Part shown: piece after piece, positions 1 to 51,495 of the stretch | Layout: each line of letters starts with the position of its first letter | Numbering within the stretch: the stretch's first letter is position 1 | IMG/VR virus record: IMGVR_UViG_3300031772_003178 | Location: 1-51,495 of that record | DNA from: a virus | Length of the DNA stretch: 51,495 nt | Strand: one strand, 5' to 3' | Made by a program: the position numbers and the translations under genes | Notes under the pieces: generated by a model | Seen by the model: only the letters and a program-made list of their open reading frames with translations | Told to the model about the DNA's origin: nothing | The model's database searches: none

Positions 1-11
1 AAACCTGCCAT
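1..11 (-). CDS. Possible first codons of a further tail gene (partial)
   Basis: An ATG on the minus strand at 11-9 begins M-A-G and runs off the left edge. It lies 33 bases after the stop of the 765-aa virion protein. The ribosome site before it is weak, so this start is only a possibility. Confidence 0.3.
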
Positions 12-43
12 CTTGTGATTAAGTAGCAGGTCTTCTTAGAATC

Positions 44-2341
44 TCAGATGTTAAAGCTAGCTGAGATCGAGATGACTGCCGGTGTAATGGTTTGAGATTC
101 TTGGACTTTCGTGAGAATTTTATCTTGTGTCGTCCTGACAGTGTCGGATCGTGAAATAAACGCGTGAATAGTATTGTCTGTAAAGATCTTCGTCTTGGGG
201 TTCAGAATCTGGTCTAGTATTCTTCGTGAATCGGCAGAATCTTCACTTGTAAGCGGAGCAAACTCTGACGGGAATGCTGTTCCCGATGATATCGGCAAAA
301 AAGGCGTCCCGAACTCATTGTTCAAGTACCACTCTCCGTAGTTTGGATGATCAACCGCTAGTGCCCCCGTCAGACGAGAAAGGACGGCAAAGTCATCAGA
401 AAGAGACCCGGTATTGGTAACGATACCAACCGTTTGTCCATAATCGGCCGGAGTGCTTGTGTAAACATAATTCACTCCGATGTCCCAAGTATTGCTTCCA
501 GAAATTACATCGATTACCTTTAATCCTGGTTTGGGTGGATTTGCGATTCGATTATGACGTCTCCTTGAAGATGGAACAAATGTGTTTTCATCTTGTCCTT
601 GATCGATCAAGAACTCAAGTCTGAACTGTCTAAACCAGATCCCTGTGTCTTCTCCTTTTCGGACGTCATCCGTGACGTCCGTTGTCATGGTACCCGTTAG
701 AATCGAGGGCGTTGCAATAAGCAACTTCCACTTTCCATGTATCTCTGTTCCTCTCAATCCGGGACGAAAGCCTATCATCTGCGGTCTTGGGTGTGGAATG
801 TTGAAAACTCCAGATATGCCTGCGGCGGAACCAGATCTATCAAAAATCTTTTCCACGTACACATCGTCTAGTAATGGATACACTGCTCTGATTGTTTCTG
901 GTCCGATTGTGGACCCCGTCGTCGGCCATTCGTTTTCCGCAGCAACGCCGCCCGGAGCAGACAACCACCCCGGCGGCGGACTTCCGCCGGGAATACTACC
1001 CGTTCTAAATGCAAGATCTCCCGGAACGACTCTAGAGTCATAGAACCATGGAATATTTGTTCCCGTCATGAATCCCATCGGGAAGGAAGCAAATGAGAAA
1101 TCAGAATTCTCTGATGCAGAGAGATACGTACGAGCATATGACGCTGATGTCGGGCTTGAATATTTGCTGTTTATAACTCTATCTGTCCAGAACCTAGAAG
1201 CTCCTGGTGACTCATGATTGACATGTGAGTATAGACTCGAGATGCTTCGTGGGTTTTCATTTGGAGATGAGTCGCAAAAGATCGTTCGCATGTCTATGTC
1301 ACGATCATATTCAAAATACGCTGACGAGTCGGATCCTGTCAAGTCTGGAAAAACATATCCGAATTCAGGACGATTTCTATGTCCAGCCCATAAAAGATAT
1401 GTTCCTTGAAGAGTTGGTGGAATTCCACGCTGTTCGGTCGAGTTTACGCCTATCGGAAGACGCGGATACGTTTCAAACGTATTTGTCTTTTTGTCGTTCC
1501 AAAGCGGGTGAGCATAGTTAAACACAACGTTTGGACTCACAAGTGATATTTCGATACCTCCAAGACCATGTGCTTTTTGTAGTTCTTGAAAACTCGAAGA
1601 GGTTGCTGGAAGTCCAAAGCCGCCATTTTGAAATTTTCCAGCGCCATGAATACCATCATTGGGTGCAACTCCACCACGAAGATCGTGGATGAACTCTACC
1701 CAGACCTTTATGTCTCGAATCTTTCCATAGTCGGGAACGTCAATACTAAATTGAGTAGGTTTATATGCAAAGTTATTTCTATATGTTCCCGATACTGGAT
1801 GAAATACATATCGACCATTTATCGTCGTTCCATCACGAATATTCGTCGTATTGGGTATATCATATGTCGATGCAAATTCTACCAATGATGGAAATCCACC
1901 CGGCGTTGGAGCAATCTGAGTGTCTGACGCGGACATCTTGTATGTCATTGTAACAAACCGAGATGACTTAGAATAATATTGTGAACCTGTCGCTGCAACT
2001 GGAGAGATCTCAAGTCTGCTAGATCCTGAATTGAGCGCGTTCAGTCGAAAGATTTCGTGATCGGATGAGCTCAATGCTGCGGCCACATATGCATGTCGCT
2101 TGCCGATGACTGTTTGTGTCCACGACGGTGGGACGTCTAAACCGTCAGTCCCAAGCACACGATCATTATATTTTGATCGTTCCTTCGAGCGTCTGACGTT
2201 GATATTTCCGCTGATCGGGGCGAGAGCACTAATCAGAGTGTTCGTTGGAGTCTTCTGAACTTCCCCCGTCAATTGATAAAGCCCGACCTCTGAGTTTTGG
2301 GTCGTCGTTGTGCTATCACCTAAAAATGAACCGGATGCCAT
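44..2341 (-). CDS. Virion structural protein, probably tail or fibre associated (765 aa)
   Basis: I do not recognise a named domain. The protein is rich in Ser, Gly, Thr and Tyr, has no signal peptide or membrane segment, and has the beta-rich texture of tail surface proteins: many short strands, GS/TGS motifs and aromatic residues. Near the end is a long Thr/Gln-rich polar stretch. It is the last complete gene of the tail block in the reading direction, after the LamG-type tail protein and a small 122-aa protein of similar composition. A distal tail-fibre or adaptor role is inferred from that position. The start is the first ATG, 46 bases after the 122-aa gene. Confidence 0.6.
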   Translation of the reverse strand: MASGSFLGDSTTTTQNSEVGLYQLTGEVQKTPTNTLISALAPISGNINVRRSKERSKYNDRVLGTDGLDVPPSWTQTVIGKRHAYVAAALSSSDHEIFRLNALNSGSSRLEISPVAATGSQYYSKSSRFVTMTYKMSASDTQIAPTPGGFPSLVEFASTYDIPNTTNIRDGTTINGRYVFHPVSGTYRNNFAYKPTQFSIDVPDYGKIRDIKVWVEFIHDLRGGVAPNDGIHGAGKFQNGGFGLPATSSSFQELQKAHGLGGIEISLVSPNVVFNYAHPLWNDKKTNTFETYPRLPIGVNSTEQRGIPPTLQGTYLLWAGHRNRPEFGYVFPDLTGSDSSAYFEYDRDIDMRTIFCDSSPNENPRSISSLYSHVNHESPGASRFWTDRVINSKYSSPTSASYARTYLSASENSDFSFASFPMGFMTGTNIPWFYDSRVVPGDLAFRTGSIPGGSPPPGWLSAPGGVAAENEWPTTGSTIGPETIRAVYPLLDDVYVEKIFDRSGSAAGISGVFNIPHPRPQMIGFRPGLRGTEIHGKWKLLIATPSILTGTMTTDVTDDVRKGEDTGIWFRQFRLEFLIDQGQDENTFVPSSRRRHNRIANPPKPGLKVIDVISGSNTWDIGVNYVYTSTPADYGQTVGIVTNTGSLSDDFAVLSRLTGALAVDHPNYGEWYLNNEFGTPFLPISSGTAFPSEFAPLTSEDSADSRRILDQILNPKTKIFTDNTIHAFISRSDTVRTTQDKILTKVQESQTITPAVISISASFNI

Positions 2342-2387
2342 ATTAGATCACAATGTTATCAGCAAGATGTGTTAAGTATGAGTTCAT

Positions 2388-2756
2388 TCACATCGACCCA
2401 GAAATATTCAATGTTTCATTGCCAAATACATCGACATCTCTATATTCAGAGATAGAAACCGCCAATGGAATAGGGATCTTTCTTATATCTCTGAATCTTG
2501 AATTGACCGCTCCATTAATACTAAATGCATGGATCGGCTTCATATAGGTCGTCTGAATGGAGTTAACATGCCACACTCGTGGGCCTCCATGTACGACGTT
2601 TAGGGCATTCGAGTCGGGGACATTTGCAAATTTTATCCCTCGAACGAACTGTTGTTTTCTAGGACCAGAACTACCAGCAAATGTAGTAACGGTGCTTCCC
2701 GCTGGTGCCGGATTCAATGATCCTGAATCTAGTGTCCATGTGAACGATGAGACCAT
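2388..2756 (-). CDS. Small virion-type protein of unknown function (122 aa)
   Basis: I do not recognise the family. The first 40 residues are Ser/Thr/Gly rich and the remainder mixes short beta-prone segments. Composition matches the flanking 971-aa and 765-aa tail proteins. It begins 3 bases after the stop of the 971-aa gene, so it is probably co-transcribed and coupled. A small tail or fibre accessory protein is the simplest inference. Confidence 0.55.
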   Translation of the reverse strand: MVSSFTWTLDSGSLNPAPAGSTVTTFAGSSGPRKQQFVRGIKFANVPDSNALNVVHGGPRVWHVNSIQTTYMKPIHAFSINGAVNSRFRDIRKIPIPLAVSISEYRDVDVFGNETLNISGSM

Positions 2757-2759
2757 TGT

Positions 2760-5675
2760 TTACCTGATGAATACTCTGATTGCGCCTTCGAGTTGAAGTT
2801 GTTGTTCTTGTCTTCTATAATTCCACTGAAGTTTTGGCCGCTCGAGCATGTGACTTTCTACTATGAATTCCTCGCCTATGAAGTTAACTCGTGCTGGCAT
2901 GAGACGACGCGTTAGATCGATAAATGATCTGTCGAAGAACTCAAGCATATCTGCGAACACTCTGAAGTTCAATCTTCCCTGCAGCCTCTTAAAATAGTTC
3001 CTTCGAAGTATTTCAAGATCAGGATAGCTCTCTCGATATCTATTAGCACCGATTCCTATTGCTTCATTGAATCCATCCAGTGTCGAGACGATCTGTGAGA
3101 TATCCTCGTTCAGAGCGTCGATCATGTTGAATTCGAGCGCGACAGTGTTTAGGTCATCAAACGCTTCATCTGGTGTCACCCTGGATTCATCAAGTACGCG
3201 AACTTTGTCATCATTCCAACCATACTCTGGTGATGCTATATAATTGTAATCGTTGAGGAATTTCTTATATGGGTTCTCATCGGCAGTGAATCCCAGCGCT
3301 GATCCAGAAATTCCTCTCCCGGACACGTCATTGATCCCTCCTACCAACGATCCTCCAACGAATGTTGAGTTCTCATTGAGTCTAAGATGTAGATTGAGCA
3401 ACATTCCATCATTTGGTGTGGCTATGCCGAAGCTTTGATAGTTCAATGTGTGATCGTCCAGCTCCGCAGAAGTAAGAGCTTGTTGCCAAACTCTGAATTC
3501 CTGAACCCATTGTTGACTCGGGATGACTCCGCCCGTCGTCGATCCGATATATGCTGTATAGATTCGTGGTGTAGGCGAGACCGTAAATGTTCCAGAGGTA
3601 TACAAGTGTCTATCGATGGCATCGCCATCAAGAGACCTGACCTCGAGGTTCAAGGATGACGATTGAGAGCTTCTAACGAAGGCGATGTTGTACCACCTAT
3701 TATCGAAGATGGATGCTCCCGAAAGGATCAGAGAGCCCTCAGAGCCAGTGAGGATAAGTGATCCCGTCTGGGATGTAAAAGAATCCTTGGCAAAGTTTAG
3801 CTGATATCGCATCGACCCGCTGTTAATCGTCCAGAGTGATCCAGTTCCAATCGATGCTGTCAGGCCAGTGCTAATCTGGTTCGGGAATCTTGCTCTGATC
3901 TCCACAGTTCCAAGAGAGCTCGTAAAAGCATTTATGTTGACTCTATTGCTAGTCATCACTGAACCGCTACCAAATGTCAAAGCGGCAGAGCTTTTCTGTG
4001 CATTAATTCTGAATGTGGATATCCCTGTGTTTTTCTTTGCTCCGTACTCCTTGAGACGCACGAAGTTCTTGTTAACACCATAGACTCGAAATAGAGCTTC
4101 TACACTTTCTCTTGTTCCTTTGCTTTTGTACATGTACATGAGATTCAGGAGCGTTCTTTTCCAAAACTCATTCTTAATCTGATAAAGCTTATTGTCTAGT
4201 TCTTTATTGGCATCAAGATTTGTAAGTACATTTTTGCCAACAAGATATTGGACAGCATCTGCATTGAGAAAATTACCAGTAAACTCCCATCCAAAGAATC
4301 TTGCAGCATCTTGCAAAAGTGCATCGGGTGTTTGATTAAATTCACCATAGTTCACCTTGAGAACATTCGTGAACTGATCGATACCAACCTTCACTTGATC
4401 GAGCTCTCTTGCGATCATGTACAAGAAATCACGAAGAATAGTTGTGTTGTTGAAATCCTCGAGCAATGCAAAGTTCTCAGGAAAGAATCTCATGATGAGA
4501 TTGTCATTGTCTCTATCGTATAGAGTTCCAGATGTTTGCTGATCAGAAACGTGCGAATACACTTCTGGAGCATTATATGACATGATCTGATCTGGGTAAT
4601 CGAATGACAGAAGTGACCCTGATCGTCTCAGAGACGTGTAATAATTTTGAATATTTCCATTCAGTCTGTGTCCAGCATAATCGAGAACGACAGCATTCTC
4701 TACTGGGAAGTTTGTCGACCCTGTTTCATTAAATCTCCAAAGAGCAACGAGCCCGCTCTGTGCGAATATCTTTGTGTTGAAACTAGACGTCACTGTCGAG
4801 AGAACTCTTGTTGTGTTCCACAGCCTTATGTCGTCTAGACATCCAGACAATGGTATTACTGTTTTAGACGCCAACGTACCAGAACCAATGTTGAGTTTAC
4901 TACCGCCAACGTTGATGATTCCTGTTATCGCATGCGTCGCGGACATGACGACGATAGGAAACGATGTGCGTGAACCAGTCATGACTGTCGCCAACAATCC
5001 GTCCTTATCGAACGAGTAAGCGAAGTATGAAGAGACACCTGGAACAGCAGACGCAGATACTTCACTGCTTGTTGATCCAGACGAGAATTTAAAGAATGCT
5101 TTAGATCCAGAGAAATAGACGCTGTATCCATCCATGTTACTTCCACTGACTTTCTGCAGAACGACCATCGCGTCATTGGATCCGGTAAGTGCTGGTGGTG
5201 GAACTGCCCACATTTCTATCGCCCATGATCCTGTTCCAGGGCTAAGCAATGTTGTGCGTGCTACTTTCGCTTCTGTCCCGACATCTGCAATATTGACGTA
5301 TGCAAATCCGCTTGATGGCGTAAAATTGAGATGTCCGATCCTTGCTGGCCACATCGATAATGCATATCGTTGATAATCATCAAGGGAATCAGAGAACATT
5401 TGTCTTGAGTTCTCTGACTGATCGTACGGTAGTTCATTTAGTATCTTTTCACCGGTGATATTGAAATAATCAAGAGCAGAGTTAAAGAAAACAAAGTTTG
5501 CAAAATCTGAGTAGTCGACTTTGAGAGTTACCTTCTCAAAGAGTTTTATCTTGCGAAGCAGATTATCTTGGCCGTCGTCGTCTGGAAAAATGGTCTCGAG
5601 GCTCTGTGCTGGATGAGCGACGAGGTCACTTTGTTTCTTCAAACGATCGTCAAACAAGCTGAATAATCTTGACAT
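2760..5675 (-). CDS. Tail protein with two LamG-like domains and a P2-I-like tail segment (971 aa)
   Basis: Two concanavalin/LamG-like beta-sandwich regions are visible at roughly residues 150-330 and 560-765. Each has the pattern of alternating strands, W-x-I-E-x-W or V-E-I-x-x-R openings and G-S-G turns. Between them, at about 385-545, is a helical segment with FLYMIARELDQVK and a Lys-Gly-Thr-Arg-containing region resembling phage tail protein I (the wedge protein that links baseplate to fibres). LamG domains in phage tails usually bind carbohydrate or form fibre modules. It lies directly after the gp6/gp25 baseplate genes, as expected for a baseplate-to-fibre connector. Its start overlaps the stop of the 61-aa gene by one base. 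Confidence 0.7.
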   Translation of the reverse strand: MSRLFSLFDDRLKKQSDLVAHPAQSLETIFPDDDGQDNLLRKIKLFEKVTLKVDYSDFANFVFFNSALDYFNITGEKILNELPYDQSENSRQMFSDSLDDYQRYALSMWPARIGHLNFTPSSGFAYVNIADVGTEAKVARTTLLSPGTGSWAIEMWAVPPPALTGSNDAMVVLQKVSGSNMDGYSVYFSGSKAFFKFSSGSTSSEVSASAVPGVSSYFAYSFDKDGLLATVMTGSRTSFPIVVMSATHAITGIINVGGSKLNIGSGTLASKTVIPLSGCLDDIRLWNTTRVLSTVTSSFNTKIFAQSGLVALWRFNETGSTNFPVENAVVLDYAGHRLNGNIQNYYTSLRRSGSLLSFDYPDQIMSYNAPEVYSHVSDQQTSGTLYDRDNDNLIMRFFPENFALLEDFNNTTILRDFLYMIARELDQVKVGIDQFTNVLKVNYGEFNQTPDALLQDAARFFGWEFTGNFLNADAVQYLVGKNVLTNLDANKELDNKLYQIKNEFWKRTLLNLMYMYKSKGTRESVEALFRVYGVNKNFVRLKEYGAKKNTGISTFRINAQKSSAALTFGSGSVMTSNRVNINAFTSSLGTVEIRARFPNQISTGLTASIGTGSLWTINSGSMRYQLNFAKDSFTSQTGSLILTGSEGSLILSGASIFDNRWYNIAFVRSSQSSSLNLEVRSLDGDAIDRHLYTSGTFTVSPTPRIYTAYIGSTTGGVIPSQQWVQEFRVWQQALTSAELDDHTLNYQSFGIATPNDGMLLNLHLRLNENSTFVGGSLVGGINDVSGRGISGSALGFTADENPYKKFLNDYNYIASPEYGWNDDKVRVLDESRVTPDEAFDDLNTVALEFNMIDALNEDISQIVSTLDGFNEAIGIGANRYRESYPDLEILRRNYFKRLQGRLNFRVFADMLEFFDRSFIDLTRRLMPARVNFIGEEFIVESHMLERPKLQWNYRRQEQQLQLEGAIRVFIR

Positions 5676-5860
5676 CAGTCTCCATTCTCTTTTGCATCAC
5701 AGAACATGATGTACTCCTCGGCAAGAGCTTCATATTCTTTGTCGCGCGCGTCGCGACGTTCTAGACGAACTCCTTTACGTGATGTTATCAATTTCGTCAT
5801 TGCAGTTTCATAGTCTTTGCGATTCGTGAATCTAAACTGCTGTTCTGTAGTTGTTTCCAT
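5675..5860 (-). CDS. Small charged protein of unknown function (61 aa)
   Basis: This is a short acidic and basic helical protein rich in Arg, Lys, Glu and Asp, with no cysteine and no membrane segment. It sits between two tail proteins and its stop overlaps the start of the 971-aa gene. No family is recognised. It may be a small chaperone-like or scaffold helper, but nothing in the sequence proves that. Confidence 0.55.
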   Translation of the reverse strand: METTTEQQFRFTNRKDYETAMTKLITSRKGVRLERRDARDKEYEALAEEYIMFCDAKENGD

Positions 5861-5899
5861 TTTACACCGTTTTCAGCTTTCTTTTATTTTCTTCTCGTA

Positions 5900-7261
5900 T
5901 TAAACAACACGGAATTTCCACTGTTTATCGATGATCTGGTTTTGACCATCTACATCACATAGGAAAACAAGTCTGTACACGTTTCCCGCAGAGAGACAAT
6001 TCATGTAGAAAGAGAAGTAATTTCCCTTTTGATCGTACGAGAGTCTTGTAAACTCTTCTCCCGAGCCTGTTCCAAACGACACCACATCCAGATTAGTTCT
6101 ATCATTCATAATCTTATAGAACATCCTGTCTATGACAAGTCCATCTGGGCCAGAACTGGCCGTCAACACGACAGCTGGATTGTAGTCTTGATTACGAACG
6201 AAAACATTGAATATGACTTTATCGTCGATCGAATATTGATTTTTTAGATTCTTTACGTTCACGAAATAGACGCTTTGTGAATCGTTTTCATGTGAAGTTG
6301 AATCCAAGAAATGCATCGTGCCGGTCATGAACGCACGTGATCCAGAGAACCACACATCTCTAAAGATAGATCCAGAGTAAGAACCCGTCGGAAGAGCAAA
6401 GGAAGCACTATAGATTCCTGTCTTAACAAGTGATCCAGTGATAGTTTTGACGCTGCCACTTGCGTCGTCGATCCTAAGATATATCGATCCTGTTCCAATT
6501 GTCGGGATATTAGCGAGCTGTCCGCGTACACGATTGTACAACACAAGAGATCCGGTATAATCGAACAAGAAATTGTTTCTATCATCACGAACGCAATCGT
6601 CCCATTCAGCTTCAACATATGGTCGTTTGTCAGGAAAGAACGTGTTGCGTCCATGGAACATCTTAATATATCGATCGTTGTAGTCGGCAGACGACGCAGA
6701 CATCTTGATCAAGAATCCATAGTTTGGCAACCCACCAGTCAACCATGCGTTAATGATCGGGGTAACATTCGCATCAATGTTCTCATGTCCAGTATCAAAA
6801 TGTGCCGTTACAATTGGACCAGATCCTGACGCGCCTGCACTTGTCCAGTAAGAAGTTGTCTTTGCCTTCTCCCAATTTGCGACACCTGAATCGGAGAAAT
6901 TGTCAACGTCATGACCGTTTCCCTCATCCCAATCTTGAGAAACTGCTTGAATCAAAAGATCGAAACTCGATGGAAGTGTTTGATCGTGGACAGTATCTGT
7001 CATTCTCAGCTTGTACGTGATCCCTGTCGACGGAGCCGCAAGGGACGCTGTGAGTGATTGTATTGGAGACAGATCAAACTTAGATAGAATATTTCCAAGA
7101 CTGGCTGTAGCAAAATATCCGCCGGCAGTTCCAGATACCGGAGCCAACCTGAACGTGTGAAGAATCTCACATGATCCAAAATTAGACCCTGTCTTACGAA
7201 CGTCATTTGGTCCGTAATTGCTAATAAACGTGTCTTTGTTCGAATAAATTCGATAGATCAT
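5900..7261 (-). CDS. Virion protein with an N-terminal DNRLRE-like beta domain (453 aa)
   Basis: The N-terminal 210 residues read like the DNRLRE/TGF-propeptide-like beta module: an N-terminal YSNKDTFISNYG stretch, a central W-x-E-G segment, and a C-terminal DRYIKMFHGRNT segment followed by PYVEAEW. This module occurs in surface and fibre proteins. The remaining 240 residues form Ig-like beta repeats with G-S-Y-S and G-T-G-S turns. It lies between the baseplate J/gp6 protein and the LamG tail protein, so it is probably an outer baseplate or fibre part. The start is preceded by GAGG at good spacing. Confidence 0.65.
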   Translation of the reverse strand: MIYRIYSNKDTFISNYGPNDVRKTGSNFGSCEILHTFRLAPVSGTAGGYFATASLGNILSKFDLSPIQSLTASLAAPSTGITYKLRMTDTVHDQTLPSSFDLLIQAVSQDWDEGNGHDVDNFSDSGVANWEKAKTTSYWTSAGASGSGPIVTAHFDTGHENIDANVTPIINAWLTGGLPNYGFLIKMSASSADYNDRYIKMFHGRNTFFPDKRPYVEAEWDDCVRDDRNNFLFDYTGSLVLYNRVRGQLANIPTIGTGSIYLRIDDASGSVKTITGSLVKTGIYSASFALPTGSYSGSIFRDVWFSGSRAFMTGTMHFLDSTSHENDSQSVYFVNVKNLKNQYSIDDKVIFNVFVRNQDYNPAVVLTASSGPDGLVIDRMFYKIMNDRTNLDVVSFGTGSGEEFTRLSYDQKGNYFSFYMNCLSAGNVYRLVFLCDVDGQNQIIDKQWKFRVV

Positions 7262-7325
7262 AAAAGACCTCGCTCTTTTTGTCGACGTGTCCTTTGAGAT
7301 TGAGACATTTTATCGCGGGTTCCTG

Positions 7326-9170
7326 TCATTTGGTTTCTCCAAAGATATCTTTGCGAGGAAACTTGACCTCAAAGATCGAATTCTCTGGACAATAGATTAT
7401 GCCGCTCTGGGTGGCAGCTCTGGTGTCGAATCGAGTGTTAGAGTAAATAAGTCCACTTTCTTGTGTACCGAATGCGTTCTTAAACTCAAGCTTGTATACA
7501 GATATCACGCCATAAATTTTCTGTAGCTCTCCTGACACGTCTGATAACACGATTGGCTGTCCAATCTGCATCTTATCGACATCGAAATAATCGTTCAAGA
7601 CACTTAAACATTTCGCAAGAACCTCTTGACGATTTAGTTTCGGTCCAATGACTACACCGAAATCAATCTTCATATTCATAATATCTGAATGTAGAAGGTT
7701 CACGCCGTCCGTCATCATTCTTTTCTGTAACAGAAACGTACGAATGTTGTTCATCAAAGTTGATGACGCTCGAGTTAGATGTCCATCGGGATCTTTTGCA
7801 AGAACGTGGATATCGACTGCCTTCCCGTTTATGTTGTTTCGACGAACATAGACTTTTTCTGGTTTACCAAACTTCGCAGGGATCGACATCACCTGAGCAA
7901 TGAAATCCTCACGAGTCACGGTTCTGTTCTGCGCTGCAAAATATGCTGATCTATTTGCCTGGATTTCTGGAATCGTCTCCTCTGCCGCGCCGCCTTCTGA
8001 CTTTGAAATGTTTGTCGTCTCAATAGATCCGATGACTCCTGACTTGAGGGATGGATCTAGGGATGTCGACGTGAAATCAAAGTTTGCCTCAAGCATGCTC
8101 TTGATCGTTCCAGGAGCAACATTCGTTTGCGCGCCGCCGCCGACCCGATAATTGACAGTGAGTGTCGTATTGTATGGGCTGAGACCGAGCGTCTGAGTTT
8201 TAAGAAAGTTCTGCGGGTCAATTACAAAGCTACTAAACGTTCTTCTTCCCGGTAACGGCAACGCAAGATCTGCAAGGTTGGGAACGAGTTCGTCATCGAA
8301 ACTTACACCGTTTCCTGAACCAAAGATCAAGGACGTCTTTTGTGTAAGAGGATCTCGATCTGTAATGAATCTACGTGGCACTGCTTTGAGTTTAAGAACG
8401 AATGGAACGGTATCGTTGTCGTCGCCGGAATTAGTGATAGCTTCGAACACCATCTCCTGAGCGAGGAACTCGACCTCGGTCCATTCGTTCCCATCAGAAT
8501 CTGTCACGGACAAAACCTCGATGACATCGGAATTTGATAGCTCGATCGTCTTGAACTGCTCAAAGTCTACGATCGAGAAAGTCTCGTTCTTTGTCTCTCC
8601 GGCGATGACCTCTGCGTCTTTTCTTAGAGCAAAAAATGTTGGCACACCAGTCGTTGGATCGAACTGTGAACCTGTGACAAATCGCTTGTTGAATGTACTT
8701 GGAGTAGGTGCCGAGGCACTAAAGTGGATGTCGTCAAGGGTTTCAAAGATCACACCGTCTGGCCCCTGTGCTTTGGAACCTTTGCTGAGAATTCCTGAGT
8801 AGGAGTCATCAGGTACGCTTGCGCCGGCGACGGTAGTTGCGGGCACCTCGATGAAGAATGTCTGGATCGCTCTTGCGGCTCTTTTTCCTGCAGGTCTGTA
8901 TCCTTGTGATTTCGCAAAGGACACGACATTCTCGATCTGTCTAGCATTCTCTTGACGAATTTCTTCAAATTGAACGTCTTGGTAATAAGACAAAATGTCG
9001 GTTGCAGTTGCAACAAACTCCATCAATGCCATCCCGGGAGATGATTCATTGTAATCTTGAAACACTCCACTGTGGTGCGCCTGAGAGAAATTCATCAGGT
9101 CGCGCTTGACTGTCTGGAAGTCCTTGTTTAGATACTTCAATGACTTTTCTTTAAGAAAATTGATCGCCAT
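7326..9170 (-). CDS. Baseplate wedge protein, T4 gp6 / P2 J family (614 aa)
   Basis: The N-terminus carries the family hallmarks: a short helical start, then S-P-G-M-A-L-M-E-F and L-S-Y-Y-Q-D at about residues 43-65, then a helix around residue 85 and GYRPAG near residue 93. The central region is a large beta domain. The C-terminal part contains T-R-E-D-F (about 413-417) and a ferredoxin-like segment, as in baseplate J and gp6. In T4-like tails gp6 forms the inner ring of the wedge around the tube. It follows gp25 by 13 bases, the usual neighbour. The 614-aa length is close to T4 gp6. Confidence 0.85.
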   Translation of the reverse strand: MAINFLKEKSLKYLNKDFQTVKRDLMNFSQAHHSGVFQDYNESSPGMALMEFVATATDILSYYQDVQFEEIRQENARQIENVVSFAKSQGYRPAGKRAARAIQTFFIEVPATTVAGASVPDDSYSGILSKGSKAQGPDGVIFETLDDIHFSASAPTPSTFNKRFVTGSQFDPTTGVPTFFALRKDAEVIAGETKNETFSIVDFEQFKTIELSNSDVIEVLSVTDSDGNEWTEVEFLAQEMVFEAITNSGDDNDTVPFVLKLKAVPRRFITDRDPLTQKTSLIFGSGNGVSFDDELVPNLADLALPLPGRRTFSSFVIDPQNFLKTQTLGLSPYNTTLTVNYRVGGGAQTNVAPGTIKSMLEANFDFTSTSLDPSLKSGVIGSIETTNISKSEGGAAEETIPEIQANRSAYFAAQNRTVTREDFIAQVMSIPAKFGKPEKVYVRRNNINGKAVDIHVLAKDPDGHLTRASSTLMNNIRTFLLQKRMMTDGVNLLHSDIMNMKIDFGVVIGPKLNRQEVLAKCLSVLNDYFDVDKMQIGQPIVLSDVSGELQKIYGVISVYKLEFKNAFGTQESGLIYSNTRFDTRAATQSGIIYCPENSIFEVKFPRKDIFGETK

Positions 9171-9183
9171 CAGTATGTCCTCA

Positions 9184-9576
9184 TTATGTTACAAAGAAGT
9201 CCAAACGAGCATTGATATCAGGCCTACTCGTGATCCTGAACTCGAGCATTATCTTGATAGTGTTCTCTGGAACTGATTGACCGTCTTCAGACAACAAGAT
9301 ATCTAGTTTATCGAGTGAAACGAATGGAAGCCACGTAGAGATCTGGGACGTTATTCTTTCTTCGATCTTGGCGCGTAACTCATCGGCATCGATTGGCTCA
9401 AACAGGAATTCTCGGAGATTCGCTCCAAGATAGTAATGCATTGGTCTCTCGCCCCAATTCGTGAGGAGAAGAGACTTGATGTTCTCTTTGACCGCGGAGA
9501 CCTCGTCGTTGGTCGTGGCAAAATAGCCTACGGATCCCGATGATTTGGCAAATGGTAATGTAAAACCTATACTCAT
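9184..9576 (-). CDS. Baseplate wedge protein gp25 (GPW/gp25 family, 130 aa)
   Basis: The sequence has the gp25 signature: a V-K-E-N-I-K-S-L-L-L-T-N-x-G-E-R helix-turn at about residues 29-44, then the YYLGANLREFLFEP segment, then a conserved E-R-I helix and a C-terminal beta strand ending in F-F-V-T. In T4, gp25 sits at the sheath-baseplate junction and nucleates sheath assembly. It lies just upstream of the gp6/J gene, the classic order. The 130-aa length is normal for the family. Confidence 0.85.
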   Translation of the reverse strand: MSIGFTLPFAKSSGSVGYFATTNDEVSAVKENIKSLLLTNWGERPMHYYLGANLREFLFEPIDADELRAKIEERITSQISTWLPFVSLDKLDILLSEDGQSVPENTIKIMLEFRITSRPDINARLDFFVT

Positions 9577-9605
9577 TTCAGAGTAAGTAGGAACACACTA
9601 CGAGA

Positions 9606-10316
9606 TTATTTAGATTTCACCAGCGAGGACTTCATGTCTTTAACTTCTGCTGGTGGTGTGGCGGGAGACGCTGGCGGGGCAATCGTTGCTGGACCAGCAA
9701 TAGCAATTGTTGCCGTAGTAATGTGTATATGAGAGTTGAATGTGTTAGTAAGACTATTAAGAGTGTCCCGCAGCGCCGACAGCTCGGTCTTTACAAGACC
9801 AGCCAGCGCCATCCAATCAGATGTATTATTTCCGAACTCTATCTCATCCTTCTTGAATGTGCTCTTCGTCCCGTCTGTATTAACCCGCAATATCTTCTTG
9901 TCCATGAAGACACTAAACTTTGCGTCATCTGACGTGATCTTGATGTTCTTCCTGTACACGTGACGAATGAGATCCGATTTTATGACGGCGCCTGGAAGAT
10001 CATTGTCTGCAGCTTCGATCGAACTCAGGTTGAGGTTGTCATCGATTTTGGATTTCATCGTGAGATAGAGATACGATAAATCGTCCTTGAGGTCTGGTTC
10101 GGCTCCCTTACGACCAACGATAAAGTGGAGTGTCCCTGTCCCTTTGCCTTTTCCGGAATCCTTGACCGTTCCCAGACCCTTCGAGATGTCTGCTGGACCA
10201 TCAGCAGCTCTATCGGTTCCAAAGATAATAATCGTGTTATTGGAACCTTGCATTACCTGGTCGCCGACACGCTTCTTGAACTTTGGAACTTCTTCTACAA
10301 TAATGTCGTATGACAT
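9606..10316 (-). CDS. Probable baseplate hub/spike-associated protein (236 aa)
   Basis: No exact family is recognised. The last 40 residues are a low-complexity Ala/Pro/Thr tail (AIAGPATIAPPASPATPP) after an NSHIHI motif near residue 195. Such HxH-containing Thr/Pro-rich tails are common in spike-tip and gp45/gpV-like proteins, where paired histidines bind a metal ion. The N-terminal 150 residues have hydrophobic strand patterns and a glycine-rich stretch near residue 50. It lies between gp25 and the OB-like protein, where the central spike is normally encoded. Its ATG overlaps the upstream stop (TAAATG) and follows GGAG. Hub or spike role is inferred. Confidence 0.55.
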   Translation of the reverse strand: MSYDIIVEEVPKFKKRVGDQVMQGSNNTIIIFGTDRAADGPADISKGLGTVKDSGKGKGTGTLHFIVGRKGAEPDLKDDLSYLYLTMKSKIDDNLNLSSIEAADNDLPGAVIKSDLIRHVYRKNIKITSDDAKFSVFMDKKILRVNTDGTKSTFKKDEIEFGNNTSDWMALAGLVKTELSALRDTLNSLTNTFNSHIHITTATIAIAGPATIAPPASPATPPAEVKDMKSSLVKSK

Positions 10317-10919
10317 TTACTTGCTCCAGAGTTTGGATAGATTACCATCTGGTGGAGTTTGTGCTGCGGCAGTATCTTTGCTTTTGTCGCTCTTCTTATC
10401 ATCTGTCGCAGTATCTGGAAATTTATTTGCCAAAGAACTTGAGGCAGGATTTATGAAAAACTTTGAACCACGAGCAAAATTGACACCCGTGTGGCCGGGA
10501 ACCTTGTTAACCCACAACCCATGTTCCTCATTCTCGTCCTCAAACATCACGTATGCATATTCTCCTGGCTTAATCGGAACAGCTATATGTTCAGGAAAGA
10601 ACGGCCAGAATACTCTAAGCCTATCATCGTGCGTAAACTGATCCTTTCCGCCAGAGATGATACGAGCCTTCACGCTGTTAGCCGGATTGGGCGGTCCGAT
10701 GTTAGCTGAAACCTGAAAGCTCTTTTCATTGAACTCATGCGTAAGACTTCCTTCTCCTTTCGGATTCTCCAACAAGCCGCCCTCGACGTCGACCGCAACG
10801 ACGATTGCACGAAATAAGAAAGGAATACTAGCGCCGCGTTCAAGATATATCTTTTTTGCACCCTTCTCGATGATGTCTGCCAAAATCTGTTCAGGCCGTA
10901 GATATCGATCGACAGTCAT
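10317..10919 (-). CDS. Probable gp5-like OB-fold baseplate spike component (200 aa)
   Basis: Residues 25-150 contain alternating beta strands with RAIVVAVD, VKARIISGG, LRVFWPFF and GEYAYVMFEDENEEHGLWV. This fits the N-terminal OB-fold of T4 gp5-like or tail-hub proteins. A Lys/Asp/Ser-rich linker follows in the C-terminal 50 residues. There is no lysozyme domain, so it would be the structural rather than the lytic part of a spike. The gene lies between two short helical proteins and the 236-aa spike candidate. Confidence 0.55.
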   Translation of the reverse strand: MTVDRYLRPEQILADIIEKGAKKIYLERGASIPFLFRAIVVAVDVEGGLLENPKGEGSLTHEFNEKSFQVSANIGPPNPANSVKARIISGGKDQFTHDDRLRVFWPFFPEHIAVPIKPGEYAYVMFEDENEEHGLWVNKVPGHTGVNFARGSKFFINPASSSLANKFPDTATDDKKSDKSKDTAAAQTPPDGNLSKLWSK

Positions 10920-11092
10920 TTTGACTTCTCCCTCGACTGCAATTCAGCATAGATCAACTGAGCCTCTTCCCTCAAAAGCCCCCACGATTTTAACAATGGC
11001 GCCAATTGTTCCGAAACTAATTCGAGCTGAGGAAGGATCGTGTCAATCCTTTCCCTCAGCTCGTTTTCATCGACTGTCTTTAGATCGATCAT
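10916..11092 (-). CDS. Small helical protein (58 aa)
   Basis: The whole product is predicted coiled helix with repeating Leu and Glu, and no Cys. I place the start at the ATG at 11092, which overlaps the stop of the previous gene (TGATG). An earlier ATG at 11128 would add 12 residues and overlap the neighbour by 37 bases. Its stop overlaps the start of the OB-fold gene. Function unknown; a tail-assembly helper is possible from location. Confidence 0.55.
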   Translation of the reverse strand: MIDLKTVDENELRERIDTILPQLELVSEQLAPLLKSWGLLREEAQLIYAELQSREKSK

Positions 11093-11412
11093 CAGGACAT
11101 CGGACTTTCCTTCTCCATCGTGTTCCAAAGATCCTCCATGCCCTTCTTGGAGGTATCTCCCTTTCCCTCGAGAAGATCTTTCTTTATTCTGGTCCTTGCA
11201 AGCTCAAGCAGCTGAGCATTTATCTTTGTCAAAGAGTCAGATATCTTTGTTACCTGATCGGCCACAGTCATCCTTGCAAGAGGTTCATCTGCCAACATGT
11301 CTCCGCTCGTTGCAAGCTCCATTAACTCGCTTCTGACCTTCTCAAGCTGAGCGCGGTCCCCGATGGAATTCTCTTTAATCAAAGCAAACAGATCGTCGAC
11401 TTCTTTACTCAC
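11092..11412 (-). CDS. Helical protein of unknown function (106 aa)
   Basis: Nearly the whole protein is amphipathic helix, with heptad-like Leu/Ile spacing at residues 20-85. There is no signal peptide and no Cys. It sits between the sigma-factor gene (4-base overlap) and the 58-aa gene. Such pairs of small helical proteins are common near baseplate genes, but no family is recognised. Confidence 0.55.
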   Translation of the reverse strand: MSKEVDDLFALIKENSIGDRAQLEKVRSELMELATSGDMLADEPLARMTVADQVTKISDSLTKINAQLLELARTRIKKDLLEGKGDTSKKGMEDLWNTMEKESPMS

Positions 11413-12098
11413 TCTGGACTTTCTCCTGTCTCATAGTATGCCTCACACCATTCAGTGTAAAGCGTTTTAATCTTCTTCAGGTTTACAACAACCTGCTTCG
11501 TACTCAAAGCGGTTAATTCTCTGAGATAGAGATACACGGCTTTCTTGTTGTAAATAGTAACTCGATCTGGATTCTTCATGAGGAAGATAATCGCCTCTAG
11601 AACTTGAAGCTCTGGCTTCTTCTTGAGCTCATGTCTCCATGAGTCTAACTCCTCATAGAACTTGAGCCACTTCTCCTTCTCCTCGAGGAACTCTTCATGC
11701 GCACTGAGCATGAGACTGGGATCATTTCGAACATTCTCATGATCGATGTCATAATACAACTCGCTCTCAAGCTTGTTGCGCTTGTTCTTCTCCCTTGTCT
11801 TCTGGATGAACCAATTCTTGGCGACGACATTGAAATATGAGAATCCTTTCGTTCCTCTTGTTGGATCGAACCTTGGAATCATCTCATAGAGATCGGCAAG
11901 ACACTCACGTTTTAGAGTATCGACGTCGTCAATATTGAAGAACCCATAGACAAAAATCAGATTCTCGATCAACTTTTCAAAAGCAGGCTTGATCTCTTTG
12001 TCAAAGATCTCATGTTTCTCTGTATCTACTTTTGAATCAATAAATGCAGCGAGCGCTTTGTCCGTATCTCGAGTAAAATAGTCGGCCAAGTAGCTCAC
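11409..12098 (-). CDS. Late-gene sigma factor, T4 gp55-like (229 aa)
   Basis: Residues about 58-106 match sigma-70 region 2 in its phage gp55 form: DTLKRECLADLYEMIPRFD then GTKGFSYFNVVAKNWFIQ and a Lys/Arg-rich tail. In T4, gp55 directs host RNA polymerase to late promoters. No region 4 is evident; the C-terminal half is a helical domain with YLRELTAL and VVVNLKKIK. It sits at the upstream end of the tail operon and could control it. ATG overlaps the stop of the membrane-protein gene. No T4-type TATAAATA late promoter was identified by eye. Confidence 0.75.
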   Translation of the reverse strand: MSYLADYFTRDTDKALAAFIDSKVDTEKHEIFDKEIKPAFEKLIENLIFVYGFFNIDDVDTLKRECLADLYEMIPRFDPTRGTKGFSYFNVVAKNWFIQKTREKNKRNKLESELYYDIDHENVRNDPSLMLSAHEEFLEEKEKWLKFYEELDSWRHELKKKPELQVLEAIIFLMKNPDRVTIYNKKAVYLYLRELTALSTKQVVVNLKKIKTLYTEWCEAYYETGESPE

Positions 12099-12412
12099 TT
12101 CTCCTTTTTGTTAAGATGTTTTTTCCTACGCATGTAAAGCTTTCCGGTCATCTCTTCAACTCGCATCACGATCTCATCGAGGCGCTTGTGGATGATCTCC
12201 ATATTCTTGTGTGCAGTGAGAACCTCGGGAGAATTCTCAAACAAAGGTGTTTTAATCAACTCGTCGAGATAACTAAAATTAATATCAACGTCATCGACGA
12301 TGACATCAAAGATATCATCGAATAAAATAAGCTTTTTTGTTGCGACGAATAAAAGCAATCCAAGAACAATGGATATCGTTGTCACCAACACGAGAGCAAT
12401 TTCTAGAATCAT
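12095..12412 (-). CDS. Single-span membrane protein (105 aa)
   Basis: A single strongly hydrophobic segment (ILEIALVLVTTISIVLGLLL) fills residues 2-21, so this is a membrane-anchored protein. It is followed by a polar, helical, mostly acidic domain and a Lys/Arg-rich C-terminus. I chose the ATG at 12412 because it overlaps the stop of the FmdB-like gene; an ATG 24 bases earlier is also open. The gene lies between FmdB-like and sigma-factor genes. Role unknown. Confidence 0.6.
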   Translation of the reverse strand: MILEIALVLVTTISIVLGLLLFVATKKLILFDDIFDVIVDDVDINFSYLDELIKTPLFENSPEVLTAHKNMEIIHKRLDEIVMRVEEMTGKLYMRRKKHLNKKEK

Positions 12413-12600
12413 TTGTATCCATCCTTCGCCCAACACTTTCCTTTAAGAATGAAAGTTGACGAGACAATCGCGGGTTTCATTTCAATACCATCAAGTTCAG
12501 ACACAGAACAAAAACACAATGGAAAAATACGTTCAGAAAACTTTTGAACAAGTTCTTGTATTCTTTTACACTGTGGACATTCATAAACATAAACGGGCAT
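12409..12600 (-). CDS. FmdB-like zinc-ribbon protein (63 aa)
   Basis: The protein begins MPVYVYECPQC, the standard FmdB/small zinc-ribbon start, with CxxC at residues 8-11 and a second C-F-C pair near residue 29. The end STFILKGKCWAKDGY matches the conserved F-x-L-K-G tail of the family. Members are small putative regulators often carried by phages. It overlaps the membrane-protein gene downstream by 4 bases. Confidence 0.75.
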   Translation of the reverse strand: MPVYVYECPQCKRIQELVQKFSERIFPLCFCSVSELDGIEMKPAIVSSTFILKGKCWAKDGYK

Positions 12601-12605
12601 TGATT

Positions 12606-12770
12606 TTAGCTCTGCTTAATTCGTAGTAAACAATTCTCATCCAGACCCGAGTATACAGGGTCTACCTCAACTTCGATCTTCCTTAGCTCGTCAGAGATAT
12701 CAACTTCCTCGAGCAAGCCTTTCTGTAATGCCGCCATGATCGCCAACAGCACGTCTGGTCCTAGTTTCAT
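12606..12770 (-). CDS. Small acidic protein of unknown function (54 aa)
   Basis: The product starts MKLGPDVLLAIMAALQKG and is acidic and helical. AGGAG sits 7 bases before the ATG, so the start is good. Stop to the next gene is 5 bases. A promoter-like TG-G-TATAAT lies 18-29 bases upstream. No family is recognised. Confidence 0.7.
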   Translation of the reverse strand: MKLGPDVLLAIMAALQKGLLEEVDISDELRKIEVEVDPVYSGLDENCLLRIKQS

Positions 12771-12789
12771 GTATTCTCCTTTGTTTATA

Positions 12790-12799
12790 TTATACCACA
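12790..12799 (-). promoter_or_regulatory. Extended -10 promoter candidate for the sigma-factor operon
   Basis: Minus strand reads GTGGTATAAT: TG, one base, then a perfect TATAAT, inside the 3' end of the kinase gene. The SD and ATG of the 54-aa gene follow 18 bases later. No clear -35 box is visible, as expected for an extended -10 promoter. Confidence 0.5.
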
Positions 12800-13689
12800 G
12801 GTGGAATATCGTTTACAACAGACGTCCCAAATTTTTGTACAACGCGCGTCGCGCAGGCATTAGCAAATCTTACCGCCATTCTGATATCTCCGTTATTCTT
12901 AAGAAGAGAGAAACAGAGGGCTGCGGTGTGCGTGTCTCCGCAACCAGTGACATCCTTTGCTTGTACTTTCTCTGTTTTGAAATTTTCAGAATGTATCATG
13001 TATCGCTTGTTTCCACTCTTAGAGATTTCGCATTGGCGAAGTTCTGAGCCGGAGGCTCCCTTAGTAACAACGACGTAATCAAACAATCTTTCAATGTACG
13101 GGTAAAGATCACTTGATACTTGTGTGGCATATTCTGATTCGTTAATCTTAAGAACTGTACTGTTCTCGAATAAACGTAGGTCTTTCCGCTTTGAATCAAC
13201 AATCGTTGGACTTATACACATTTTCTGCAAGACCTCCATAATACGAGAATCGATCGTTCCCTTGTCATAGTCGGACACAACTACCGCATCGTACACATCG
13301 AATGAAAAGTGCTCTAACATTGAATAGAGAAAAAGCTGATCAAGCTCATGAACTTTTTGATGATTGTCAAATCGAAACAGAATCTTTTCATTCGAGTCGA
13401 CATATCGTGTCTTGATCATCGTTTGATCGCCGGAACAAAGAGTCACGTCGATCCCTCGTTTGGCAATAAGACGTCTGTCATGAATGGATGCTAATCCTGC
13501 AAGATGGATGTCTACCTCATCGCCGCCCATACTTTTAAGATTATTTGCGACATTTGCAGCTCCACCAAGACGAAACTCTCTGTGCGTGTAGTCCCACACT
13601 GGAATTCTCGCTTCGGGAGCAGATCGTGACGTTTGAACGTGAATGTATTCGTCAATCATCACGTCACCTATGACAAGGATCTTGAACAT
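12790..13689 (-). CDS. PfkB-family sugar kinase, HldE domain-1-like (299 aa)
   Basis: The start KILVIGDVMIDEYIHV and the LGGAANVANNLKSMGG motif (about residues 41-56) are those of RfaE/HldE domain 1, which phosphorylates D-glycero-D-manno-heptose 7-phosphate. The C-terminal VTGCGDTHTAALCF carries the catalytic Asp in the GxGD motif, with Cys replacing the usual Ala. Length (299 aa) matches the kinase half of HldE. The nucleotidyltransferase half is the next gene upstream, sharing one base with it, so HldE is split into two proteins here. The true sugar substrate is uncertain. Confidence 0.75.
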   Translation of the reverse strand: MFKILVIGDVMIDEYIHVQTSRSAPEARIPVWDYTHREFRLGGAANVANNLKSMGGDEVDIHLAGLASIHDRRLIAKRGIDVTLCSGDQTMIKTRYVDSNEKILFRFDNHQKVHELDQLFLYSMLEHFSFDVYDAVVVSDYDKGTIDSRIMEVLQKMCISPTIVDSKRKDLRLFENSTVLKINESEYATQVSSDLYPYIERLFDYVVVTKGASGSELRQCEISKSGNKRYMIHSENFKTEKVQAKDVTGCGDTHTAALCFSLLKNNGDIRMAVRFANACATRVVQKFGTSVVNDIPPVV

Positions 13690-14192
13690 TAGATTCTTAC
13701 GACGTCATCCGGTAATGCTCTGATTCGAACAATGATCCCTGACGTTGTTTGTCCTGAAACTATAGATGAAAGAACTACTGGAGCGAGATCGGAACCTACA
13801 ACATCCAGTTTTTCGTAATCCCCTCCTTTGACGATGACGTTCGGTCTTAGAATCTTGATCAATTCTAGCGGAGTCTCCTCCTCGAAAATAAGAACATGAT
13901 CCACGTATTTCAATGAAGCAAGTATCTTGCCTCTTTCATTCTCTGTCATGATCGGTCGAGACTCACCCTTTAATTTCTTTACGCTATTGTCGGAATTAAG
14001 CCCGACAACGACTGCTCCTCTAGATCCAGCAAGAGACCTGCATTTTGCCAACACTTCCAGATGACCAACATGAAGCAGATCAAAACAACCATTCGTGAAA
14101 ATGACGCGATCATATCCTCCAAATAGAATCTGACCATACTTGCGAAGATCTTTGACGAGATCTTCATATGTTCCTTCATGTTCGGTTATCAT
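13689..14192 (-). CDS. Nucleotidyltransferase, HldE domain-2-like (167 aa)
   Basis: The protein has the cytidylyltransferase-like signature VIFTNGCFDLLHVGHLEVL at about residues 29-47, including the HxGH nucleotide-binding motif. A second motif VVGLNSD and the C-terminal NVIVKGGDYEK segment match RfaE domain 2, which transfers AMP to heptose 1-phosphate to give ADP-heptose. The kinase half is encoded by the adjacent gene. Together the pair would act as a split HldE. Alternative: a related sugar or glycerol nucleotidyltransferase. Confidence 0.8.
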   Translation of the reverse strand: MITEHEGTYEDLVKDLRKYGQILFGGYDRVIFTNGCFDLLHVGHLEVLAKCRSLAGSRGAVVVGLNSDNSVKKLKGESRPIMTENERGKILASLKYVDHVLIFEEETPLELIKILRPNVIVKGGDYEKLDVVGSDLAPVVLSSIVSGQTTSGIIVRIRALPDDVVRI

Positions 14193-14193
14193 A

Positions 14194-14529
14194 TTAGTGC
14201 AACTTCAGGAATGTCTCGATGTGCATACCTTTATCATCGACATACATGTCTCCGGGTGGCTTTCCAAAGACGAGCTTGTCATACTGAACCTTGTTGTCTT
14301 TGAGCCACTTTTCTGTTTTGGCTCGATACTCAAGCTCAATCCTTGTAGTGTTCCAGTTGTACAGATTCATTCCACGAGCAGTATGGATGATGACAGTCCA
14401 ACCGCCAAGGTCCTTAAGTTTGTTAATTCGATCCACGACATCACGAATAGGAATAGCGTCAAAATAGGCGTCCCCTCCCTTTGTTTGATTACATATCGTT
14501 CCATCAAGATCGACGACAAGAGTCCTCAT
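14194..14529 (-). CDS. HAD-family phosphatase, capsule/polysaccharide type (111 aa)
   Basis: The N-terminus LVVDLDGTICN contains the DxD-G-T HAD nucleophile motif at about residues 6-10. IIHTARGM near residue 47-54 is motif II, and GDMYVDDKG near residue 93-101 carries the DD of motif IV. The short length without a cap domain is typical of polysaccharide-locus HAD proteins. In heptose pathways GmhB removes a phosphate from heptose bisphosphate; this protein could play that part, but it is shorter than GmhB. It overlaps the UDP-sugar dehydrogenase gene by 4 bases. Confidence 0.65.
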   Translation of the reverse strand: MRTLVVDLDGTICNQTKGGDAYFDAIPIRDVVDRINKLKDLGGWTVIIHTARGMNLYNWNTTRIELEYRAKTEKWLKDNKVQYDKLVFGKPPGDMYVDDKGMHIETFLKLH

Positions 14530-15446
14530 AGATCAATCACCGCCCGACCCTGCATCTTTTCCCAGTCCTTCTCCTTACGTAGCTCGTTATTTCTTTCAAT
14601 CACTGCTGTGAACATCTTTTCTGGAACATCAAGCTCCCTACATAACGCTCTCAAGTTGTTGATGTCCTTTGGGAAGCAATGTCCTCCTGCTCCTAATTGT
14701 CCATCGTGACCAGGGACCGTCGTATGACTCGCGCCGATGCGATGATCCAACACTGCGATGGAGCGCACCTCTTCAAAATTCACACCCAACTTTTCGCACA
14801 TCTGATATATCTCATTGGCAAACATTATCTTTGTCATGAGGATTCCGTTTGTGAAGAGCTTTACCATCTCTGCAACAGTTGGATCACACTGTAAAAGCAC
14901 AAGCTGATCATTGTCAACTCGAGTCGGTTGAACTTGTGCAAAGTACTTTGACGCGATTAGTGCGTCGTCTTGATCACCACCAAAGATAATTCTATTCGTC
15001 TTCTTAAAATCCGCGATGGAGCTCTTCTCAGTGAGAAACTCGGGCGAGAACAAAATCCTCATTGGTAGGAACTTATCCTGCATCTCTTCGGTGAATCCCG
15101 CAGGGACAGTACTTTTTACCACGCAAACGAAGCTATCAAGATTTCTACCAACTGCTTTTGCTATCGCATTCACGCTCGATAGAACTTCCTGGATGATCCC
15201 GGTATGACAACTTCCATCATTCTTCATCGGCGTCGGTACACAGAGAAAGATGAGTTCTGACTTCTCTACGACATCGACAAGAGACGATAATTCTGGCTTT
15301 GCCTTATCGTGTACGACAACATCACAATGATCCTTGAAGAAAGCCTCTACGGCCTGCCCTACATATCCATGGCCGACCACTCCAACAGTGCCGGTCTTGA
15401 TGACGAATGTTTTCATGAATTCTGGCGAGTTAATATCAAGAGGCAT
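14526..15446 (-). CDS. Nucleotide-sugar dehydrogenase-like protein, short form (306 aa)
   Basis: A Rossmann motif G-V-V-G-H-G-Y-V-G near residues 20-30 binds NAD. VKSTVPAGFT (about 113-122), LFSPEFLTE (about 131-139) and GAGGHCFPKDINNL (about 251-264) match the UDP-glucose/GDP-mannose dehydrogenase family, and Cys in GGHCFPKD is the thioester-forming residue. Family members are usually about 400 aa or more; this one ends shortly after the central domain and lacks the C-terminal UDP-binding domain. It may act on a different substrate or use another subunit. GGAG 7 bases upstream supports the first ATG. Confidence 0.7.
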   Translation of the reverse strand: MPLDINSPEFMKTFVIKTGTVGVVGHGYVGQAVEAFFKDHCDVVVHDKAKPELSSLVDVVEKSELIFLCVPTPMKNDGSCHTGIIQEVLSSVNAIAKAVGRNLDSFVCVVKSTVPAGFTEEMQDKFLPMRILFSPEFLTEKSSIADFKKTNRIIFGGDQDDALIASKYFAQVQPTRVDNDQLVLLQCDPTVAEMVKLFTNGILMTKIMFANEIYQMCEKLGVNFEEVRSIAVLDHRIGASHTTVPGHDGQLGAGGHCFPKDINNLRALCRELDVPEKMFTAVIERNNELRKEKDWEKMQGRAVIDL

Positions 15447-16470
15447 GCTTTTCTCCGAGAAGCTTTTCCATCAGTTGGTTAAATCTAGAAGCTTGTACGC
15501 TCCAATTCTCCGAGACAGCGAGCTTCCTCGCGTTATCTCCGATCTCTTTCCACTTTCCACTTAGAACGAGCTGGAGTATCTTCCTGTCCCATCCAATAGG
15601 GTCACTCACAATACCATCTCGATCATTCTCGATCAACTCAGATGGAGTCCCTCTATTGGGCGGGTAAAGGACCAAGGCCCCTGACGCTTGGGCTTGCCGA
15701 TGAGCTCGGGAGCTTGGTTCCATAAACGTTGACGTATAGGGCAAAATTCCAGACGTGTTGAATAGATTCCATAGAGCTGGACCGTTTGAAACATTCCCCT
15801 CCCAGACCAGTGCGGGATCTACAACGTGATCGGGCTTCCTGCAATAGTCGGGATAACAAATATGAAGCTTAAAACGTGAATCGAATGAATGAAGTCTGCG
15901 AGCAAGATGTATTGCGCCGTCAAGTCCTCTGCCGGGATCTGATGCCCATAACATCTTATATGGATCTTTGAACGTTGGCTTATAAATGTTTGTGTCTACG
16001 CCCAGCGTCACTCCGTAAAGAATTCTCTCATCGTCTCGTTGCCATCCAAGTTCTCGGGCGGTATTCATCGAATGCCATTTCGGAAAGCAAAGAATTCCGT
16101 CAAGTTCTTTGGCGCCGTTTACTTGCTCGAGCCAGTCCATCGAGAATCCCTGATCTTGACAGTTGATCAGGTTTAGTTTTCCCTTGTGAGAAACGCCATG
16201 AATCCACTTTCGCCAATGGATAATCACATCATATTGTGAGTCGTCATGATGAAAATAACCTTCAGATAGACATCTCAGTTTCCCATGAGTGTCTGACCGA
16301 AACTCCCAATGAGAATCTTCATTGTAATCGGGAGTTACTATCGTTACATCATTATCGCCGTATTTTGCATAGTAAAATGGAAGCTCGAGATGATATTGGT
16401 TAAAGAAATTACGATACTCTGGCGCGAGTTCTTGGTATTTTCTAGAGATGCCAACGAATGCAATTTTCAT
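15436..16470 (-). CDS. Glycosyltransferase, GT-B fold (344 aa)
   Basis: The protein has an N-terminal Rossmann-like domain and a C-terminal sugar-nucleotide domain. The segment LWASDPGRGLDGAIHLARRL at about residues 173-192 and the C-terminal PSELIENDRDGIV segment are typical of GT4-like enzymes. A Ser-Ser-Arg-Ala-His-Arg-Gln run in the acceptor region is atypical. It neighbours sugar-modifying enzymes, so it is likely to transfer a sugar onto a glycan. Acceptor and donor unknown. Confidence 0.7.
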   Translation of the reverse strand: MKIAFVGISRKYQELAPEYRNFFNQYHLELPFYYAKYGDNDVTIVTPDYNEDSHWEFRSDTHGKLRCLSEGYFHHDDSQYDVIIHWRKWIHGVSHKGKLNLINCQDQGFSMDWLEQVNGAKELDGILCFPKWHSMNTARELGWQRDDERILYGVTLGVDTNIYKPTFKDPYKMLWASDPGRGLDGAIHLARRLHSFDSRFKLHICYPDYCRKPDHVVDPALVWEGNVSNGPALWNLFNTSGILPYTSTFMEPSSRAHRQAQASGALVLYPPNRGTPSELIENDRDGIVSDPIGWDRKILQLVLSGKWKEIGDNARKLAVSENWSVQASRFNQLMEKLLGEKHAS

Positions 16471-17423
16471 GTTTCACTTGTATATGAAAGAATTGTTGCG
16501 GCCAATCCATCATGTAGAGATACGAGAGGTCGCCAGCCAGTCTCCTGACGAAGTTTGGTCGAATCTATGAACTGCTTCTTGATTTCCTTGAAGACCGGCT
16601 CACGCTTAACAATCTCTGGCTCGACATTCGAATTCATCATCTTCGCAATGATCCTAATAAGATCGTCGATTTGAATAGCTCCTTCAGAAGTTCCGCCAAC
16701 ATTATACGCCTGTCCGTTAGTTTGTGGTCCCGATAATGCTAATGCAATATTTGCATCAACGACATCATCAATATAGATGAATTCACGCTCCATTTGACTT
16801 ACATCAGAAAATAGAATAGGAGCTTCGCCACGCTGAATTCTAAGGATGCTGTTTGGGATAATCCTTGATATATTTTTGTCACCCGGCCCATATACGTTGC
16901 TACATCTAGTGACACAGACGGGCATGTCATAGTTTTTAGCATATGAACGCGCAATCATGTCTGTACATGCTTTGGACGTGTCGTATGTATTGTTTGGTTG
17001 CAAAGCCATATCTTCCGTGTATGGAAGCCGCTCATGATCACCATATGCTTTATCGCTAGAAGCTACAATAATCTTCTTGCATCTTCCGGATACTCGCGCA
17101 GCCTCGAGCAACGCAACTGTCCCCATTACGTTTGACTGGTATGTAGAAACGGGATCTCTGGCGGCAATTCTTACAATAGCAGAAGCTGCAAGATGAAAAA
17201 TGTATTCAATCTCATGTGAAGAAATAATATCTCTAACAAGATTGTAATTAGAAACGTCGCCTTCATAGACTGTGGTCCTTGATAAGCCGAAACGTTGTCG
17301 ACCATTAAAGTTTCTTGTCAAGACAATTACATTCGCTTCTTCTTCAACAAGTTGTCTTACAAGAGCACTACCAATAAATCCACCAGCCCCTGTGACGAAA
17401 ACGTTCTTGCCTTTCAATCCCAT
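16467..17423 (-). CDS. NAD-dependent SDR sugar 4,6-dehydratase/epimerase (318 aa)
   Basis: The N-terminal VTGAGGFIGSALVRQL is the GxxGxxG NAD site (about residues 11-26). YDTSK near residue 147 supplies the catalytic Tyr-Lys. VTRCSNVYGPGDKNISRII at about 170-188 resembles CDP-glucose 4,6-dehydratase. This subfamily makes 4-keto-6-deoxy sugars. AGGTGA upstream supports the ATG start. It overlaps the methyltransferase gene by 10 bases. Which nucleotide sugar is used cannot be told. Confidence 0.75.
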   Translation of the reverse strand: MGLKGKNVFVTGAGGFIGSALVRQLVEEEANVIVLTRNFNGRQRFGLSRTTVYEGDVSNYNLVRDIISSHEIEYIFHLAASAIVRIAARDPVSTYQSNVMGTVALLEAARVSGRCKKIIVASSDKAYGDHERLPYTEDMALQPNNTYDTSKACTDMIARSYAKNYDMPVCVTRCSNVYGPGDKNISRIIPNSILRIQRGEAPILFSDVSQMEREFIYIDDVVDANIALALSGPQTNGQAYNVGGTSEGAIQIDDLIRIIAKMMNSNVEPEIVKREPVFKEIKKQFIDSTKLRQETGWRPLVSLHDGLAATILSYTSET

Positions 17424-17995
17424 CGTTGATCACCTTTGATCGCAGACATCTTGAAATTCCAATTGATTCTTTGATGAACTTCCTCGAGATTCTGAAACAT
17501 GTGAAAGCCATTTCTTGCCAGGTATCTATGCATGCGATCTTTGGTGAATGCAGTATGATGCCAATTACCTTCGTAGTCCTGTCCACCATATAGGCGATTC
17601 AACGCATCCTCGTCTGAGAGATATCTTTCACGTCCGCAATGTGGACACTCATTCTCTTTGTTTGCTGGATAATATGTGATCTGCTTCTCACATTTATTAC
17701 AATCAAACGGCAGAACTCTAAGCACGGCTTTTGCACATTCTTCGAAATCAGGAACTTGAACGATTAACTTACCTTGTGGCTTAAGAACCCTCCAACATTC
17801 TGTTAGAATTTTGTCTGTCATTCTATATGAGAAGTGTTCAAGAATATCTAGCATCAAGATCTCTTCAGCAGAATCATCGGACCACGGCCATGGAAGCACT
17901 GAAAGATTCACAGGCATTACATTTGCTCGTGGATTAAAATCTACATTGACATAGTCTTCTTTAACATCACGACCACACCCTAAATTAAGCTTCAT
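17414..17995 (-). CDS. Class I methyltransferase with an inserted zinc ribbon (193 aa)
   Basis: The start MKLNLGCGRDV is SAM-binding motif I, and LMLDILEHFSY plus CWRVLKPQGKLIVQVPD are the later conserved motifs. An unusual insertion at about residues 98-120 contains CNKC and CPHCGR, forming a likely four-Cys zinc ribbon. It may methylate a sugar, or hand substrates to the neighbouring glycosyltransferase. GGAG sits 10 bases before ATG, and the ATG overlaps the upstream stop. Confidence 0.75.
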   Translation of the reverse strand: MKLNLGCGRDVKEDYVNVDFNPRANVMPVNLSVLPWPWSDDSAEEILMLDILEHFSYRMTDKILTECWRVLKPQGKLIVQVPDFEECAKAVLRVLPFDCNKCEKQITYYPANKENECPHCGRERYLSDEDALNRLYGGQDYEGNWHHTAFTKDRMHRYLARNGFHMFQNLEEVHQRINWNFKMSAIKGDQRWD

Positions 17996-18876
17996 ACAAG
18001 AGTCTCCATGCGAGCGATCATTTCTGCTGCTCGATGTTGTGGAAGATGTGATCTCTTAATCTCATCCAGAAGAGCAGCACCAGCGACATTCCTCAACGAT
18101 TCATTATCAAGAAGCAATCTCGCCGTGCTCATGAGCTCACGTTCATTGCTAAATTGATAGAACCCTTTCAGTGTTGAGTCGTTCAAAATTTTGTTAGAGA
18201 GAACACATGCTCCCGTTAGACCTGCCTCGAAATGTCTACATTGATAACCATACCCAGTTCCAAATGGCTGTCCAACGTCAGTCGCGTGATTGAGTACAAT
18301 CTTTGATCGATTATAGATCTGGTTCAATTTTTCGATATTGTAGAGATCTGTCACCGCAAGAATCTGAAACCCTGTAGCTCTTAGCAATCGAACCATCTCT
18401 ACGCGAGATTTATGGCTCTCACCGGTCGTTAAGCTTCCAATGAATGTAAGATCGATATCTTTGATTGTCCCTGGAATAACACGATAAAGGTCATCGTCGG
18501 CCGTCAACAAGAGTTTACTAGCACTTGTATAGCCGTATGATAAAGCAAGACTTGCACCATCATCGTCGAACGTGAACGCGTGATTACAATACTCAAGCAT
18601 ATCGACCATCATCTTACGAATGTGTGGAAATCTGAGATCGTCTGGTTGATAAAGAACTTTGAGACCCTTGCAGCGCTTGAGATCTTTCCAGTAATCTCCC
18701 TCTATCCACTTGAAAACGATCGTTACGTCTGCGTCGTAATCCCAAACCTGATCTGGAAAACTGGTGTCAATCGTTGTGATCTGATGTCCACCAATTCGAT
18801 CAAAACCCTTTTTGAAAGCCAATTCAGTGCCAAAGGGAAAATTTCTAATAAAAGCGCCGACAATATTAATTTTCAT
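17992..18876 (-). CDS. CgeB-like glycosyltransferase (294 aa)
   Basis: This is a short GT-B protein resembling the CgeB/Glyco_trans_1_2 group. Visible parts are an N-terminal domain with VWDYDADVTIVFKWIEGDYW, a central KVLYQPDDLRFP, a DLTFIGSLTTGESH segment at about 151-164, and QCRHFEAGLTGACVLSN at about 221-237. Members modify spore, capsule or phage surface glycans. It sits among other transferases. GGAGTGTT directly precedes the ATG. Confidence 0.7.
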   Translation of the reverse strand: MKINIVGAFIRNFPFGTELAFKKGFDRIGGHQITTIDTSFPDQVWDYDADVTIVFKWIEGDYWKDLKRCKGLKVLYQPDDLRFPHIRKMMVDMLEYCNHAFTFDDDGASLALSYGYTSASKLLLTADDDLYRVIPGTIKDIDLTFIGSLTTGESHKSRVEMVRLLRATGFQILAVTDLYNIEKLNQIYNRSKIVLNHATDVGQPFGTGYGYQCRHFEAGLTGACVLSNKILNDSTLKGFYQFSNERELMSTARLLLDNESLRNVAGAALLDEIKRSHLPQHRAAEMIARMETLV

Positions 18877-18893
18877 AACACTCCAGACAAATA

Positions 18894-19268
18894 TCAGTCG
18901 CCTTTTTTAACTCTGTACGAGTCTGTCTCCTCATGCTTCGTCGAGAATTCTATAATTTCAGCACCTGTGGCCCCTGCGATTATCTGATGTACTTGGCCAC
19001 GCGGGATCTTGATTGAATCACCGGCAAATAGATATTCGTCGTACTCTTTTCCTGTTTCTGGATCAATAAACAAGATCGTTGCGGCTCCTGATTGGAGATA
19101 CATCGTCTCTAGTTTATCGATATGAAAATGAAGTGAACACCGTTTGTTTGGATCGATAAGAAGAACCTTTCCACAATAGTCGGACAGATTTTCGATCCAA
19201 TACTCAACTCCCCAACCCCGCTGGTGTGTATATGTTTCCCGGAATGTCGTCTTTTTTATTTGAGCCAT
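18894..19268 (-). CDS. Sugar-binding cupin, mannose-6-P isomerase C-terminal type (124 aa)
   Basis: A cupin barrel is indicated by HFHIDKLETMYLQSG (metal-binding H-x-H plus E) and IPRGQVHQIIAG (second histidine). This is the pattern of the C-terminal cupin of mannose-6-phosphate isomerases or of standalone sugar cupins. It probably isomerises or stabilises a sugar phosphate. It overlaps the transaldolase gene by 13 bases. Confidence 0.7.
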   Translation of the reverse strand: MAQIKKTTFRETYTHQRGWGVEYWIENLSDYCGKVLLIDPNKRCSLHFHIDKLETMYLQSGAATILFIDPETGKEYDEYLFAGDSIKIPRGQVHQIIAGATGAEIIEFSTKHEETDSYRVKKGD

Positions 19269-19969
19269 TTATCGATGTCTCCCTGAAACTGTTTAATAGC
19301 AAGATCTGTTTGAGGGTGTTCGGACATTTCTTGAATCACCTTTTCGCTGGCGGTTACAAACTGTGCACCGGCTTCCCAGCATAGAAGAACATCAATCGGT
19401 TTCCTGATGCTGCCACAGATTATTGCCGTTCCAGATTGAACGGTCACCCCTTCGATTACAGGTTGGTGATCCATTGTTCCCTGAAAATGGTACATCTCTT
19501 CTAGAGGTATACCCCCGCCATCAAGAGCTCGATTGTAGAAGAATGAAACGATTTTGGCGCCGGCATCTGCTGCTAGCTTTGCCTGGGACCACGTAATACA
19601 CGCTGTAGCGTTGACGTTTATGCCATAGTTATTAAGCTTACTAATAACTTCTAGATTGTCTAATGTCACAGGGATCTTAATATACAAGTCAAGATGTTTT
19701 TCAAACGGCATTAAAACGTTCCTGATTTGATCAGCTTGAACAAGCATCTCTGATGGATCTAGGGTGATCACTTCGACGCTTAGATGTCTTGGAGATCTCG
19801 TGCCGCTGCTTGATACGAGGTCTGCGATCTCTCTAAGTCTATCTAGATAGTTTCCCTTCTCTTCCTTCGCCATCAGGCTAGGATTTGTTGTAACGCCAGC
19901 TATACAATCAAGACCCATCATTCTTTGAATTACAGAAAGATTTGCACTGTCTAAGAACAACTTACCCAT
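19256..19969 (-). CDS. Transaldolase / fructose-6-phosphate aldolase family (237 aa)
   Basis: The protein opens with a LFLDSANL strand and CIAGVTTNPSLMAKE, the standard TalC/FSA start. LYIKIPVT near residue 96-103 carries the Schiff-base lysine in KIP. ATACITWSQAKLAADAGA and SFFYNRALDGG follow as in the small transaldolases. A transaldolase can make sedoheptulose 7-phosphate, the entry compound of the heptose pathway, which would feed the HldE-like kinase and transferase nearby. GGAG precedes the ATG. Substrate is inferred. Confidence 0.8.
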   Translation of the reverse strand: MGKLFLDSANLSVIQRMMGLDCIAGVTTNPSLMAKEEKGNYLDRLREIADLVSSSGTRSPRHLSVEVITLDPSEMLVQADQIRNVLMPFEKHLDLYIKIPVTLDNLEVISKLNNYGINVNATACITWSQAKLAADAGAKIVSFFYNRALDGGGIPLEEMYHFQGTMDHQPVIEGVTVQSGTAIICGSIRKPIDVLLCWEAGAQFVTASEKVIQEMSEHPQTDLAIKQFQGDIDKWLK

Positions 19970-20906
19970 TCAATTTCTCCTTTGGCACAATCGTGCCAAG
20001 ATAAGTGGTTGACAATGCAGCCCAATGGTTTGCTAACTGCAGAGAGTCTGTAACGACATATGCGGCGAGGAATGCATCACCTGCTCCACATGTATCGACT
20101 GTCGCAACTTTCTCACCTGGTACCGAGTTCCTTGCGCCGGTAGTCCAAAACTCTGTTGCACCCGCGGGTCCTTCCTTACAAAGGATGCGCTCGGCTTGGA
20201 GCCAGCGCGTTACACTCGTGGTATCAGCCAAGCCTACAAGAGCACGAACTTGAAGCTCTAGCTCGTGCTCATTCATGAAAAATACATCGGCTCCACGATA
20301 CCATTCATAGTTTGAACTGTGTTGAGAACATTGGCTGTCGATAAAGACGGGAACATTTGCTTTCTTGCATTCTTGAACGATGTATTTTGCAAGCAATTCG
20401 TCAATCACGCCATGACGATTATCACAAATAACAACTTTCTTAGCGGAAGATAGAAGTTCATGAAATTGAATTATTAAGCGTTTTCTAACCGCATCATCAA
20501 GTTGAACTGTATTACGAACGTCATATTGAAGAATTTTATAGCCTCCTACGAAATTTCTGATCTTGCGAGTTGTTTGCCACTGTACAACTCGAATAGGTTC
20601 ACAAAAGAAACGTTCCGCCTCATCTGAATCAAGAAAATCTCCTACATCTCCCGCGAATGGATCGCTCGAATCACAGATCAGACTAAATAGCGATTTCTCA
20701 TTTGAACCAATGACTGTTATCAGATCTACCTGGGCTCCGAGTCTTAGAAGATGGCGAACAACGAGACCAGCACCGCCAATAAATGTCTCTTGTTTTTGGA
20801 GATTTGCGACGATCGTTGGAGTCTCAGCTGAGAGTCCTAGTGGTTTGCCATAATTGTATTCGTCGATAATGACGTCACCAATTACAAGAACCCGATCTCT
20901 TCTCAT
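19962..20906 (-). CDS. Second PfkB-family sugar kinase, HldE domain-1-like (314 aa)
   Basis: The start MRRDRVLVIGDVIIDEYNYG followed by ETFIGGAGLVVRHLLRLGA matches the RfaE/HldE kinase family. DTCGAGDAFLAAYVV near residue 285-299 is the GAGD catalytic motif in its normal form. I chose the ATG at 20906, preceded by GGAGGAG; a longer frame would overlap the RpiB gene. It is the paralogue of the kinase at 12790-13689 and differs strongly from it, so the two probably have different substrates. Confidence 0.75.
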   Translation of the reverse strand: MRRDRVLVIGDVIIDEYNYGKPLGLSAETPTIVANLQKQETFIGGAGLVVRHLLRLGAQVDLITVIGSNEKSLFSLICDSSDPFAGDVGDFLDSDEAERFFCEPIRVVQWQTTRKIRNFVGGYKILQYDVRNTVQLDDAVRKRLIIQFHELLSSAKKVVICDNRHGVIDELLAKYIVQECKKANVPVFIDSQCSQHSSNYEWYRGADVFFMNEHELELQVRALVGLADTTSVTRWLQAERILCKEGPAGATEFWTTGARNSVPGEKVATVDTCGAGDAFLAAYVVTDSLQLANHWAALSTTYLGTIVPKEKLNG

Positions 20907-21337
20907 AACTCCTCCAACTTCTTCACGCGTTCTAAGTGACGTCCTTCGCCAAACGAAGTTGTTAAGAATGATCGCACGATAAGCTCCATTTGGTCCAATG
21001 ACGTTCTCCATTGACCCAATACAAGAACATTCGCATCGTTATGTTCTCGCGCAAGAATTGCCGTTGCCTTGTCAGTTACAATGGCCGCTCTGATCCCTTT
21101 GAATCTATTCGCGGCGATACTCATGCCAGTTCCGGTACCACAGATCAGAATACCGAACGAGTCTTGCGTTCCAAGAACACTCGTACAAAGACTCCTTGCC
21201 TTGTCTGGATAGTCAACCTTTCCATCCGATTCTTTTGGACCAAGATCTACGATGTCAATGATACCTGAGCATGTGCGAATGATATACGCACGCGCCGCAT
21301 TTCCATTGTGATCAGATGCGATGAAAACGCGTTTCAT
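20903..21337 (-). CDS. rpiB: Ribose-5-phosphate isomerase B family (144 aa)
   Basis: The sequence FIASDHNGNAARA, DYPDKARSLC, LICGTGTGMSIAANRFKGIRAA and HNDANVLVLG match RpiB/LacAB. The Cys in ICGTG is the usual catalytic base and the Asp-His of SDHNG bind the phosphate end. The family interconverts aldose and ketose phosphates; here it may supply ribose, or act on another sugar phosphate in the heptose-like pathway. It overlaps the aldolase gene upstream and the kinase gene downstream by 4 bases each. Confidence 0.85.
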   Translation of the reverse strand: MKRVFIASDHNGNAARAYIIRTCSGIIDIVDLGPKESDGKVDYPDKARSLCTSVLGTQDSFGILICGTGTGMSIAANRFKGIRAAIVTDKATAILAREHNDANVLVLGQWRTSLDQMELIVRSFLTTSFGEGRHLERVKKLEEL

Positions 21338-22008
21338 TTTTGTCCATAAACTGTCTTGAATCTCTTATGCCACTTCTCGACTTCTTCACTATCAAGCGAA
21401 TCATGATATCCAGCAATTTGTAATGTAAGATGAGTTTTCTTAGCGATTTCTTCTGCAACGATAGCGTGTTTTACTGCATCATATAAAGCGTCATTTGAAT
21501 CTAGATATCCAAACGATAAGAGACCATGGCTCTCCAAAAGAATAACAGATTCGCTATTTACTGGAACTTCGCCACCCCATGTTGAAAAATCTGCATATGC
21601 AAGACATGGGATCCATTTGCCAAAATAATCTGCATGTTCGGTACAAAGAACTTCGATCGGGCGGCGTGCCATTGCAAATGCGGTTGCATATGTAGAATGT
21701 GTATGACAGATTGCAGCAAGGTGCTTATTATTCCTGTACATGTACCAATGATGTGCGGTATCTACCGATGGGTTACGATTATCACTAGGTGAGACAGTAA
21801 ACCCCCCTTCGTCAAAATAAACAATGACTGGATCTGGATCATCTGAATACTCGGCGCCACTCGGCTTAATCAACATCGTCTTAGACGAGGCATTCTCGGG
21901 ACGAACAAGAACAGAAATGTTTCCGTGCGAATCACGAGCGTCTGATCGTTCTGCGAGAAACTTACATGCTTTGTTAAAAACTTTATATCCTTCAAGTAGA
22001 CTTAACAT
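21334..22008 (-). CDS. Class II aldolase / AraD-FucA family protein (224 aa)
   Basis: The fold is shown by SDARDSHGNISVLV (about 22-35), the metal-binding HTHSTYATAFAM near residue 107-118, and a third region around ESHGLLSFG (about 168-176). The family includes L-ribulose-5-phosphate 4-epimerase and fuculose aldolase. It would cleave or epimerise a phosphorylated sugar, together with RpiB and the transaldolase. GAGG at -9 supports the start. Exact substrate unknown. Confidence 0.75.
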   Translation of the reverse strand: MLSLLEGYKVFNKACKFLAERSDARDSHGNISVLVRPENASSKTMLIKPSGAEYSDDPDPVIVYFDEGGFTVSPSDNRNPSVDTAHHWYMYRNNKHLAAICHTHSTYATAFAMARRPIEVLCTEHADYFGKWIPCLAYADFSTWGGEVPVNSESVILLESHGLLSFGYLDSNDALYDAVKHAIVAEEIAKKTHLTLQIAGYHDSLDSEEVEKWHKRFKTVYGQK

Positions 22009-22906
22009 GCAATAACCTCACGATGTCTTCGACACCTACAAAGTCTGCTTGGTCATCCCAATCGACCGCGTACGAATGTTTACCCCACGGGCGACTTTTA
22101 ACAATTGAATCATTCCCCATCATGAAGATGCCGATCGTTGGGTTACCCGCAGCCGCTGCAACGTGCATCATTCCGGTATCATTGCCAATGTAGTAAGCAG
22201 ACTCTGATACGATCCTAAGAGACTCATAAAACGACGATGGAATCTCAATCTTAAGTCTGGCAGCTCGAGCCTTTCTCTTAATTGGTGCAAGTGTCATAGC
22301 TAAGTCTTCCATGTTCCCTGTGGTTATTGTATCATACCCTCTTCCTGAAAGACACTCAATTAAATCGGCAAAGTTATCATTTCCCCAGTGTTTAATCTTC
22401 CAAAATCCTGCGACGTCTTTCTTGTATCCAGTTCCAATGTAAACTCTATTCGCTCTCTTTGGTGGAAGTTGCATGAAAGAGCAATCTGGAATATCACCAC
22501 TATATCCGAGATCACAAGCGTTGTCCATCTGATACTCTATTTCATGTTTCTTCCATGAGATAAGTCCTGTCGTCGATGGATCGGGCCGTGTTCTGCCATC
22601 AATTACTTTTCCTGCGTGAAAATGCGCGTGGTTTATCCAGCGCCCGTCAAAAGGAATCGAAAGAATTGCAAGATCATAATCAGGAGTTGGGACGACTCCA
22701 GGTCCCTCGAGCGCGTGATTAACATAGACCTTCCCTTTGGTTAAGATACCCATCCCAAGGATCTCCTTGGCTCCGAAGTCATCGAGAGTGTCTCCGACCA
22801 GCACGTCAAGGACTTCCACATTGGTCAAGCTCTGAATGGCTTTGATGGTCGGAATTGCCATCACGGCGTTACCGATACCGAAACATTTACAGAACAGAAC
22901 TCTCAT
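21992..22906 (-). CDS. Heptosyltransferase-like glycosyltransferase family 9 (304 aa)
   Basis: MRVLFCKCFGIGNAVMAIPT is the start of GT9 enzymes such as RfaF/RfaC, and SAYYIGNDTGMMHVAAAAG near residue 237-255 is the conserved D-T-G-M-x-H-x-A-A donor-binding motif. GT9 usually transfers heptose from ADP-heptose, which fits the HldE-like genes in this island. I use the ATG at 22906, overlapping the stop of the homing endonuclease gene. No good SD is visible, perhaps because the endonuclease gene was inserted directly before it. Confidence 0.8.
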   Translation of the reverse strand: MRVLFCKCFGIGNAVMAIPTIKAIQSLTNVEVLDVLVGDTLDDFGAKEILGMGILTKGKVYVNHALEGPGVVPTPDYDLAILSIPFDGRWINHAHFHAGKVIDGRTRPDPSTTGLISWKKHEIEYQMDNACDLGYSGDIPDCSFMQLPPKRANRVYIGTGYKKDVAGFWKIKHWGNDNFADLIECLSGRGYDTITTGNMEDLAMTLAPIKRKARAARLKIEIPSSFYESLRIVSESAYYIGNDTGMMHVAAAAGNPTIGIFMMGNDSIVKSRPWGKHSYAVDWDDQADFVGVEDIVRLLHVKST

Positions 22907-23805
22907 ATAAACTCGAAACAAAGTCCATTGATTGTCTTTTTAATTTTTCTATTACAACACTGTCCAACAGTAATTCGTGAAATACCATAAAAGCAAGCGG
23001 TTTCAACCTGCGAGCGAAATATTCTTCCGTCATTTATACATCTAATTTTGCTACCACATTTTTCACGTAAAAGTTCTTTTTGCTCCTCTTTCATCTGCAA
23101 ACCTTTATTTACAGGATTTTTACCAAACATTCCATTATTGCTACCTTTATTCGCTTCACCAATTTTATTACGCGTGATTTCAGATGGATGTTTTCCAAAA
23201 TGAGGATGATTTTCGCCTGACAGCGCTTCGGACATCGCTATACGAGATTCTTCTGTATGTTGTACACCAAAACGCGGGGAAAGAATTCCTCTTCGGCCAT
23301 ACATCGGAGCTAATTTGCCCGTTCGACCAAGTAAGCCATCTCCACCGTCTGTCATGTTCAAAAGTTTATGCCCGAGAGTCCTATATGTTAAAATAAGTTG
23401 TATTTCTGTTTCATTTAATCTACTATTACGTTCATCAAGAGCGGCGAGTTCTAGTCCCGGAAATTCGGCCAATAAAATAATCTCAGGAAATATATTTTGT
23501 TTAACAAGAGAACTCGTCCACACATGAACTGGATATCCATCTCTCAGATATTTTTTATTTTTCCAATGAGAACGTGGTCTTCTTGTTGAATTAGAAGACT
23601 TACCAATATATCTTATTTCATTTGTTCCGGGTTCGCGAAGTCCATAAATTATGTATTTACAGGTTTTATGCAACGAAATAATAGATTTGGATTTCCCAAC
23701 TTCATACAACAGTCGATATACTCGATCTGGTTTTTCGGAGATAAGAAATTCACCCACAATTCCGGCGGCGTTTGATACCCCGCTTCGTCTTTGATCTGTT
23801 GACAT
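22903..23805 (-). CDS. GIY-YIG homing endonuclease with NUMOD repeats (up to 300 aa)
   Basis: The nuclease domain begins near residue 48 with CKYIIYGLREPGTNEIRYIG, carrying the IYG and YIG motifs and the catalytic Arg soon after. NUMOD3-like repeats follow (APMYGRRGILSPRFG, GENHPHFGKHPS, GSNNGMFGKNP), then a C-terminal NUMOD1-like DNA-binding segment with CFYGISRITVGQCCN. The first in-frame ATG is inside the preceding methyltransferase gene and has no clear SD, so the true start is unsure; the recognisable domain begins near 23664. It stands between two glycan genes as a free-standing mobile gene. Confidence 0.75.
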   Translation of the reverse strand: MSTDQRRSGVSNAAGIVGEFLISEKPDRVYRLLYEVGKSKSIISLHKTCKYIIYGLREPGTNEIRYIGKSSNSTRRPRSHWKNKKYLRDGYPVHVWTSSLVKQNIFPEIILLAEFPGLELAALDERNSRLNETEIQLILTYRTLGHKLLNMTDGGDGLLGRTGKLAPMYGRRGILSPRFGVQHTEESRIAMSEALSGENHPHFGKHPSEITRNKIGEANKGSNNGMFGKNPVNKGLQMKEEQKELLREKCGSKIRCINDGRIFRSQVETACFYGISRITVGQCCNRKIKKTINGLCFEFI

Positions 23806-24392
23806 TCATTAAACCCCGCAGAGGTAAATATATCAACTAAGTCTTTTTGGCCAAAAAAGGCTAAATGTCCACCATGATATACTTCATGATCTCCCGAAGT
23901 ATGTGGAAAAACACCTCTATAAACGAGTGATTCAAGATGTTCAAAATACTGAATATTCGGAGTATTAATGAATACCTGTCCACTTGGCTTCAACACGCGA
24001 AAACACTCACGAGCGAAATACTCAGGATCGATGATGTGTTCGATGAAATCAAGGGCCGTGACAACATCAAACCTGCCATCATCGCTTGGAATACCATCCA
24101 TGTCGACATCAGAAATGAGAGTAGTTACAGCTTTGCTCTCTGCCGCAGCAAGATTCTTACGTGAGATGTCAAGAGCAATAGCTTCCTTGAACAGCTCGTC
24201 TTTCTTTACCTGGTAACATAGATCGCCGATCCCGCCTCCAACGTCAAGGAGAGTTCCTCCTGTCCGGATCTTTCCCTGCTTTATGAGTTGAACGCATCGA
24301 TTCACGCGACCATTGTCACCGATATAAGTATTGAAATCTTTTGGCTGACTCTTTCGAGAAGCCATCCGATCATAGAGTCCTTGCTTGTCCAT
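23649..24392 (-). CDS. Class I SAM methyltransferase (247 aa)
   Basis: GGTLLDVGGGIGDLCYQV is SAM motif I, DVVTALDFIEHI is motif II/III and CFRVLKPSGQVFINTPN the later motif. The C-terminal part is typical of sugar or small-molecule methyltransferases. I start it at the ATG at 24392, which overlaps the upstream stop and follows CGGAGAG; the longer frame adds 14 residues. The endonuclease frame overlaps its last 157 bases. Confidence 0.75.
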   Translation of the reverse strand: MDKQGLYDRMASRKSQPKDFNTYIGDNGRVNRCVQLIKQGKIRTGGTLLDVGGGIGDLCYQVKKDELFKEAIALDISRKNLAAAESKAVTTLISDVDMDGIPSDDGRFDVVTALDFIEHIIDPEYFARECFRVLKPSGQVFINTPNIQYFEHLESLVYRGVFPHTSGDHEVYHGGHLAFFGQKDLVDIFTSAGFNECQQIKDEAGYQTPPELWVNFLSPKNQIEYIDCCMKLGNPNLLFRCIKPVNT

Positions 24393-24985
24393 CAACTCTC
24401 CGTCTTTTTGAGGGATGCCGTGTCCTGAAGACAATCGGATCTCTTGATTGCGAATCTATCATGTTCAATCATCTTATGATCGTCACGAGCCTTGTCATAA
24501 GCTTGTTGAATACATTCTTCATATAGATCGTCGAATATGACATAACCCCCACATGTCACCATCGGATAATATGTTTTGAAATCGGCATAAACAGCTTCGA
24601 ACGGATGATGACATCCATCGATGATCAATACATCGATCTTTTCATTCTGAAGCAGTCTGTTCACTTCTGCGACTGTTTCGGGCCAAATAGAACAGCCAAT
24701 CACTAGACTTATATCGAAATCGGTCGTTCTATGTCTAAACGCGTTGATCTTATCGATATCTGCGGGAAGATTTTTTCTTATGTTTCCATCGATGTCCGGG
24801 CGTCCATGGACCATCGGATCAATACAGATAACTCGGTTAGTGAACCCAGCGAAACGCATAGTACCCTGTCCATCAGCACAACCAATCTCTACAACAAGAG
24901 GATGTCTACCATTTTCTTTATTGAAATCGTTGATACATTGAAGAGCCATTCCGGAAACTTTGCAGTAAATGTTTGGTTCGATCAT
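24392..24985 (-). CDS. Class I methyltransferase-like protein (197 aa)
   Basis: LVVEIGCADGQGTMRFAG is SAM motif I; VICIDPMVHGRPDIDG follows as motif II. LIIDGCHHPFEAVYADF and GGYVIFDDLYEE match the Methyltransf_24/cephalosporin-hydroxylase type. A protein with the same IIDGCHHP signature lies at 35912-36526. Substrate unknown; glycan modification is likely from context. Confidence 0.7.
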   Translation of the reverse strand: MIEPNIYCKVSGMALQCINDFNKENGRHPLVVEIGCADGQGTMRFAGFTNRVICIDPMVHGRPDIDGNIRKNLPADIDKINAFRHRTTDFDISLVIGCSIWPETVAEVNRLLQNEKIDVLIIDGCHHPFEAVYADFKTYYPMVTCGGYVIFDDLYEECIQQAYDKARDDHKMIEHDRFAIKRSDCLQDTASLKKTES

Positions 24986-25644
24986 TTTGTCTCCAGTAGT
25001 GTTTTAAGTTTCGGGATCAATACTCGATATGCCGACACGTACGATGCATGTGGATCAAGATCGTTTTTCTGTTGATGTTCTTTGGACAAAAACCCGTGTG
25101 GTGACATCAATTCATTTGATACAGATATCGTCATCCAGCCTTCTTTTTCTGCCATGGCTCGAATATGCGCATTAAATTGTTCCCAGAAAAACCACAAGCT
25201 TCCATTTCGTAGATTCTCTTTTATTTTGCCACGATAGAATTCTTCTGAGAACGGGACCATCTCAAATAAAATGATCTTACCTTTTACGAGAGGCAAGATT
25301 CTTTGTTTGATGTACTCTCTGTACACATCAATAATGCCATTGATCGTGTCCGTTGGATCCCAACCGCTCATGTGTTTTATCAAATGTTCTCTAAAATCGA
25401 CATCACCTAATACAATGACTACATCCTGCACGTCTTTATCTTGTAGAAATTGGACAAATTTCTCCCGTGCACCTGTCATCGAGTTTGTATTTCTTAACCC
25501 GAAGATTGTCACACCAGTCGTTCCCGCCTTAAATGCTTTGACCGTTAGATCACCAACATCAAAAACGACCTCTTCGTTCGAGGGCATCTCTCTGCCAATG
25601 AAATAACTTACATGACTATTACCAATGACGTGTACCGTCTTCAT
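24982..25644 (-). CDS. SGNH-hydrolase-like protein (220 aa)
   Basis: VHVIGNSHVSYFIG (about residues 4-17) resembles the GDSH/GNSH block-I of SGNH hydrolases, though the usual nucleophile motif is altered. VIVLGDVDFREH resembles block III, and a possible C-terminal D-x-x-H is at LDPHASY. SGNH enzymes remove or add acyl groups on glycans. I chose the ATG at 25644 because it overlaps the upstream stop; a longer frame adds 20 residues. Function only inferred. Confidence 0.55.
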   Translation of the reverse strand: MKTVHVIGNSHVSYFIGREMPSNEEVVFDVGDLTVKAFKAGTTGVTIFGLRNTNSMTGAREKFVQFLQDKDVQDVVIVLGDVDFREHLIKHMSGWDPTDTINGIIDVYREYIKQRILPLVKGKIILFEMVPFSEEFYRGKIKENLRNGSLWFFWEQFNAHIRAMAEKEGWMTISVSNELMSPHGFLSKEHQQKNDLDPHASYVSAYRVLIPKLKTLLETK

Positions 25645-26279
25645 CGAATTTCCAATTTTGAAATGAATTCCTTTAGACTGTCTAGTCCAATATTGAACTC
25701 CCATGTCCAGTGTAAAGTAATGTAAAAATCTCCAATCTGTTCATTCAAAAAAGGAAAACACCCACGCTCCATCATCTCATCTGTGCGCCCATAATGAAGA
25801 GGAGATCGGCTATCATGGACCTTTAAGCCAGCTCCTTCCGCATATATCATTTCACTCATCTCAGTGCCAGGTCCCGTATGGATATCCGTGATGAGACAAT
25901 TCTTTAGCGCGCTGATCGTTTTATAATCAATGACATTGTGCGGAGGAATGTACGATTTTACAATCTTTCTAGAGCTCTGAGTGATGTGATTCAATGATCT
26001 GTGAATGGCATACTCAATGTCATTTTGAGTCTGATATTCCCTGAATTCATTCGGGAACTTTTCATCGTGATTGACTCCGTGTAAAGCAATCTCTATCTCC
26101 CGCAGAGCACCGAGGTGTTCAAGATCCTTGTAAGAAACATGGCATGGTATCACACCAAGTCTATATGTCTTAAATTTTGTAACGATGATATCGTGGAATG
26201 ATTTAAAGTTCTGATAATTGTGTTTCCAAAACTCATCTGGCTTTGTTCCCGGATAATCGTCTACTCGAAGTTTTATCAT
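25641..26279 (-). CDS. Polysaccharide-deacetylase-like protein (212 aa)
   Basis: MIKLRVDDYPG gives the N-terminal Asp-Asp motif, IALHGVNHDE gives H-x-x-x-H, and SYIPPHN resembles later motifs of NodB-type deacetylases, which bind a metal through Asp and two His. It is shorter than many members. Expected reaction: removal of acetyl groups from sugars. GGAGGA at -9 supports the start. Its stop overlaps the SGNH-like gene start. Confidence 0.65.
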   Translation of the reverse strand: MIKLRVDDYPGTKPDEFWKHNYQNFKSFHDIIVTKFKTYRLGVIPCHVSYKDLEHLGALREIEIALHGVNHDEKFPNEFREYQTQNDIEYAIHRSLNHITQSSRKIVKSYIPPHNVIDYKTISALKNCLITDIHTGPGTEMSEMIYAEGAGLKVHDSRSPLHYGRTDEMMERGCFPFLNEQIGDFYITLHWTWEFNIGLDSLKEFISKLEIR

Positions 26280-27295
26280 TAGTAAGTCCTCCTTTCAAGA
26301 AACTCTCTCCACTGCTCATGGAATTTTTGTATAGAGAAGAGTTCTGCAACCTGACGAGGGTTATATGGCTGTCTATCACGACACACTGACTCAAGTATCC
26401 ACTTAGTGACTTTGACTGTTTCTTTCGGGGATCGCAGCTTTCTATCAATGACACAACCAATACTACATTCAATTCCATTTCTATCACAAATCTCAGAAAT
26501 TGAATTAAGCAATCCGACATTATACGCGACGATTGGAACGCCACTTGCAAGAGTTTCAAGAACAAAATATGAATTACCCTCGTACGCTGATGGTTGTACT
26601 ACGAGATCTGCATGTGCCAAGGCTTCATATTTTGGAATTTGAAGATATTGTGCCGCATCGTCAAGTAACATGACCATGTCGTCCGGGAACGCTTGTTTCA
26701 CCGCCGTGATATGATCGAGACCCTTATTTTCGTTTGTGACTCCGTGTAAAATAAGACGACCATTTGTCCAGTTGGGTAAGCTATACTTGGGCGGCTTAAA
26801 CTTTTCAAGATCAATTGCATTGTTGATTACTTCGGAGTCGTAATTCCACTGGAGCTTCATCTGCCGTGCAATGAAATCAGACACGGCAACGATCGGCTTC
26901 TTATACAATAGATGCTTGCGACGAAACTCTATCTGGGCGAAGTGATTCTCGGGGAAATCTGGCTTCTTGCCTGCATCAACATCATCCTTTGTGAGATGTC
27001 CCCAGATTCCATGAGCAACACTGATGACATTCGGGCATGTCTCAAGTCCACTTCCCCAAAAGCCATCACAAACGAAGATATCATCACGTGAGACTTTCTT
27101 ATTGTTGAGAAGCCAGCGATTCAAAATCAATGCTTTTTGCCACTCGTCGGCATCTACCTGAGTTTCTGACTTAGGATAATCCCACCATGAGAAATGACGA
27201 GTTCCAGGAAATCCCGCAATGAAATCACGATTCCAGCGAGGAACTCCGCCGCCGGCATCGAGCGGTGTGAATGATATGAGATTGATTTGTCTCAT
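26279..27295 (-). CDS. Glycosyltransferase, GT4-like (338 aa)
   Basis: The N-terminal MRQINLISFTPLDAGGGVPRW resembles the acceptor-domain loop of GT4 enzymes. The C-terminal domain shows GRLILHGVTNENKG, VVQPSAYEGNSYFVLETLAS (the E-x7-E motif; about 220-238) and GVPIVAYNVG. It would transfer a sugar from a nucleotide donor. Neighbours on both sides are also sugar genes, with 1-4 base overlaps. Confidence 0.75.
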   Translation of the reverse strand: MRQINLISFTPLDAGGGVPRWNRDFIAGFPGTRHFSWWDYPKSETQVDADEWQKALILNRWLLNNKKVSRDDIFVCDGFWGSGLETCPNVISVAHGIWGHLTKDDVDAGKKPDFPENHFAQIEFRRKHLLYKKPIVAVSDFIARQMKLQWNYDSEVINNAIDLEKFKPPKYSLPNWTNGRLILHGVTNENKGLDHITAVKQAFPDDMVMLLDDAAQYLQIPKYEALAHADLVVQPSAYEGNSYFVLETLASGVPIVAYNVGLLNSISEICDRNGIECSIGCVIDRKLRSPKETVKVTKWILESVCRDRQPYNPRQVAELFSIQKFHEQWREFLERRTY

Positions 27296-28014
27296 CCAAT
27301 CGCTTCCTTATCTGACTCTGACTCAGGAAGATCTCGCTTGAGCCACGTCGAGTCTCTGTACCCTGCGTGTTTCAAGAGTCCTGGGATCACAAGATTCGTG
27401 CGACCTGTCTTACAAACAGAATTCTTATGGTTGCGGATGAACCACCAATCGACAGAACTTCCAAGTCCATCGTTTGGTCGACCGCGTTCTCTACCCGTCT
27501 CAGGATCGATTCTTGAGATGGGCCACATACTCATCCAATAGTCATGTCGTGCAAACATGCATGTCGCACGAATCCAATCCTTGGTAAACATTCCTTTGCC
27601 AAGTTTTGCTTTGATCGGGTGTTCAATACATTCTACACCGGTCGCAAACCCAAGCTTGAGTACTCCTTCAAGACCTACGAAATTTCGTTCAAGTGTTTGA
27701 AGCCATCCCTCCGTAAAAATGACATCATCCTGAATATAGCAGGTGAATTCGTTTGACTTCGTATCCCAACGCTTAAGCGTGTCAATATGTGATAAAGCTT
27801 CATTAATCGACGGACCAAGACCGCGATTAACACGATGTTCGATCAAATGCTCATGCATTGCATTTTGCAGGATTACATCCCGTGTCGAGGAATCCGCGCC
27901 GTCTTGAACTATAGTCAGACGATATGAGACGCTGTCTGTGCAATATCTAAGAGACTTAAGACACGACTGGAGTAAACGCGGCCTGTCTTTCGTCGTAATG
28001 AACAAGTCGATCAT
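27292..28014 (-). CDS. Glycosyltransferase family 2, GT-A fold (240 aa)
   Basis: The start MIDLFITTKDRPRLLQSCLK is a GT2 N-terminus. CYIQDDVIFTEGWL near residue 88-101 is the D-D metal motif. RGRPNDGLGSSVDWW follows in the acceptor domain. I start it at the ATG at 28014, preceded by GAGGAG. The 5' end overlaps the end of the three-domain transferase gene by 59 bases. Confidence 0.75.
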   Translation of the reverse strand: MIDLFITTKDRPRLLQSCLKSLRYCTDSVSYRLTIVQDGADSSTRDVILQNAMHEHLIEHRVNRGLGPSINEALSHIDTLKRWDTKSNEFTCYIQDDVIFTEGWLQTLERNFVGLEGVLKLGFATGVECIEHPIKAKLGKGMFTKDWIRATCMFARHDYWMSMWPISRIDPETGRERGRPNDGLGSSVDWWFIRNHKNSVCKTGRTNLVIPGLLKHAGYRDSTWLKRDLPESESDKEAIG

Positions 28015-31000
28015 CTTGCTCCTCATGAGGATCTTCGATCCTTTCTACCCATTCATGCATCGAAGATGGATTCGTTCGAGCAAGCTGAAATGTTGTTGCC
28101 TTTGAATGTTCTCCGCCTTGAGCTAGCAATTCTCTAACTTTCCGTGCTAGCGTCATCGGATCTTCTAGATTAACATCTGGGAATCTATCAACTGGATCCG
28201 CGTCCATGTACAAATTACTCCAACATTTATTCCAAAATGTCTTGAAGTTTTGAATTTTTCGTGGCAAATTAGCCCAGGAATAATGGTATACTGATGGAAA
28301 CTCGTTGAACACTTTGTTCATGGCAATCCCGTACTGTTGTGGATTGGAAGTCCTCAAGAGCTCGAGGCGCTTGTCATAGAAACCTCGATGTGCAATGAAC
28401 TCATGTGTCATGACGTCAACGTATTCACATCCATCTGACATTCCTTTCTTTGCGTACGTTCTGCCTGTCTTGCCATCAACCAATCTTGCGTGTTTATTAA
28501 TGCCGTGGGTGATCTTGAAGTTGTTCCTCGACAAGCGCCATTTCCACGAATGACGATCAGTTCGAACAGTTGATGCGTTTCCCCAAAGCTCAATGACTGG
28601 CAGATGCAGCATGTCACAATCTTTGGGGAAACGCTTAACGATGTTCTTGATTTTCTCATAGTCCTGTTCATGAACCACTTCATCAGCGTCTTGTTGCCAG
28701 AGGAAATCGTCTATCCCAACATCACACATCATTCGAGCATATGCTTTCTGGAGTCCATCCATTCCTGGTTCTTTCCAATCCCATTCATGGACCATGATCT
28801 TTAAACGTGAGTCTGTCTCCGCAAGAGCATTCAGCTTAACGAGTGTTTCATCGTTTGATCCACCATCGACGACGACGACCTCGTCACAGAACCCCAACAT
28901 GGACTTGACGGACTCGAGGTATGGATAGCCAGCACTTGCAGCATTAAGAACGTGGGTATAACCAGCAATCTTTGGGCGATATTCGAGATATTTTCCCTTC
29001 ATTTGAACGTTAAGCAATTTAAGAACACTCTCTACTATCAATGATCCGTGGATGTCGTTTACACACGGATTACTAGCGTCTACGCTGCACTGGTACTTGT
29101 AACAAGCTTTGTCACACGTTCGCCGATTTGGTGGCTCAAGTCCAATATGTTTGTTTGTGTTTATCGGACCTGTTGAATGTGCGTATGAGCTACCAAACAA
29201 TGAGACACTTGGTGTCTCGAGTGCAGCGGCTATGTGCATCGACACAGAATCGATCCCGAGTAAACACGAGGCTTTCTGGATAACGAATGCCAACTGGTTG
29301 TAATTGGTCTTACCCCTTAAATCAACACATCCCTCGAGACCAATGTCATCACTCGAGCCAACAATGACGATCTTATAGTCAGACCCAAGATTCTCATTGA
29401 GATTTATTACGACTTCCTTCCAACTATTGTAGTTGCGAGCTTCCCACTGTCCTTTTCCTGAGCCAGGGTGAAGCACAATAAACTTCTCAGGAAGACCTTG
29501 GACTTGCTCTAACTTGATCCTCGGTTGAGAGTATGGGACCAAACATCTATTAGCAATCTCTTCTCCTAGTTTTCTTCCTTTCCCTCCATGAACCCAATTC
29601 GATGTGTTCATCTGAATGTCTAGATTTGGGGTGTAGACTTCTGAGAAGATCATCTCACAGAACGGGACGTTCATCATCCAATTATCAAACCCGATCACTC
29701 GATCGATGGCTTGATTGTCTTTCAAAATATCTACATATTTCTCTTGTGTTGCATAGAAAATCTTGTGATCTGGAAACTTTCCCCGTAATGAATGAACGAC
29801 ACCTGTAGAAATAAACACATCTCCCGCAGACATGGGCATCGTGAATAAAAGAGTTTTTTGACCCTGTTCAATCTGAAGAGCATCTCGAACGTGTTGAGCT
29901 TTTTGGACTTCGGAACCGGTTGTTGCCTCACTTGGCACAAGATTCTTAAAGAAGTCACACCACCCCTGAAACAATTTGTCTGGAGATAGATTCTCTGCGA
30001 GATGTACGGCCAATTCCTGTGCCCATTTTCTTGGTGTCTCTGGACTTAGCACGAACTTCTTCATCATATGTTTCGCACTTTCACCAACGACTTCAGCCCA
30101 ACGAGATCCTTTCTCCATCACGCCATTCCATACAGCTGATTCTGGAATCTCCCGCGGTTCATACTCAATTGGAACAAATTTCTTCTTGTTGTCGATTGTC
30201 AAAAAGTCAAGGTGACCCGACCAGTTCGTCGCGATCACTGGAACACCACACGCTGCGGCCTCAAGCATGGGAAGACCGTATCCCTCACCATGTGTCAAGC
30301 TGATCATCGCTTTAACAGAGCTACATTTGTACAAAGCGGCCATTGATTCATCCGATAGACGTCCATGGACAAGATGGATCTTTGGATATTGGCCACAACC
30401 AGTATTAGCCTTGATGTCACCAATTCTCTTGAGCGTCTCAAGTCTGTCAATTTCTGAGTTGCCAACGATCGACGTCTTGAGAATGAGACCGATGTTTTTG
30501 TCCCCTGCAAATTTCTCACAAAAATATTTGACTAATCCAGTAACGTTCTTTCTATCCTGAAACATGCCCTTGTCAAGACCGAGCCCAACAAACAAGAAAT
30601 TGAAAGGTGTATCAAACTTGAACAGTTCTTTTTCAAGAGGTTTCGTGTTGAAGAAATTTGGATCGAATCCTTCAGGGATCACTGCGAGATTCTTTTTAAA
30701 TTTAAGTTCTTCTGATGAGTCTTCTGCTCGATAACTTACGTTGGCGATTCCTTCCGCTGAATGTTTTGATGGAACGACAAGAACATCGATCTCGCTGTTG
30801 CATTTCAGGATCCATTCAGGAGATGCTCGATCAACTTCGATTCCGGCGGTCACTCCAATATTGAACTTAGCGATCTTTTTGAATTCATTCGGGATAGTGA
30901 CCTGGACAGACAAGTCATAGTCCTTGAATCCTGCGCGCTTCTCATCATCAAATTTCTGAGCAAGTACAGCTATCGTAGTCGAAAGCTCACTTTCTTCTGA

Positions 31001-31144
31001 CAAAAATGGCGTCTGTCCCCAGATGATCGGTTCGACACTGATATCAAACTGATTCATTCTAATCAAATTCTGGAGAACCTGACGAGCATGAACGCCATAT
31101 CCAGAGCACGTTAGAACTGGGCCACGAAAGAACAGTTTTCTCAT
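27956..31144 (-). CDS. Three-domain glycosyltransferase: GT4 + GT9 + GT2 fusion (1062 aa)
   Basis: Three enzyme domains lie in one chain. Residues about 1-405 are GT4, with FLFVGLGLDKGMFQDRKNV and SLTHGEGYGLPMLEAAACGV as donor site. Residues about 430-715 are GT9/heptosyltransferase-like, with VLHPGSGKGQWEARNYNSW and LLGIDSVSMHIAAALETP. Residues about 730-1000 are GT2, with EVVVVDGGSNDETLVKLN and LWQQDADEVVHE. Such a fusion could build several steps of a glycan on one protein. The next gene starts near its end. Start is the first ATG, one base after the epimerase stop. Confidence 0.8.
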   Translation of the reverse strand: MRKLFFRGPVLTCSGYGVHARQVLQNLIRMNQFDISVEPIIWGQTPFLSEESELSTTIAVLAQKFDDEKRAGFKDYDLSVQVTIPNEFKKIAKFNIGVTAGIEVDRASPEWILKCNSEIDVLVVPSKHSAEGIANVSYRAEDSSEELKFKKNLAVIPEGFDPNFFNTKPLEKELFKFDTPFNFLFVGLGLDKGMFQDRKNVTGLVKYFCEKFAGDKNIGLILKTSIVGNSEIDRLETLKRIGDIKANTGCGQYPKIHLVHGRLSDESMAALYKCSSVKAMISLTHGEGYGLPMLEAAACGVPVIATNWSGHLDFLTIDNKKKFVPIEYEPREIPESAVWNGVMEKGSRWAEVVGESAKHMMKKFVLSPETPRKWAQELAVHLAENLSPDKLFQGWCDFFKNLVPSEATTGSEVQKAQHVRDALQIEQGQKTLLFTMPMSAGDVFISTGVVHSLRGKFPDHKIFYATQEKYVDILKDNQAIDRVIGFDNWMMNVPFCEMIFSEVYTPNLDIQMNTSNWVHGGKGRKLGEEIANRCLVPYSQPRIKLEQVQGLPEKFIVLHPGSGKGQWEARNYNSWKEVVINLNENLGSDYKIVIVGSSDDIGLEGCVDLRGKTNYNQLAFVIQKASCLLGIDSVSMHIAAALETPSVSLFGSSYAHSTGPINTNKHIGLEPPNRRTCDKACYKYQCSVDASNPCVNDIHGSLIVESVLKLLNVQMKGKYLEYRPKIAGYTHVLNAASAGYPYLESVKSMLGFCDEVVVVDGGSNDETLVKLNALAETDSRLKIMVHEWDWKEPGMDGLQKAYARMMCDVGIDDFLWQQDADEVVHEQDYEKIKNIVKRFPKDCDMLHLPVIELWGNASTVRTDRHSWKWRLSRNNFKITHGINKHARLVDGKTGRTYAKKGMSDGCEYVDVMTHEFIAHRGFYDKRLELLRTSNPQQYGIAMNKVFNEFPSVYHYSWANLPRKIQNFKTFWNKCWSNLYMDADPVDRFPDVNLEDPMTLARKVRELLAQGGEHSKATTFQLARTNPSSMHEWVERIEDPHEEQDDRLVHYDERQAAFTPVVS

Positions 31145-32089
31145 TTAGGCTCCTAAGATGATCCTTCCTGGTGGATCTACACGTTCGTAGAGATTAATAA
31201 CTTCGAGCCCTTGTTTTAGTGAGATATTAGGTGTCCAACCAAGAACATCGCCAATCTTCTTGATATCTGCAAGAGTAACCTGTGCTTCTCCGAGCCGAGG
31301 AGGAATGTTAATCGTCTCACCACCAACAAGCTCCGCTACTTCATTTATCGAGTAATTCTTACCACAACCAACGTTGAATGTTCCGACGGCTTCTCTGTTC
31401 ATTGCTGCCAACATATTTGCGCGAACAACGTCACCAACGAACGTAAAGTCTCGGCGCTGTTTTCCATCCCCAACAACTGTTAGCTTTTGAGATAGCCTCT
31501 TCTGTCTCCTGAAGATGGCGATTACGGTCGCATAATTTCCTTCTTCCTGGTGTCGAGGTCCATATACGTTAAAGTATCGAAGCGAGATTGTCGATATCCC
31601 ATAGAGAGTCCTGTAAACTTCCATCATCTCTTCGCCGCATTTCTTTGATAACGAATACGGGTTTAGACATTCGGTTGGCATGTCTTCGTTGAGTGGCGGC
31701 GTATTGATATTACCATATGCTGAGGACGACGCTGAATAAACAACCCGCTTGACTTTGTTCTGTCTGCACGCCTCAAGGACATTTCCTGTCCCAATGATGT
31801 TCTGCCGCCATGCTAACATTGGGTCCTCGATCGAGGGTTGGATCCTGCTCATCGCTGCAAGATGGAACACGATCTCTTTCTGATCGGTTGCTCTCTTGAC
31901 AATGTCAAAGTTCTGAATATCACCTCGAATGAAGTCAAGCTTTGGATTTCCCTTCCATCGAACAAGATTAGCTAGTTTGCCTTCGGACAAGTTATCTACG
32001 ACCGTTACCTCAAACCCGAGCGTCATCAATTCATCGACCAAATTCGAACCGATGAATCCCGCTCCTCCGAAAACGACGACTCCTGGCAT
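31145..32089 (-). CDS. NAD-dependent epimerase, UDP-glucose 4-epimerase-like (314 aa)
   Basis: VVFGGAGFIGSNLVDELM is the NAD site. YSASSSAYGN and NPYSLSKKCGEEMM provide the catalytic Ser/Tyr/Lys triad, and LRYFNVYGPRHQEEG is the conserved extended-SDR motif. The family interconverts UDP-sugars (Glc/Gal and others). GGAGACAAC precedes the ATG. It lies between a GT4 gene and the three-domain transferase. Confidence 0.8.
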   Translation of the reverse strand: MPGVVVFGGAGFIGSNLVDELMTLGFEVTVVDNLSEGKLANLVRWKGNPKLDFIRGDIQNFDIVKRATDQKEIVFHLAAMSRIQPSIEDPMLAWRQNIIGTGNVLEACRQNKVKRVVYSASSSAYGNINTPPLNEDMPTECLNPYSLSKKCGEEMMEVYRTLYGISTISLRYFNVYGPRHQEEGNYATVIAIFRRQKRLSQKLTVVGDGKQRRDFTFVGDVVRANMLAAMNREAVGTFNVGCGKNYSINEVAELVGGETINIPPRLGEAQVTLADIKKIGDVLGWTPNISLKQGLEVINLYERVDPPGRIILGA

Positions 32090-32098
32090 GTTGTCTCC

Positions 32099-33421
32099 TT
32101 ACAAACTTGAAATCTTGAAATTTTTGTTGCTATTCTTTTCCTTCGACTTGGCGATCTGTTCTGTAAACACTCGATCCCATGAATTAACCATCTCATCAAG
32201 ACTAAATGTTTTGAGTACCCACTCACGAGCACATGCGCCAAGCTTTCTTCGTTCGGATCTTGACATTTCATACATCTTGACAAGGGCATCAACTACGTCA
32301 TCATGTGCTACGCGATCGTCATAGATGTACGGAATCTGTTGTGAACCCGTGCAGCTTCGTGATGCTGGAAATACCGGCACTCCCCACCATCTACAACTTT
32401 TTCGCTCCCAGGCCTTTTTGGCTGCCACGGTCAATTTTTCCTGGTCAGTGTAATCTGTCATGCCCGTGTACCAATCTCCTGCCTGAAACTGCAAGCCGCC
32501 AGTCATCTGTACGATAATCGGTGTTCCGGCAGATAATGATTCAAGAGTACCCAGTCCAAAACCCTCATTATTTGCAATATTGATTGTCACATCACATGCA
32601 TTATAATATGAATTGATCACGGCGGGCTCAACTCTATTTTCTGAGATGAGTAACTCAGCTTCTACACCAAAGCACTTTGCGACCTCTAGAATATTCTGCC
32701 CTTCTGGGTCGCCAACCTGCGTGTGCATTGCCAAAGAGACATTCTTCTTTCCTACTTTGTTGGCGAATTTTGCAAAAGAAGCGATGACGTCTCCTGTCAT
32801 CTTTCGTCGAGCATTTCTATTATTCCAGAACACAATGAACTTCTTGTCACCGTGCGGTCCAAACGTCTCCTTCTTGAACTTTTGAACTTCATCTTCTGAA
32901 AGAGGTTTGAACAGTTCCTTTGGAACAGCGTGTGGAATATAACTGAAATCAACACATTTAAGATCTTGTAGGATACCGTATGTTTTGAGAGACAACCCAC
33001 TGACATGATCATTAGACTTATAATACGGAACGTTGAACTTTGGAATCGGATCGTTGTCCCAGACATGCCAGTATAGAAGTGGACATTGTGATCTGATCTC
33101 GTCCTCGATCTCCCACATCCAGACGAATTGTCGAGGATCCGTAAAAGCGAAGAAGGCGTCAGGCTTTTCTTTTCTGAGCAGATTTCGAACTAATGTCTTG
33201 TCTCCATAGCCGTCCACTGGAATGACCCGCCAAGAGTCACCGTATTTGTCAGGAGCGATTTGTTGTGGTCTATAATCAGGATGTTGGATTGCTCCTCCCA
33301 TGCAGATGAATTCATATCTGCCGGTATCGAGAAGCCCTTCGATCAAGTATTTTGATTGAGTACCAACACCTGATGGCACCAAAGGATGATCAGAGAAAAA
33401 AGCAATTTTCGTCTTTTTCAT
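32099..33421 (-). CDS. Glycosyltransferase, GT4-like (440 aa)
   Basis: KIAFFSDHPLVPSGVGTQSKYLIEG is a GT4 acceptor loop (first 20 residues shown by position: 4-28). KKFIVFWNNRNARRK and NIANNEGFGLGTLESLSAGT with the E-x7-E motif are the donor domain (about residues 195-310). It transfers a sugar to an unknown acceptor. It is the upstream end of the carbohydrate island in the reading direction. Confidence 0.75.
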   Translation of the reverse strand: MKKTKIAFFSDHPLVPSGVGTQSKYLIEGLLDTGRYEFICMGGAIQHPDYRPQQIAPDKYGDSWRVIPVDGYGDKTLVRNLLRKEKPDAFFAFTDPRQFVWMWEIEDEIRSQCPLLYWHVWDNDPIPKFNVPYYKSNDHVSGLSLKTYGILQDLKCVDFSYIPHAVPKELFKPLSEDEVQKFKKETFGPHGDKKFIVFWNNRNARRKMTGDVIASFAKFANKVGKKNVSLAMHTQVGDPEGQNILEVAKCFGVEAELLISENRVEPAVINSYYNACDVTINIANNEGFGLGTLESLSAGTPIIVQMTGGLQFQAGDWYTGMTDYTDQEKLTVAAKKAWERKSCRWWGVPVFPASRSCTGSQQIPYIYDDRVAHDDVVDALVKMYEMSRSERRKLGACAREWVLKTFSLDEMVNSWDRVFTEQIAKSKEKNSNKNFKISSL

Positions 33422-33428
33422 GTCCTAA

Positions 33429-34295
33429 TTACTTTTTCTTACTCTCAACAGTGCCAGGACAATGTGTGCTATTGTAATATGGACACGTGTTGTTGTACTT
33501 GTCGATGCACATATTTCTATTCTTAATGAAATCTTTCATTCTCATTCGTTCATCAATGGACGTAAGATCAGAGTTAAGATTATTCAATGCACGTTGTACT
33601 GCGACAGGTCCTGCTGACACTGGAAAAAACTCGACAACTGGAGCTCCTTTTGCTGGCTTTTTCTTGAGAAGCACAAATGCGCATCGAACGCATGTTGGCT
33701 CAAGATCAAACTTCTTACAGAAGAAATGCTTGTATAAAAGCAATTGAGCGTGGACATCCTCATCTTGTTTTTTTCCTTGATCCCAACCCCAAGAACAGCT
33801 TTTGAAATCGATGATGTAGATGATGTCTTTGCCTGTCTTTGACTTGGTCTTAATAACCATGTCGATGAAACCCTTGAAATTGACAGTTGTTCCATCGGTA
33901 CGATCGATTGGTAGAATAAGCTCATGCTCGTTATATACGACCGTTGCCTCAGCGAGCTCTTGACACTTATGGAGATTTTCTAGAATATTCTTGCCGGCAG
34001 ATTGAAAGAATGTGCGTTCTTCCTCCTTGTCTTTATCAGATCCATAGTTCTTAAAATTTGTATCGAACATTCCATCGAACTTCTTCTTGAAATGTTCCAG
34101 AGCCGTCCGTAGATCTACAGAGTTTTTACGAGCTCTATGGATCTCTATTGCTTCATGGATGCTTGTTCCAAAATCGAAATGAACGCTGTAGATAACTCTT
34201 CTAGGCAGGTCTGGAGTGTTGTAATCAAGATTCCAACGCTGTTGACAAGTGTTTCGCCATAATTGCCATTCACTGTAAGAAATTCTATCTCTCAA
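33429..34295 (-). CDS. RecB-like PD-(D/E)XK nuclease with Cys cluster (288 aa)
   Basis: The start, TTG at 34295, reads M-R-D-R-I-S-Y-S-E-W-Q-L-W, a Cas4/RecB-like opening. GFIDMVIKTK gives the D motif and YIIDFKSCSW the D-x-K motif (about residues 138-170). NTCQQRW near residue 15 and CIDKYNNTCPYYNSTHC near the C-terminus supply four cysteines, a pattern used for a [4Fe-4S] cluster in AddB/Cas4-like nucleases. It probably processes DNA ends during replication or recombination. No TTG alternative with a better SD was seen. Confidence 0.7.
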   Translation of the reverse strand: MRDRISYSEWQLWRNTCQQRWNLDYNTPDLPRRVIYSVHFDFGTSIHEAIEIHRARKNSVDLRTALEHFKKKFDGMFDTNFKNYGSDKDKEEERTFFQSAGKNILENLHKCQELAEATVVYNEHELILPIDRTDGTTVNFKGFIDMVIKTKSKTGKDIIYIIDFKSCSWGWDQGKKQDEDVHAQLLLYKHFFCKKFDLEPTCVRCAFVLLKKKPAKGAPVVEFFPVSAGPVAVQRALNNLNSDLTSIDERMRMKDFIKNRNMCIDKYNNTCPYYNSTHCPGTVESKKK

Positions 34296-34307
34296 AAAGA
34301 GCCCTTT

Positions 34308-34682
34308 TTACTTCTTATCAACAACCAACAGAACACAATACATGTGTTCGCTAATATGTTGACTCTTGACGAGCTCTGCAACAGATCGTGCGTCAAGAAG
34401 ATCACCATGAATCTTCAGAGATGTACCATCCTTTAGAGAAGCAACTGGACCAACTGACTTTTTCGATTTCAGCTCTGCTATCTCATTCTCAAACTGGACA
34501 CACTCAGTATTTAATTCAAGATCGCGCGCCCGCAGAATCTCATTCTCTGCCACAACGTCTGCCAACTCAACCTCAAGCTCCTTGACTCTTTTTAGAGCAT
34601 CAACCTCAGATAAAGAAACGGAAGGAATTTCCGGTGGGGTTTCTACTACGTCAAGCTCAAGCGGTTTCGGTTCTTTGGACAT
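34308..34682 (-). CDS. Coiled-coil protein of unknown function (124 aa)
   Basis: Residues about 27-75 are a heptad-like coiled coil (Leu/Glu/Val rich), with a Pro-rich N-terminus and a compact beta-prone C-terminus ending in CVLLVVDKK. AAGGAGATATACC before the ATG is a strong ribosome site. It lies beside the nuclease gene. No family is recognised. Confidence 0.6.
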   Translation of the reverse strand: MSKEPKPLELDVVETPPEIPSVSLSEVDALKRVKELEVELADVVAENEILRARDLELNTECVQFENEIAELKSKKSVGPVASLKDGTSLKIHGDLLDARSVAELVKSQHISEHMYCVLLVVDKK

Positions 34683-34795
34683 TATGGTATATCTCCTTGG
34701 TCTTATATCTAGGCTCTATCTGATATAGAAGAAGCTTAAAGGATCAGATCGTCCCGATCGCTTACTTGTTTGATTCAATTAAGAGACTAGAATAA
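34683..34795 (-). other. Intergenic stretch with a small hairpin
   Basis: Between two small genes. Minus strand has GATCG-GGA-CGATC, a five-pair hairpin, and the strong SD of the coiled-coil gene at the end. No clear promoter was found. Confidence 0.4.
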
Positions 34796-35110
34796 TTAGT
34801 TTTCTCTTTGGTTGGATGACTCAATATTATTTAAGGGTGCACAGTGTTCCCAAAAGTTGTAGCCATGTGTTCTACGAAATCTACATTCTTTGAATGTCTT
34901 AATCATCGACCGACAACAAGGTCCACACCAGATTCTCACATCACCCGTAGAGGGATGCCAAGGTGATCCACAGATTCTACATGCAGGACCATCAGCATAA
35001 TCTGGAAAAGGTCCCTTGGGACGAAAAAACCGCATGACGAAAGAGGGATCATTCCTCTGTTCATCATACGGTTGTTTTTGAACTTGCTTGGGTAGTTGTC
35101 TAGACGTCAT
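34796..35110 (-). CDS. Small zinc-binding protein (104 aa)
   Basis: CRICGSPWH at about residue 44 and CGPCCR at about residue 62 form a likely four-Cys zinc knuckle. The N-terminus is basic and polar. No family is recognised. Translation starts just beyond the first tRNA gene of the archipelago. Confidence 0.6.
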   Translation of the reverse strand: MTSRQLPKQVQKQPYDEQRNDPSFVMRFFRPKGPFPDYADGPACRICGSPWHPSTGDVRIWCGPCCRSMIKTFKECRFRRTHGYNFWEHCAPLNNIESSNQREN

Positions 35111-35133
35111 ACATCACCAGAGTCATGGACCCA

Positions 35134-35203
35134 AAATGCGCCGGAGAGTCGAACTCCGCTATATCGTTTTGCAGACGATGGCCCTCACCGGAGGGAGCGC
35201 ATT
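35134..35203 (-). tRNA. tRNA-Cys (GCA)
   Basis: Acceptor AATGCGC/GCGCATT pairs perfectly. Anticodon stem ATCGT/ACGAT has loop CTGCAAA (GCA). T-loop TTCGACT. The D-arm is very short, CCTC-CGGT-GAGG, with a four-base loop. Confidence 0.8.
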
Positions 35204-35224
35204 ATGTGGAATAGCTGATCACAG

Positions 35225-35295
35225 TGCTTCGTCCGAGAATCGAACTCGGAACCCCGAGCTACGAGGACGGGATCTTACCATTAGACTAACGAAGC
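35225..35295 (-). tRNA. tRNA-Thr (CGT), imperfect anticodon stem
   Basis: Acceptor GCTTCGT/ACGAAGC and T-arm CCGAG/CTCGG (loop TTCGATT) are good. Anticodon stem CCGTC/CTCGG has two mismatches next to loop CTCGTAG, giving CGT if U33 is used. Anticodon call is tentative. Confidence 0.65.
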
Positions 35296-35302
35296 ATTAC
35301 AG

Positions 35303-35391
35303 CGGAGTGTAGAGGGCTCGAACCCCATGCCCCGAAGGACACCACTGGCTTAGCACGCCAGGACAGGGACCATTTCCCCATATTGCACTCC
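35303..35391 (-). tRNA. tRNA-Ser (GCT)
   Basis: Anticodon stem CTGGC/GCCAG with loop GTGCTAA. A long variable arm with TTCGG is present, as in type II tRNAs. T-loop TTCGAGC. Acceptor GGAGTGC pairs with the 3' strand with one wobble. Confidence 0.85.
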
Positions 35392-35395
35392 AAAT

Positions 35396-35470
35396 TGCAT
35401 CACGATCATCTAGTCATGGGTCCTTGACAACATATTTGTCAAATACAGTAGCTAGCTGTATCGTGATGCA
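35396..35470 (-). ncRNA. Degenerate cloverleaf-like element (75 nt)
   Basis: Perfect 11-bp outer stem (TGCATCACGAT / ATCGTGATGCA). Inner hairpins ACAG-CTAGCTA-CTGT and TTGACA-AATATGT-TGTCAA occupy the D-arm and anticodon-arm places with 7-nt loops. A small CAT/ATG hairpin is at the T-arm place, with no T-loop. It fits exactly between two tRNAs. Possibly a decayed or highly modified tRNA-like RNA. Confidence 0.5.
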
Positions 35471-35471
35471 G

Positions 35472-35540
35472 TGGTGACAGAGAGACTCGAACTCTAGTAC
35501 TCAGGTTTATGAGACCCGGCCCGTACCTAACGTTGTCACC
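35472..35540 (-). tRNA. tRNA-Met (CAT)
   Basis: Acceptor GGTGACA/TGTCACC. Anticodon stem CGGGT/ACCTG, loop CTCATAA. T-arm TAGAG/CTCTC with TTCGAGT is slightly imperfect; the D-arm is small. It could also be an Ile tRNA with modified C34. Confidence 0.75.
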
Positions 35541-35545
35541 ATTTA

Positions 35546-35616
35546 TGCTCCCTACAGGTATTGATCCTGTGTCTCATGCTTACCAAGCACGAATTCTACC
35601 TTTGAACTAAGAGAGC
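35546..35616 (-). tRNA. tRNA-Thr (GGT)
   Basis: Acceptor GCTCTCT/AGGGAGC, anticodon stem CGTGC/GCATG with loop TTGGTAA. T-loop ATCAATA instead of TTCRANY. Confidence 0.85.
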
Positions 35617-35735
35617 TTGAATTTACTCGAGGTTTTCGAGGGTTAACTTTATCTACCCCATGGACCTTTACCACCTTTAAATCTATTTTAATCTGAGAGC
35701 TTCTGGAATACCCTTGAATTAATTTAGGAGACCTA

Positions 35736-35909
35736 TCACTTACCCAAAATGGATTTTATTTTGGCGGCTGCTTCTTCGCTTTTCGCATTATATCCAGCAA
35801 CAGATTCTTGTTTACCAGCAAGAATAAGAAACGCAATAGCTTCGGCTAACAATTTTACTTGATCTGACAATGTACCAATTGAAGTTTTCAACTCATCTGT
35901 CGTTGGCAT
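35736..35909 (-). CDS. Small protein of unknown function (57 aa)
   Basis: The ORF starts MPTTDELKTSIGTLSDQVK and is largely helical and Ala rich, with AGGA 7 bases upstream. Its start is 2 bases after the stop of the methyltransferase-like gene. No family is recognised; it lies in a cluster with the lysin. Confidence 0.65.
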   Translation of the reverse strand: MPTTDELKTSIGTLSDQVKLLAEAIAFLILAGKQESVAGYNAKSEEAAAKIKSILGK

Positions 35910-35911
35910 TG

Positions 35912-36526
35912 TTATCCTTTGTTAATCCATACCATGGTGCAATTCTTATAATTTCCACGTTCTACTTGAAACCCTGCCGCTCTGCATGTGTCGATCTGTT
36001 TCTGGATTGCCACACCGACATCACCAAGATTCGCGTCATCCCACAACACATAATGGGTGGAGGCTAGAAGTGGCATGAAGTTTTCGTAGTCTTTGTAAAC
36101 AAGATCTGCTGGGTGATGACATCCGTCAATTATAAGAATCTCTGCACCTTTGAGTTTTTCATTATACACCCCTTCACTTACGACATGGAAGGAGTTGGCA
36201 AAAATAAGTTCCACCTTGTCTTTTGCTGGCTCTGCATGTTTTCGCCAAGTACCGACCTTTTCTTGATCAACGAGCTTTGGATCGAATACCATTGCGTCCG
36301 AAATATCTGGAACCCAATTGTACATTGGGTCGATGCAATATGTAATGGAACTCTTCGGAACAAATGTCATCAACTGTTTTCCGTATGAGGTTCCAATCTC
36401 TATCACCTTTCGCGGGCCGACCTTATCGAGTAACCACGCGCAAGCAATCGAGCAATCACTGAAGCAGTTCGATTCGTCAACATCTTTGAGGTCGAAAAGA
36501 GGAAGAACGTTTTCTAATTTACTCAT
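35912..36526 (-). CDS. Methyltransferase-like protein (204 aa)
   Basis: VIEIGTSYGKQLMTFV resembles SAM motif I. LIIDGCHHPADLVYKDYEN and YVLWDDANLG match the protein at 24392-24985, and Cys-His-His is shared. Start at 36526 overlaps the lysin stop. Target unknown, perhaps glycan or small molecule. Confidence 0.65.
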   Translation of the reverse strand: MSKLENVLPLFDLKDVDESNCFSDCSIACAWLLDKVGPRKVIEIGTSYGKQLMTFVPKSSITYCIDPMYNWVPDISDAMVFDPKLVDQEKVGTWRKHAEPAKDKVELIFANSFHVVSEGVYNEKLKGAEILIIDGCHHPADLVYKDYENFMPLLASTHYVLWDDANLGDVGVAIQKQIDTCRAAGFQVERGNYKNCTMVWINKG

Positions 36527-37059
36527 CCGACCCACGCTGCCCGTTTTGTCCAGTTTTTAATGAACACCGCCAACGTTGGATGAACAACGACGATCGATTG
36601 ATAATACGACAACATCTCTATTGCCATTGCCGCAAGAAATTGCTTTGGATCGCACACATTAATTCCAGCAAGTGACTTAGGACCAAGATTTCCATCGACT
36701 ATCAATTTTTGTCCTAGCCGATTCGCGGCCTTCTGAGCCATACCGTGAGATCTTCCTGGACCGCAATTTACGGCGCAATCAAAGATCTTGGTAGCAACAT
36801 CATCGTCGGTGATCTTCTGATATCCTGGCTTGTCCCAAAAGATTGTCTTGTAAATGGCTTTTGCCGTATCAACGGTCATAAGCTTCATACTTCCTGGATC
36901 GAAGTTCGGGATGCCAAGTTGTTGTGGTGTCATGCCTTCTCGGCGAACCATAAGCATCGAAATGCCGTAATTCGTTTCTCCACCCGGATCGGCTGGATTG
37001 TTAACCCAACCACCCTCGTGCTGCAGGATGACCACGATCGATTTATCAAAGTTTGCCAT
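36523..37059 (-). CDS. Endolysin, glycoside hydrolase 108 N-acetylmuramidase type (178 aa)
   Basis: The N-terminal ILQHEGGWVNNPADPGGETN contains the catalytic Glu near residue 15 and the family GG-x-N-x-P-x-D-P-G-G signature. IYKTIFWDKPGYQKI and DCAVNCGPGRS follow as in GH108 lysozymes, and the C-terminal part is a peptidoglycan-binding-like helical region. The enzyme cuts the glycan backbone of peptidoglycan to release progeny. No signal peptide is seen, so a holin is expected. Confidence 0.85.
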   Translation of the reverse strand: MANFDKSIVVILQHEGGWVNNPADPGGETNYGISMLMVRREGMTPQQLGIPNFDPGSMKLMTVDTAKAIYKTIFWDKPGYQKITDDDVATKIFDCAVNCGPGRSHGMAQKAANRLGQKLIVDGNLGPKSLAGINVCDPKQFLAAMAIEMLSYYQSIVVVHPTLAVFIKNWTKRAAWVG

Positions 37060-37080
37060 GCATGTAACTATGCATTGCCG

Positions 37081-38271
37081 TTAACCCTTGACACATAGAA
37101 CTTGCTTCAATTCATGTACGATCTCAACGAGATCACTTTGGTTGCGCATGACTTGTTCGATATCCTTGTATGCTCCTGGAATCTCATCAATCACGTCTGC
37201 ATCCTTTCGGCATTCTACGCCCTTTGTTTGCTCTACGAGATCGGCAAGATTGTACTTGCGCTTTGCTGCTCCTCTGGAGAGCTGACGGCCTGCACCATGT
37301 GATGCGCTCGAGAGAGCATCCTCGTTTCCAAGACCGCGGACGATAAATGACTTAGCGCCCATGGATCCCGGGATGATTCCCATCTCACCCTTTTTGGCCG
37401 AGATTGCGCCTTTCCTGGTGACGAAGAGATCCTCTCCGAAATGATTCTCCTCGGAGACATAATTGTGATGACAAAGAACAGGAGATGCAAAAGTTACATG
37501 TGGAACGAACTTGCGAAGAGCATCCTTGTAGAGCTCGAACATGAACTTTCTGTTCAACATCGCGTAACGCTGAGCCCAGTAAAGATCACGACGGTAAGCC
37601 TGCATCTCTGGAGTTCCTGAGAGGAATACGGCAAGATCTGGATCAACAAGAGCGGCATTGTGTCCAAGCTCCTTCGCCTTCCACATGTGGACTTCTGCGA
37701 GAGTCTTTCCGATGTTACGGGAACCAGAATGAAGCATCATCCAAACCTGGCCGTGAGTATCGACGCACAACTCGATGAAGTGGTTACCTCCACCAAGAGT
37801 TCCGACCTGGAGCTTTGCTTTCTGTTCGATTCCCGAAACATACGGGTCGAGATCCTTGAATTCTGAAAATAGATCCTTGAACTCGTTCTTGAGCACTCGC
37901 ATCGCAAGATCACCAGGAACGTGAACGACCTCGTGGGAATTGAACCCGACAGGAATGGCACGCTCAATCTCTGAACGGAGATCTTTCAAGTTGTCTGGCA
38001 ACTCTGATGCGGCGAGATTGGTTCGCATCGCACCCATCCCACAACCAATATCAACGCCGACAGCAGCCGGAGAAACTGCTCCACGCATACCGACGACGGA
38101 TCCAACGGTTGCTCCTTTCCCAAAATGACAATCAGGCATGACGGCCACATGTGCGACCCATGGAAGTGAAGCAATATTTCGAAGCTGAGTCAGAGCTTGA
38201 GACTCAACCTCAGAAACAGGCAACCACAGCTTTGCAGTTACAGTGTTACCCTTTAGTTCGCTAATTGACAT
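37081..38271 (-). CDS. rtcB: RNA ligase RtcB (396 aa)
   Basis: All hallmark motifs are present: MPDCHFGKGATVGSVV (about residues 45-60), AVGVDIGCGMGAMR with the catalytic Cys at about 77, GGNHFIELC, LHSGSRNIG, GSMGAKSFIV and the SHGAGR histidine motif near residue 317-322. RtcB joins RNA 3'-phosphate or 2',3'-cyclic phosphate ends to 5'-OH ends using GTP and Mn2+. Length is normal. It sits beside the tRNA archipelago, so it may repair cleaved tRNAs or join ends of the permuted tRNA-like RNAs. AGGTGATGT precedes the ATG. Confidence 0.95.
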   Translation of the reverse strand: MSISELKGNTVTAKLWLPVSEVESQALTQLRNIASLPWVAHVAVMPDCHFGKGATVGSVVGMRGAVSPAAVGVDIGCGMGAMRTNLAASELPDNLKDLRSEIERAIPVGFNSHEVVHVPGDLAMRVLKNEFKDLFSEFKDLDPYVSGIEQKAKLQVGTLGGGNHFIELCVDTHGQVWMMLHSGSRNIGKTLAEVHMWKAKELGHNAALVDPDLAVFLSGTPEMQAYRRDLYWAQRYAMLNRKFMFELYKDALRKFVPHVTFASPVLCHHNYVSEENHFGEDLFVTRKGAISAKKGEMGIIPGSMGAKSFIVRGLGNEDALSSASHGAGRQLSRGAAKRKYNLADLVEQTKGVECRKDADVIDEIPGAYKDIEQVMRNQSDLVEIVHELKQVLCVKG

Positions 38272-38316
38272 ACATCACCTTTTGGTTATACTTCAATGCC
38301 ACATTGATGTTTAAAG

Positions 38317-38388
38317 TGCCCCGAGAAGGAATCGAACCCTCGAATCTCGCTTACAAAGCGAGCGTCTTACCATTAAAACGATAGGGGC
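38317..38388 (-). tRNA. tRNA-Thr (TGT)
   Basis: Anticodon stem CTCGC/GCGAG, loop TTTGTAA. T-arm GAGGG/CCTTC, loop TTCGATT. Acceptor GCCCCTA/TCGGGGC has one mismatch. Confidence 0.85.
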
Positions 38389-38392
38389 AAAA

Positions 38393-38464
38393 AGCGGGTG
38401 AAGAATTTCGAAATCTCGACCTTCTGGTTGGAAGCCAAACGCTCTGCCTCTGAGCTACACCCGC
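38393..38464 (-). tRNA. tRNA-Gly (TCC)
   Basis: Acceptor GCGGGTG/CACCCGC-type pairing; anticodon loop CTTCCAA. T-loop TTTCGAA instead of TTCRANY. The truncated HNH reading frame ends inside its 5' end. Confidence 0.8.
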
Positions 38465-38691
38465 ATGTATTTTGAACGAGTTCTTTCTCGTTCGGCATTT
38501 CTTTCTGATTTGAATCGACCAACGTTCCTTCCACAGAATGTCGGTGTTAAAGCATGACAGTTAGAACAAATAATTTGCAAATTTTCTTGTTTACTATTTG
38601 ATGGATTCCCATCAATATGGTCCATCGTCAGTGGAATTGGTTGTCTTAGGTGACGCTGATTTACCGCATGTTCTACACAGCGGTTCTTTTC
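38455..38691 (-). pseudogene. Truncated HNH homing-endonuclease remnant
   Basis: A 78-residue frame carries TMDHIDGNPSNSKQENLQI and ICSNCHALTPTFCGRN, the HNH motif with CxxC zinc ligands. Two stop codons (TAATAA) precede it directly and no good start codon exists, so it is a broken gene. It runs into the 5' end of tRNA-Gly. Such nucleases are mobile elements. Confidence 0.65.
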
Positions 38692-38705
38692 TTATTAACA
38701 TCTTA

Positions 38706-38777
38706 CAGCCCCTGCAGGTGTCGAGCCTACGTTGCCCGGGTCAGAACCGGGTATAATCGCCGTTATATTAAAGGGCC
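38706..38777 (-). tRNA. tRNA-Gln (CTG)
   Basis: Acceptor GGCCCTT/AGGGGCT is all pairs if wobbles count. Anticodon stem CCCGG/CCGGG, loop TTCTGAC. T-arm GTAGG/CCTGC, loop CTCGACA. Confidence 0.8.
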
Positions 38778-38785
38778 AAACCAAC

Positions 38786-39226
38786 TTACTTCTTTTTCAC
38801 CGTTATCCCGGTATACAAACCTTTCTTCGTTAACCACATCTTTTTAAGTTCCTTCCACGGGACGATATGAATTCCGTGTTCCTTCTTATTATTGATCGTT
38901 CTGGCTGGGTCGATAATAATCAAACCCGCATCTACATTTCCAATTACTGTTACCCAGTGTTGGAGATTCTGAATGCAGATAATCACTGGCTCCCAATTAG
39001 AATCTGCCAGAAGATTGATATCAACTCCTGTTTGTGCCAACTCAAATGCTTCACCTTCAAAACCCAGGCCGCGAAGAGCACTTATAATTCCATATTCATC
39101 TGTTCCATCTTTGGTCGTAAAGGCCAAAGCCATTACTCGCTTCTCTGAAATCTTCTTTCCAAAGCACCGCAGAGCATTGACGACTGCCGCAGCTCCACAA
39201 GAATAAGGTTTCGTCTGATACTTCAT
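38786..39226 (-). CDS. C39-like papain-fold cysteine peptidase (146 aa)
   Basis: QTKPYSCGAAAVVNALRCFG near residues 4-23 carries the catalytic Cys, and NLQHWVTVIGN near residue 87-97 the His; IIDPAR follows with the Asp. This is the C39-type cysteine peptidase fold used in bacteriocin and peptide processing. No signal peptide. The ATG is 4 bases after the discriminator of tRNA-Arg, so mRNA may begin at the processed tRNA end. Its substrate is unknown. Confidence 0.65.
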   Translation of the reverse strand: MKYQTKPYSCGAAAVVNALRCFGKKISEKRVMALAFTTKDGTDEYGIISALRGLGFEGEAFELAQTGVDINLLADSNWEPVIICIQNLQHWVTVIGNVDAGLIIIDPARTINNKKEHGIHIVPWKELKKMWLTKKGLYTGITVKKK

Positions 39227-39229
39227 TTG

Positions 39230-39303
39230 TGTTCGCAGAGGGCCTCGAACCCCCGACCTTCTTTTTAGGAAAAAGACGCTCTATCCCTCTGAGCTATGCG
39301 AAC
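39230..39303 (-). tRNA. tRNA-Arg (CCT)
   Basis: Acceptor GTTCGCA/TGCGAAC, anticodon stem TCTTT/AAAGA, loop TTCCTAA. T-arm GGGGG/CCCTC, loop TTCGAGG. Confidence 0.85.
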
Positions 39304-39310
39304 GTTTTGT

Positions 39311-39343
39311 GGAGCGCCCCAGCTTAGCCCGCTGGAGCACCCC
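39311..39343 (-). ncRNA. 13-bp hairpin upstream of tRNA-Arg
   Basis: GGGGTGCTCCAGC and GCTGGGGCGCTCC pair over 13 positions (wobbles included) around a 7-nt loop GGGCTAA. No U-tract follows, so it is not a typical terminator. It lies between the second permuted unit and tRNA-Arg. Confidence 0.55.
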
Positions 39344-39437
39344 TAGTTCAAAATCGTAAAAGGATTTTTGGTCTTGCGACCGAGATCATATTGCCTCTGT
39401 CTATAGCACCGTTTAATCCCACAGGTCATTTTGATGC
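39344..39437 (-). other. Structured spacer with GNRA hairpins
   Basis: It contains GGTC-GCAA-GACC, a GNRA-capped hairpin, and AAAATC/GATTTT. No gene was found. It may be part of the precursor RNA of permuted unit 2. Confidence 0.4.
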
Positions 39438-39519
39438 CCCCACGCCTTGCCTTTGGGCTACCCGTTCATGAGTAGTAATTCTAAACGAACGGGGTTGGAA
39501 TCGAACCAACATCTTGGAG
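39438..39519 (-). ncRNA. Circularly permuted tRNA-like unit 2 (82 nt)
   Basis: Order on the minus strand is anticodon-stem 3' strand CTCCA, T-arm GTTGG-TTCGATT-CCAAC, acceptor 3' strand CCCGTTC, a 19-nt linker, acceptor 5' strand GAACGGG, TA, D-arm with loop CAAAGGCAA, anticodon-stem 5' strand TGGGG. The acceptor pairs 7/7 and the anticodon stem 5/5 (one G-U). No non-permuted partner for either half was found nearby. Outer flanks can also pair (CTGTGGG/CTCACAG). Confidence 0.7.
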
Positions 39520-39615
39520 GAAAAGCTCTGTGAGAACTTGATCTACATACATTGCAACAAGGTTGAGTTTGGAGTATTCAAGTTTTATGAAAAGTCCTTC
39601 TCATCCCGTCATGAA

Positions 39616-39691
39616 GTCTGGCTGCCTCTACCGTTGGGCTACCCAAGGATTGTCCTTGGGGATTAGATTTGAACTAACACTGTGTCCAGAC
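39616..39691 (-). ncRNA. Circularly permuted tRNA-like unit 1 (76 nt)
   Basis: Order is GTCTGG (anticodon-stem 3' strand), T-arm GTTAG-TTCAAAT-CTAAT, CCCAAGG, a five-base linker ACAAT, CCTTGGG, TA, D-arm GCC...GGC with loop containing GG, then CCAGAC. Acceptor pairs 7/7, anticodon stem 6/6. One extra C lies between T-stem and acceptor. The acceptor end is capped by CAA if A-T is paired. Its flanks pair by GGACTTT/AAAGTCC and TACTCC/GGAGTA. Confidence 0.75.
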
Positions 39692-39748
39692 AAGACGGAC
39701 TTTGAAGATTACCTTTGAACTTCAGTTTGAGTTTGTACTCCTGAATCT

Positions 39749-40480
39749 TTAGCCGAAAATATACGACATCGCGGCTTCACCCGTCTTCAACTCGACGGCG
39801 CTTGTCTGATTGGCTTCCTCACGTGCATACTTCACGGCGCGAATGAGCTTGTCGACGCGCTCTGACAACTCCTGAACGCGATCCTTGGTGAGAGCTCCGG
39901 AGAACTTGACAGTTTTCCAAGTTCCGACCGTGACGTCCTCAACGGTCTTGACAGTCTGAGCTGGGTGTTCCTTTGTCGGAGGAACGATGACCTTGTAATC
40001 CTCGACCTTCTTGGTGGAGTTCACCTCAACAGCTGGAGTACGGAACAAGCTCTGGGCGATATCGAACTCCCAGCTCTCATCCTGAGAAAGGACAGGCAGC
40101 TTCTTGACGAACTGAGCGAGATCAACCAGCTTCTTCTCCATGAACAAGAGGTGAACGGCCGGAACGCTCTTCACGATCACCTTACCGTCGATAGAAATAT
40201 CTGCTAACGCGGTGCAGTTAGTGGCGTCCTTCTGAGCAACGACGTCAAAGACGTCGACCAAAGCCTTCTTGGCAGACTTGAGAGTCTCCTCGGCCTTGAC
40301 TTGAACCTTCTTGCTTTGAGGAGGAAGAACCTCACCAAGCTCTGTCTTTGCCTGATAAGTCTTAGAGAAGCCATTCAACAGCTCCTGCTTCTGAACGTCC
40401 TGGTAAAGCCTGGTGAGCTCATCCTCGCGCTTGTTCTTGACATTCTTCTCGATCGACAGCAGCTGGTTCAGCTTGGCCAT
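39749..40480 (-). CDS. DUF7873-like protein (243 aa)
   Basis: The sequence (MAKLNQLLSIEKNVKNK, TYQAKTELGEVLPPQSKKVQ, KDATNCTALADISIDGK, LTKDRVQELSERVDKLIRAVKYAREEAN) looks like a widespread phage and actinobacterial family of unknown function that I recognise as DUF7873. AGGTGA lies 9 bases before the ATG at 40480; a longer frame starts 18 codons earlier. Its 3' end is next to permuted unit 1. An extended -10 box (TGTTATTAT) lies upstream. Confidence 0.7.
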   Translation of the reverse strand: MAKLNQLLSIEKNVKNKREDELTRLYQDVQKQELLNGFSKTYQAKTELGEVLPPQSKKVQVKAEETLKSAKKALVDVFDVVAQKDATNCTALADISIDGKVIVKSVPAVHLLFMEKKLVDLAQFVKKLPVLSQDESWEFDIAQSLFRTPAVEVNSTKKVEDYKVIVPPTKEHPAQTVKTVEDVTVGTWKTVKFSGALTKDRVQELSERVDKLIRAVKYAREEANQTSAVELKTGEAAMSYIFG

Positions 40481-40621
40481 GTATTCACCTTTAGTTTGAC
40501 TTCGTGTGTGTGTTAACAAAAGAGATAATAACACAAATAAAACTAGAATGAAAGGATCCTGTATATTGTTGTAAGGGCGATCTTCCGACCGTCATTACGC
40601 GCTACAGGAAACGCTTATGTG
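40481..40621 (-). promoter_or_regulatory. Promoter region candidate of the DUF7873 gene
   Basis: Minus strand has TGTTATTAT (TG, T, TATTAT) near 40537-40545, about 60 bases before the ATG, in an AT-rich stretch. The rest is spacer downstream of tRNA-Val with no gene. Confidence 0.35.
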
Positions 40622-40692
40622 TGCAAGCGGACGGTATCGATCCGTCGTCTTCGGCGAGTCATGCCGATGTTCTACCTTTGAACCACGCGAGC
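40622..40692 (-). tRNA. tRNA-Val (GAC), acceptor imperfect
   Basis: Anticodon stem TCGGC/GCCGA, loop ATGACTC. T-arm GACGG/CCGTC, loop ATCGATA. The acceptor GCTCGCG/CGCTTGC has two mismatches, and base 37 is U, so function is less sure. Confidence 0.6.
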
Positions 40693-40719
40693 AAATACAT
40701 ACGAGTTGATAGTTTCATG

Positions 40720-41092
40720 TGTAGGTGTCGGGAATCGAACCCGAGTCCAAAGGATCTTCCGAAGCTGGCACAACGAGCGTTTCTCTGTAACCCTGAGCAG
40801 GGTGTTTCTTGCTGTCTTCCATAAGTTCCATAAGAAGGGTTGAGTATGGACTCGTCCAATCCTATCCCGTGTGATTGCGTGCCGAAGTTACCCAGGAGCT
40901 TCTTGCTCCGGCACGTCCCTGCAGTTTTTAGGCTGCTGCGAACATGCCGTGGCTCATCGCCGCGATCATATAAGCAGGAAGCTCAACGTTGTCGTTAGCT
41001 TTTAATTCGTGGTCCGCTTTTTACGTGGCCTGCTGACCAACCTCGGCTCGCATCTGCTTCTTATTTTCCCCTGTCGATACCAGGTCACCCAC
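40720..41092 (-). ncRNA. ssrA: Phage tmRNA
   Basis: 5' end GTGGGTGACCTGGTATCGACAGG resembles tmRNA starts; 3' end GGACTCGGGTTCGATTCCCGACACCTAC is the tRNA-like domain with acceptor GTGGGTG/CACCTAC (one G-U). The tag frame (40928-40999) starts with GCT after AAAA and encodes ANDNVELPAYMIAAMSHGMF then AAA, 23 residues. tmRNA rescues stalled ribosomes and tags the product. The tag ends AAA, not LAA. CCA is not encoded. The 5' end overlaps the 3' end of the adenine methyltransferase gene by 72 bases. Confidence 0.9.
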
Positions 41093-41626
41093 TTTTCGTA
41101 CTTCTACTTCTACGTCCTTAAAAATTTCTTTTCCCCAAGTGTGCCAACCAGGAGTCTGCTTCCTTGCGAAGAGCTCCAAATATGGACCAGGACTTACCCT
41201 CTCAATCATCACTCGAAGTTCCTCGGGTTTCTCAGAGTGGCGCTTTCGTTTGGCCATGAGGAGTGTCCTACCTTGTGCTCTCTTTCCATCTGAGAGGACT
41301 CGGTAGGGGATATTTCCACGTACTCCAAAAAGTACATGTTCTGTTTGTCCACGATAGTACTGACCGAGCCCCATCCTGTCCTTTGCCCAAGTGATCGTCG
41401 TGATGTAACGAAACCCCCAAGCAGCCATAACGCGAAGACCGTCGGGAAGATGGCTGTTCGTCACCCAAAGATAGAGATGCGAGTTTAAGGCAGAATGTTT
41501 CTCGACATCGAGAGCCATGATATCTTCGGTTCGCATGACAGAATAATGCTTATCTGCACCACGCTTAATTTTGCCGCCGCCAAGCTCTCTCCATGGAGGA
41601 TCTGCTAGAATGGTTGAATAAAGCAT
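41021..41626 (-). CDS. MT-A70-type N6-adenine methyltransferase (201 aa)
   Basis: ILADPPWRELGG contains the DPPW catalytic motif, and LYLWVTNSHLPDGLRVMAAWG plus the C-terminal ELFARKQTPGWHTWG are typical of MT-A70 DNA methyltransferases. It should methylate adenine in DNA, perhaps protecting the phage genome. I start it at the ATG at 41626; a longer frame would run through tRNA-like sequence. An extended -10 box lies directly before it and there is no SD. Confidence 0.8.
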   Translation of the reverse strand: MLYSTILADPPWRELGGGKIKRGADKHYSVMRTEDIMALDVEKHSALNSHLYLWVTNSHLPDGLRVMAAWGFRYITTITWAKDRMGLGQYYRGQTEHVLFGVRGNIPYRVLSDGKRAQGRTLLMAKRKRHSEKPEELRVMIERVSPGPYLELFARKQTPGWHTWGKEIFKDVEVEVRKVGDLVSTGENKKQMRAEVGQQAT

Positions 41627-41633
41627 GAATTGA

Positions 41634-41644
41634 ATTATATCATA
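41634..41644 (-). promoter_or_regulatory. Extended -10 promoter candidate before the MT-A70 gene
   Basis: Minus strand reads TATGATATAAT. Only 7 bases separate TATAAT from the ATG at 41626, which points to a leaderless or nearly leaderless transcript. The same 11-mer occurs at 51064-51074. Confidence 0.5.
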
Positions 41645-41816
41645 AAATGGACCGGATGGGACTCGAACCCATTCTCCTCTCGCGAAGGAATCCCAGATCG
41701 CCCCCATAAATTGGAGACTACGGGAATCGGACCCGTCTATGACACCACTGTCGGCCCAAAAATATCGTGGTGTCGAGCCACTCTCGACCTTTGTCAGCAG
41801 TAAGCTGAGCCACATG
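41645..41816 (-). other. tRNA-like remnants with three T-arm-like hairpins
   Basis: Two clear T-arms (ATGGG-TTCGAGT-CCCAT and ACGGG-TCCGATT-CCCGT), each followed by an acceptor-like end (CCGGTCCA, AGTCTCCA), plus a weaker GTGG-CTCGACA-CCAC. No matching D-arms or 5' acceptor strands were found either up- or downstream. A long stem GACACCAC/GTGGTGTC encloses 18 bases. They could be decayed tRNAs or halves of split genes. Confidence 0.4.
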
Positions 41817-41888
41817 TGACCTCGGAGAGAATCGAACTCTCTTTTCCTGGCTGAGAACCAGGCGTCCTACCAATAGACAGACGAGGCC
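41817..41888 (-). tRNA. tRNA-Glu (CTC)
   Basis: Acceptor GGCCTCG/CGAGGTC, D-arm TGTC/GGAC, anticodon stem CCTGG/CCAGG, loop TTCTCAG. T-loop TTCGATT. Confidence 0.9.
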
Positions 41889-41928
41889 ATTTGTTAGTTT
41901 AAAGTGCTCACGCACCATGCGCAACTCT

Positions 41929-41991
41929 CGGGATCGAACCGAGTTTCATCGCTCTTCAGGCGATCACATTTACCCTAAATGTTAAGTTGGC
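41929..41991 (-). tRNA. tRNA-Phe (GAA), acceptor end mismatched
   Basis: Anticodon stem ATCGC/GCGAT, loop CTGAAGA. T-arm CTCGG/CCGAG, loop TTCGATC. D-arm ACAT/ATGT. The acceptor GCCAACT/AGTTGCG mismatches at its two outer pairs, in the part that belongs to the 32-bp repeat. Confidence 0.75.
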
Positions 41992-42076
41992 AAAAACAAT
42001 GACCACTGAGAGGTTAAGTTGGCAAAAACAATGACCACTGAGAGGTTAAGTTGGCAAAAACAATGACCCTTGAGAG
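41981..42076. repeat. Three tandem copies of a 32-bp unit
   Basis: The unit starts gttaagttggcaaaaacaat and repeats at 41981, 42013 and 42045; copies 1 and 2 match exactly and the third differs at two positions. Each unit contains part of the tRNA-Glu 3' end and the 5' acceptor of tRNA-Phe. No spacers exist, so it is not CRISPR. Slipped duplication is the likely origin. Confidence 0.85.
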
Positions 42077-42135
42077 AATCGAACTCTCTTTCTCAGATTG
42101 AAAGTCTGATATCCTACCAATAGATTGAAAGGGCC
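42064..42135 (-). tRNA. tRNA-Glu (TTC)
   Basis: Acceptor GGCCCTT/AAGGGTC, anticodon stem TCAGA/TCTGA, loop CTTTCAA. T-arm GAGAG/CTCTC, loop TTCGATT. Its 3' end is inside the tandem repeat. Confidence 0.9.
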
Positions 42136-42202
42136 AAATGAGATCGTATTGAAGGAATACAAATCTCGGTGGACATTAGGGCTTTCGCCCTCCTTCGTCC
42201 TG
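42136..42202 (-). ncRNA. Two-hairpin structured spacer (67 nt)
   Basis: Hairpin one contains GGGC-GAAA-GCCC (GNRA loop) closed further out by GGAC/GTCC. Hairpin two is GAGAT/ATCTC around GTATT-CCTTC-AATAC. It lies between tRNA-Asp and tRNA-Glu. Function unknown. Confidence 0.4.
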
Positions 42203-42274
42203 CGCCCCGTATGGGTATCGATCCCATCTCAACGGATTGACAATCCGCCCGCCACACCTGCGGCGTCACGAGGC
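42203..42274 (-). tRNA. tRNA-Asp (GTC)
   Basis: Acceptor GCCTCGT/ACGGGGC (one wobble). D-stem CGCC/GGCG. Anticodon stem GCGGA/TCCGT, loop TTGTCAA. T-loop ATCGATA. Confidence 0.85.
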
Positions 42275-42289
42275 AATATATTTCTACAG

Positions 42290-42361
42290 TGAGTCGCCCC
42301 GGTAACGATCCGGGTTCGCCAACTTAAGAGGCTGGTGCTTCACCATTAAAGCTTGCGACTC
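42290..42361 (-). tRNA. tRNA-Lys (CTT)
   Basis: Acceptor GAGTCGC/GCGACTC, D-stem GCTT/AAGC, anticodon stem CCAGC/GTTGG, loop CTCTTAA. T-arm CCCGG/CCGGG, loop ATCGTTA. Confidence 0.85.
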
Positions 42362-42371
42362 ATTCAACTAT

Positions 42372-42457
42372 ACACCACATAGGGTGTCGATCCCTATCCC
42401 AACACCGATCTGGTGCGAAGGAGGTATAAGCTCCTGGTGGGCGCCGGCCCTTGGGTG
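42372..42457 (-). tRNA. tRNA-like, anticodon TAT (Ile?), unusual
   Basis: Anticodon stem AGGAG/CTCCT with loop CTTATAC. T-arm TAGGG/CCCTA, loop ATCGACA. A long variable region with CACC/GGTG, a four-base D-loop and a poorly paired acceptor make it atypical. It may be a decayed tRNA. Confidence 0.5.
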
Positions 42458-42474
42458 CATGAAATTCTTTACTG

Positions 42475-42549
42475 TGCCCCCGACGAGATTCGAACTCGTA
42501 CTGCCGGGATTCTGAGACCCGTGACTCCTACCAGTTGGTCTACGTGGGC
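42475..42549 (-). tRNA. tRNA-Leu (CAG), short variable loop
   Basis: D-arm GAC/GTC with loop CAACTGGTAGGA. Anticodon stem CGGGT/TCCCG (one mismatch), loop CTCAGAA. T-arm ACGAG/CTCGT, loop TTCGAAT. The variable region is only GCAGT, unlike normal type II tRNA-Leu. Confidence 0.75.
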
Positions 42550-42565
42550 ATGCAACTTCTTCCAG

Positions 42566-42648
42566 TGGGTACGGAGAGATTTGAACTCTCATGTCTTTCG
42601 ACACCAGATCCTAAGTCTGGCGTGTATGCCAATTTCCACCACGCACCC
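42566..42648 (-). tRNA. tRNA-Leu (TAG)
   Basis: Type II with variable arm TGTCGAAAGACAT. Anticodon stem CCAGA/TCTGG, loop CTTAGGA. T-loop TTCAAAT. Acceptor GGGTGCG/CGTACCC has one mismatch. Confidence 0.85.
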
Positions 42649-42658
42649 ATTTTTACAG

Positions 42659-42733
42659 TGCCGCTACCGGGATTCGAACCCGGACTGCTACGTTACTCAA
42701 ACGTATGACTCCTACCAGTTGGTCTACAGCGGC
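42659..42733 (-). tRNA. tRNA-Leu (GAG), short variable loop
   Basis: Same D-arm as the CAG tRNA. Anticodon stem TACGT/ACGTA, loop TTGAGTA. T-arm CCGGG/CCCGG, loop TTCGAAT. Acceptor GCCGCTG/TAGCGGC. Variable region GCAGT. Confidence 0.75.
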
Positions 42734-42749
42734 ATGAAACATCTTGGTT

Positions 42750-42800
42750 GTGAGTACCCGGCCGGGATTCTCATTCCTCATGAAAGAATGCTAGACTCAC
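42750..42800 (-). ncRNA. Compact tRNA-like element, CAT-like loop (51 nt)
   Basis: Outer stem GTGAGT/ACTCAC encloses ATTCT-TTCATGA-GGAAT (anticodon-like stem with loop TTCATGA) and CCCGGCCGGG, a T-stem-like palindrome without a loop. It has no D-arm. It lies 2 bases upstream of the 3' end of tRNA-Arg(TCG). The same loop sequence TTCATGA follows the anticodon-stem 5' strand of permuted unit 1. Confidence 0.45.
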
Positions 42801-42802
42801 AG

Positions 42803-42877
42803 TACTCCCAGACGGATTTGAACCGCCACTTTTCCTCGTTCGAAGCGAGGTAGCCTTTCCAGTTGGCCGATGGGAGC
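42803..42877 (-). tRNA. tRNA-Arg (TCG)
   Basis: Acceptor GCTCCCA/TGGGAGT, anticodon stem CCTCG/CGAGG, loop CTTCGAA. T-arm GGCGG/CCGTC, loop TTCAAAT. Confidence 0.85.
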
Positions 42878-42891
42878 ATGATTTACTGCAG

Positions 42892-42965
42892 TGTCTCCAT
42901 TGAGATTCGAACTCAAAACCTCTGCCTTCGCAGGGCAGTGCTCTATCCAATTGAGCTATGGGGAC
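42892..42965 (-). tRNA. tRNA-Arg (GCG)
   Basis: Acceptor GTCCCCA/TGGAGAC (one mismatch). D-stem GCTC/GAGC. Anticodon stem CTGCC/GGCAG, loop CTGCGAA. T-arm TTGAG/CTCAA, loop TTCGAAT. Confidence 0.85.
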
Positions 42966-42970
42966 ATAGA

Positions 42971-43015
42971 CAGATCCGGAACCATTCCACCCACGAGTTG
43001 AACGTGGCAGATCTG
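42971..43015 (-). ncRNA. Three-way-junction RNA with T-loop, copy b (45 nt)
   Basis: Outer stem CAGATC/GATCTG encloses a T-arm CCACG-TTCAACT-CGTGG and a small hairpin GGAA-TGG-TTCC. The next copy (43021-43066) has the same interior but a different outer stem. Confidence 0.6.
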
Positions 43016-43020
43016 CTTTT

Positions 43021-43066
43021 GTTTTCCGGGAACCATCCCATCCACGTATCGAACGTAGCAGAAAAC
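43021..43066 (-). ncRNA. Three-way-junction RNA with T-loop, copy a (46 nt)
   Basis: Outer stem GTTTTC/GAAAAC encloses a T-arm CTACG-TTCGATA-CGTGG and a hairpin GGGA-TGGT-TCCC. Compared with copy b the outer stem changes completely but stays paired, which is the signature of a selected RNA structure. Order T-arm then hairpin matches the permuted units. Confidence 0.6.
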
Positions 43067-43179
43067 TTGTATAAAGAGACATAGTGGAGGTTGAATCACC
43101 CGACAGTCTTCCAGTGCGTTGTACTTTTTCAAGCCGCCTGAAGCTGACGTCGATGCATTCATGACCCTGTTCTGTCTCA
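43067..43179 (-). other. Structured spacer closed by GAGACA/TGTCTC
   Basis: A six-pair stem closes about 110 bases between tRNA-Gly(CCC) and the three-way-junction pair. Inner segments can form short hairpins, but no tRNA arm or gene was recognised. Confidence 0.35.
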
Positions 43180-43251
43180 AGCGGCCAATGGGAATCGAAC
43201 CCATGTCGTCTGATTGGGAATCAGACATTCTACCATTGAAATTATGGCCGC
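43180..43251 (-). tRNA. tRNA-Gly (CCC)
   Basis: Acceptor GCGGCCA/TGGCCGC, anticodon stem TCTGA/TCAGA, loop TTCCCAA. T-arm ATGGG/CCCAT, loop TTCGATT. Confidence 0.9.
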
Positions 43252-43311
43252 AAAAGTTGGAGACTCTCTCGTCTCCCTGTCATGCCTGGTTTTACGGCGG
43301 CATTCCCTGAG
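43252..43311 (-). other. Spacer with two hairpins
   Basis: ATGCC/GGCAT around 12 bases, then GGAGAC-GAGAGA-GTCTCC. Between tRNA-Met and tRNA-Gly. Function unknown; it could be a processing signal. Confidence 0.35.
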
Positions 43312-43386
43312 TTGCGGTCATGGGAGTCGAACCCAATTTATTCCAGCTTATGAGACTGGCCGAGATCCTCACCTCTACCTCCCGCA
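43312..43386 (-). tRNA. tRNA-Met (CAT), second copy
   Basis: Anticodon stem CCAGT/GCTGG, loop CTCATAA. T-loop TTCGACT. Acceptor has two mismatches near its inner end. It could be an elongator Met or an Ile tRNA with modified C34. Confidence 0.7.
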
Positions 43387-43388
43387 AG

Positions 43389-43461
43389 AGCGGTCAACGA
43401 GATTCGAACTCGTGACTTCAGGCTGGCAACCTGAGATGTTTCCAGACTACACCATGACCGC
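43389..43461 (-). tRNA. tRNA-Gly (GCC)
   Basis: Acceptor GCGGTCA/TGACCGC, anticodon stem TCAGG/CCTGA, loop TTGCCAG. T-arm ACGAG/CTCGT, loop TTCGAAT. Confidence 0.9.
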
Positions 43462-43476
43462 ATTTTTATTACAAAG

Positions 43477-43549
43477 TCGAGTATGCTGGATTTGAACCAG
43501 CGACGAAGGCTTCCAAGGCCAACAGGATTCCAGGCTTCCACAATACTCG
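43477..43549 (-). tRNA. tRNA-Pro (TGG)
   Basis: Acceptor CGAGTAT/ATACTCG. Loop CTTGGAA, anticodon stem weak in its outer two pairs. T-arm GCTGG/CCAGC, loop TTCAAAT. Confidence 0.8.
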
Positions 43550-43645
43550 ATAATTGATCTGATTGTCTCGACAGATCACGAGGGAAGCTGTATATTCCAG
43601 GAGCGCTACTCCTGATTAGGTTGATCTCCTTCCAGTCTAACACAG
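43550..43645 (-). other. Hairpin-rich spacer
   Basis: CAGGAG-TAGCG-CTCCTG, GATCTG...CAGATC and an outer GGAAG/CTTCC can form. It lies between two Pro tRNAs. No T-loop, so not a permuted tRNA by this test. Confidence 0.35.
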
Positions 43646-43718
43646 TCGAGAGTCTGAGATTTGAACTCAGAATGCCGCAATCCGAATGCGGAAGGATACC
43701 AGATTTCCACAACTCTCG
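43646..43718 (-). tRNA. tRNA-Pro (CGG)
   Basis: Acceptor CGAGAGT/ACTCTCG. Anticodon stem CCGCA/TGCGG, loop TTCGGAT. T-arm CTGAG/CTCAG, loop TTCAAAT. Confidence 0.85.
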
Positions 43719-43733
43719 ATGGTAAATAAAATG

Positions 43734-43842
43734 GCGCGTGTATTTACCAATATACTAAAAGGATGACTCAATTGCCAAGTCTTTTGTAATGACGATGCTA
43801 TCGTTCATTTAACCTTTGAAGGAATCGAACCTTCGTCCGCGC
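43734..43842 (-). ncRNA. Circularly permuted tRNA-like unit 3 (109 nt)
   Basis: Order is GCGCG, T-arm GAAGG-TTCGATT-CCTTC, AAAGGTT, 46-nt linker with two hairpins, ATCCTTT, TA, D-arm GTAT...ATAC with ATTGGTA in the loop, CGCGC. Acceptor pairs 6/7, anticodon stem 5/5. The 3' half starts 4 bases after the discriminator of tRNA-Val(TAC), and tRNA-Pro begins 15 bases after the other end. Confidence 0.7.
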
Positions 43843-43846
43843 TTGA

Positions 43847-43917
43847 TAGTCCCTGAGTGAATCGAACACTCAACTACGGTATGTAACACCGCGGTTTTGC
43901 CATTAAACTAAAGGACC
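43847..43917 (-). tRNA. tRNA-Val (TAC)
   Basis: Acceptor GGTCCTT/AGGGACT with wobbles. Anticodon stem GCGGT/ACCGT, loop GTTACAT. T-arm GAGTG/CACTC, loop TTCGATT. Confidence 0.85.
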
Positions 43918-44136
43918 ATGATGCTCGTCTTTCCGAGTCGCCAATACCGTAGATCGGTATCACATCTCGCGGGATAACTGCCCCCTCGCAACCACCGTGT
44001 ACTCAGAGCACGGACTCTTTAAAAATTCGACGTAGTGACTCTGAATAACTGCCGTCATTCTGCTTCACTAAATGTGGCAGACCGCGGTGACCACCACATC
44101 GTTCAAAACCTTCACAGGGTCTTGTCAAACCGTCTA
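43918..44136 (-). ncRNA. Hairpin-rich non-coding region with anticodon-like stem-loop (219 nt)
   Basis: At least five hairpins: CAAGACC-CTGTGAA-GGTTTTG (loop looks like a GTG anticodon loop), GATGTGG...CCACATT, a long imperfect hairpin TAGTGA...TCACTA with GGCA at its top, CCGTG/CACGG, and ATACCG-ATCTA-CGGTAT. No coding frame is convincing. Possibly a structured RNA, or a decayed group of tRNAs. Confidence 0.45.
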
Positions 44137-44207
44137 CACGTGATGAAGGAATCGAACCCTCCTAGCCAGATTTGGAGTTTGGCGTCTTTCCACTAGACGA
44201 ATCACGT
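44137..44207 (-). tRNA. tRNA-Trp (CCA)
   Basis: Acceptor ACGTGAT/ATCACGT. Anticodon stem CCAAA/TCTGG with one mismatch, loop CTCCAAA. T-arm GAGGG/CCTTC, loop TTCGATT. Confidence 0.85.
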
Positions 44208-44254
44208 ATATTCCTTGGATCATTCTCGTTCTTTTGCTTTATTCATAATAAAAG

Positions 44255-44331
44255 CGCCCCAGGAGGGAGTCGAACCCACATGTGTCCAGTTACCCTTTCA
44301 TCAGCTTAGAAGGCTGAGGGGATACTAAGGC
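44255..44331 (-). tRNA. tRNA-Arg (TCT), no D-arm
   Basis: Acceptor GCCTTAG/CTGGGGC pairs fully with two wobbles. Anticodon stem TCAGC/GCTGA, loop CTTCTAA. T-loop TTCGACT. Only 7 bases, TATCCCC, lie between acceptor and anticodon stem, so there is no D-arm, and the variable region is about 21 bases. Confidence 0.6.
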
Positions 44332-44340
44332 ATCAAAATA

Positions 44341-44461
44341 AGGGCTGTTTTACCATTAAACTATACGAAAACGCAGGTAATTAATCTGCATCTCGATCAA
44401 TGACCCGTCGGTCGGTGATCAACGTAGTTCGAAACAGGATTTCGAAACCTGTATCTGCCCT
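44341..44461 (-). ncRNA. Circularly permuted tRNA-like unit 4 (121 nt)
   Basis: Order is AGGGC, T-arm ACAGG-TTTCGAAAT-CCTGT, acceptor 3' strand around CGAACTACG, about 49-nt linker with hairpins, 5' strand around CGTTTTCG, TA, D-arm GTTT-AATGGTA-AAAC, GCCCT. Anticodon stem 5/5. The acceptor pairs in two blocks (CGT/ACG and TTCG/CGAA). The 3' half starts 2 bases after the discriminator of tRNA-Ile. Confidence 0.6.
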
Positions 44462-44463
44462 AG

Positions 44464-44537
44464 TGCGCCTTAAAGGAGTCGAACCTTTGTCTTCCGCTTA
44501 TCGAGCGGAGGTACTTTAGCCGTTGTACGAAAGGCGC
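44464..44537 (-). tRNA. tRNA-Ile (GAT)
   Basis: Acceptor GCGCCTT/AAGGCGC, anticodon stem TCCGC/GCGGA, loop TCGATAA (C at 33). T-arm AAAGG/CCTTT, loop TTCGACT. Confidence 0.75.
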
Positions 44538-44558
44538 ATGAAATATTTCTAAAACGCG

Positions 44559-44631
44559 GAGGGCGCTTGACCGCTAAGCTAACCCAAAGTCTTACGACTC
44601 TCAGTATTGGATTCGAACCAATGTCTCCCTC
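44559..44631 (-). ncRNA. Circularly permuted tRNA-like unit 5, GNRA-capped (73 nt)
   Basis: Order is GAGGG, T-arm ATTGG-TTCGAAT-CCAAT, ACTGAGA, linker GTC-GTAA-GAC, TTTGGGT, TA, D-arm GCTT...AAGC, CCCTC. The linker caps the acceptor helix with a GNRA tetraloop (GTAA), so the acceptor end is sealed. Anticodon stem 5/5; acceptor 6/7 with wobbles. It lies 3 bases after the discriminator of tRNA-Leu(CAA). Confidence 0.75.
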
Positions 44632-44634
44632 TAG

Positions 44635-44709
44635 TGCTCACACCGGGATTCGAACCCAGACTTAAGGCGTTTTGAGTGCCTTGCCTGCTACCAATTGGGC
44701 TATATGAGC
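44635..44709 (-). tRNA. tRNA-Leu (CAA), short variable loop
   Basis: Acceptor GCTCATA/TGTGAGC. D-arm GCC/GGC with AATTGGTAG. Loop CTCAAAA, anticodon stem AGGCA/CGCCT with one mismatch. T-loop TTCGAAT. Variable region short. Confidence 0.75.
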
Positions 44710-44767
44710 ATTACCATACCGCTTTGACTTTTTTGTGTCTCTGAGAGCTTCGAGTTAATTCAAGGAG

Positions 44768-44841
44768 TCCACCGGAAGGGGGTCGAACCCTTACTTTGCG
44801 GATTTTAAGTTCGCTGCCTCTGCCGATTGGGCTACCTGTGG
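44768..44841 (-). tRNA. tRNA-Leu (TAA), short variable loop
   Basis: Acceptor CCACAGG/CCGGTGG. D-arm GCC...GGC with CAATCGGCAGA. Anticodon stem GCGAA/TCCGC (one mismatch), loop CTTAAAA. T-loop TTCGACC. Variable region AAAGT. Confidence 0.75.
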
Positions 44842-44846
44842 ATGAG

Positions 44847-44931
44847 TGGAGTGTGAGGGAGTCGAACCCACCATGCCTTGCGGCACCTGGTTTACAGCCA
44901 AGCGGGACACCCAACGGTCCACGTACACTCC
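44847..44931 (-). tRNA. tRNA-Tyr (GTA)
   Basis: Type II with variable arm TGCCGCAAGGCAT. Anticodon stem CTTGG/CCAGG, loop CTGTAAA. Acceptor GGAGTGT/ACACTCC. T-loop TTCGACT. Confidence 0.9.
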
Positions 44932-44948
44932 ATAAGAATTTCGTACAG

Positions 44949-45025
44949 CGTCTCTCCAGGGAATCGAACCCTGCTCAAATCGGTTAACAGCCGATTGCTA
45001 AGTTCACCAGACCAGCTCTAGAGAC
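44949..45025 (-). tRNA. tRNA-Asn (GTT)
   Basis: Anticodon stem ATCGG/CCGAT, loop CTGTTAA. T-arm CAGGG/CCCTG, loop TTCGATT. Acceptor GTCTCTA/GAGAGAC has one mismatch. Confidence 0.9.
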
Positions 45026-45039
45026 ATGAATTACTGCAG

Positions 45040-45113
45040 TAGGTCCTGAGAGACTCGAACTCTCATTGGGCAGCTTAAAAGGCTGTGGTAATTTCCGATT
45101 ATACTAAGGACCC
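45040..45113 (-). tRNA. tRNA-Lys (TTT)
   Basis: Acceptor GGGTCCT/AGGACCT (G-U at end). Anticodon stem ACAGC/GCTGC, loop CTTTTAA. T-arm GAGAG/CTCTC, loop TTCGAGT. Confidence 0.85.
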
Positions 45114-45154
45114 GTGATTGTTGCAACTTCTACATTATAATACAAATAAAACGA

Positions 45155-45232
45155 GAAAGTGTCCTCCATTAGACGACCGCCCCATAAAATAAAAACGGTG
45201 GGGCGGGCAGGATTTAAACCTACGTTACTTCC
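45155..45232 (-). ncRNA. Circularly permuted tRNA-like unit 6 (78 nt)
   Basis: Order is GGAAG, T-arm GTAGG-TTTAAAT-CCTGC, CCGCCCC, 16-nt AT-rich linker, GGGGCGG, TC, D-arm GTC-TAATGGAG-GAC, CTTTC. Acceptor pairs 7/7; anticodon stem 5/5 with one G-U. The 3' half begins 4 bases after the C73 of tRNA-His. Confidence 0.75.
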
Positions 45233-45236
45233 CCAG

Positions 45237-45309
45237 GGCGACGCGTGAGAGTTGAACTCACGTTCTCGGCTTCACAGACCGCCGTCCTAACCGTTGGACG
45301 AGCGCCGCC
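45237..45309 (-). tRNA. tRNA-His (GTG)
   Basis: Has the histidine signature G-1 opposite C73. Acceptor GCGGCGC/GCGTCGC. Loop CTGTGAA. T-arm GTGAG/CTCAC, loop TTCAACT. Confidence 0.9.
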
Positions 45310-45426
45310 ATGTTGGTGGCTTTATAAGGCCACCTATCAGCTATTCACTTTTCAAAGATGCTATTTGTTGATTAATATATCACTTCTACATTAAAATGGA
45401 CATTAAATTTTATTATAAATGTCTTG
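45310..45426 (-). other. AT-rich spacer with hairpin
   Basis: GGTGGC-CTTATAAA-GCCACC forms a hairpin near tRNA-His. AT-rich sequence with TGATATATT (45375-45384, extended -10-like) lies upstream, perhaps a promoter for the tRNAs. No gene found. Confidence 0.35.
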
Positions 45427-45495
45427 TGGACCATAAGGGAATCGAACCCTTCGCGGATCGCTTGCAAAGCGTTCCTACACCCCAGTGTACGGCCC
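45427..45495 (-). tRNA. tRNA-Ala (TGC)
   Basis: Acceptor GGGCCGT/ATGGTCC contains the G3-U70 alanine identity pair. Loop TTTGCAA, anticodon stem with one mismatch. T-arm AAGGG/CCCTT, loop TTCGATT. Confidence 0.85.
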
Positions 45496-45509
45496 GTATT
45501 CAATTTTCA

Positions 45510-45591
45510 CGGAGCGCTAAGGAATCGAACCCTCAACGTTTCCGATGCCCTGGTGTTCGAAACCAGTTTGCTGCCATCAGCGGAACGCTCC
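45510..45591 (-). tRNA. tRNA-Ser (CGA)
   Basis: Type II. Anticodon stem CTGGT/ACCAG, loop TTCGAAC. Acceptor GGAGCGT/GCGCTCC. T-loop TTCGATT. Confidence 0.85.
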
Positions 45592-45604
45592 AACAACTAT
45601 GTCA

Positions 45605-45688
45605 CGGAGTATGAAGGAATCGAACCTTTGCCTCCGAAGAGGTAACCTGCTTTCCAAACAGGTGCGAGACCATCTCGCTTCATACTCC
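45605..45688 (-). tRNA. tRNA-Ser (GGA)
   Basis: Type II with variable arm CCTCTTCGGAGG. Anticodon stem CCTGT/GCAGG, loop TTGGAAA. Acceptor GGAGTAT/ATACTCC. T-loop TTCGATT. Confidence 0.9.
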
Positions 45689-45701
45689 AACTATTTCCAC
45701 A

Positions 45702-45786
45702 AGGATAAAGTGGGATTCGAACTCACGACACGTTTCCATGCTCTCGTTTTCAAGACGAGTACCTTAAGCCTCTCGGTCATTTATCC
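45702..45786 (-). tRNA. tRNA-Ser (TGA)
   Basis: Type II. Anticodon stem CTCGT/ACGAG, loop CTTGAAA. Acceptor GGATAAA/TTTATCC. T-loop TTCGAAT. Confidence 0.9.
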
Positions 45787-45826
45787 ATTTTAATTTCTTA
45801 CTGCGATATGTTGGTGTCTGGCTGTT

Positions 45827-46327
45827 TTACCGGTTGTGCCGGTTGTAATCCTGTGTGATCATCTTATGCTTGACGACATGGTCTGCGGCGTGTGATGCAC
45901 ACCACGAGTCTGGCTTGAGCACTGCTTTGAAACCCTGACTCACAACCATTGCTGCAAGCTCCTTGACATAATTTGATGACTTGAACTTGACGTTCGGGTT
46001 AGCATCCACATGGACAGTGAGATCTGCTGTATTGTCCATGAACGAATTGAGCTCAAGAGCGATGTTGACGCTCATCCAAACCTCCCTGAGAAGACGCTCA
46101 CGAAGAGACTGGATACGAACCACTTTTTCGCGAGCAAAGAATACTCGGCCACCCTTTCCCTTGTTAAGAAGAGTGATGACAGTGACGAACTCTGTGTTCT
46201 TTCCATAGTTCTGGGAATCTGTCCCGATGTGTACTGCACGATCTCCGCGGCTCACCTCCTCTTTGAATGTCTTCACAAGATCATCGATCGGCGTACCATC
46301 GATTGTCATCCACTTTTTCTCAAGCAT
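45827..46327 (-). CDS. DUF458/YkuK-like RNase H-fold protein (166 aa)
   Basis: VHIGTDSQNYGK gives the first acidic motif, DLTVHVDANPNVKFKSSNYV the second, and the end VLKPDSWCASHAADHVVKHK the last. This is the RNase H-related YkuK/DUF458 family, of unproven function. It lies inside the tRNA archipelago between tRNA-Ser and tRNA-Gln. An SD (AAGGAG) and a -10-like TATACA precede it. Confidence 0.7.
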   Translation of the reverse strand: MLEKKWMTIDGTPIDDLVKTFKEEVSRGDRAVHIGTDSQNYGKNTEFVTVITLLNKGKGGRVFFAREKVVRIQSLRERLLREVWMSVNIALELNSFMDNTADLTVHVDANPNVKFKSSNYVKELAAMVVSQGFKAVLKPDSWCASHAADHVVKHKMITQDYNRHNR

Positions 46328-46360
46328 GATAACTCCTTTGTGTTAGTTTGTATAGCAGCA

Positions 46361-46432
46361 CCGGCGCTAGGATTCGAACCCAGATTTGAATGCTTCAAAG
46401 GCATCCGTCTTAACCAATTAGACGACCCCGGT
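46361..46432 (-). tRNA. tRNA-Gln (TTG)
   Basis: Acceptor ACCGGGG/CGCCGGT (one mismatch). D-stem GTCT/AGAC. Anticodon stem GATGC/GCATT, loop CTTTGAA. T-arm CTGGG/CCTAG, loop TTCGAAT. Confidence 0.85.
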
Positions 46433-46452
46433 AAGGGATTCTAAGAGTCTAT

Positions 46453-46722
46453 TTAGGGGTTTGTTTGGAGACTCAAGAAACAAACAAACCCGATATCAAA
46501 TTCTTGCGAACGACCTGGGGCTGTAAGGGATGAATTATAACCCCAGACGCCCGAGGATTTCGGGTTAATCTGCTTCGGATCATGTAACACTGTTTCAGTG
46601 AACATTGTCAGAGACTCCATTGTTAGATATGCTTCATTGCCAACTTGTGCCCATCTTAACTCATCTTTTTTACGAAGTACACTTCTATGGACTGCAAGAG
46701 ATCTTCTTGATGATCTCATCAA
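46453..46722 (-). CDS. Possible small protein after the lipoprotein gene (up to 89 aa)
   Basis: An open frame runs from an ATG inside the 3' end of the lipoprotein gene to a TAA just before tRNA-Gln. Its C-terminal 55 residues (from a second ATG at 46620) look protein-like, e.g. TETVLHDPKQINPKSSGVW. No SD and no family. It may be spurious. Confidence 0.35.
   Translation of the reverse strand: MMRSSRRSLAVHRSVLRKKDELRWAQVGNEAYLTMESLTMFTETVLHDPKQINPKSSGVWGYNSSLTAPGRSQEFDIGFVCFLSLQTNP
46456..46490. terminator. Inverted repeat near the end of the lipoprotein operon
   Basis: GGGTTTGTTT pairs with AAACAAACCC over 10 bp with a 14-16 base loop. It lies between the small frame and tRNA-Gln. It may end transcription, although no clean U-tract follows on the minus strand. 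Confidence 0.4.
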
Positions 46723-47875
46723 GATCGATCTTCATTTGGGCTGAAGACTCTAAGATATCAAACTCAAGACCACCAGATGCTGCGACAATCCTCTGAAAAT
46801 CAAGCCAATATAAAGTGTCGAATGAGAACACAGTAACAGGCGGAGATTGTGTGCCGTGCACGAGAGAAGAGATGACATCGTTCATGGAAGCAAATCCACC
46901 GTCTTCATCTGGATAGTTGCTTTGTGGTTTCTCGTCCGTGAATAGAATGATCGATCTCGTCGCGCCGGCTCTCCAGTTAAGATTAAGCTGGACTGGATAG
47001 TTTTCGATGCAGCTACGTAGCGCATCTATCGTCGGTTCAAGACCCGTGTTCAACGATGTGTAAGGATGGATCTTTCTGAGAAACGTTGTCGCATCAGTAA
47101 AATTAGAAAATAATATTACCTTTCCCTCTTCGATGACGCTCGGGCCCGGAGAGGCGACGACGGCAAACTTGTAGTCCGCATTCGCATATTTTACGGCCCA
47201 GCTCGACAATGCTGATTCTACGTTGGTGATAGATGCGTTCATGCTACAGGAGTAGTCAATAATTACGACAATATCGTGAGCGCCAAAACCCTCATCAACA
47301 AGACCGTCGCAGTCATTATCAACACCATCACAAATCTCAGCAGATGGTAGTTTCTGTCCAAGACATACGGAATCATGTCCATTTGTACAACGCTTTACGC
47401 CCGGACTGCAACCCTCGTATTGAAGAGTTTCTGGAGGTCCATCATAGCAAAACTTTATCGCTAACTGATTAGGATTATCGATGATGCCATCACAATCATT
47501 GTCCTTTCCATCACAGATCTCATTGATGACGTCTGGCGCATCACAGTTCAACCACATTCCATTGAAACAAGTCTCATAACCCTTTCCGCATGCTGTCGAA
47601 CATCCGCGATTGAATTTATCAACCGATCCATCACAATCGTTGTCGAGACCATTACAAGTAATTTCTGACGGTGATCCCCATCCTTTACAATCGATAATTT
47701 TACCTGACATGTCACAATCCCACTTTCCCATGTTACAAACACCTCTGCCAGCCATGGTTGGAATTCCACCGTAACATGACGTACCACATCTTCGATCAAT
47801 CGATTGTTTTAGTTTTTCACCACTACAATCGCAGCCGAATAGTACAAAGACAAATGAAAAAATGATTAGGCGCAT
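46685..47875 (-). CDS. Lipoprotein with MopE-type repeats and a vWA domain (396 aa)
   Basis: The start MRLIIFSFVFVLFGCDCSG is a lipoprotein signal with a lipobox Cys near residue 15. Residues about 70-195 hold three NxxDNDCDGxxD metal-binding repeats (NGLDNDCDGSVD, DGKDNDCDGIID, DGVDNDCDGLVDE), as in MopE-type proteins of deltaproteobacteria. Residues about 198-396 are a von Willebrand A domain with MIDAS IIDYSCSMN and later ILFTDEKPQ. It is probably anchored outside the host cell membrane and may bind metal and a partner. An extended -10 candidate lies upstream. Confidence 0.8.
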   Translation of the reverse strand: MRLIIFSFVFVLFGCDCSGEKLKQSIDRRCGTSCYGGIPTMAGRGVCNMGKWDCDMSGKIIDCKGWGSPSEITCNGLDNDCDGSVDKFNRGCSTACGKGYETCFNGMWLNCDAPDVINEICDGKDNDCDGIIDNPNQLAIKFCYDGPPETLQYEGCSPGVKRCTNGHDSVCLGQKLPSAEICDGVDNDCDGLVDEGFGAHDIVVIIDYSCSMNASITNVESALSSWAVKYANADYKFAVVASPGPSVIEEGKVILFSNFTDATTFLRKIHPYTSLNTGLEPTIDALRSCIENYPVQLNLNWRAGATRSIILFTDEKPQSNYPDEDGGFASMNDVISSLVHGTQSPPVTVFSFDTLYWLDFQRIVAASGGLEFDILESSAQMKIDLDEIIKKISCSP

Positions 47876-47926
47876 GTGTTCTCCAAGGGTAGTTTGTACC
47901 TTAGAAGAACTATATCATCTATCTCA

Positions 47927-48349
47927 CTAGATTGGTATGGACGGCCATTCACTTGGTGCGATGATGGCACCATCAAGGTTCACAAGCCAACAAAGAACAT
48001 GAGCGTTCTTTGCATGCTCGAGCGTATTCTCTGTTCCACCTGTTCTATCTGAAGCGACCTGAGCAAATAGAACGTCCGAGTCTTCGGCGATCAGTTTATT
48101 TCTCGCGTATGCTGCCTGTCGAAACTCCCATTTCGAGCGTGTCTTTCCAGATGGCAGATGAAGTGTAATCTTCACATTGTAGATCTTTGCAGCTTCTTCA
48201 GCGTAGTGATCTGCACCAGACTTACATCCTCCAGAAACAAGGACAAGCTCATCATCAAACTTCACTTTCAAATCCCTAACAAGGTCCAGTATTTGCTGAC
48301 GGTCTACAAGAGAGTTTCTACGTCTGCTGCCGACTATTCCGACTCGCAT
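47927..48349 (-). CDS. SLOG/DUF2493-like nucleotide-binding protein (140 aa)
   Basis: RVGIVGSRRRN, LVSGGCKSGADHYAEEAAK, ARNKLIAEDSDVLFAQV and TGGTENTLEHAK match the SLOG Rossmann fold of the DUF2493/DprA-like group. These proteins may bind nucleotides or nucleotide-derived signals, and some act in defence or counter-defence. It overlaps the next gene upstream by one base. Confidence 0.7.
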   Translation of the reverse strand: MRVGIVGSRRRNSLVDRQQILDLVRDLKVKFDDELVLVSGGCKSGADHYAEEAAKIYNVKITLHLPSGKTRSKWEFRQAAYARNKLIAEDSDVLFAQVASDRTGGTENTLEHAKNAHVLCWLVNLDGAIIAPSEWPSIPI

Positions 48350-48663
48350 TAGTTCGGGAGTTTCTTCTTGTCGCCGCCATCTTTTGGTGTAAAAATCATG
48401 CTGACTTCGCCAAGTGATGTGATGAGATCACTCAGAGATTCATTCTCTTTCTCAAGCGCCCCACATAGATCCATAAGTTTTGTGAAGATGTAAAGATCTT
48501 CTGTACATTGCACCAGTTTTCTGCGTACAAGTGGATCAGATCCTGATCTTAAATTATCTTTCTTTTGTAGGGAAGAGATTCTCTTAATCAACATTGCTTT
48601 CACCCGTTTGCAAGCTTCCACAAACTGTTCTGTTGTCAAATCTTCCGAAGGCCCACTCGACAT
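48349..48663 (-). CDS. Helical protein of unknown function (104 aa)
   Basis: Mostly helical with Lys/Glu/Leu. AGGAG precedes the ATG at 48663. Its stop overlaps the SLOG gene start. No family is recognised. Confidence 0.55.
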   Translation of the reverse strand: MSSGPSEDLTTEQFVEACKRVKAMLIKRISSLQKKDNLRSGSDPLVRRKLVQCTEDLYIFTKLMDLCGALEKENESLSDLITSLGEVSMIFTPKDGGDKKKLPN

Positions 48664-48725
48664 AGCGTTCAAGCTCCTTGTTCTGTACGTCCAGAACTAA
48701 GTAGCCAACGACAAAGATCTGATTA

Positions 48726-49196
48726 CTATCCCTTCCGTACGTACTGAGCGTGATCTATGAAAACTTTTCCCTGTAAATGTTCCATCTCATGCTGGAATAA
48801 TCGAGCGATGAAATTCTTCAACTTTACCTTCTTATGTTGTCCGCTGACATCAGTGTATAGAACCTCGATCTTTCTGTGTCTTGGAACCTGAGTCTTGAAA
48901 TCCATGAAAGAAAGACAACCTTCTTCTTTCACGTCGATATATTTTCCGAAATCCAAGATCTCGGGATTGATTATCCACTGAGGAAGATCGTGTGCTTCTG
49001 CGATATCAACACGCATGAGAAACATGTTGACGTCATAACCGATTTGATTCGCCGCTAATGCTGCTCCGCGAGGAATGCTTTGGAGACTGTCATACATGTC
49101 ATCAAAGCACTCGGATGTTATATCTGAATAAATCTCAACTCTTTCTGGGGCCTTTCTTAATGATGGATTCGGGTATTGTAGAATTCGCTTTATCAT
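48726..49196 (-). CDS. def: Peptide deformylase (156 aa)
   Basis: RGAALAANQIG, EEGCLSFMDF and LFQHEMEHLQGKVFIDH match the three metal-binding motifs of peptide deformylase (G-x-G-L-A-A-x-Q is RGAALAANQ here; EGCLS; HEMEH). The enzyme removes the formyl group from new proteins. Phages carry it in several lineages. Length is normal. An extended -10-like TATGATAGAAT ends only 6 bases before the ATG. Confidence 0.9.
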   Translation of the reverse strand: MIKRILQYPNPSLRKAPERVEIYSDITSECFDDMYDSLQSIPRGAALAANQIGYDVNMFLMRVDIAEAHDLPQWIINPEILDFGKYIDVKEEGCLSFMDFKTQVPRHRKIEVLYTDVSGQHKKVKLKNFIARLFQHEMEHLQGKVFIDHAQYVRKG

Positions 49197-49722
49197 CTTT
49201 GTATTCTATCATATTTGGAGCTTTGAGGAAAAGGTAGAAATGTACAGAATCATAATGACCAGCACCTGTCGAATCGAAAGGGTCAAATTTCACAATCATC
49301 TTATCCAACTTGTGTAAGTCGTACGCCTCAGGTAATCTAGCGCTAGCGCGCGGCTCATATTTGAAACGCATTCGATCACCGTCGTTTCCACATTCTCTTT
49401 CAGGATCTCGACGACCCCTAATAACGTCCTGAATCCAGGCGTATCGACACGAAGCCATGATATTGTCGAACCACGCTTGCGGATCCGTAGAGTACATGAA
49501 CGTGTTGTTCGTCACGAACAAATCAAACTTCTGTGGGGCTGTCTTCAAAAGATTCCACGTAGATTCACCAAGTCTACTAATATCTGCCATTGGAAACAGT
49601 TCAGAGAGAATATCAATCTCTCCACCCGCGGGAGAATGGACGCAGATCGTCTTTACATCACTTGTCAATTTCTTCCATTCTGGAAATAGCACCTTCATCT
49701 TCTCTAGGTCGTCAGCCTTCAT
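49135..49722 (-). CDS. Protein with possible methyltransferase-like fold (195 aa)
   Basis: VKTICVHSPAGGEIDILSELFP and FDLFVTNNTFMYSTDPQAWFD resemble SAM-fold sequence, but catalytic residues are not obvious. GGAGAACAT precedes the ATG. Its end overlaps the deformylase gene by 62 bases. Function unknown. Confidence 0.5.
   Translation of the reverse strand: MKADDLEKMKVLFPEWKKLTSDVKTICVHSPAGGEIDILSELFPMADISRLGESTWNLLKTAPQKFDLFVTNNTFMYSTDPQAWFDNIMASCRYAWIQDVIRGRRDPERECGNDGDRMRFKYEPRASARLPEAYDLHKLDKMIVKFDPFDSTGAGHYDSVHFYLFLKAPNMIEYKDDKANSTIPESIIKKGPRKS
49201..49214 (-). promoter_or_regulatory. Extended -10 promoter candidate before deformylase
   Basis: Minus strand reads ATATGATAGAATAC: TG, A, TAGAAT, ending 6 bases from the deformylase ATG. 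It lies inside the upstream gene. Confidence 0.4.
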
Positions 49723-49828
49723 ATGTTCTCCTTACCACCCTCGAGGTTACTCGAAGAGCTCTAAAATTCTCTATCGACTTCAACCATGGCCACCATTGGC
49801 TTTGATAAGTATGACTCTGAGTGGCTTC

Positions 49829-49951
49829 TCACTTTTCATCATCTCCATCATGAGTGAGAAAATAGACAAGAAGCACGAACAAAATCATGGTCGCAAGAAT
49901 CATGCCAAAAGAGATATCGGCAAAGATTGACTCTATTCCAACATCAATCAC
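49829..49951 (-). CDS. Small membrane protein (40 aa)
   Basis: GTG start overlaps the end of the previous gene. After 15 residues there is a hydrophobic helix (GMILATMILFVLLVYFL) and a short charged tail HDGDDEK. A single-span membrane peptide, probably translated by coupling. Function unknown. Confidence 0.5.
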   Translation of the reverse strand: MIDVGIESIFADISFGMILATMILFVLLVYFLTHDGDDEK

Positions 49952-50270
49952 CGTAACTATCCTCTGGTTCATTTTCTTTTTTGGTACCGAGTAGCTTGCG
50001 ACGTCGTTGCTCGATCACTACAGTACGTGCCATATCGTCCTCAAGAGGAATATCAATCAAACGTTGTCCGTGGTAATCTGAAATGGTTGGAACATATCCA
50101 TCCCATTTAATGAGGGTAATTCTGCTAGAGTGCCAGTTGGATGGATGTGAGAGCCACCATATTGCTTTCTCCAACGTATCAAGATCTTTGCCCATCTCTT
50201 TGGGCGGCAAAGAAATCACCTTCTTAACGATCGAGTCGGATGATGTATCTTGCGCGATTAGCCTTTTCAT
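49944..50270 (-). CDS. Protein of unknown function (108 aa)
   Basis: A mixed alpha/beta protein with a Trp-rich centre (KAIWWLSHPSNWHSSRITLIKW) and a basic-acidic tail (EQRRRKLLGTKKENEPEDS). No family is recognised. Its start overlaps the stop of the zinc-ribbon gene. Confidence 0.55.
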   Translation of the reverse strand: MKRLIAQDTSSDSIVKKVISLPPKEMGKDLDTLEKAIWWLSHPSNWHSSRITLIKWDGYVPTISDYHGQRLIDIPLEDDMARTVVIEQRRRKLLGTKKENEPEDSYGD

Positions 50271-50611
50271 TCAAGACCCCTACGTTCAAACTCTCTTAAT
50301 ACATGTGTTAATGTCACCATGACAGCTGGTCCATGTTTAACTAGATCCAAGTTGTCTCTATATGAGATGAGTTCCGCATCACTGAGCTTTGCAAATGACT
50401 TTCTAAGATTACGAATGTAATCTATCGAGCTAAATGACGGTTTGAAATTTTCCTCATTTTCTATAGGAAAATTGAACTCGATTCTGGCACAACGTTTACA
50501 ATTTGGGCAGATAAGTTCCTTGTTAAACTCGTCACGTCTAACGCTTACTCTCTGATCACAGGATATACAAAACAAAGTCCATCTGAATCCCGTGGGAATG
50601 TCGTCAGACAT
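50267..50611 (-). CDS. Zinc-ribbon protein (114 aa)
   Basis: FCISCDQRVSVRRDEFNKE then LICPNCKRCARIE gives two CxxC knuckles, followed by a helical domain. The ATG at 50611 is the likely start. It overlaps the next gene downstream by 4 bases. No family beyond the zinc ribbon is recognised. Confidence 0.6.
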   Translation of the reverse strand: MSDDIPTGFRWTLFCISCDQRVSVRRDEFNKELICPNCKRCARIEFNFPIENEENFKPSFSSIDYIRNLRKSFAKLSDAELISYRDNLDLVKHGPAVMVTLTHVLREFERRGLE

Positions 50612-50616
50612 GATTG

Positions 50617-51057
50617 TCAATTCTTGATTGGATCCTTAGGGGGCGGCGTTCCTCTCATGAGATCGTTCTCATATTTTTTCATCTCGGCATCGTCAACAGC
50701 CAGTCGTTCCTTAAGGATCATGTCAAGTTGACGAATCATCTGCGCTTGATCGTCGATACATATTTGAGCAGCAATTAGCGCAGAATATGCCTCCTCAAGA
50801 ACGATAACATTGTGCTTTTTCTCATGCATGAGAACAGCTGCGGCAAGAGCATCACCAAACATTAAACCGCCGAAAAACTCACCAAGAGCCAAAGCGATCA
50901 TCAACACTATACTAGCATGACCAAAGTAAAATAGTGTTCCACCAGCCAACAGACTGATTACGATTATTAACGCTGCTCGTTTGAACGCGTTTCGAATCTG
51001 AGCATTTAGGCTTTCGATTAACTGTTCTCTTGTTGCTGCTAGTTTTTCATTTCCCAT
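50617..51057 (-). CDS. Membrane protein with two hydrophobic helices (146 aa)
   Basis: Residues about 26-45 (FKRAALIIVISLLAGGTLFY) and 48-70 form two close transmembrane helices. The rest is cytoplasmic-type helix with a Pro/Lys tail. No signal peptide cleavage site. An extended -10 candidate (TATGATATAAT) ends 6 bases before the ATG. Confidence 0.65.
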   Translation of the reverse strand: MGNEKLAATREQLIESLNAQIRNAFKRAALIIVISLLAGGTLFYFGHASIVLMIALALGEFFGGLMFGDALAAAVLMHEKKHNVIVLEEAYSALIAAQICIDDQAQMIRQLDMILKERLAVDDAEMKKYENDLMRGTPPPKDPIKN

Positions 51058-51063
51058 TTTTTC

Positions 51064-51074
51064 ATTATATCATA
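51064..51074 (-). promoter_or_regulatory. Extended -10 promoter candidate
   Basis: TATGATATAAT is identical to the box before the MT-A70 gene; the ATG of the membrane protein follows after 6 bases, implying a leaderless start or use of an alternative start. Confidence 0.45.
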
Positions 51075-51077
51075 CTT

Positions 51078-51395
51078 TCATCGGATAATTTTAATCTGTT
51101 TAGCTCTGCATTCGATACAGTAAAAATACGATGCTTGATCACTCCAGCTGGTTGCGGGGTCGAAATTCAATGTCAAAACTTTTTGTCTGCATCCTCCAGC
51201 GCAGTCAACCATCATTGAATCAGAGTCTTTCACCTTCCTTACTTTCTGGATCCCTTCACCATTACAAATGTCGCAGTCTTCATCTGGAGACCATTGACCC
51301 GTTTTATAATTCCAATCTCTTCCAGTGCCCAAACATTTTGAACATTGTGGGCCGTCCCACTCATTGACGTAAGAACCTGACTTTAATTCATTCAT
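51078..51395 (-). CDS. DnaJ-like zinc-finger protein (105 aa)
   Basis: CSKCLGTGRDW, CDICNGEG, CAGGCRQK and CIEC give four CxxC-type knuckles of the DnaJ central-domain kind. The ATG at 51395 overlaps the stop of the partial gene to its right, which decides the start; a longer frame adds 21 residues. It may bind RNA or act as a small chaperone. Confidence 0.6.
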   Translation of the reverse strand: MNELKSGSYVNEWDGPQCSKCLGTGRDWNYKTGQWSPDEDCDICNGEGIQKVRKVKDSDSMMVDCAGGCRQKVLTLNFDPATSWSDQASYFYCIECRAKQIKIIR

Positions 51396-51495
51396 AGTCG
51401 TCTGTTCCTGGATCTGCAAAGATTGGAGTGAACCCGAGTTGTTTCCATGCGTCGTCATCCCATCCCTCTCCCATATCGTTCACGATGATCGTGTA
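51388..51495 (-). CDS. 3' end of a further gene (partial)
   Basis: An open frame enters from the right edge and ends at TGA 51388-51390, giving YTIIVNDMGEGWDDDAWKQL and 15 more residues. Its stop overlaps the start of the zinc-finger gene. Family cannot be told from 35 residues. Confidence 0.5.
   Translation of the reverse strand, partial: YTIIVNDMGEGWDDDAWKQLGFTPIFADPGTDDYE

Follow-up and report, generated by a model that had tools for sequence, protein, structure and literature searches.

Does this phage tRNA array contain tRNA genes in which the 3' half precedes the 5' half, or do its permuted units belong to another kind of RNA? The question is raised by a viral DNA of 51,495 nucleotides (IMG/VR record IMGVR_UViG_3300031772_003178, positions 1 to 51,495; here called the window), for which the initial annotation proposed at least six tRNA-like units with the T-arm half before the D-arm half. 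We scanned the window for a T-arm and acceptor 3' strand, then a linker, then the acceptor 5' strand and a D-arm, all enclosed by complementary anticodon-stem strands. Across 51 kb on two strands, the four best scores (22.8 to 23.4) belonged to the units at 43734-43842, 45155-45232, 44559-44631, and 39438-39519, and the runner-up, at 19.6, was a chance match with a 126-base linker. Ordinary tRNAs score 20.2 to 25.4 with the same terms. None of 300 shuffles of the 11.5-kb region reached 22 and none of 400 shuffles of the nine gaps between tRNAs reached 23, so that the four units stand well outside the shuffled range. Five of the six units, all on the minus strand, have the permuted topology. 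As first described, the acceptor stem is paired at 7 of 7 positions in three units (39438-39519 and 45155-45232 in the scan, 39616-39691 by eye); 6 of 7 are paired in 43734-43842 and 44559-44631. The remaining unit, 44341-44461, was rejected, as its T and acceptor stems are irregular by eye, it does not fold into a permuted cloverleaf, and only part of it was matched by the covariance model described below (13.4 bits).

That model, R1, was derived from 16 class B cores found in relatives, with the window sequence excluded, and with linkers shortened or padded to about eight letters and carrying no pairs. An earlier model that mixed classes A and B was dropped, since its alignment slipped at the D-arm. 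R1 recovered 39438-39519, 44559-44631, and 45155-45232 (Table 1). The class A unit, 39616-39691, was marginal: its match, at 39619-39687, is near background, the junctions of neighboring normal RNA genes in the window giving 25.9 to 27.6 bits (background about 26 to 28), and the case for this unit is therefore mainly its place in the module described below and its flanking helix. The unit at 43734-43842 was missed by R1, having a 46-base linker, and is backed by its scan score and by minimum-energy folding without constraints.

Table 1. Features of the window discussed in the text
Feature	Position	Strand	Evidence and remarks
DUF7873 (PF25283) protein gene	39749-40534	-	Pfam 294.8 bits, E 7e-88; proposed Y RNA partner
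Class A Y RNA-like RNA	39561-39742, core 39616-39691	-	R1 28.2 bits; outer limits approximate, predicted fold
Class B Y RNA-like RNA, YrlA type	39415-39534, core 39438-39519	-	R1 64.5 bits
Array unit without Y stem, acceptor arm capped by a GUAA tetraloop	44559-44631	-	R1 46.4 bits
Array unit without Y stem	45155-45232	-	R1 41.0 bits; unconstrained fold
Probable array unit, 46-base linker	43734-43842	-	Scan 23.4; unconstrained fold
RtcB RNA ligase gene near the module	37081-38271	-	Pfam 403 bits; linkage not conserved
Ordinary one-piece tmRNA	40719-41092		

Matches of this kind could arise at the junction of two similar neighboring tRNAs, where the 3' half of the first and the 5' half of the second together mimic a permuted unit. 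With R1, the junctions of tRNA arrays can give a background of 26 to 30 bits, rising to as much as 52 bits in related contigs where similar tRNAs stand in tandem, and high-scoring units in two of the related records (L004 and L006) turned out to be such junctions. The window units, however, sit wholly inside the gaps between annotated tRNAs, and one of them is conserved in the same gap of a relative, L002: the counterpart of 44559-44631 lies between tRNA-Leu(caa) and tRNA-Ile(gat), scores 60.3 bits, and has stems changed by compensation. We give this explanation almost no credence, and for the five accepted units it is ruled out; other low-scoring matches may be junctions.

Downstream of the DUF7873 gene, two of the units (39616-39691 and 39438-39519) stand in tandem as a pair, and this arrangement recurs widely. 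Relatives were collected by protein searches with DUF7873, which led to contigs and isolates with clear permuted units beside the gene. In prokaryote genomes, a scan returned 77 loci with DUF7873, mainly in Actinobacteria, with others in metagenome-assembled genomes of Myxococcales, Chloroflexi, Spirochaetales, and Planctomycetota. R1 units lie at most about 0.5 kb downstream of the gene at 76 of these loci, counted by eye, and mostly there are two; the one exception, L070, showed no R1 unit downstream. R1 units were also found near the gene in 26 of 26 phage loci tested, among them loci of Arthrobacter, Gordonia, Rhodococcus, Pseudanabaena, Vibrio, and Klebsiella phages. At one locus (L040) the pair is upstream of the gene. 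The permuted topology is strongly conserved in other phages and bacteria, and the class A unit of the window is the first after DUF7873, as it is in the relatives. From this linkage alone, we infer that DUF7873 binds the paired RNAs. A structure model of the protein had a mean pLDDT of 83 and no convincing match among PDB or viral structures; with none in PHROGs or PADLOC either, DUF7873 was rejected as a Ro60 or another known fold. A search of the open literature returned no paper on it. In the Klebsiella phage vB_KpM_FBKp24 (L056), the class B unit at 4069-4163 is overlapped by an annotated 'tRNA-Sup-TTA' at 4027-4106, a label that is probably mistaken.

The pairing of the class B units is well conserved. 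In the 16 cores, which had been picked for pairing, 96.4% of the pair cells are standard, both bases vary in 19 of 21 pairs, and none of 500 shuffles was equal to this. Outside that selection, the flanks are more complementary to their true partners than to swapped ones (mean 18.1 versus 12.2). RNAalifold returned the T, acceptor, and D stems together with an outer stem, with compensatory changes in 20 of 21 pairs. The stem joining the two ends of the DUF7873-linked RNAs is thus seen in class B by covariation and in the window's own class B unit by its unconstrained fold, a cloverleaf on the outer stem. It is weaker in class A, where complementary flanks are conserved by eye and the outer stem lacks clear covariation; the window unit has a flanking helix, AAAGTCC/GGACTTT, and its minimum-energy fold instead pairs CCGTC with GACGG.

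A permuted cloverleaf on a stem of this kind recalls YrlA, a tRNA-mimicking Y RNA of bacteria whose features, as used here, follow Rfam, citing papers, and general background. The YrlA order of stems (T-arm, acceptor hairpin, D-arm) was found by the scan, by R1, and in the unconstrained folds. In an Rfam scan at relaxed threshold, units of several loci, chiefly the second unit, matched YrlA. The best match, L042, gave 43.6 bits over positions 1 to 114, other DUF7873-linked units gave 31 to 38 bits, and the matches in relatives span the full length of the model below threshold. The window unit at 39438-39519 also matches over the full length, weakly (25.7 bits, E 0.029, against 25.0 for a false match), so that its identification comes from the shared topology and the relatives. 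No unit reached the YrlA gathering score of 69 (range, 25 to 44 bits), and for this reason we name the RNAs Y RNA-like and not members of YrlA. A permuted self-splicing intron was rejected when the Rfam scans gave no intron family.

The initial annotation took the units for permuted tRNA genes. In such genes the ends of the transcript would be joined, for example by RtcB, into a circle from which RNase P and 3' processing would remove the linker to leave a decoding tRNA. The complete stems fit this, as do the NCCA that often follows the acceptor strand in the linkers, some of which end in CAT as the spacers of the window tRNAs do, and the RtcB gene about 1.1 kb from the module. Yet the 7-base anticodon loop with U33 that a joined, decoding tRNA would carry is not conserved: U occupies position 33 in 33 of 133 DUF7873-linked units (16 of 66 in class A, 17 of 67 in class B), against 36 of 37 window tRNAs. 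Class B has at the junction a conserved distal helix, which may be part of a bulge-helix-bulge motif, and an asymmetric internal loop, often of 5 to 9 by 10 to 15 bases. Tetraloops close some of the acceptor arms, only 2 of the 24 other DUF7873 phage records have RtcB, and a splicing endonuclease is not expected in bacteria. Position 33, the Y stem, and the scarcity of RtcB led us to reject ligated permuted tRNAs, and the subthreshold YrlA matches point the same way; we regard decoding-tRNA precursors as highly improbable. The permuted units are genuine RNA folds, and they look more like Y RNAs than like scrambled tRNA genes.

A related proposal would leave the acceptor arm open. RNase P and 3' processing would cut it, and the Y stem would hold the pieces of the nicked tRNA mimic together; such an RNA, for which the two-piece tmRNA is a known precedent, might be chargeable. 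The linker begins with ACCA, TCCA, or GCCA in 31 of the 133 units. Many units, however, are without CCA, and four-base linkers and tetraloop-capped arms occur, which makes two-piece RNAs an unlikely product.

The known protein partner of Y RNAs, Ro60, is rare alongside DUF7873. Its TROVE domain was absent from 24 of 24 DUF7873 phage records searched, a weak absence since many records are fragments, and was found in 9 of 20 DUF7873 bacterial genomes, mostly as partial matches. No Ro60/Rsr gene was found in the window, itself a 51-kb fragment. One virus contig (the L015 record) has RtcB and TROVE without DUF7873, and in it a permuted unit (L160, 1467-1537, minus strand) lies close to the TROVE gene (91426-92331 of the record), a Ro60-linked arrangement.

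Taken together, we consider it likely that the pair at 39.4 to 39.7 kb consists of tandem YrlA-type Y RNAs, that the module has DUF7873 in the place of Ro60, and that the copies in the array are the head without the stem. What the data show is the fold with its covariation, the linkage to DUF7873, and how seldom Ro60 accompanies it; the contact between protein and RNA, the effector, and the gain for the phage are proposals. We read this as a Y RNA module of a known kind, in which the replacement of Ro60 by DUF7873 is the new variation. Each RNA of the pair would carry a tRNA-like cloverleaf in permuted order on a long stem formed by its own ends. DUF7873 would bind this stem, taking the role of Ro60/Rsr, and the head may dock an effector or compete for PNPase, tRNA modification enzymes, or anticodon nucleases, presumably to the benefit of the phage.

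The array copies differ in their surroundings. The units at 44559-44631 and 45155-45232, and probably 43734-43842, start 2 to 3 bases after the upstream tRNA, which leaves no space for the 5' strand of a stem, and none has a flanking helix above the swapped level. The array had no DNA match in the phage collection. It is conceivable, if rather doubtful, that 44559-44631, with its L002 counterpart, and 45155-45232 are free-standing tRNA decoys, released by processing of the flanking tRNAs and occupying host anticodon nucleases or tRNA-processing enzymes.

Several other RNA features were seen on the minus strand of the window. A probable tRNA-Asp(gtc) at 42203-42275, missed by ARAGORN, matches the Rfam tRNA-Sec model at 35.5 bits and has a 7/7 acceptor stem by eye. 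A tRNA-like sequence at 44255-44331 scores 28.8 bits against the Rfam tRNA gathering score of 29; judged by eye, its anticodon stem is like that of Arg(tct) and its D-arm is odd. At 42966-43070 there are two tandem hairpin RNAs of 40-odd bases with a T-loop-like hairpin, and their closing stems, GTTTTC/GAAAAC and AGATC/GATCT, differ yet match. The first bases of tRNA-Phe (GCCAACTTAAC) are repeated in tandem with the same spacer at 41981-42062, upstream of the tRNA-Phe gene. The leucine tRNAs at 44634-44709, 44767-44841, 42474-42549, and 42658-42733 have 75 to 76 bases and a short variable loop, and class A units have D-arms in the style of the Leu(taa) gene.

These results make DUF7873 a candidate second protein partner of Y RNAs, besides Ro60, in Actinobacteria, several other phyla, and large phages, and the role of tRNA-mimic Y RNAs becomes testable in tractable hosts. 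Searches for permuted tRNAs will also return Y RNA-like genes and the junctions of tandem tRNAs. The initial annotation knew of no such family in a phage. This stands for permuted tRNA genes, for which we found no phage description in the open literature, and it does not stand for Y RNAs that mimic tRNA, already reported in phages (PMC12282133 and PMC7765460, with reference to the Wolin laboratory); that kind of RNA is accordingly not new in itself.

Three known systems invite comparison. Circularly permuted tRNA genes, known from red algae and archaea (PMC3978253), share the 3' half before the 5' half and a spacer between the acceptor strands, whereas here the anticodon loop and U33 are not conserved and a conserved distal stem is found instead. 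The permuted two-piece tmRNA (Rfam RF04321) likewise has reversed acceptor halves with a spacer between them; the units described here have no tag reading frame, and the window phage also has a one-piece tmRNA. The closest resemblance in architecture is to YrlA (Rfam RF02553), bound by Rsr/Ro60, which shares the permuted head on an end-to-end stem with internal loops. PMC7790460 describes two Salmonella Y RNAs, yrlB and yrlA, adjoining the partner gene in the order rsr-yrlBA-rtcBA, similar to the DUF7873 module, and considers competition of YrlA for an anticodon nuclease as a possibility. The RNAs of the present module differ from YrlA in scoring 25 to 44 bits against a gathering score of 69, in having a DUF7873 and not a TROVE gene as the partner, and in being accompanied by stemless copies in the tRNA array.
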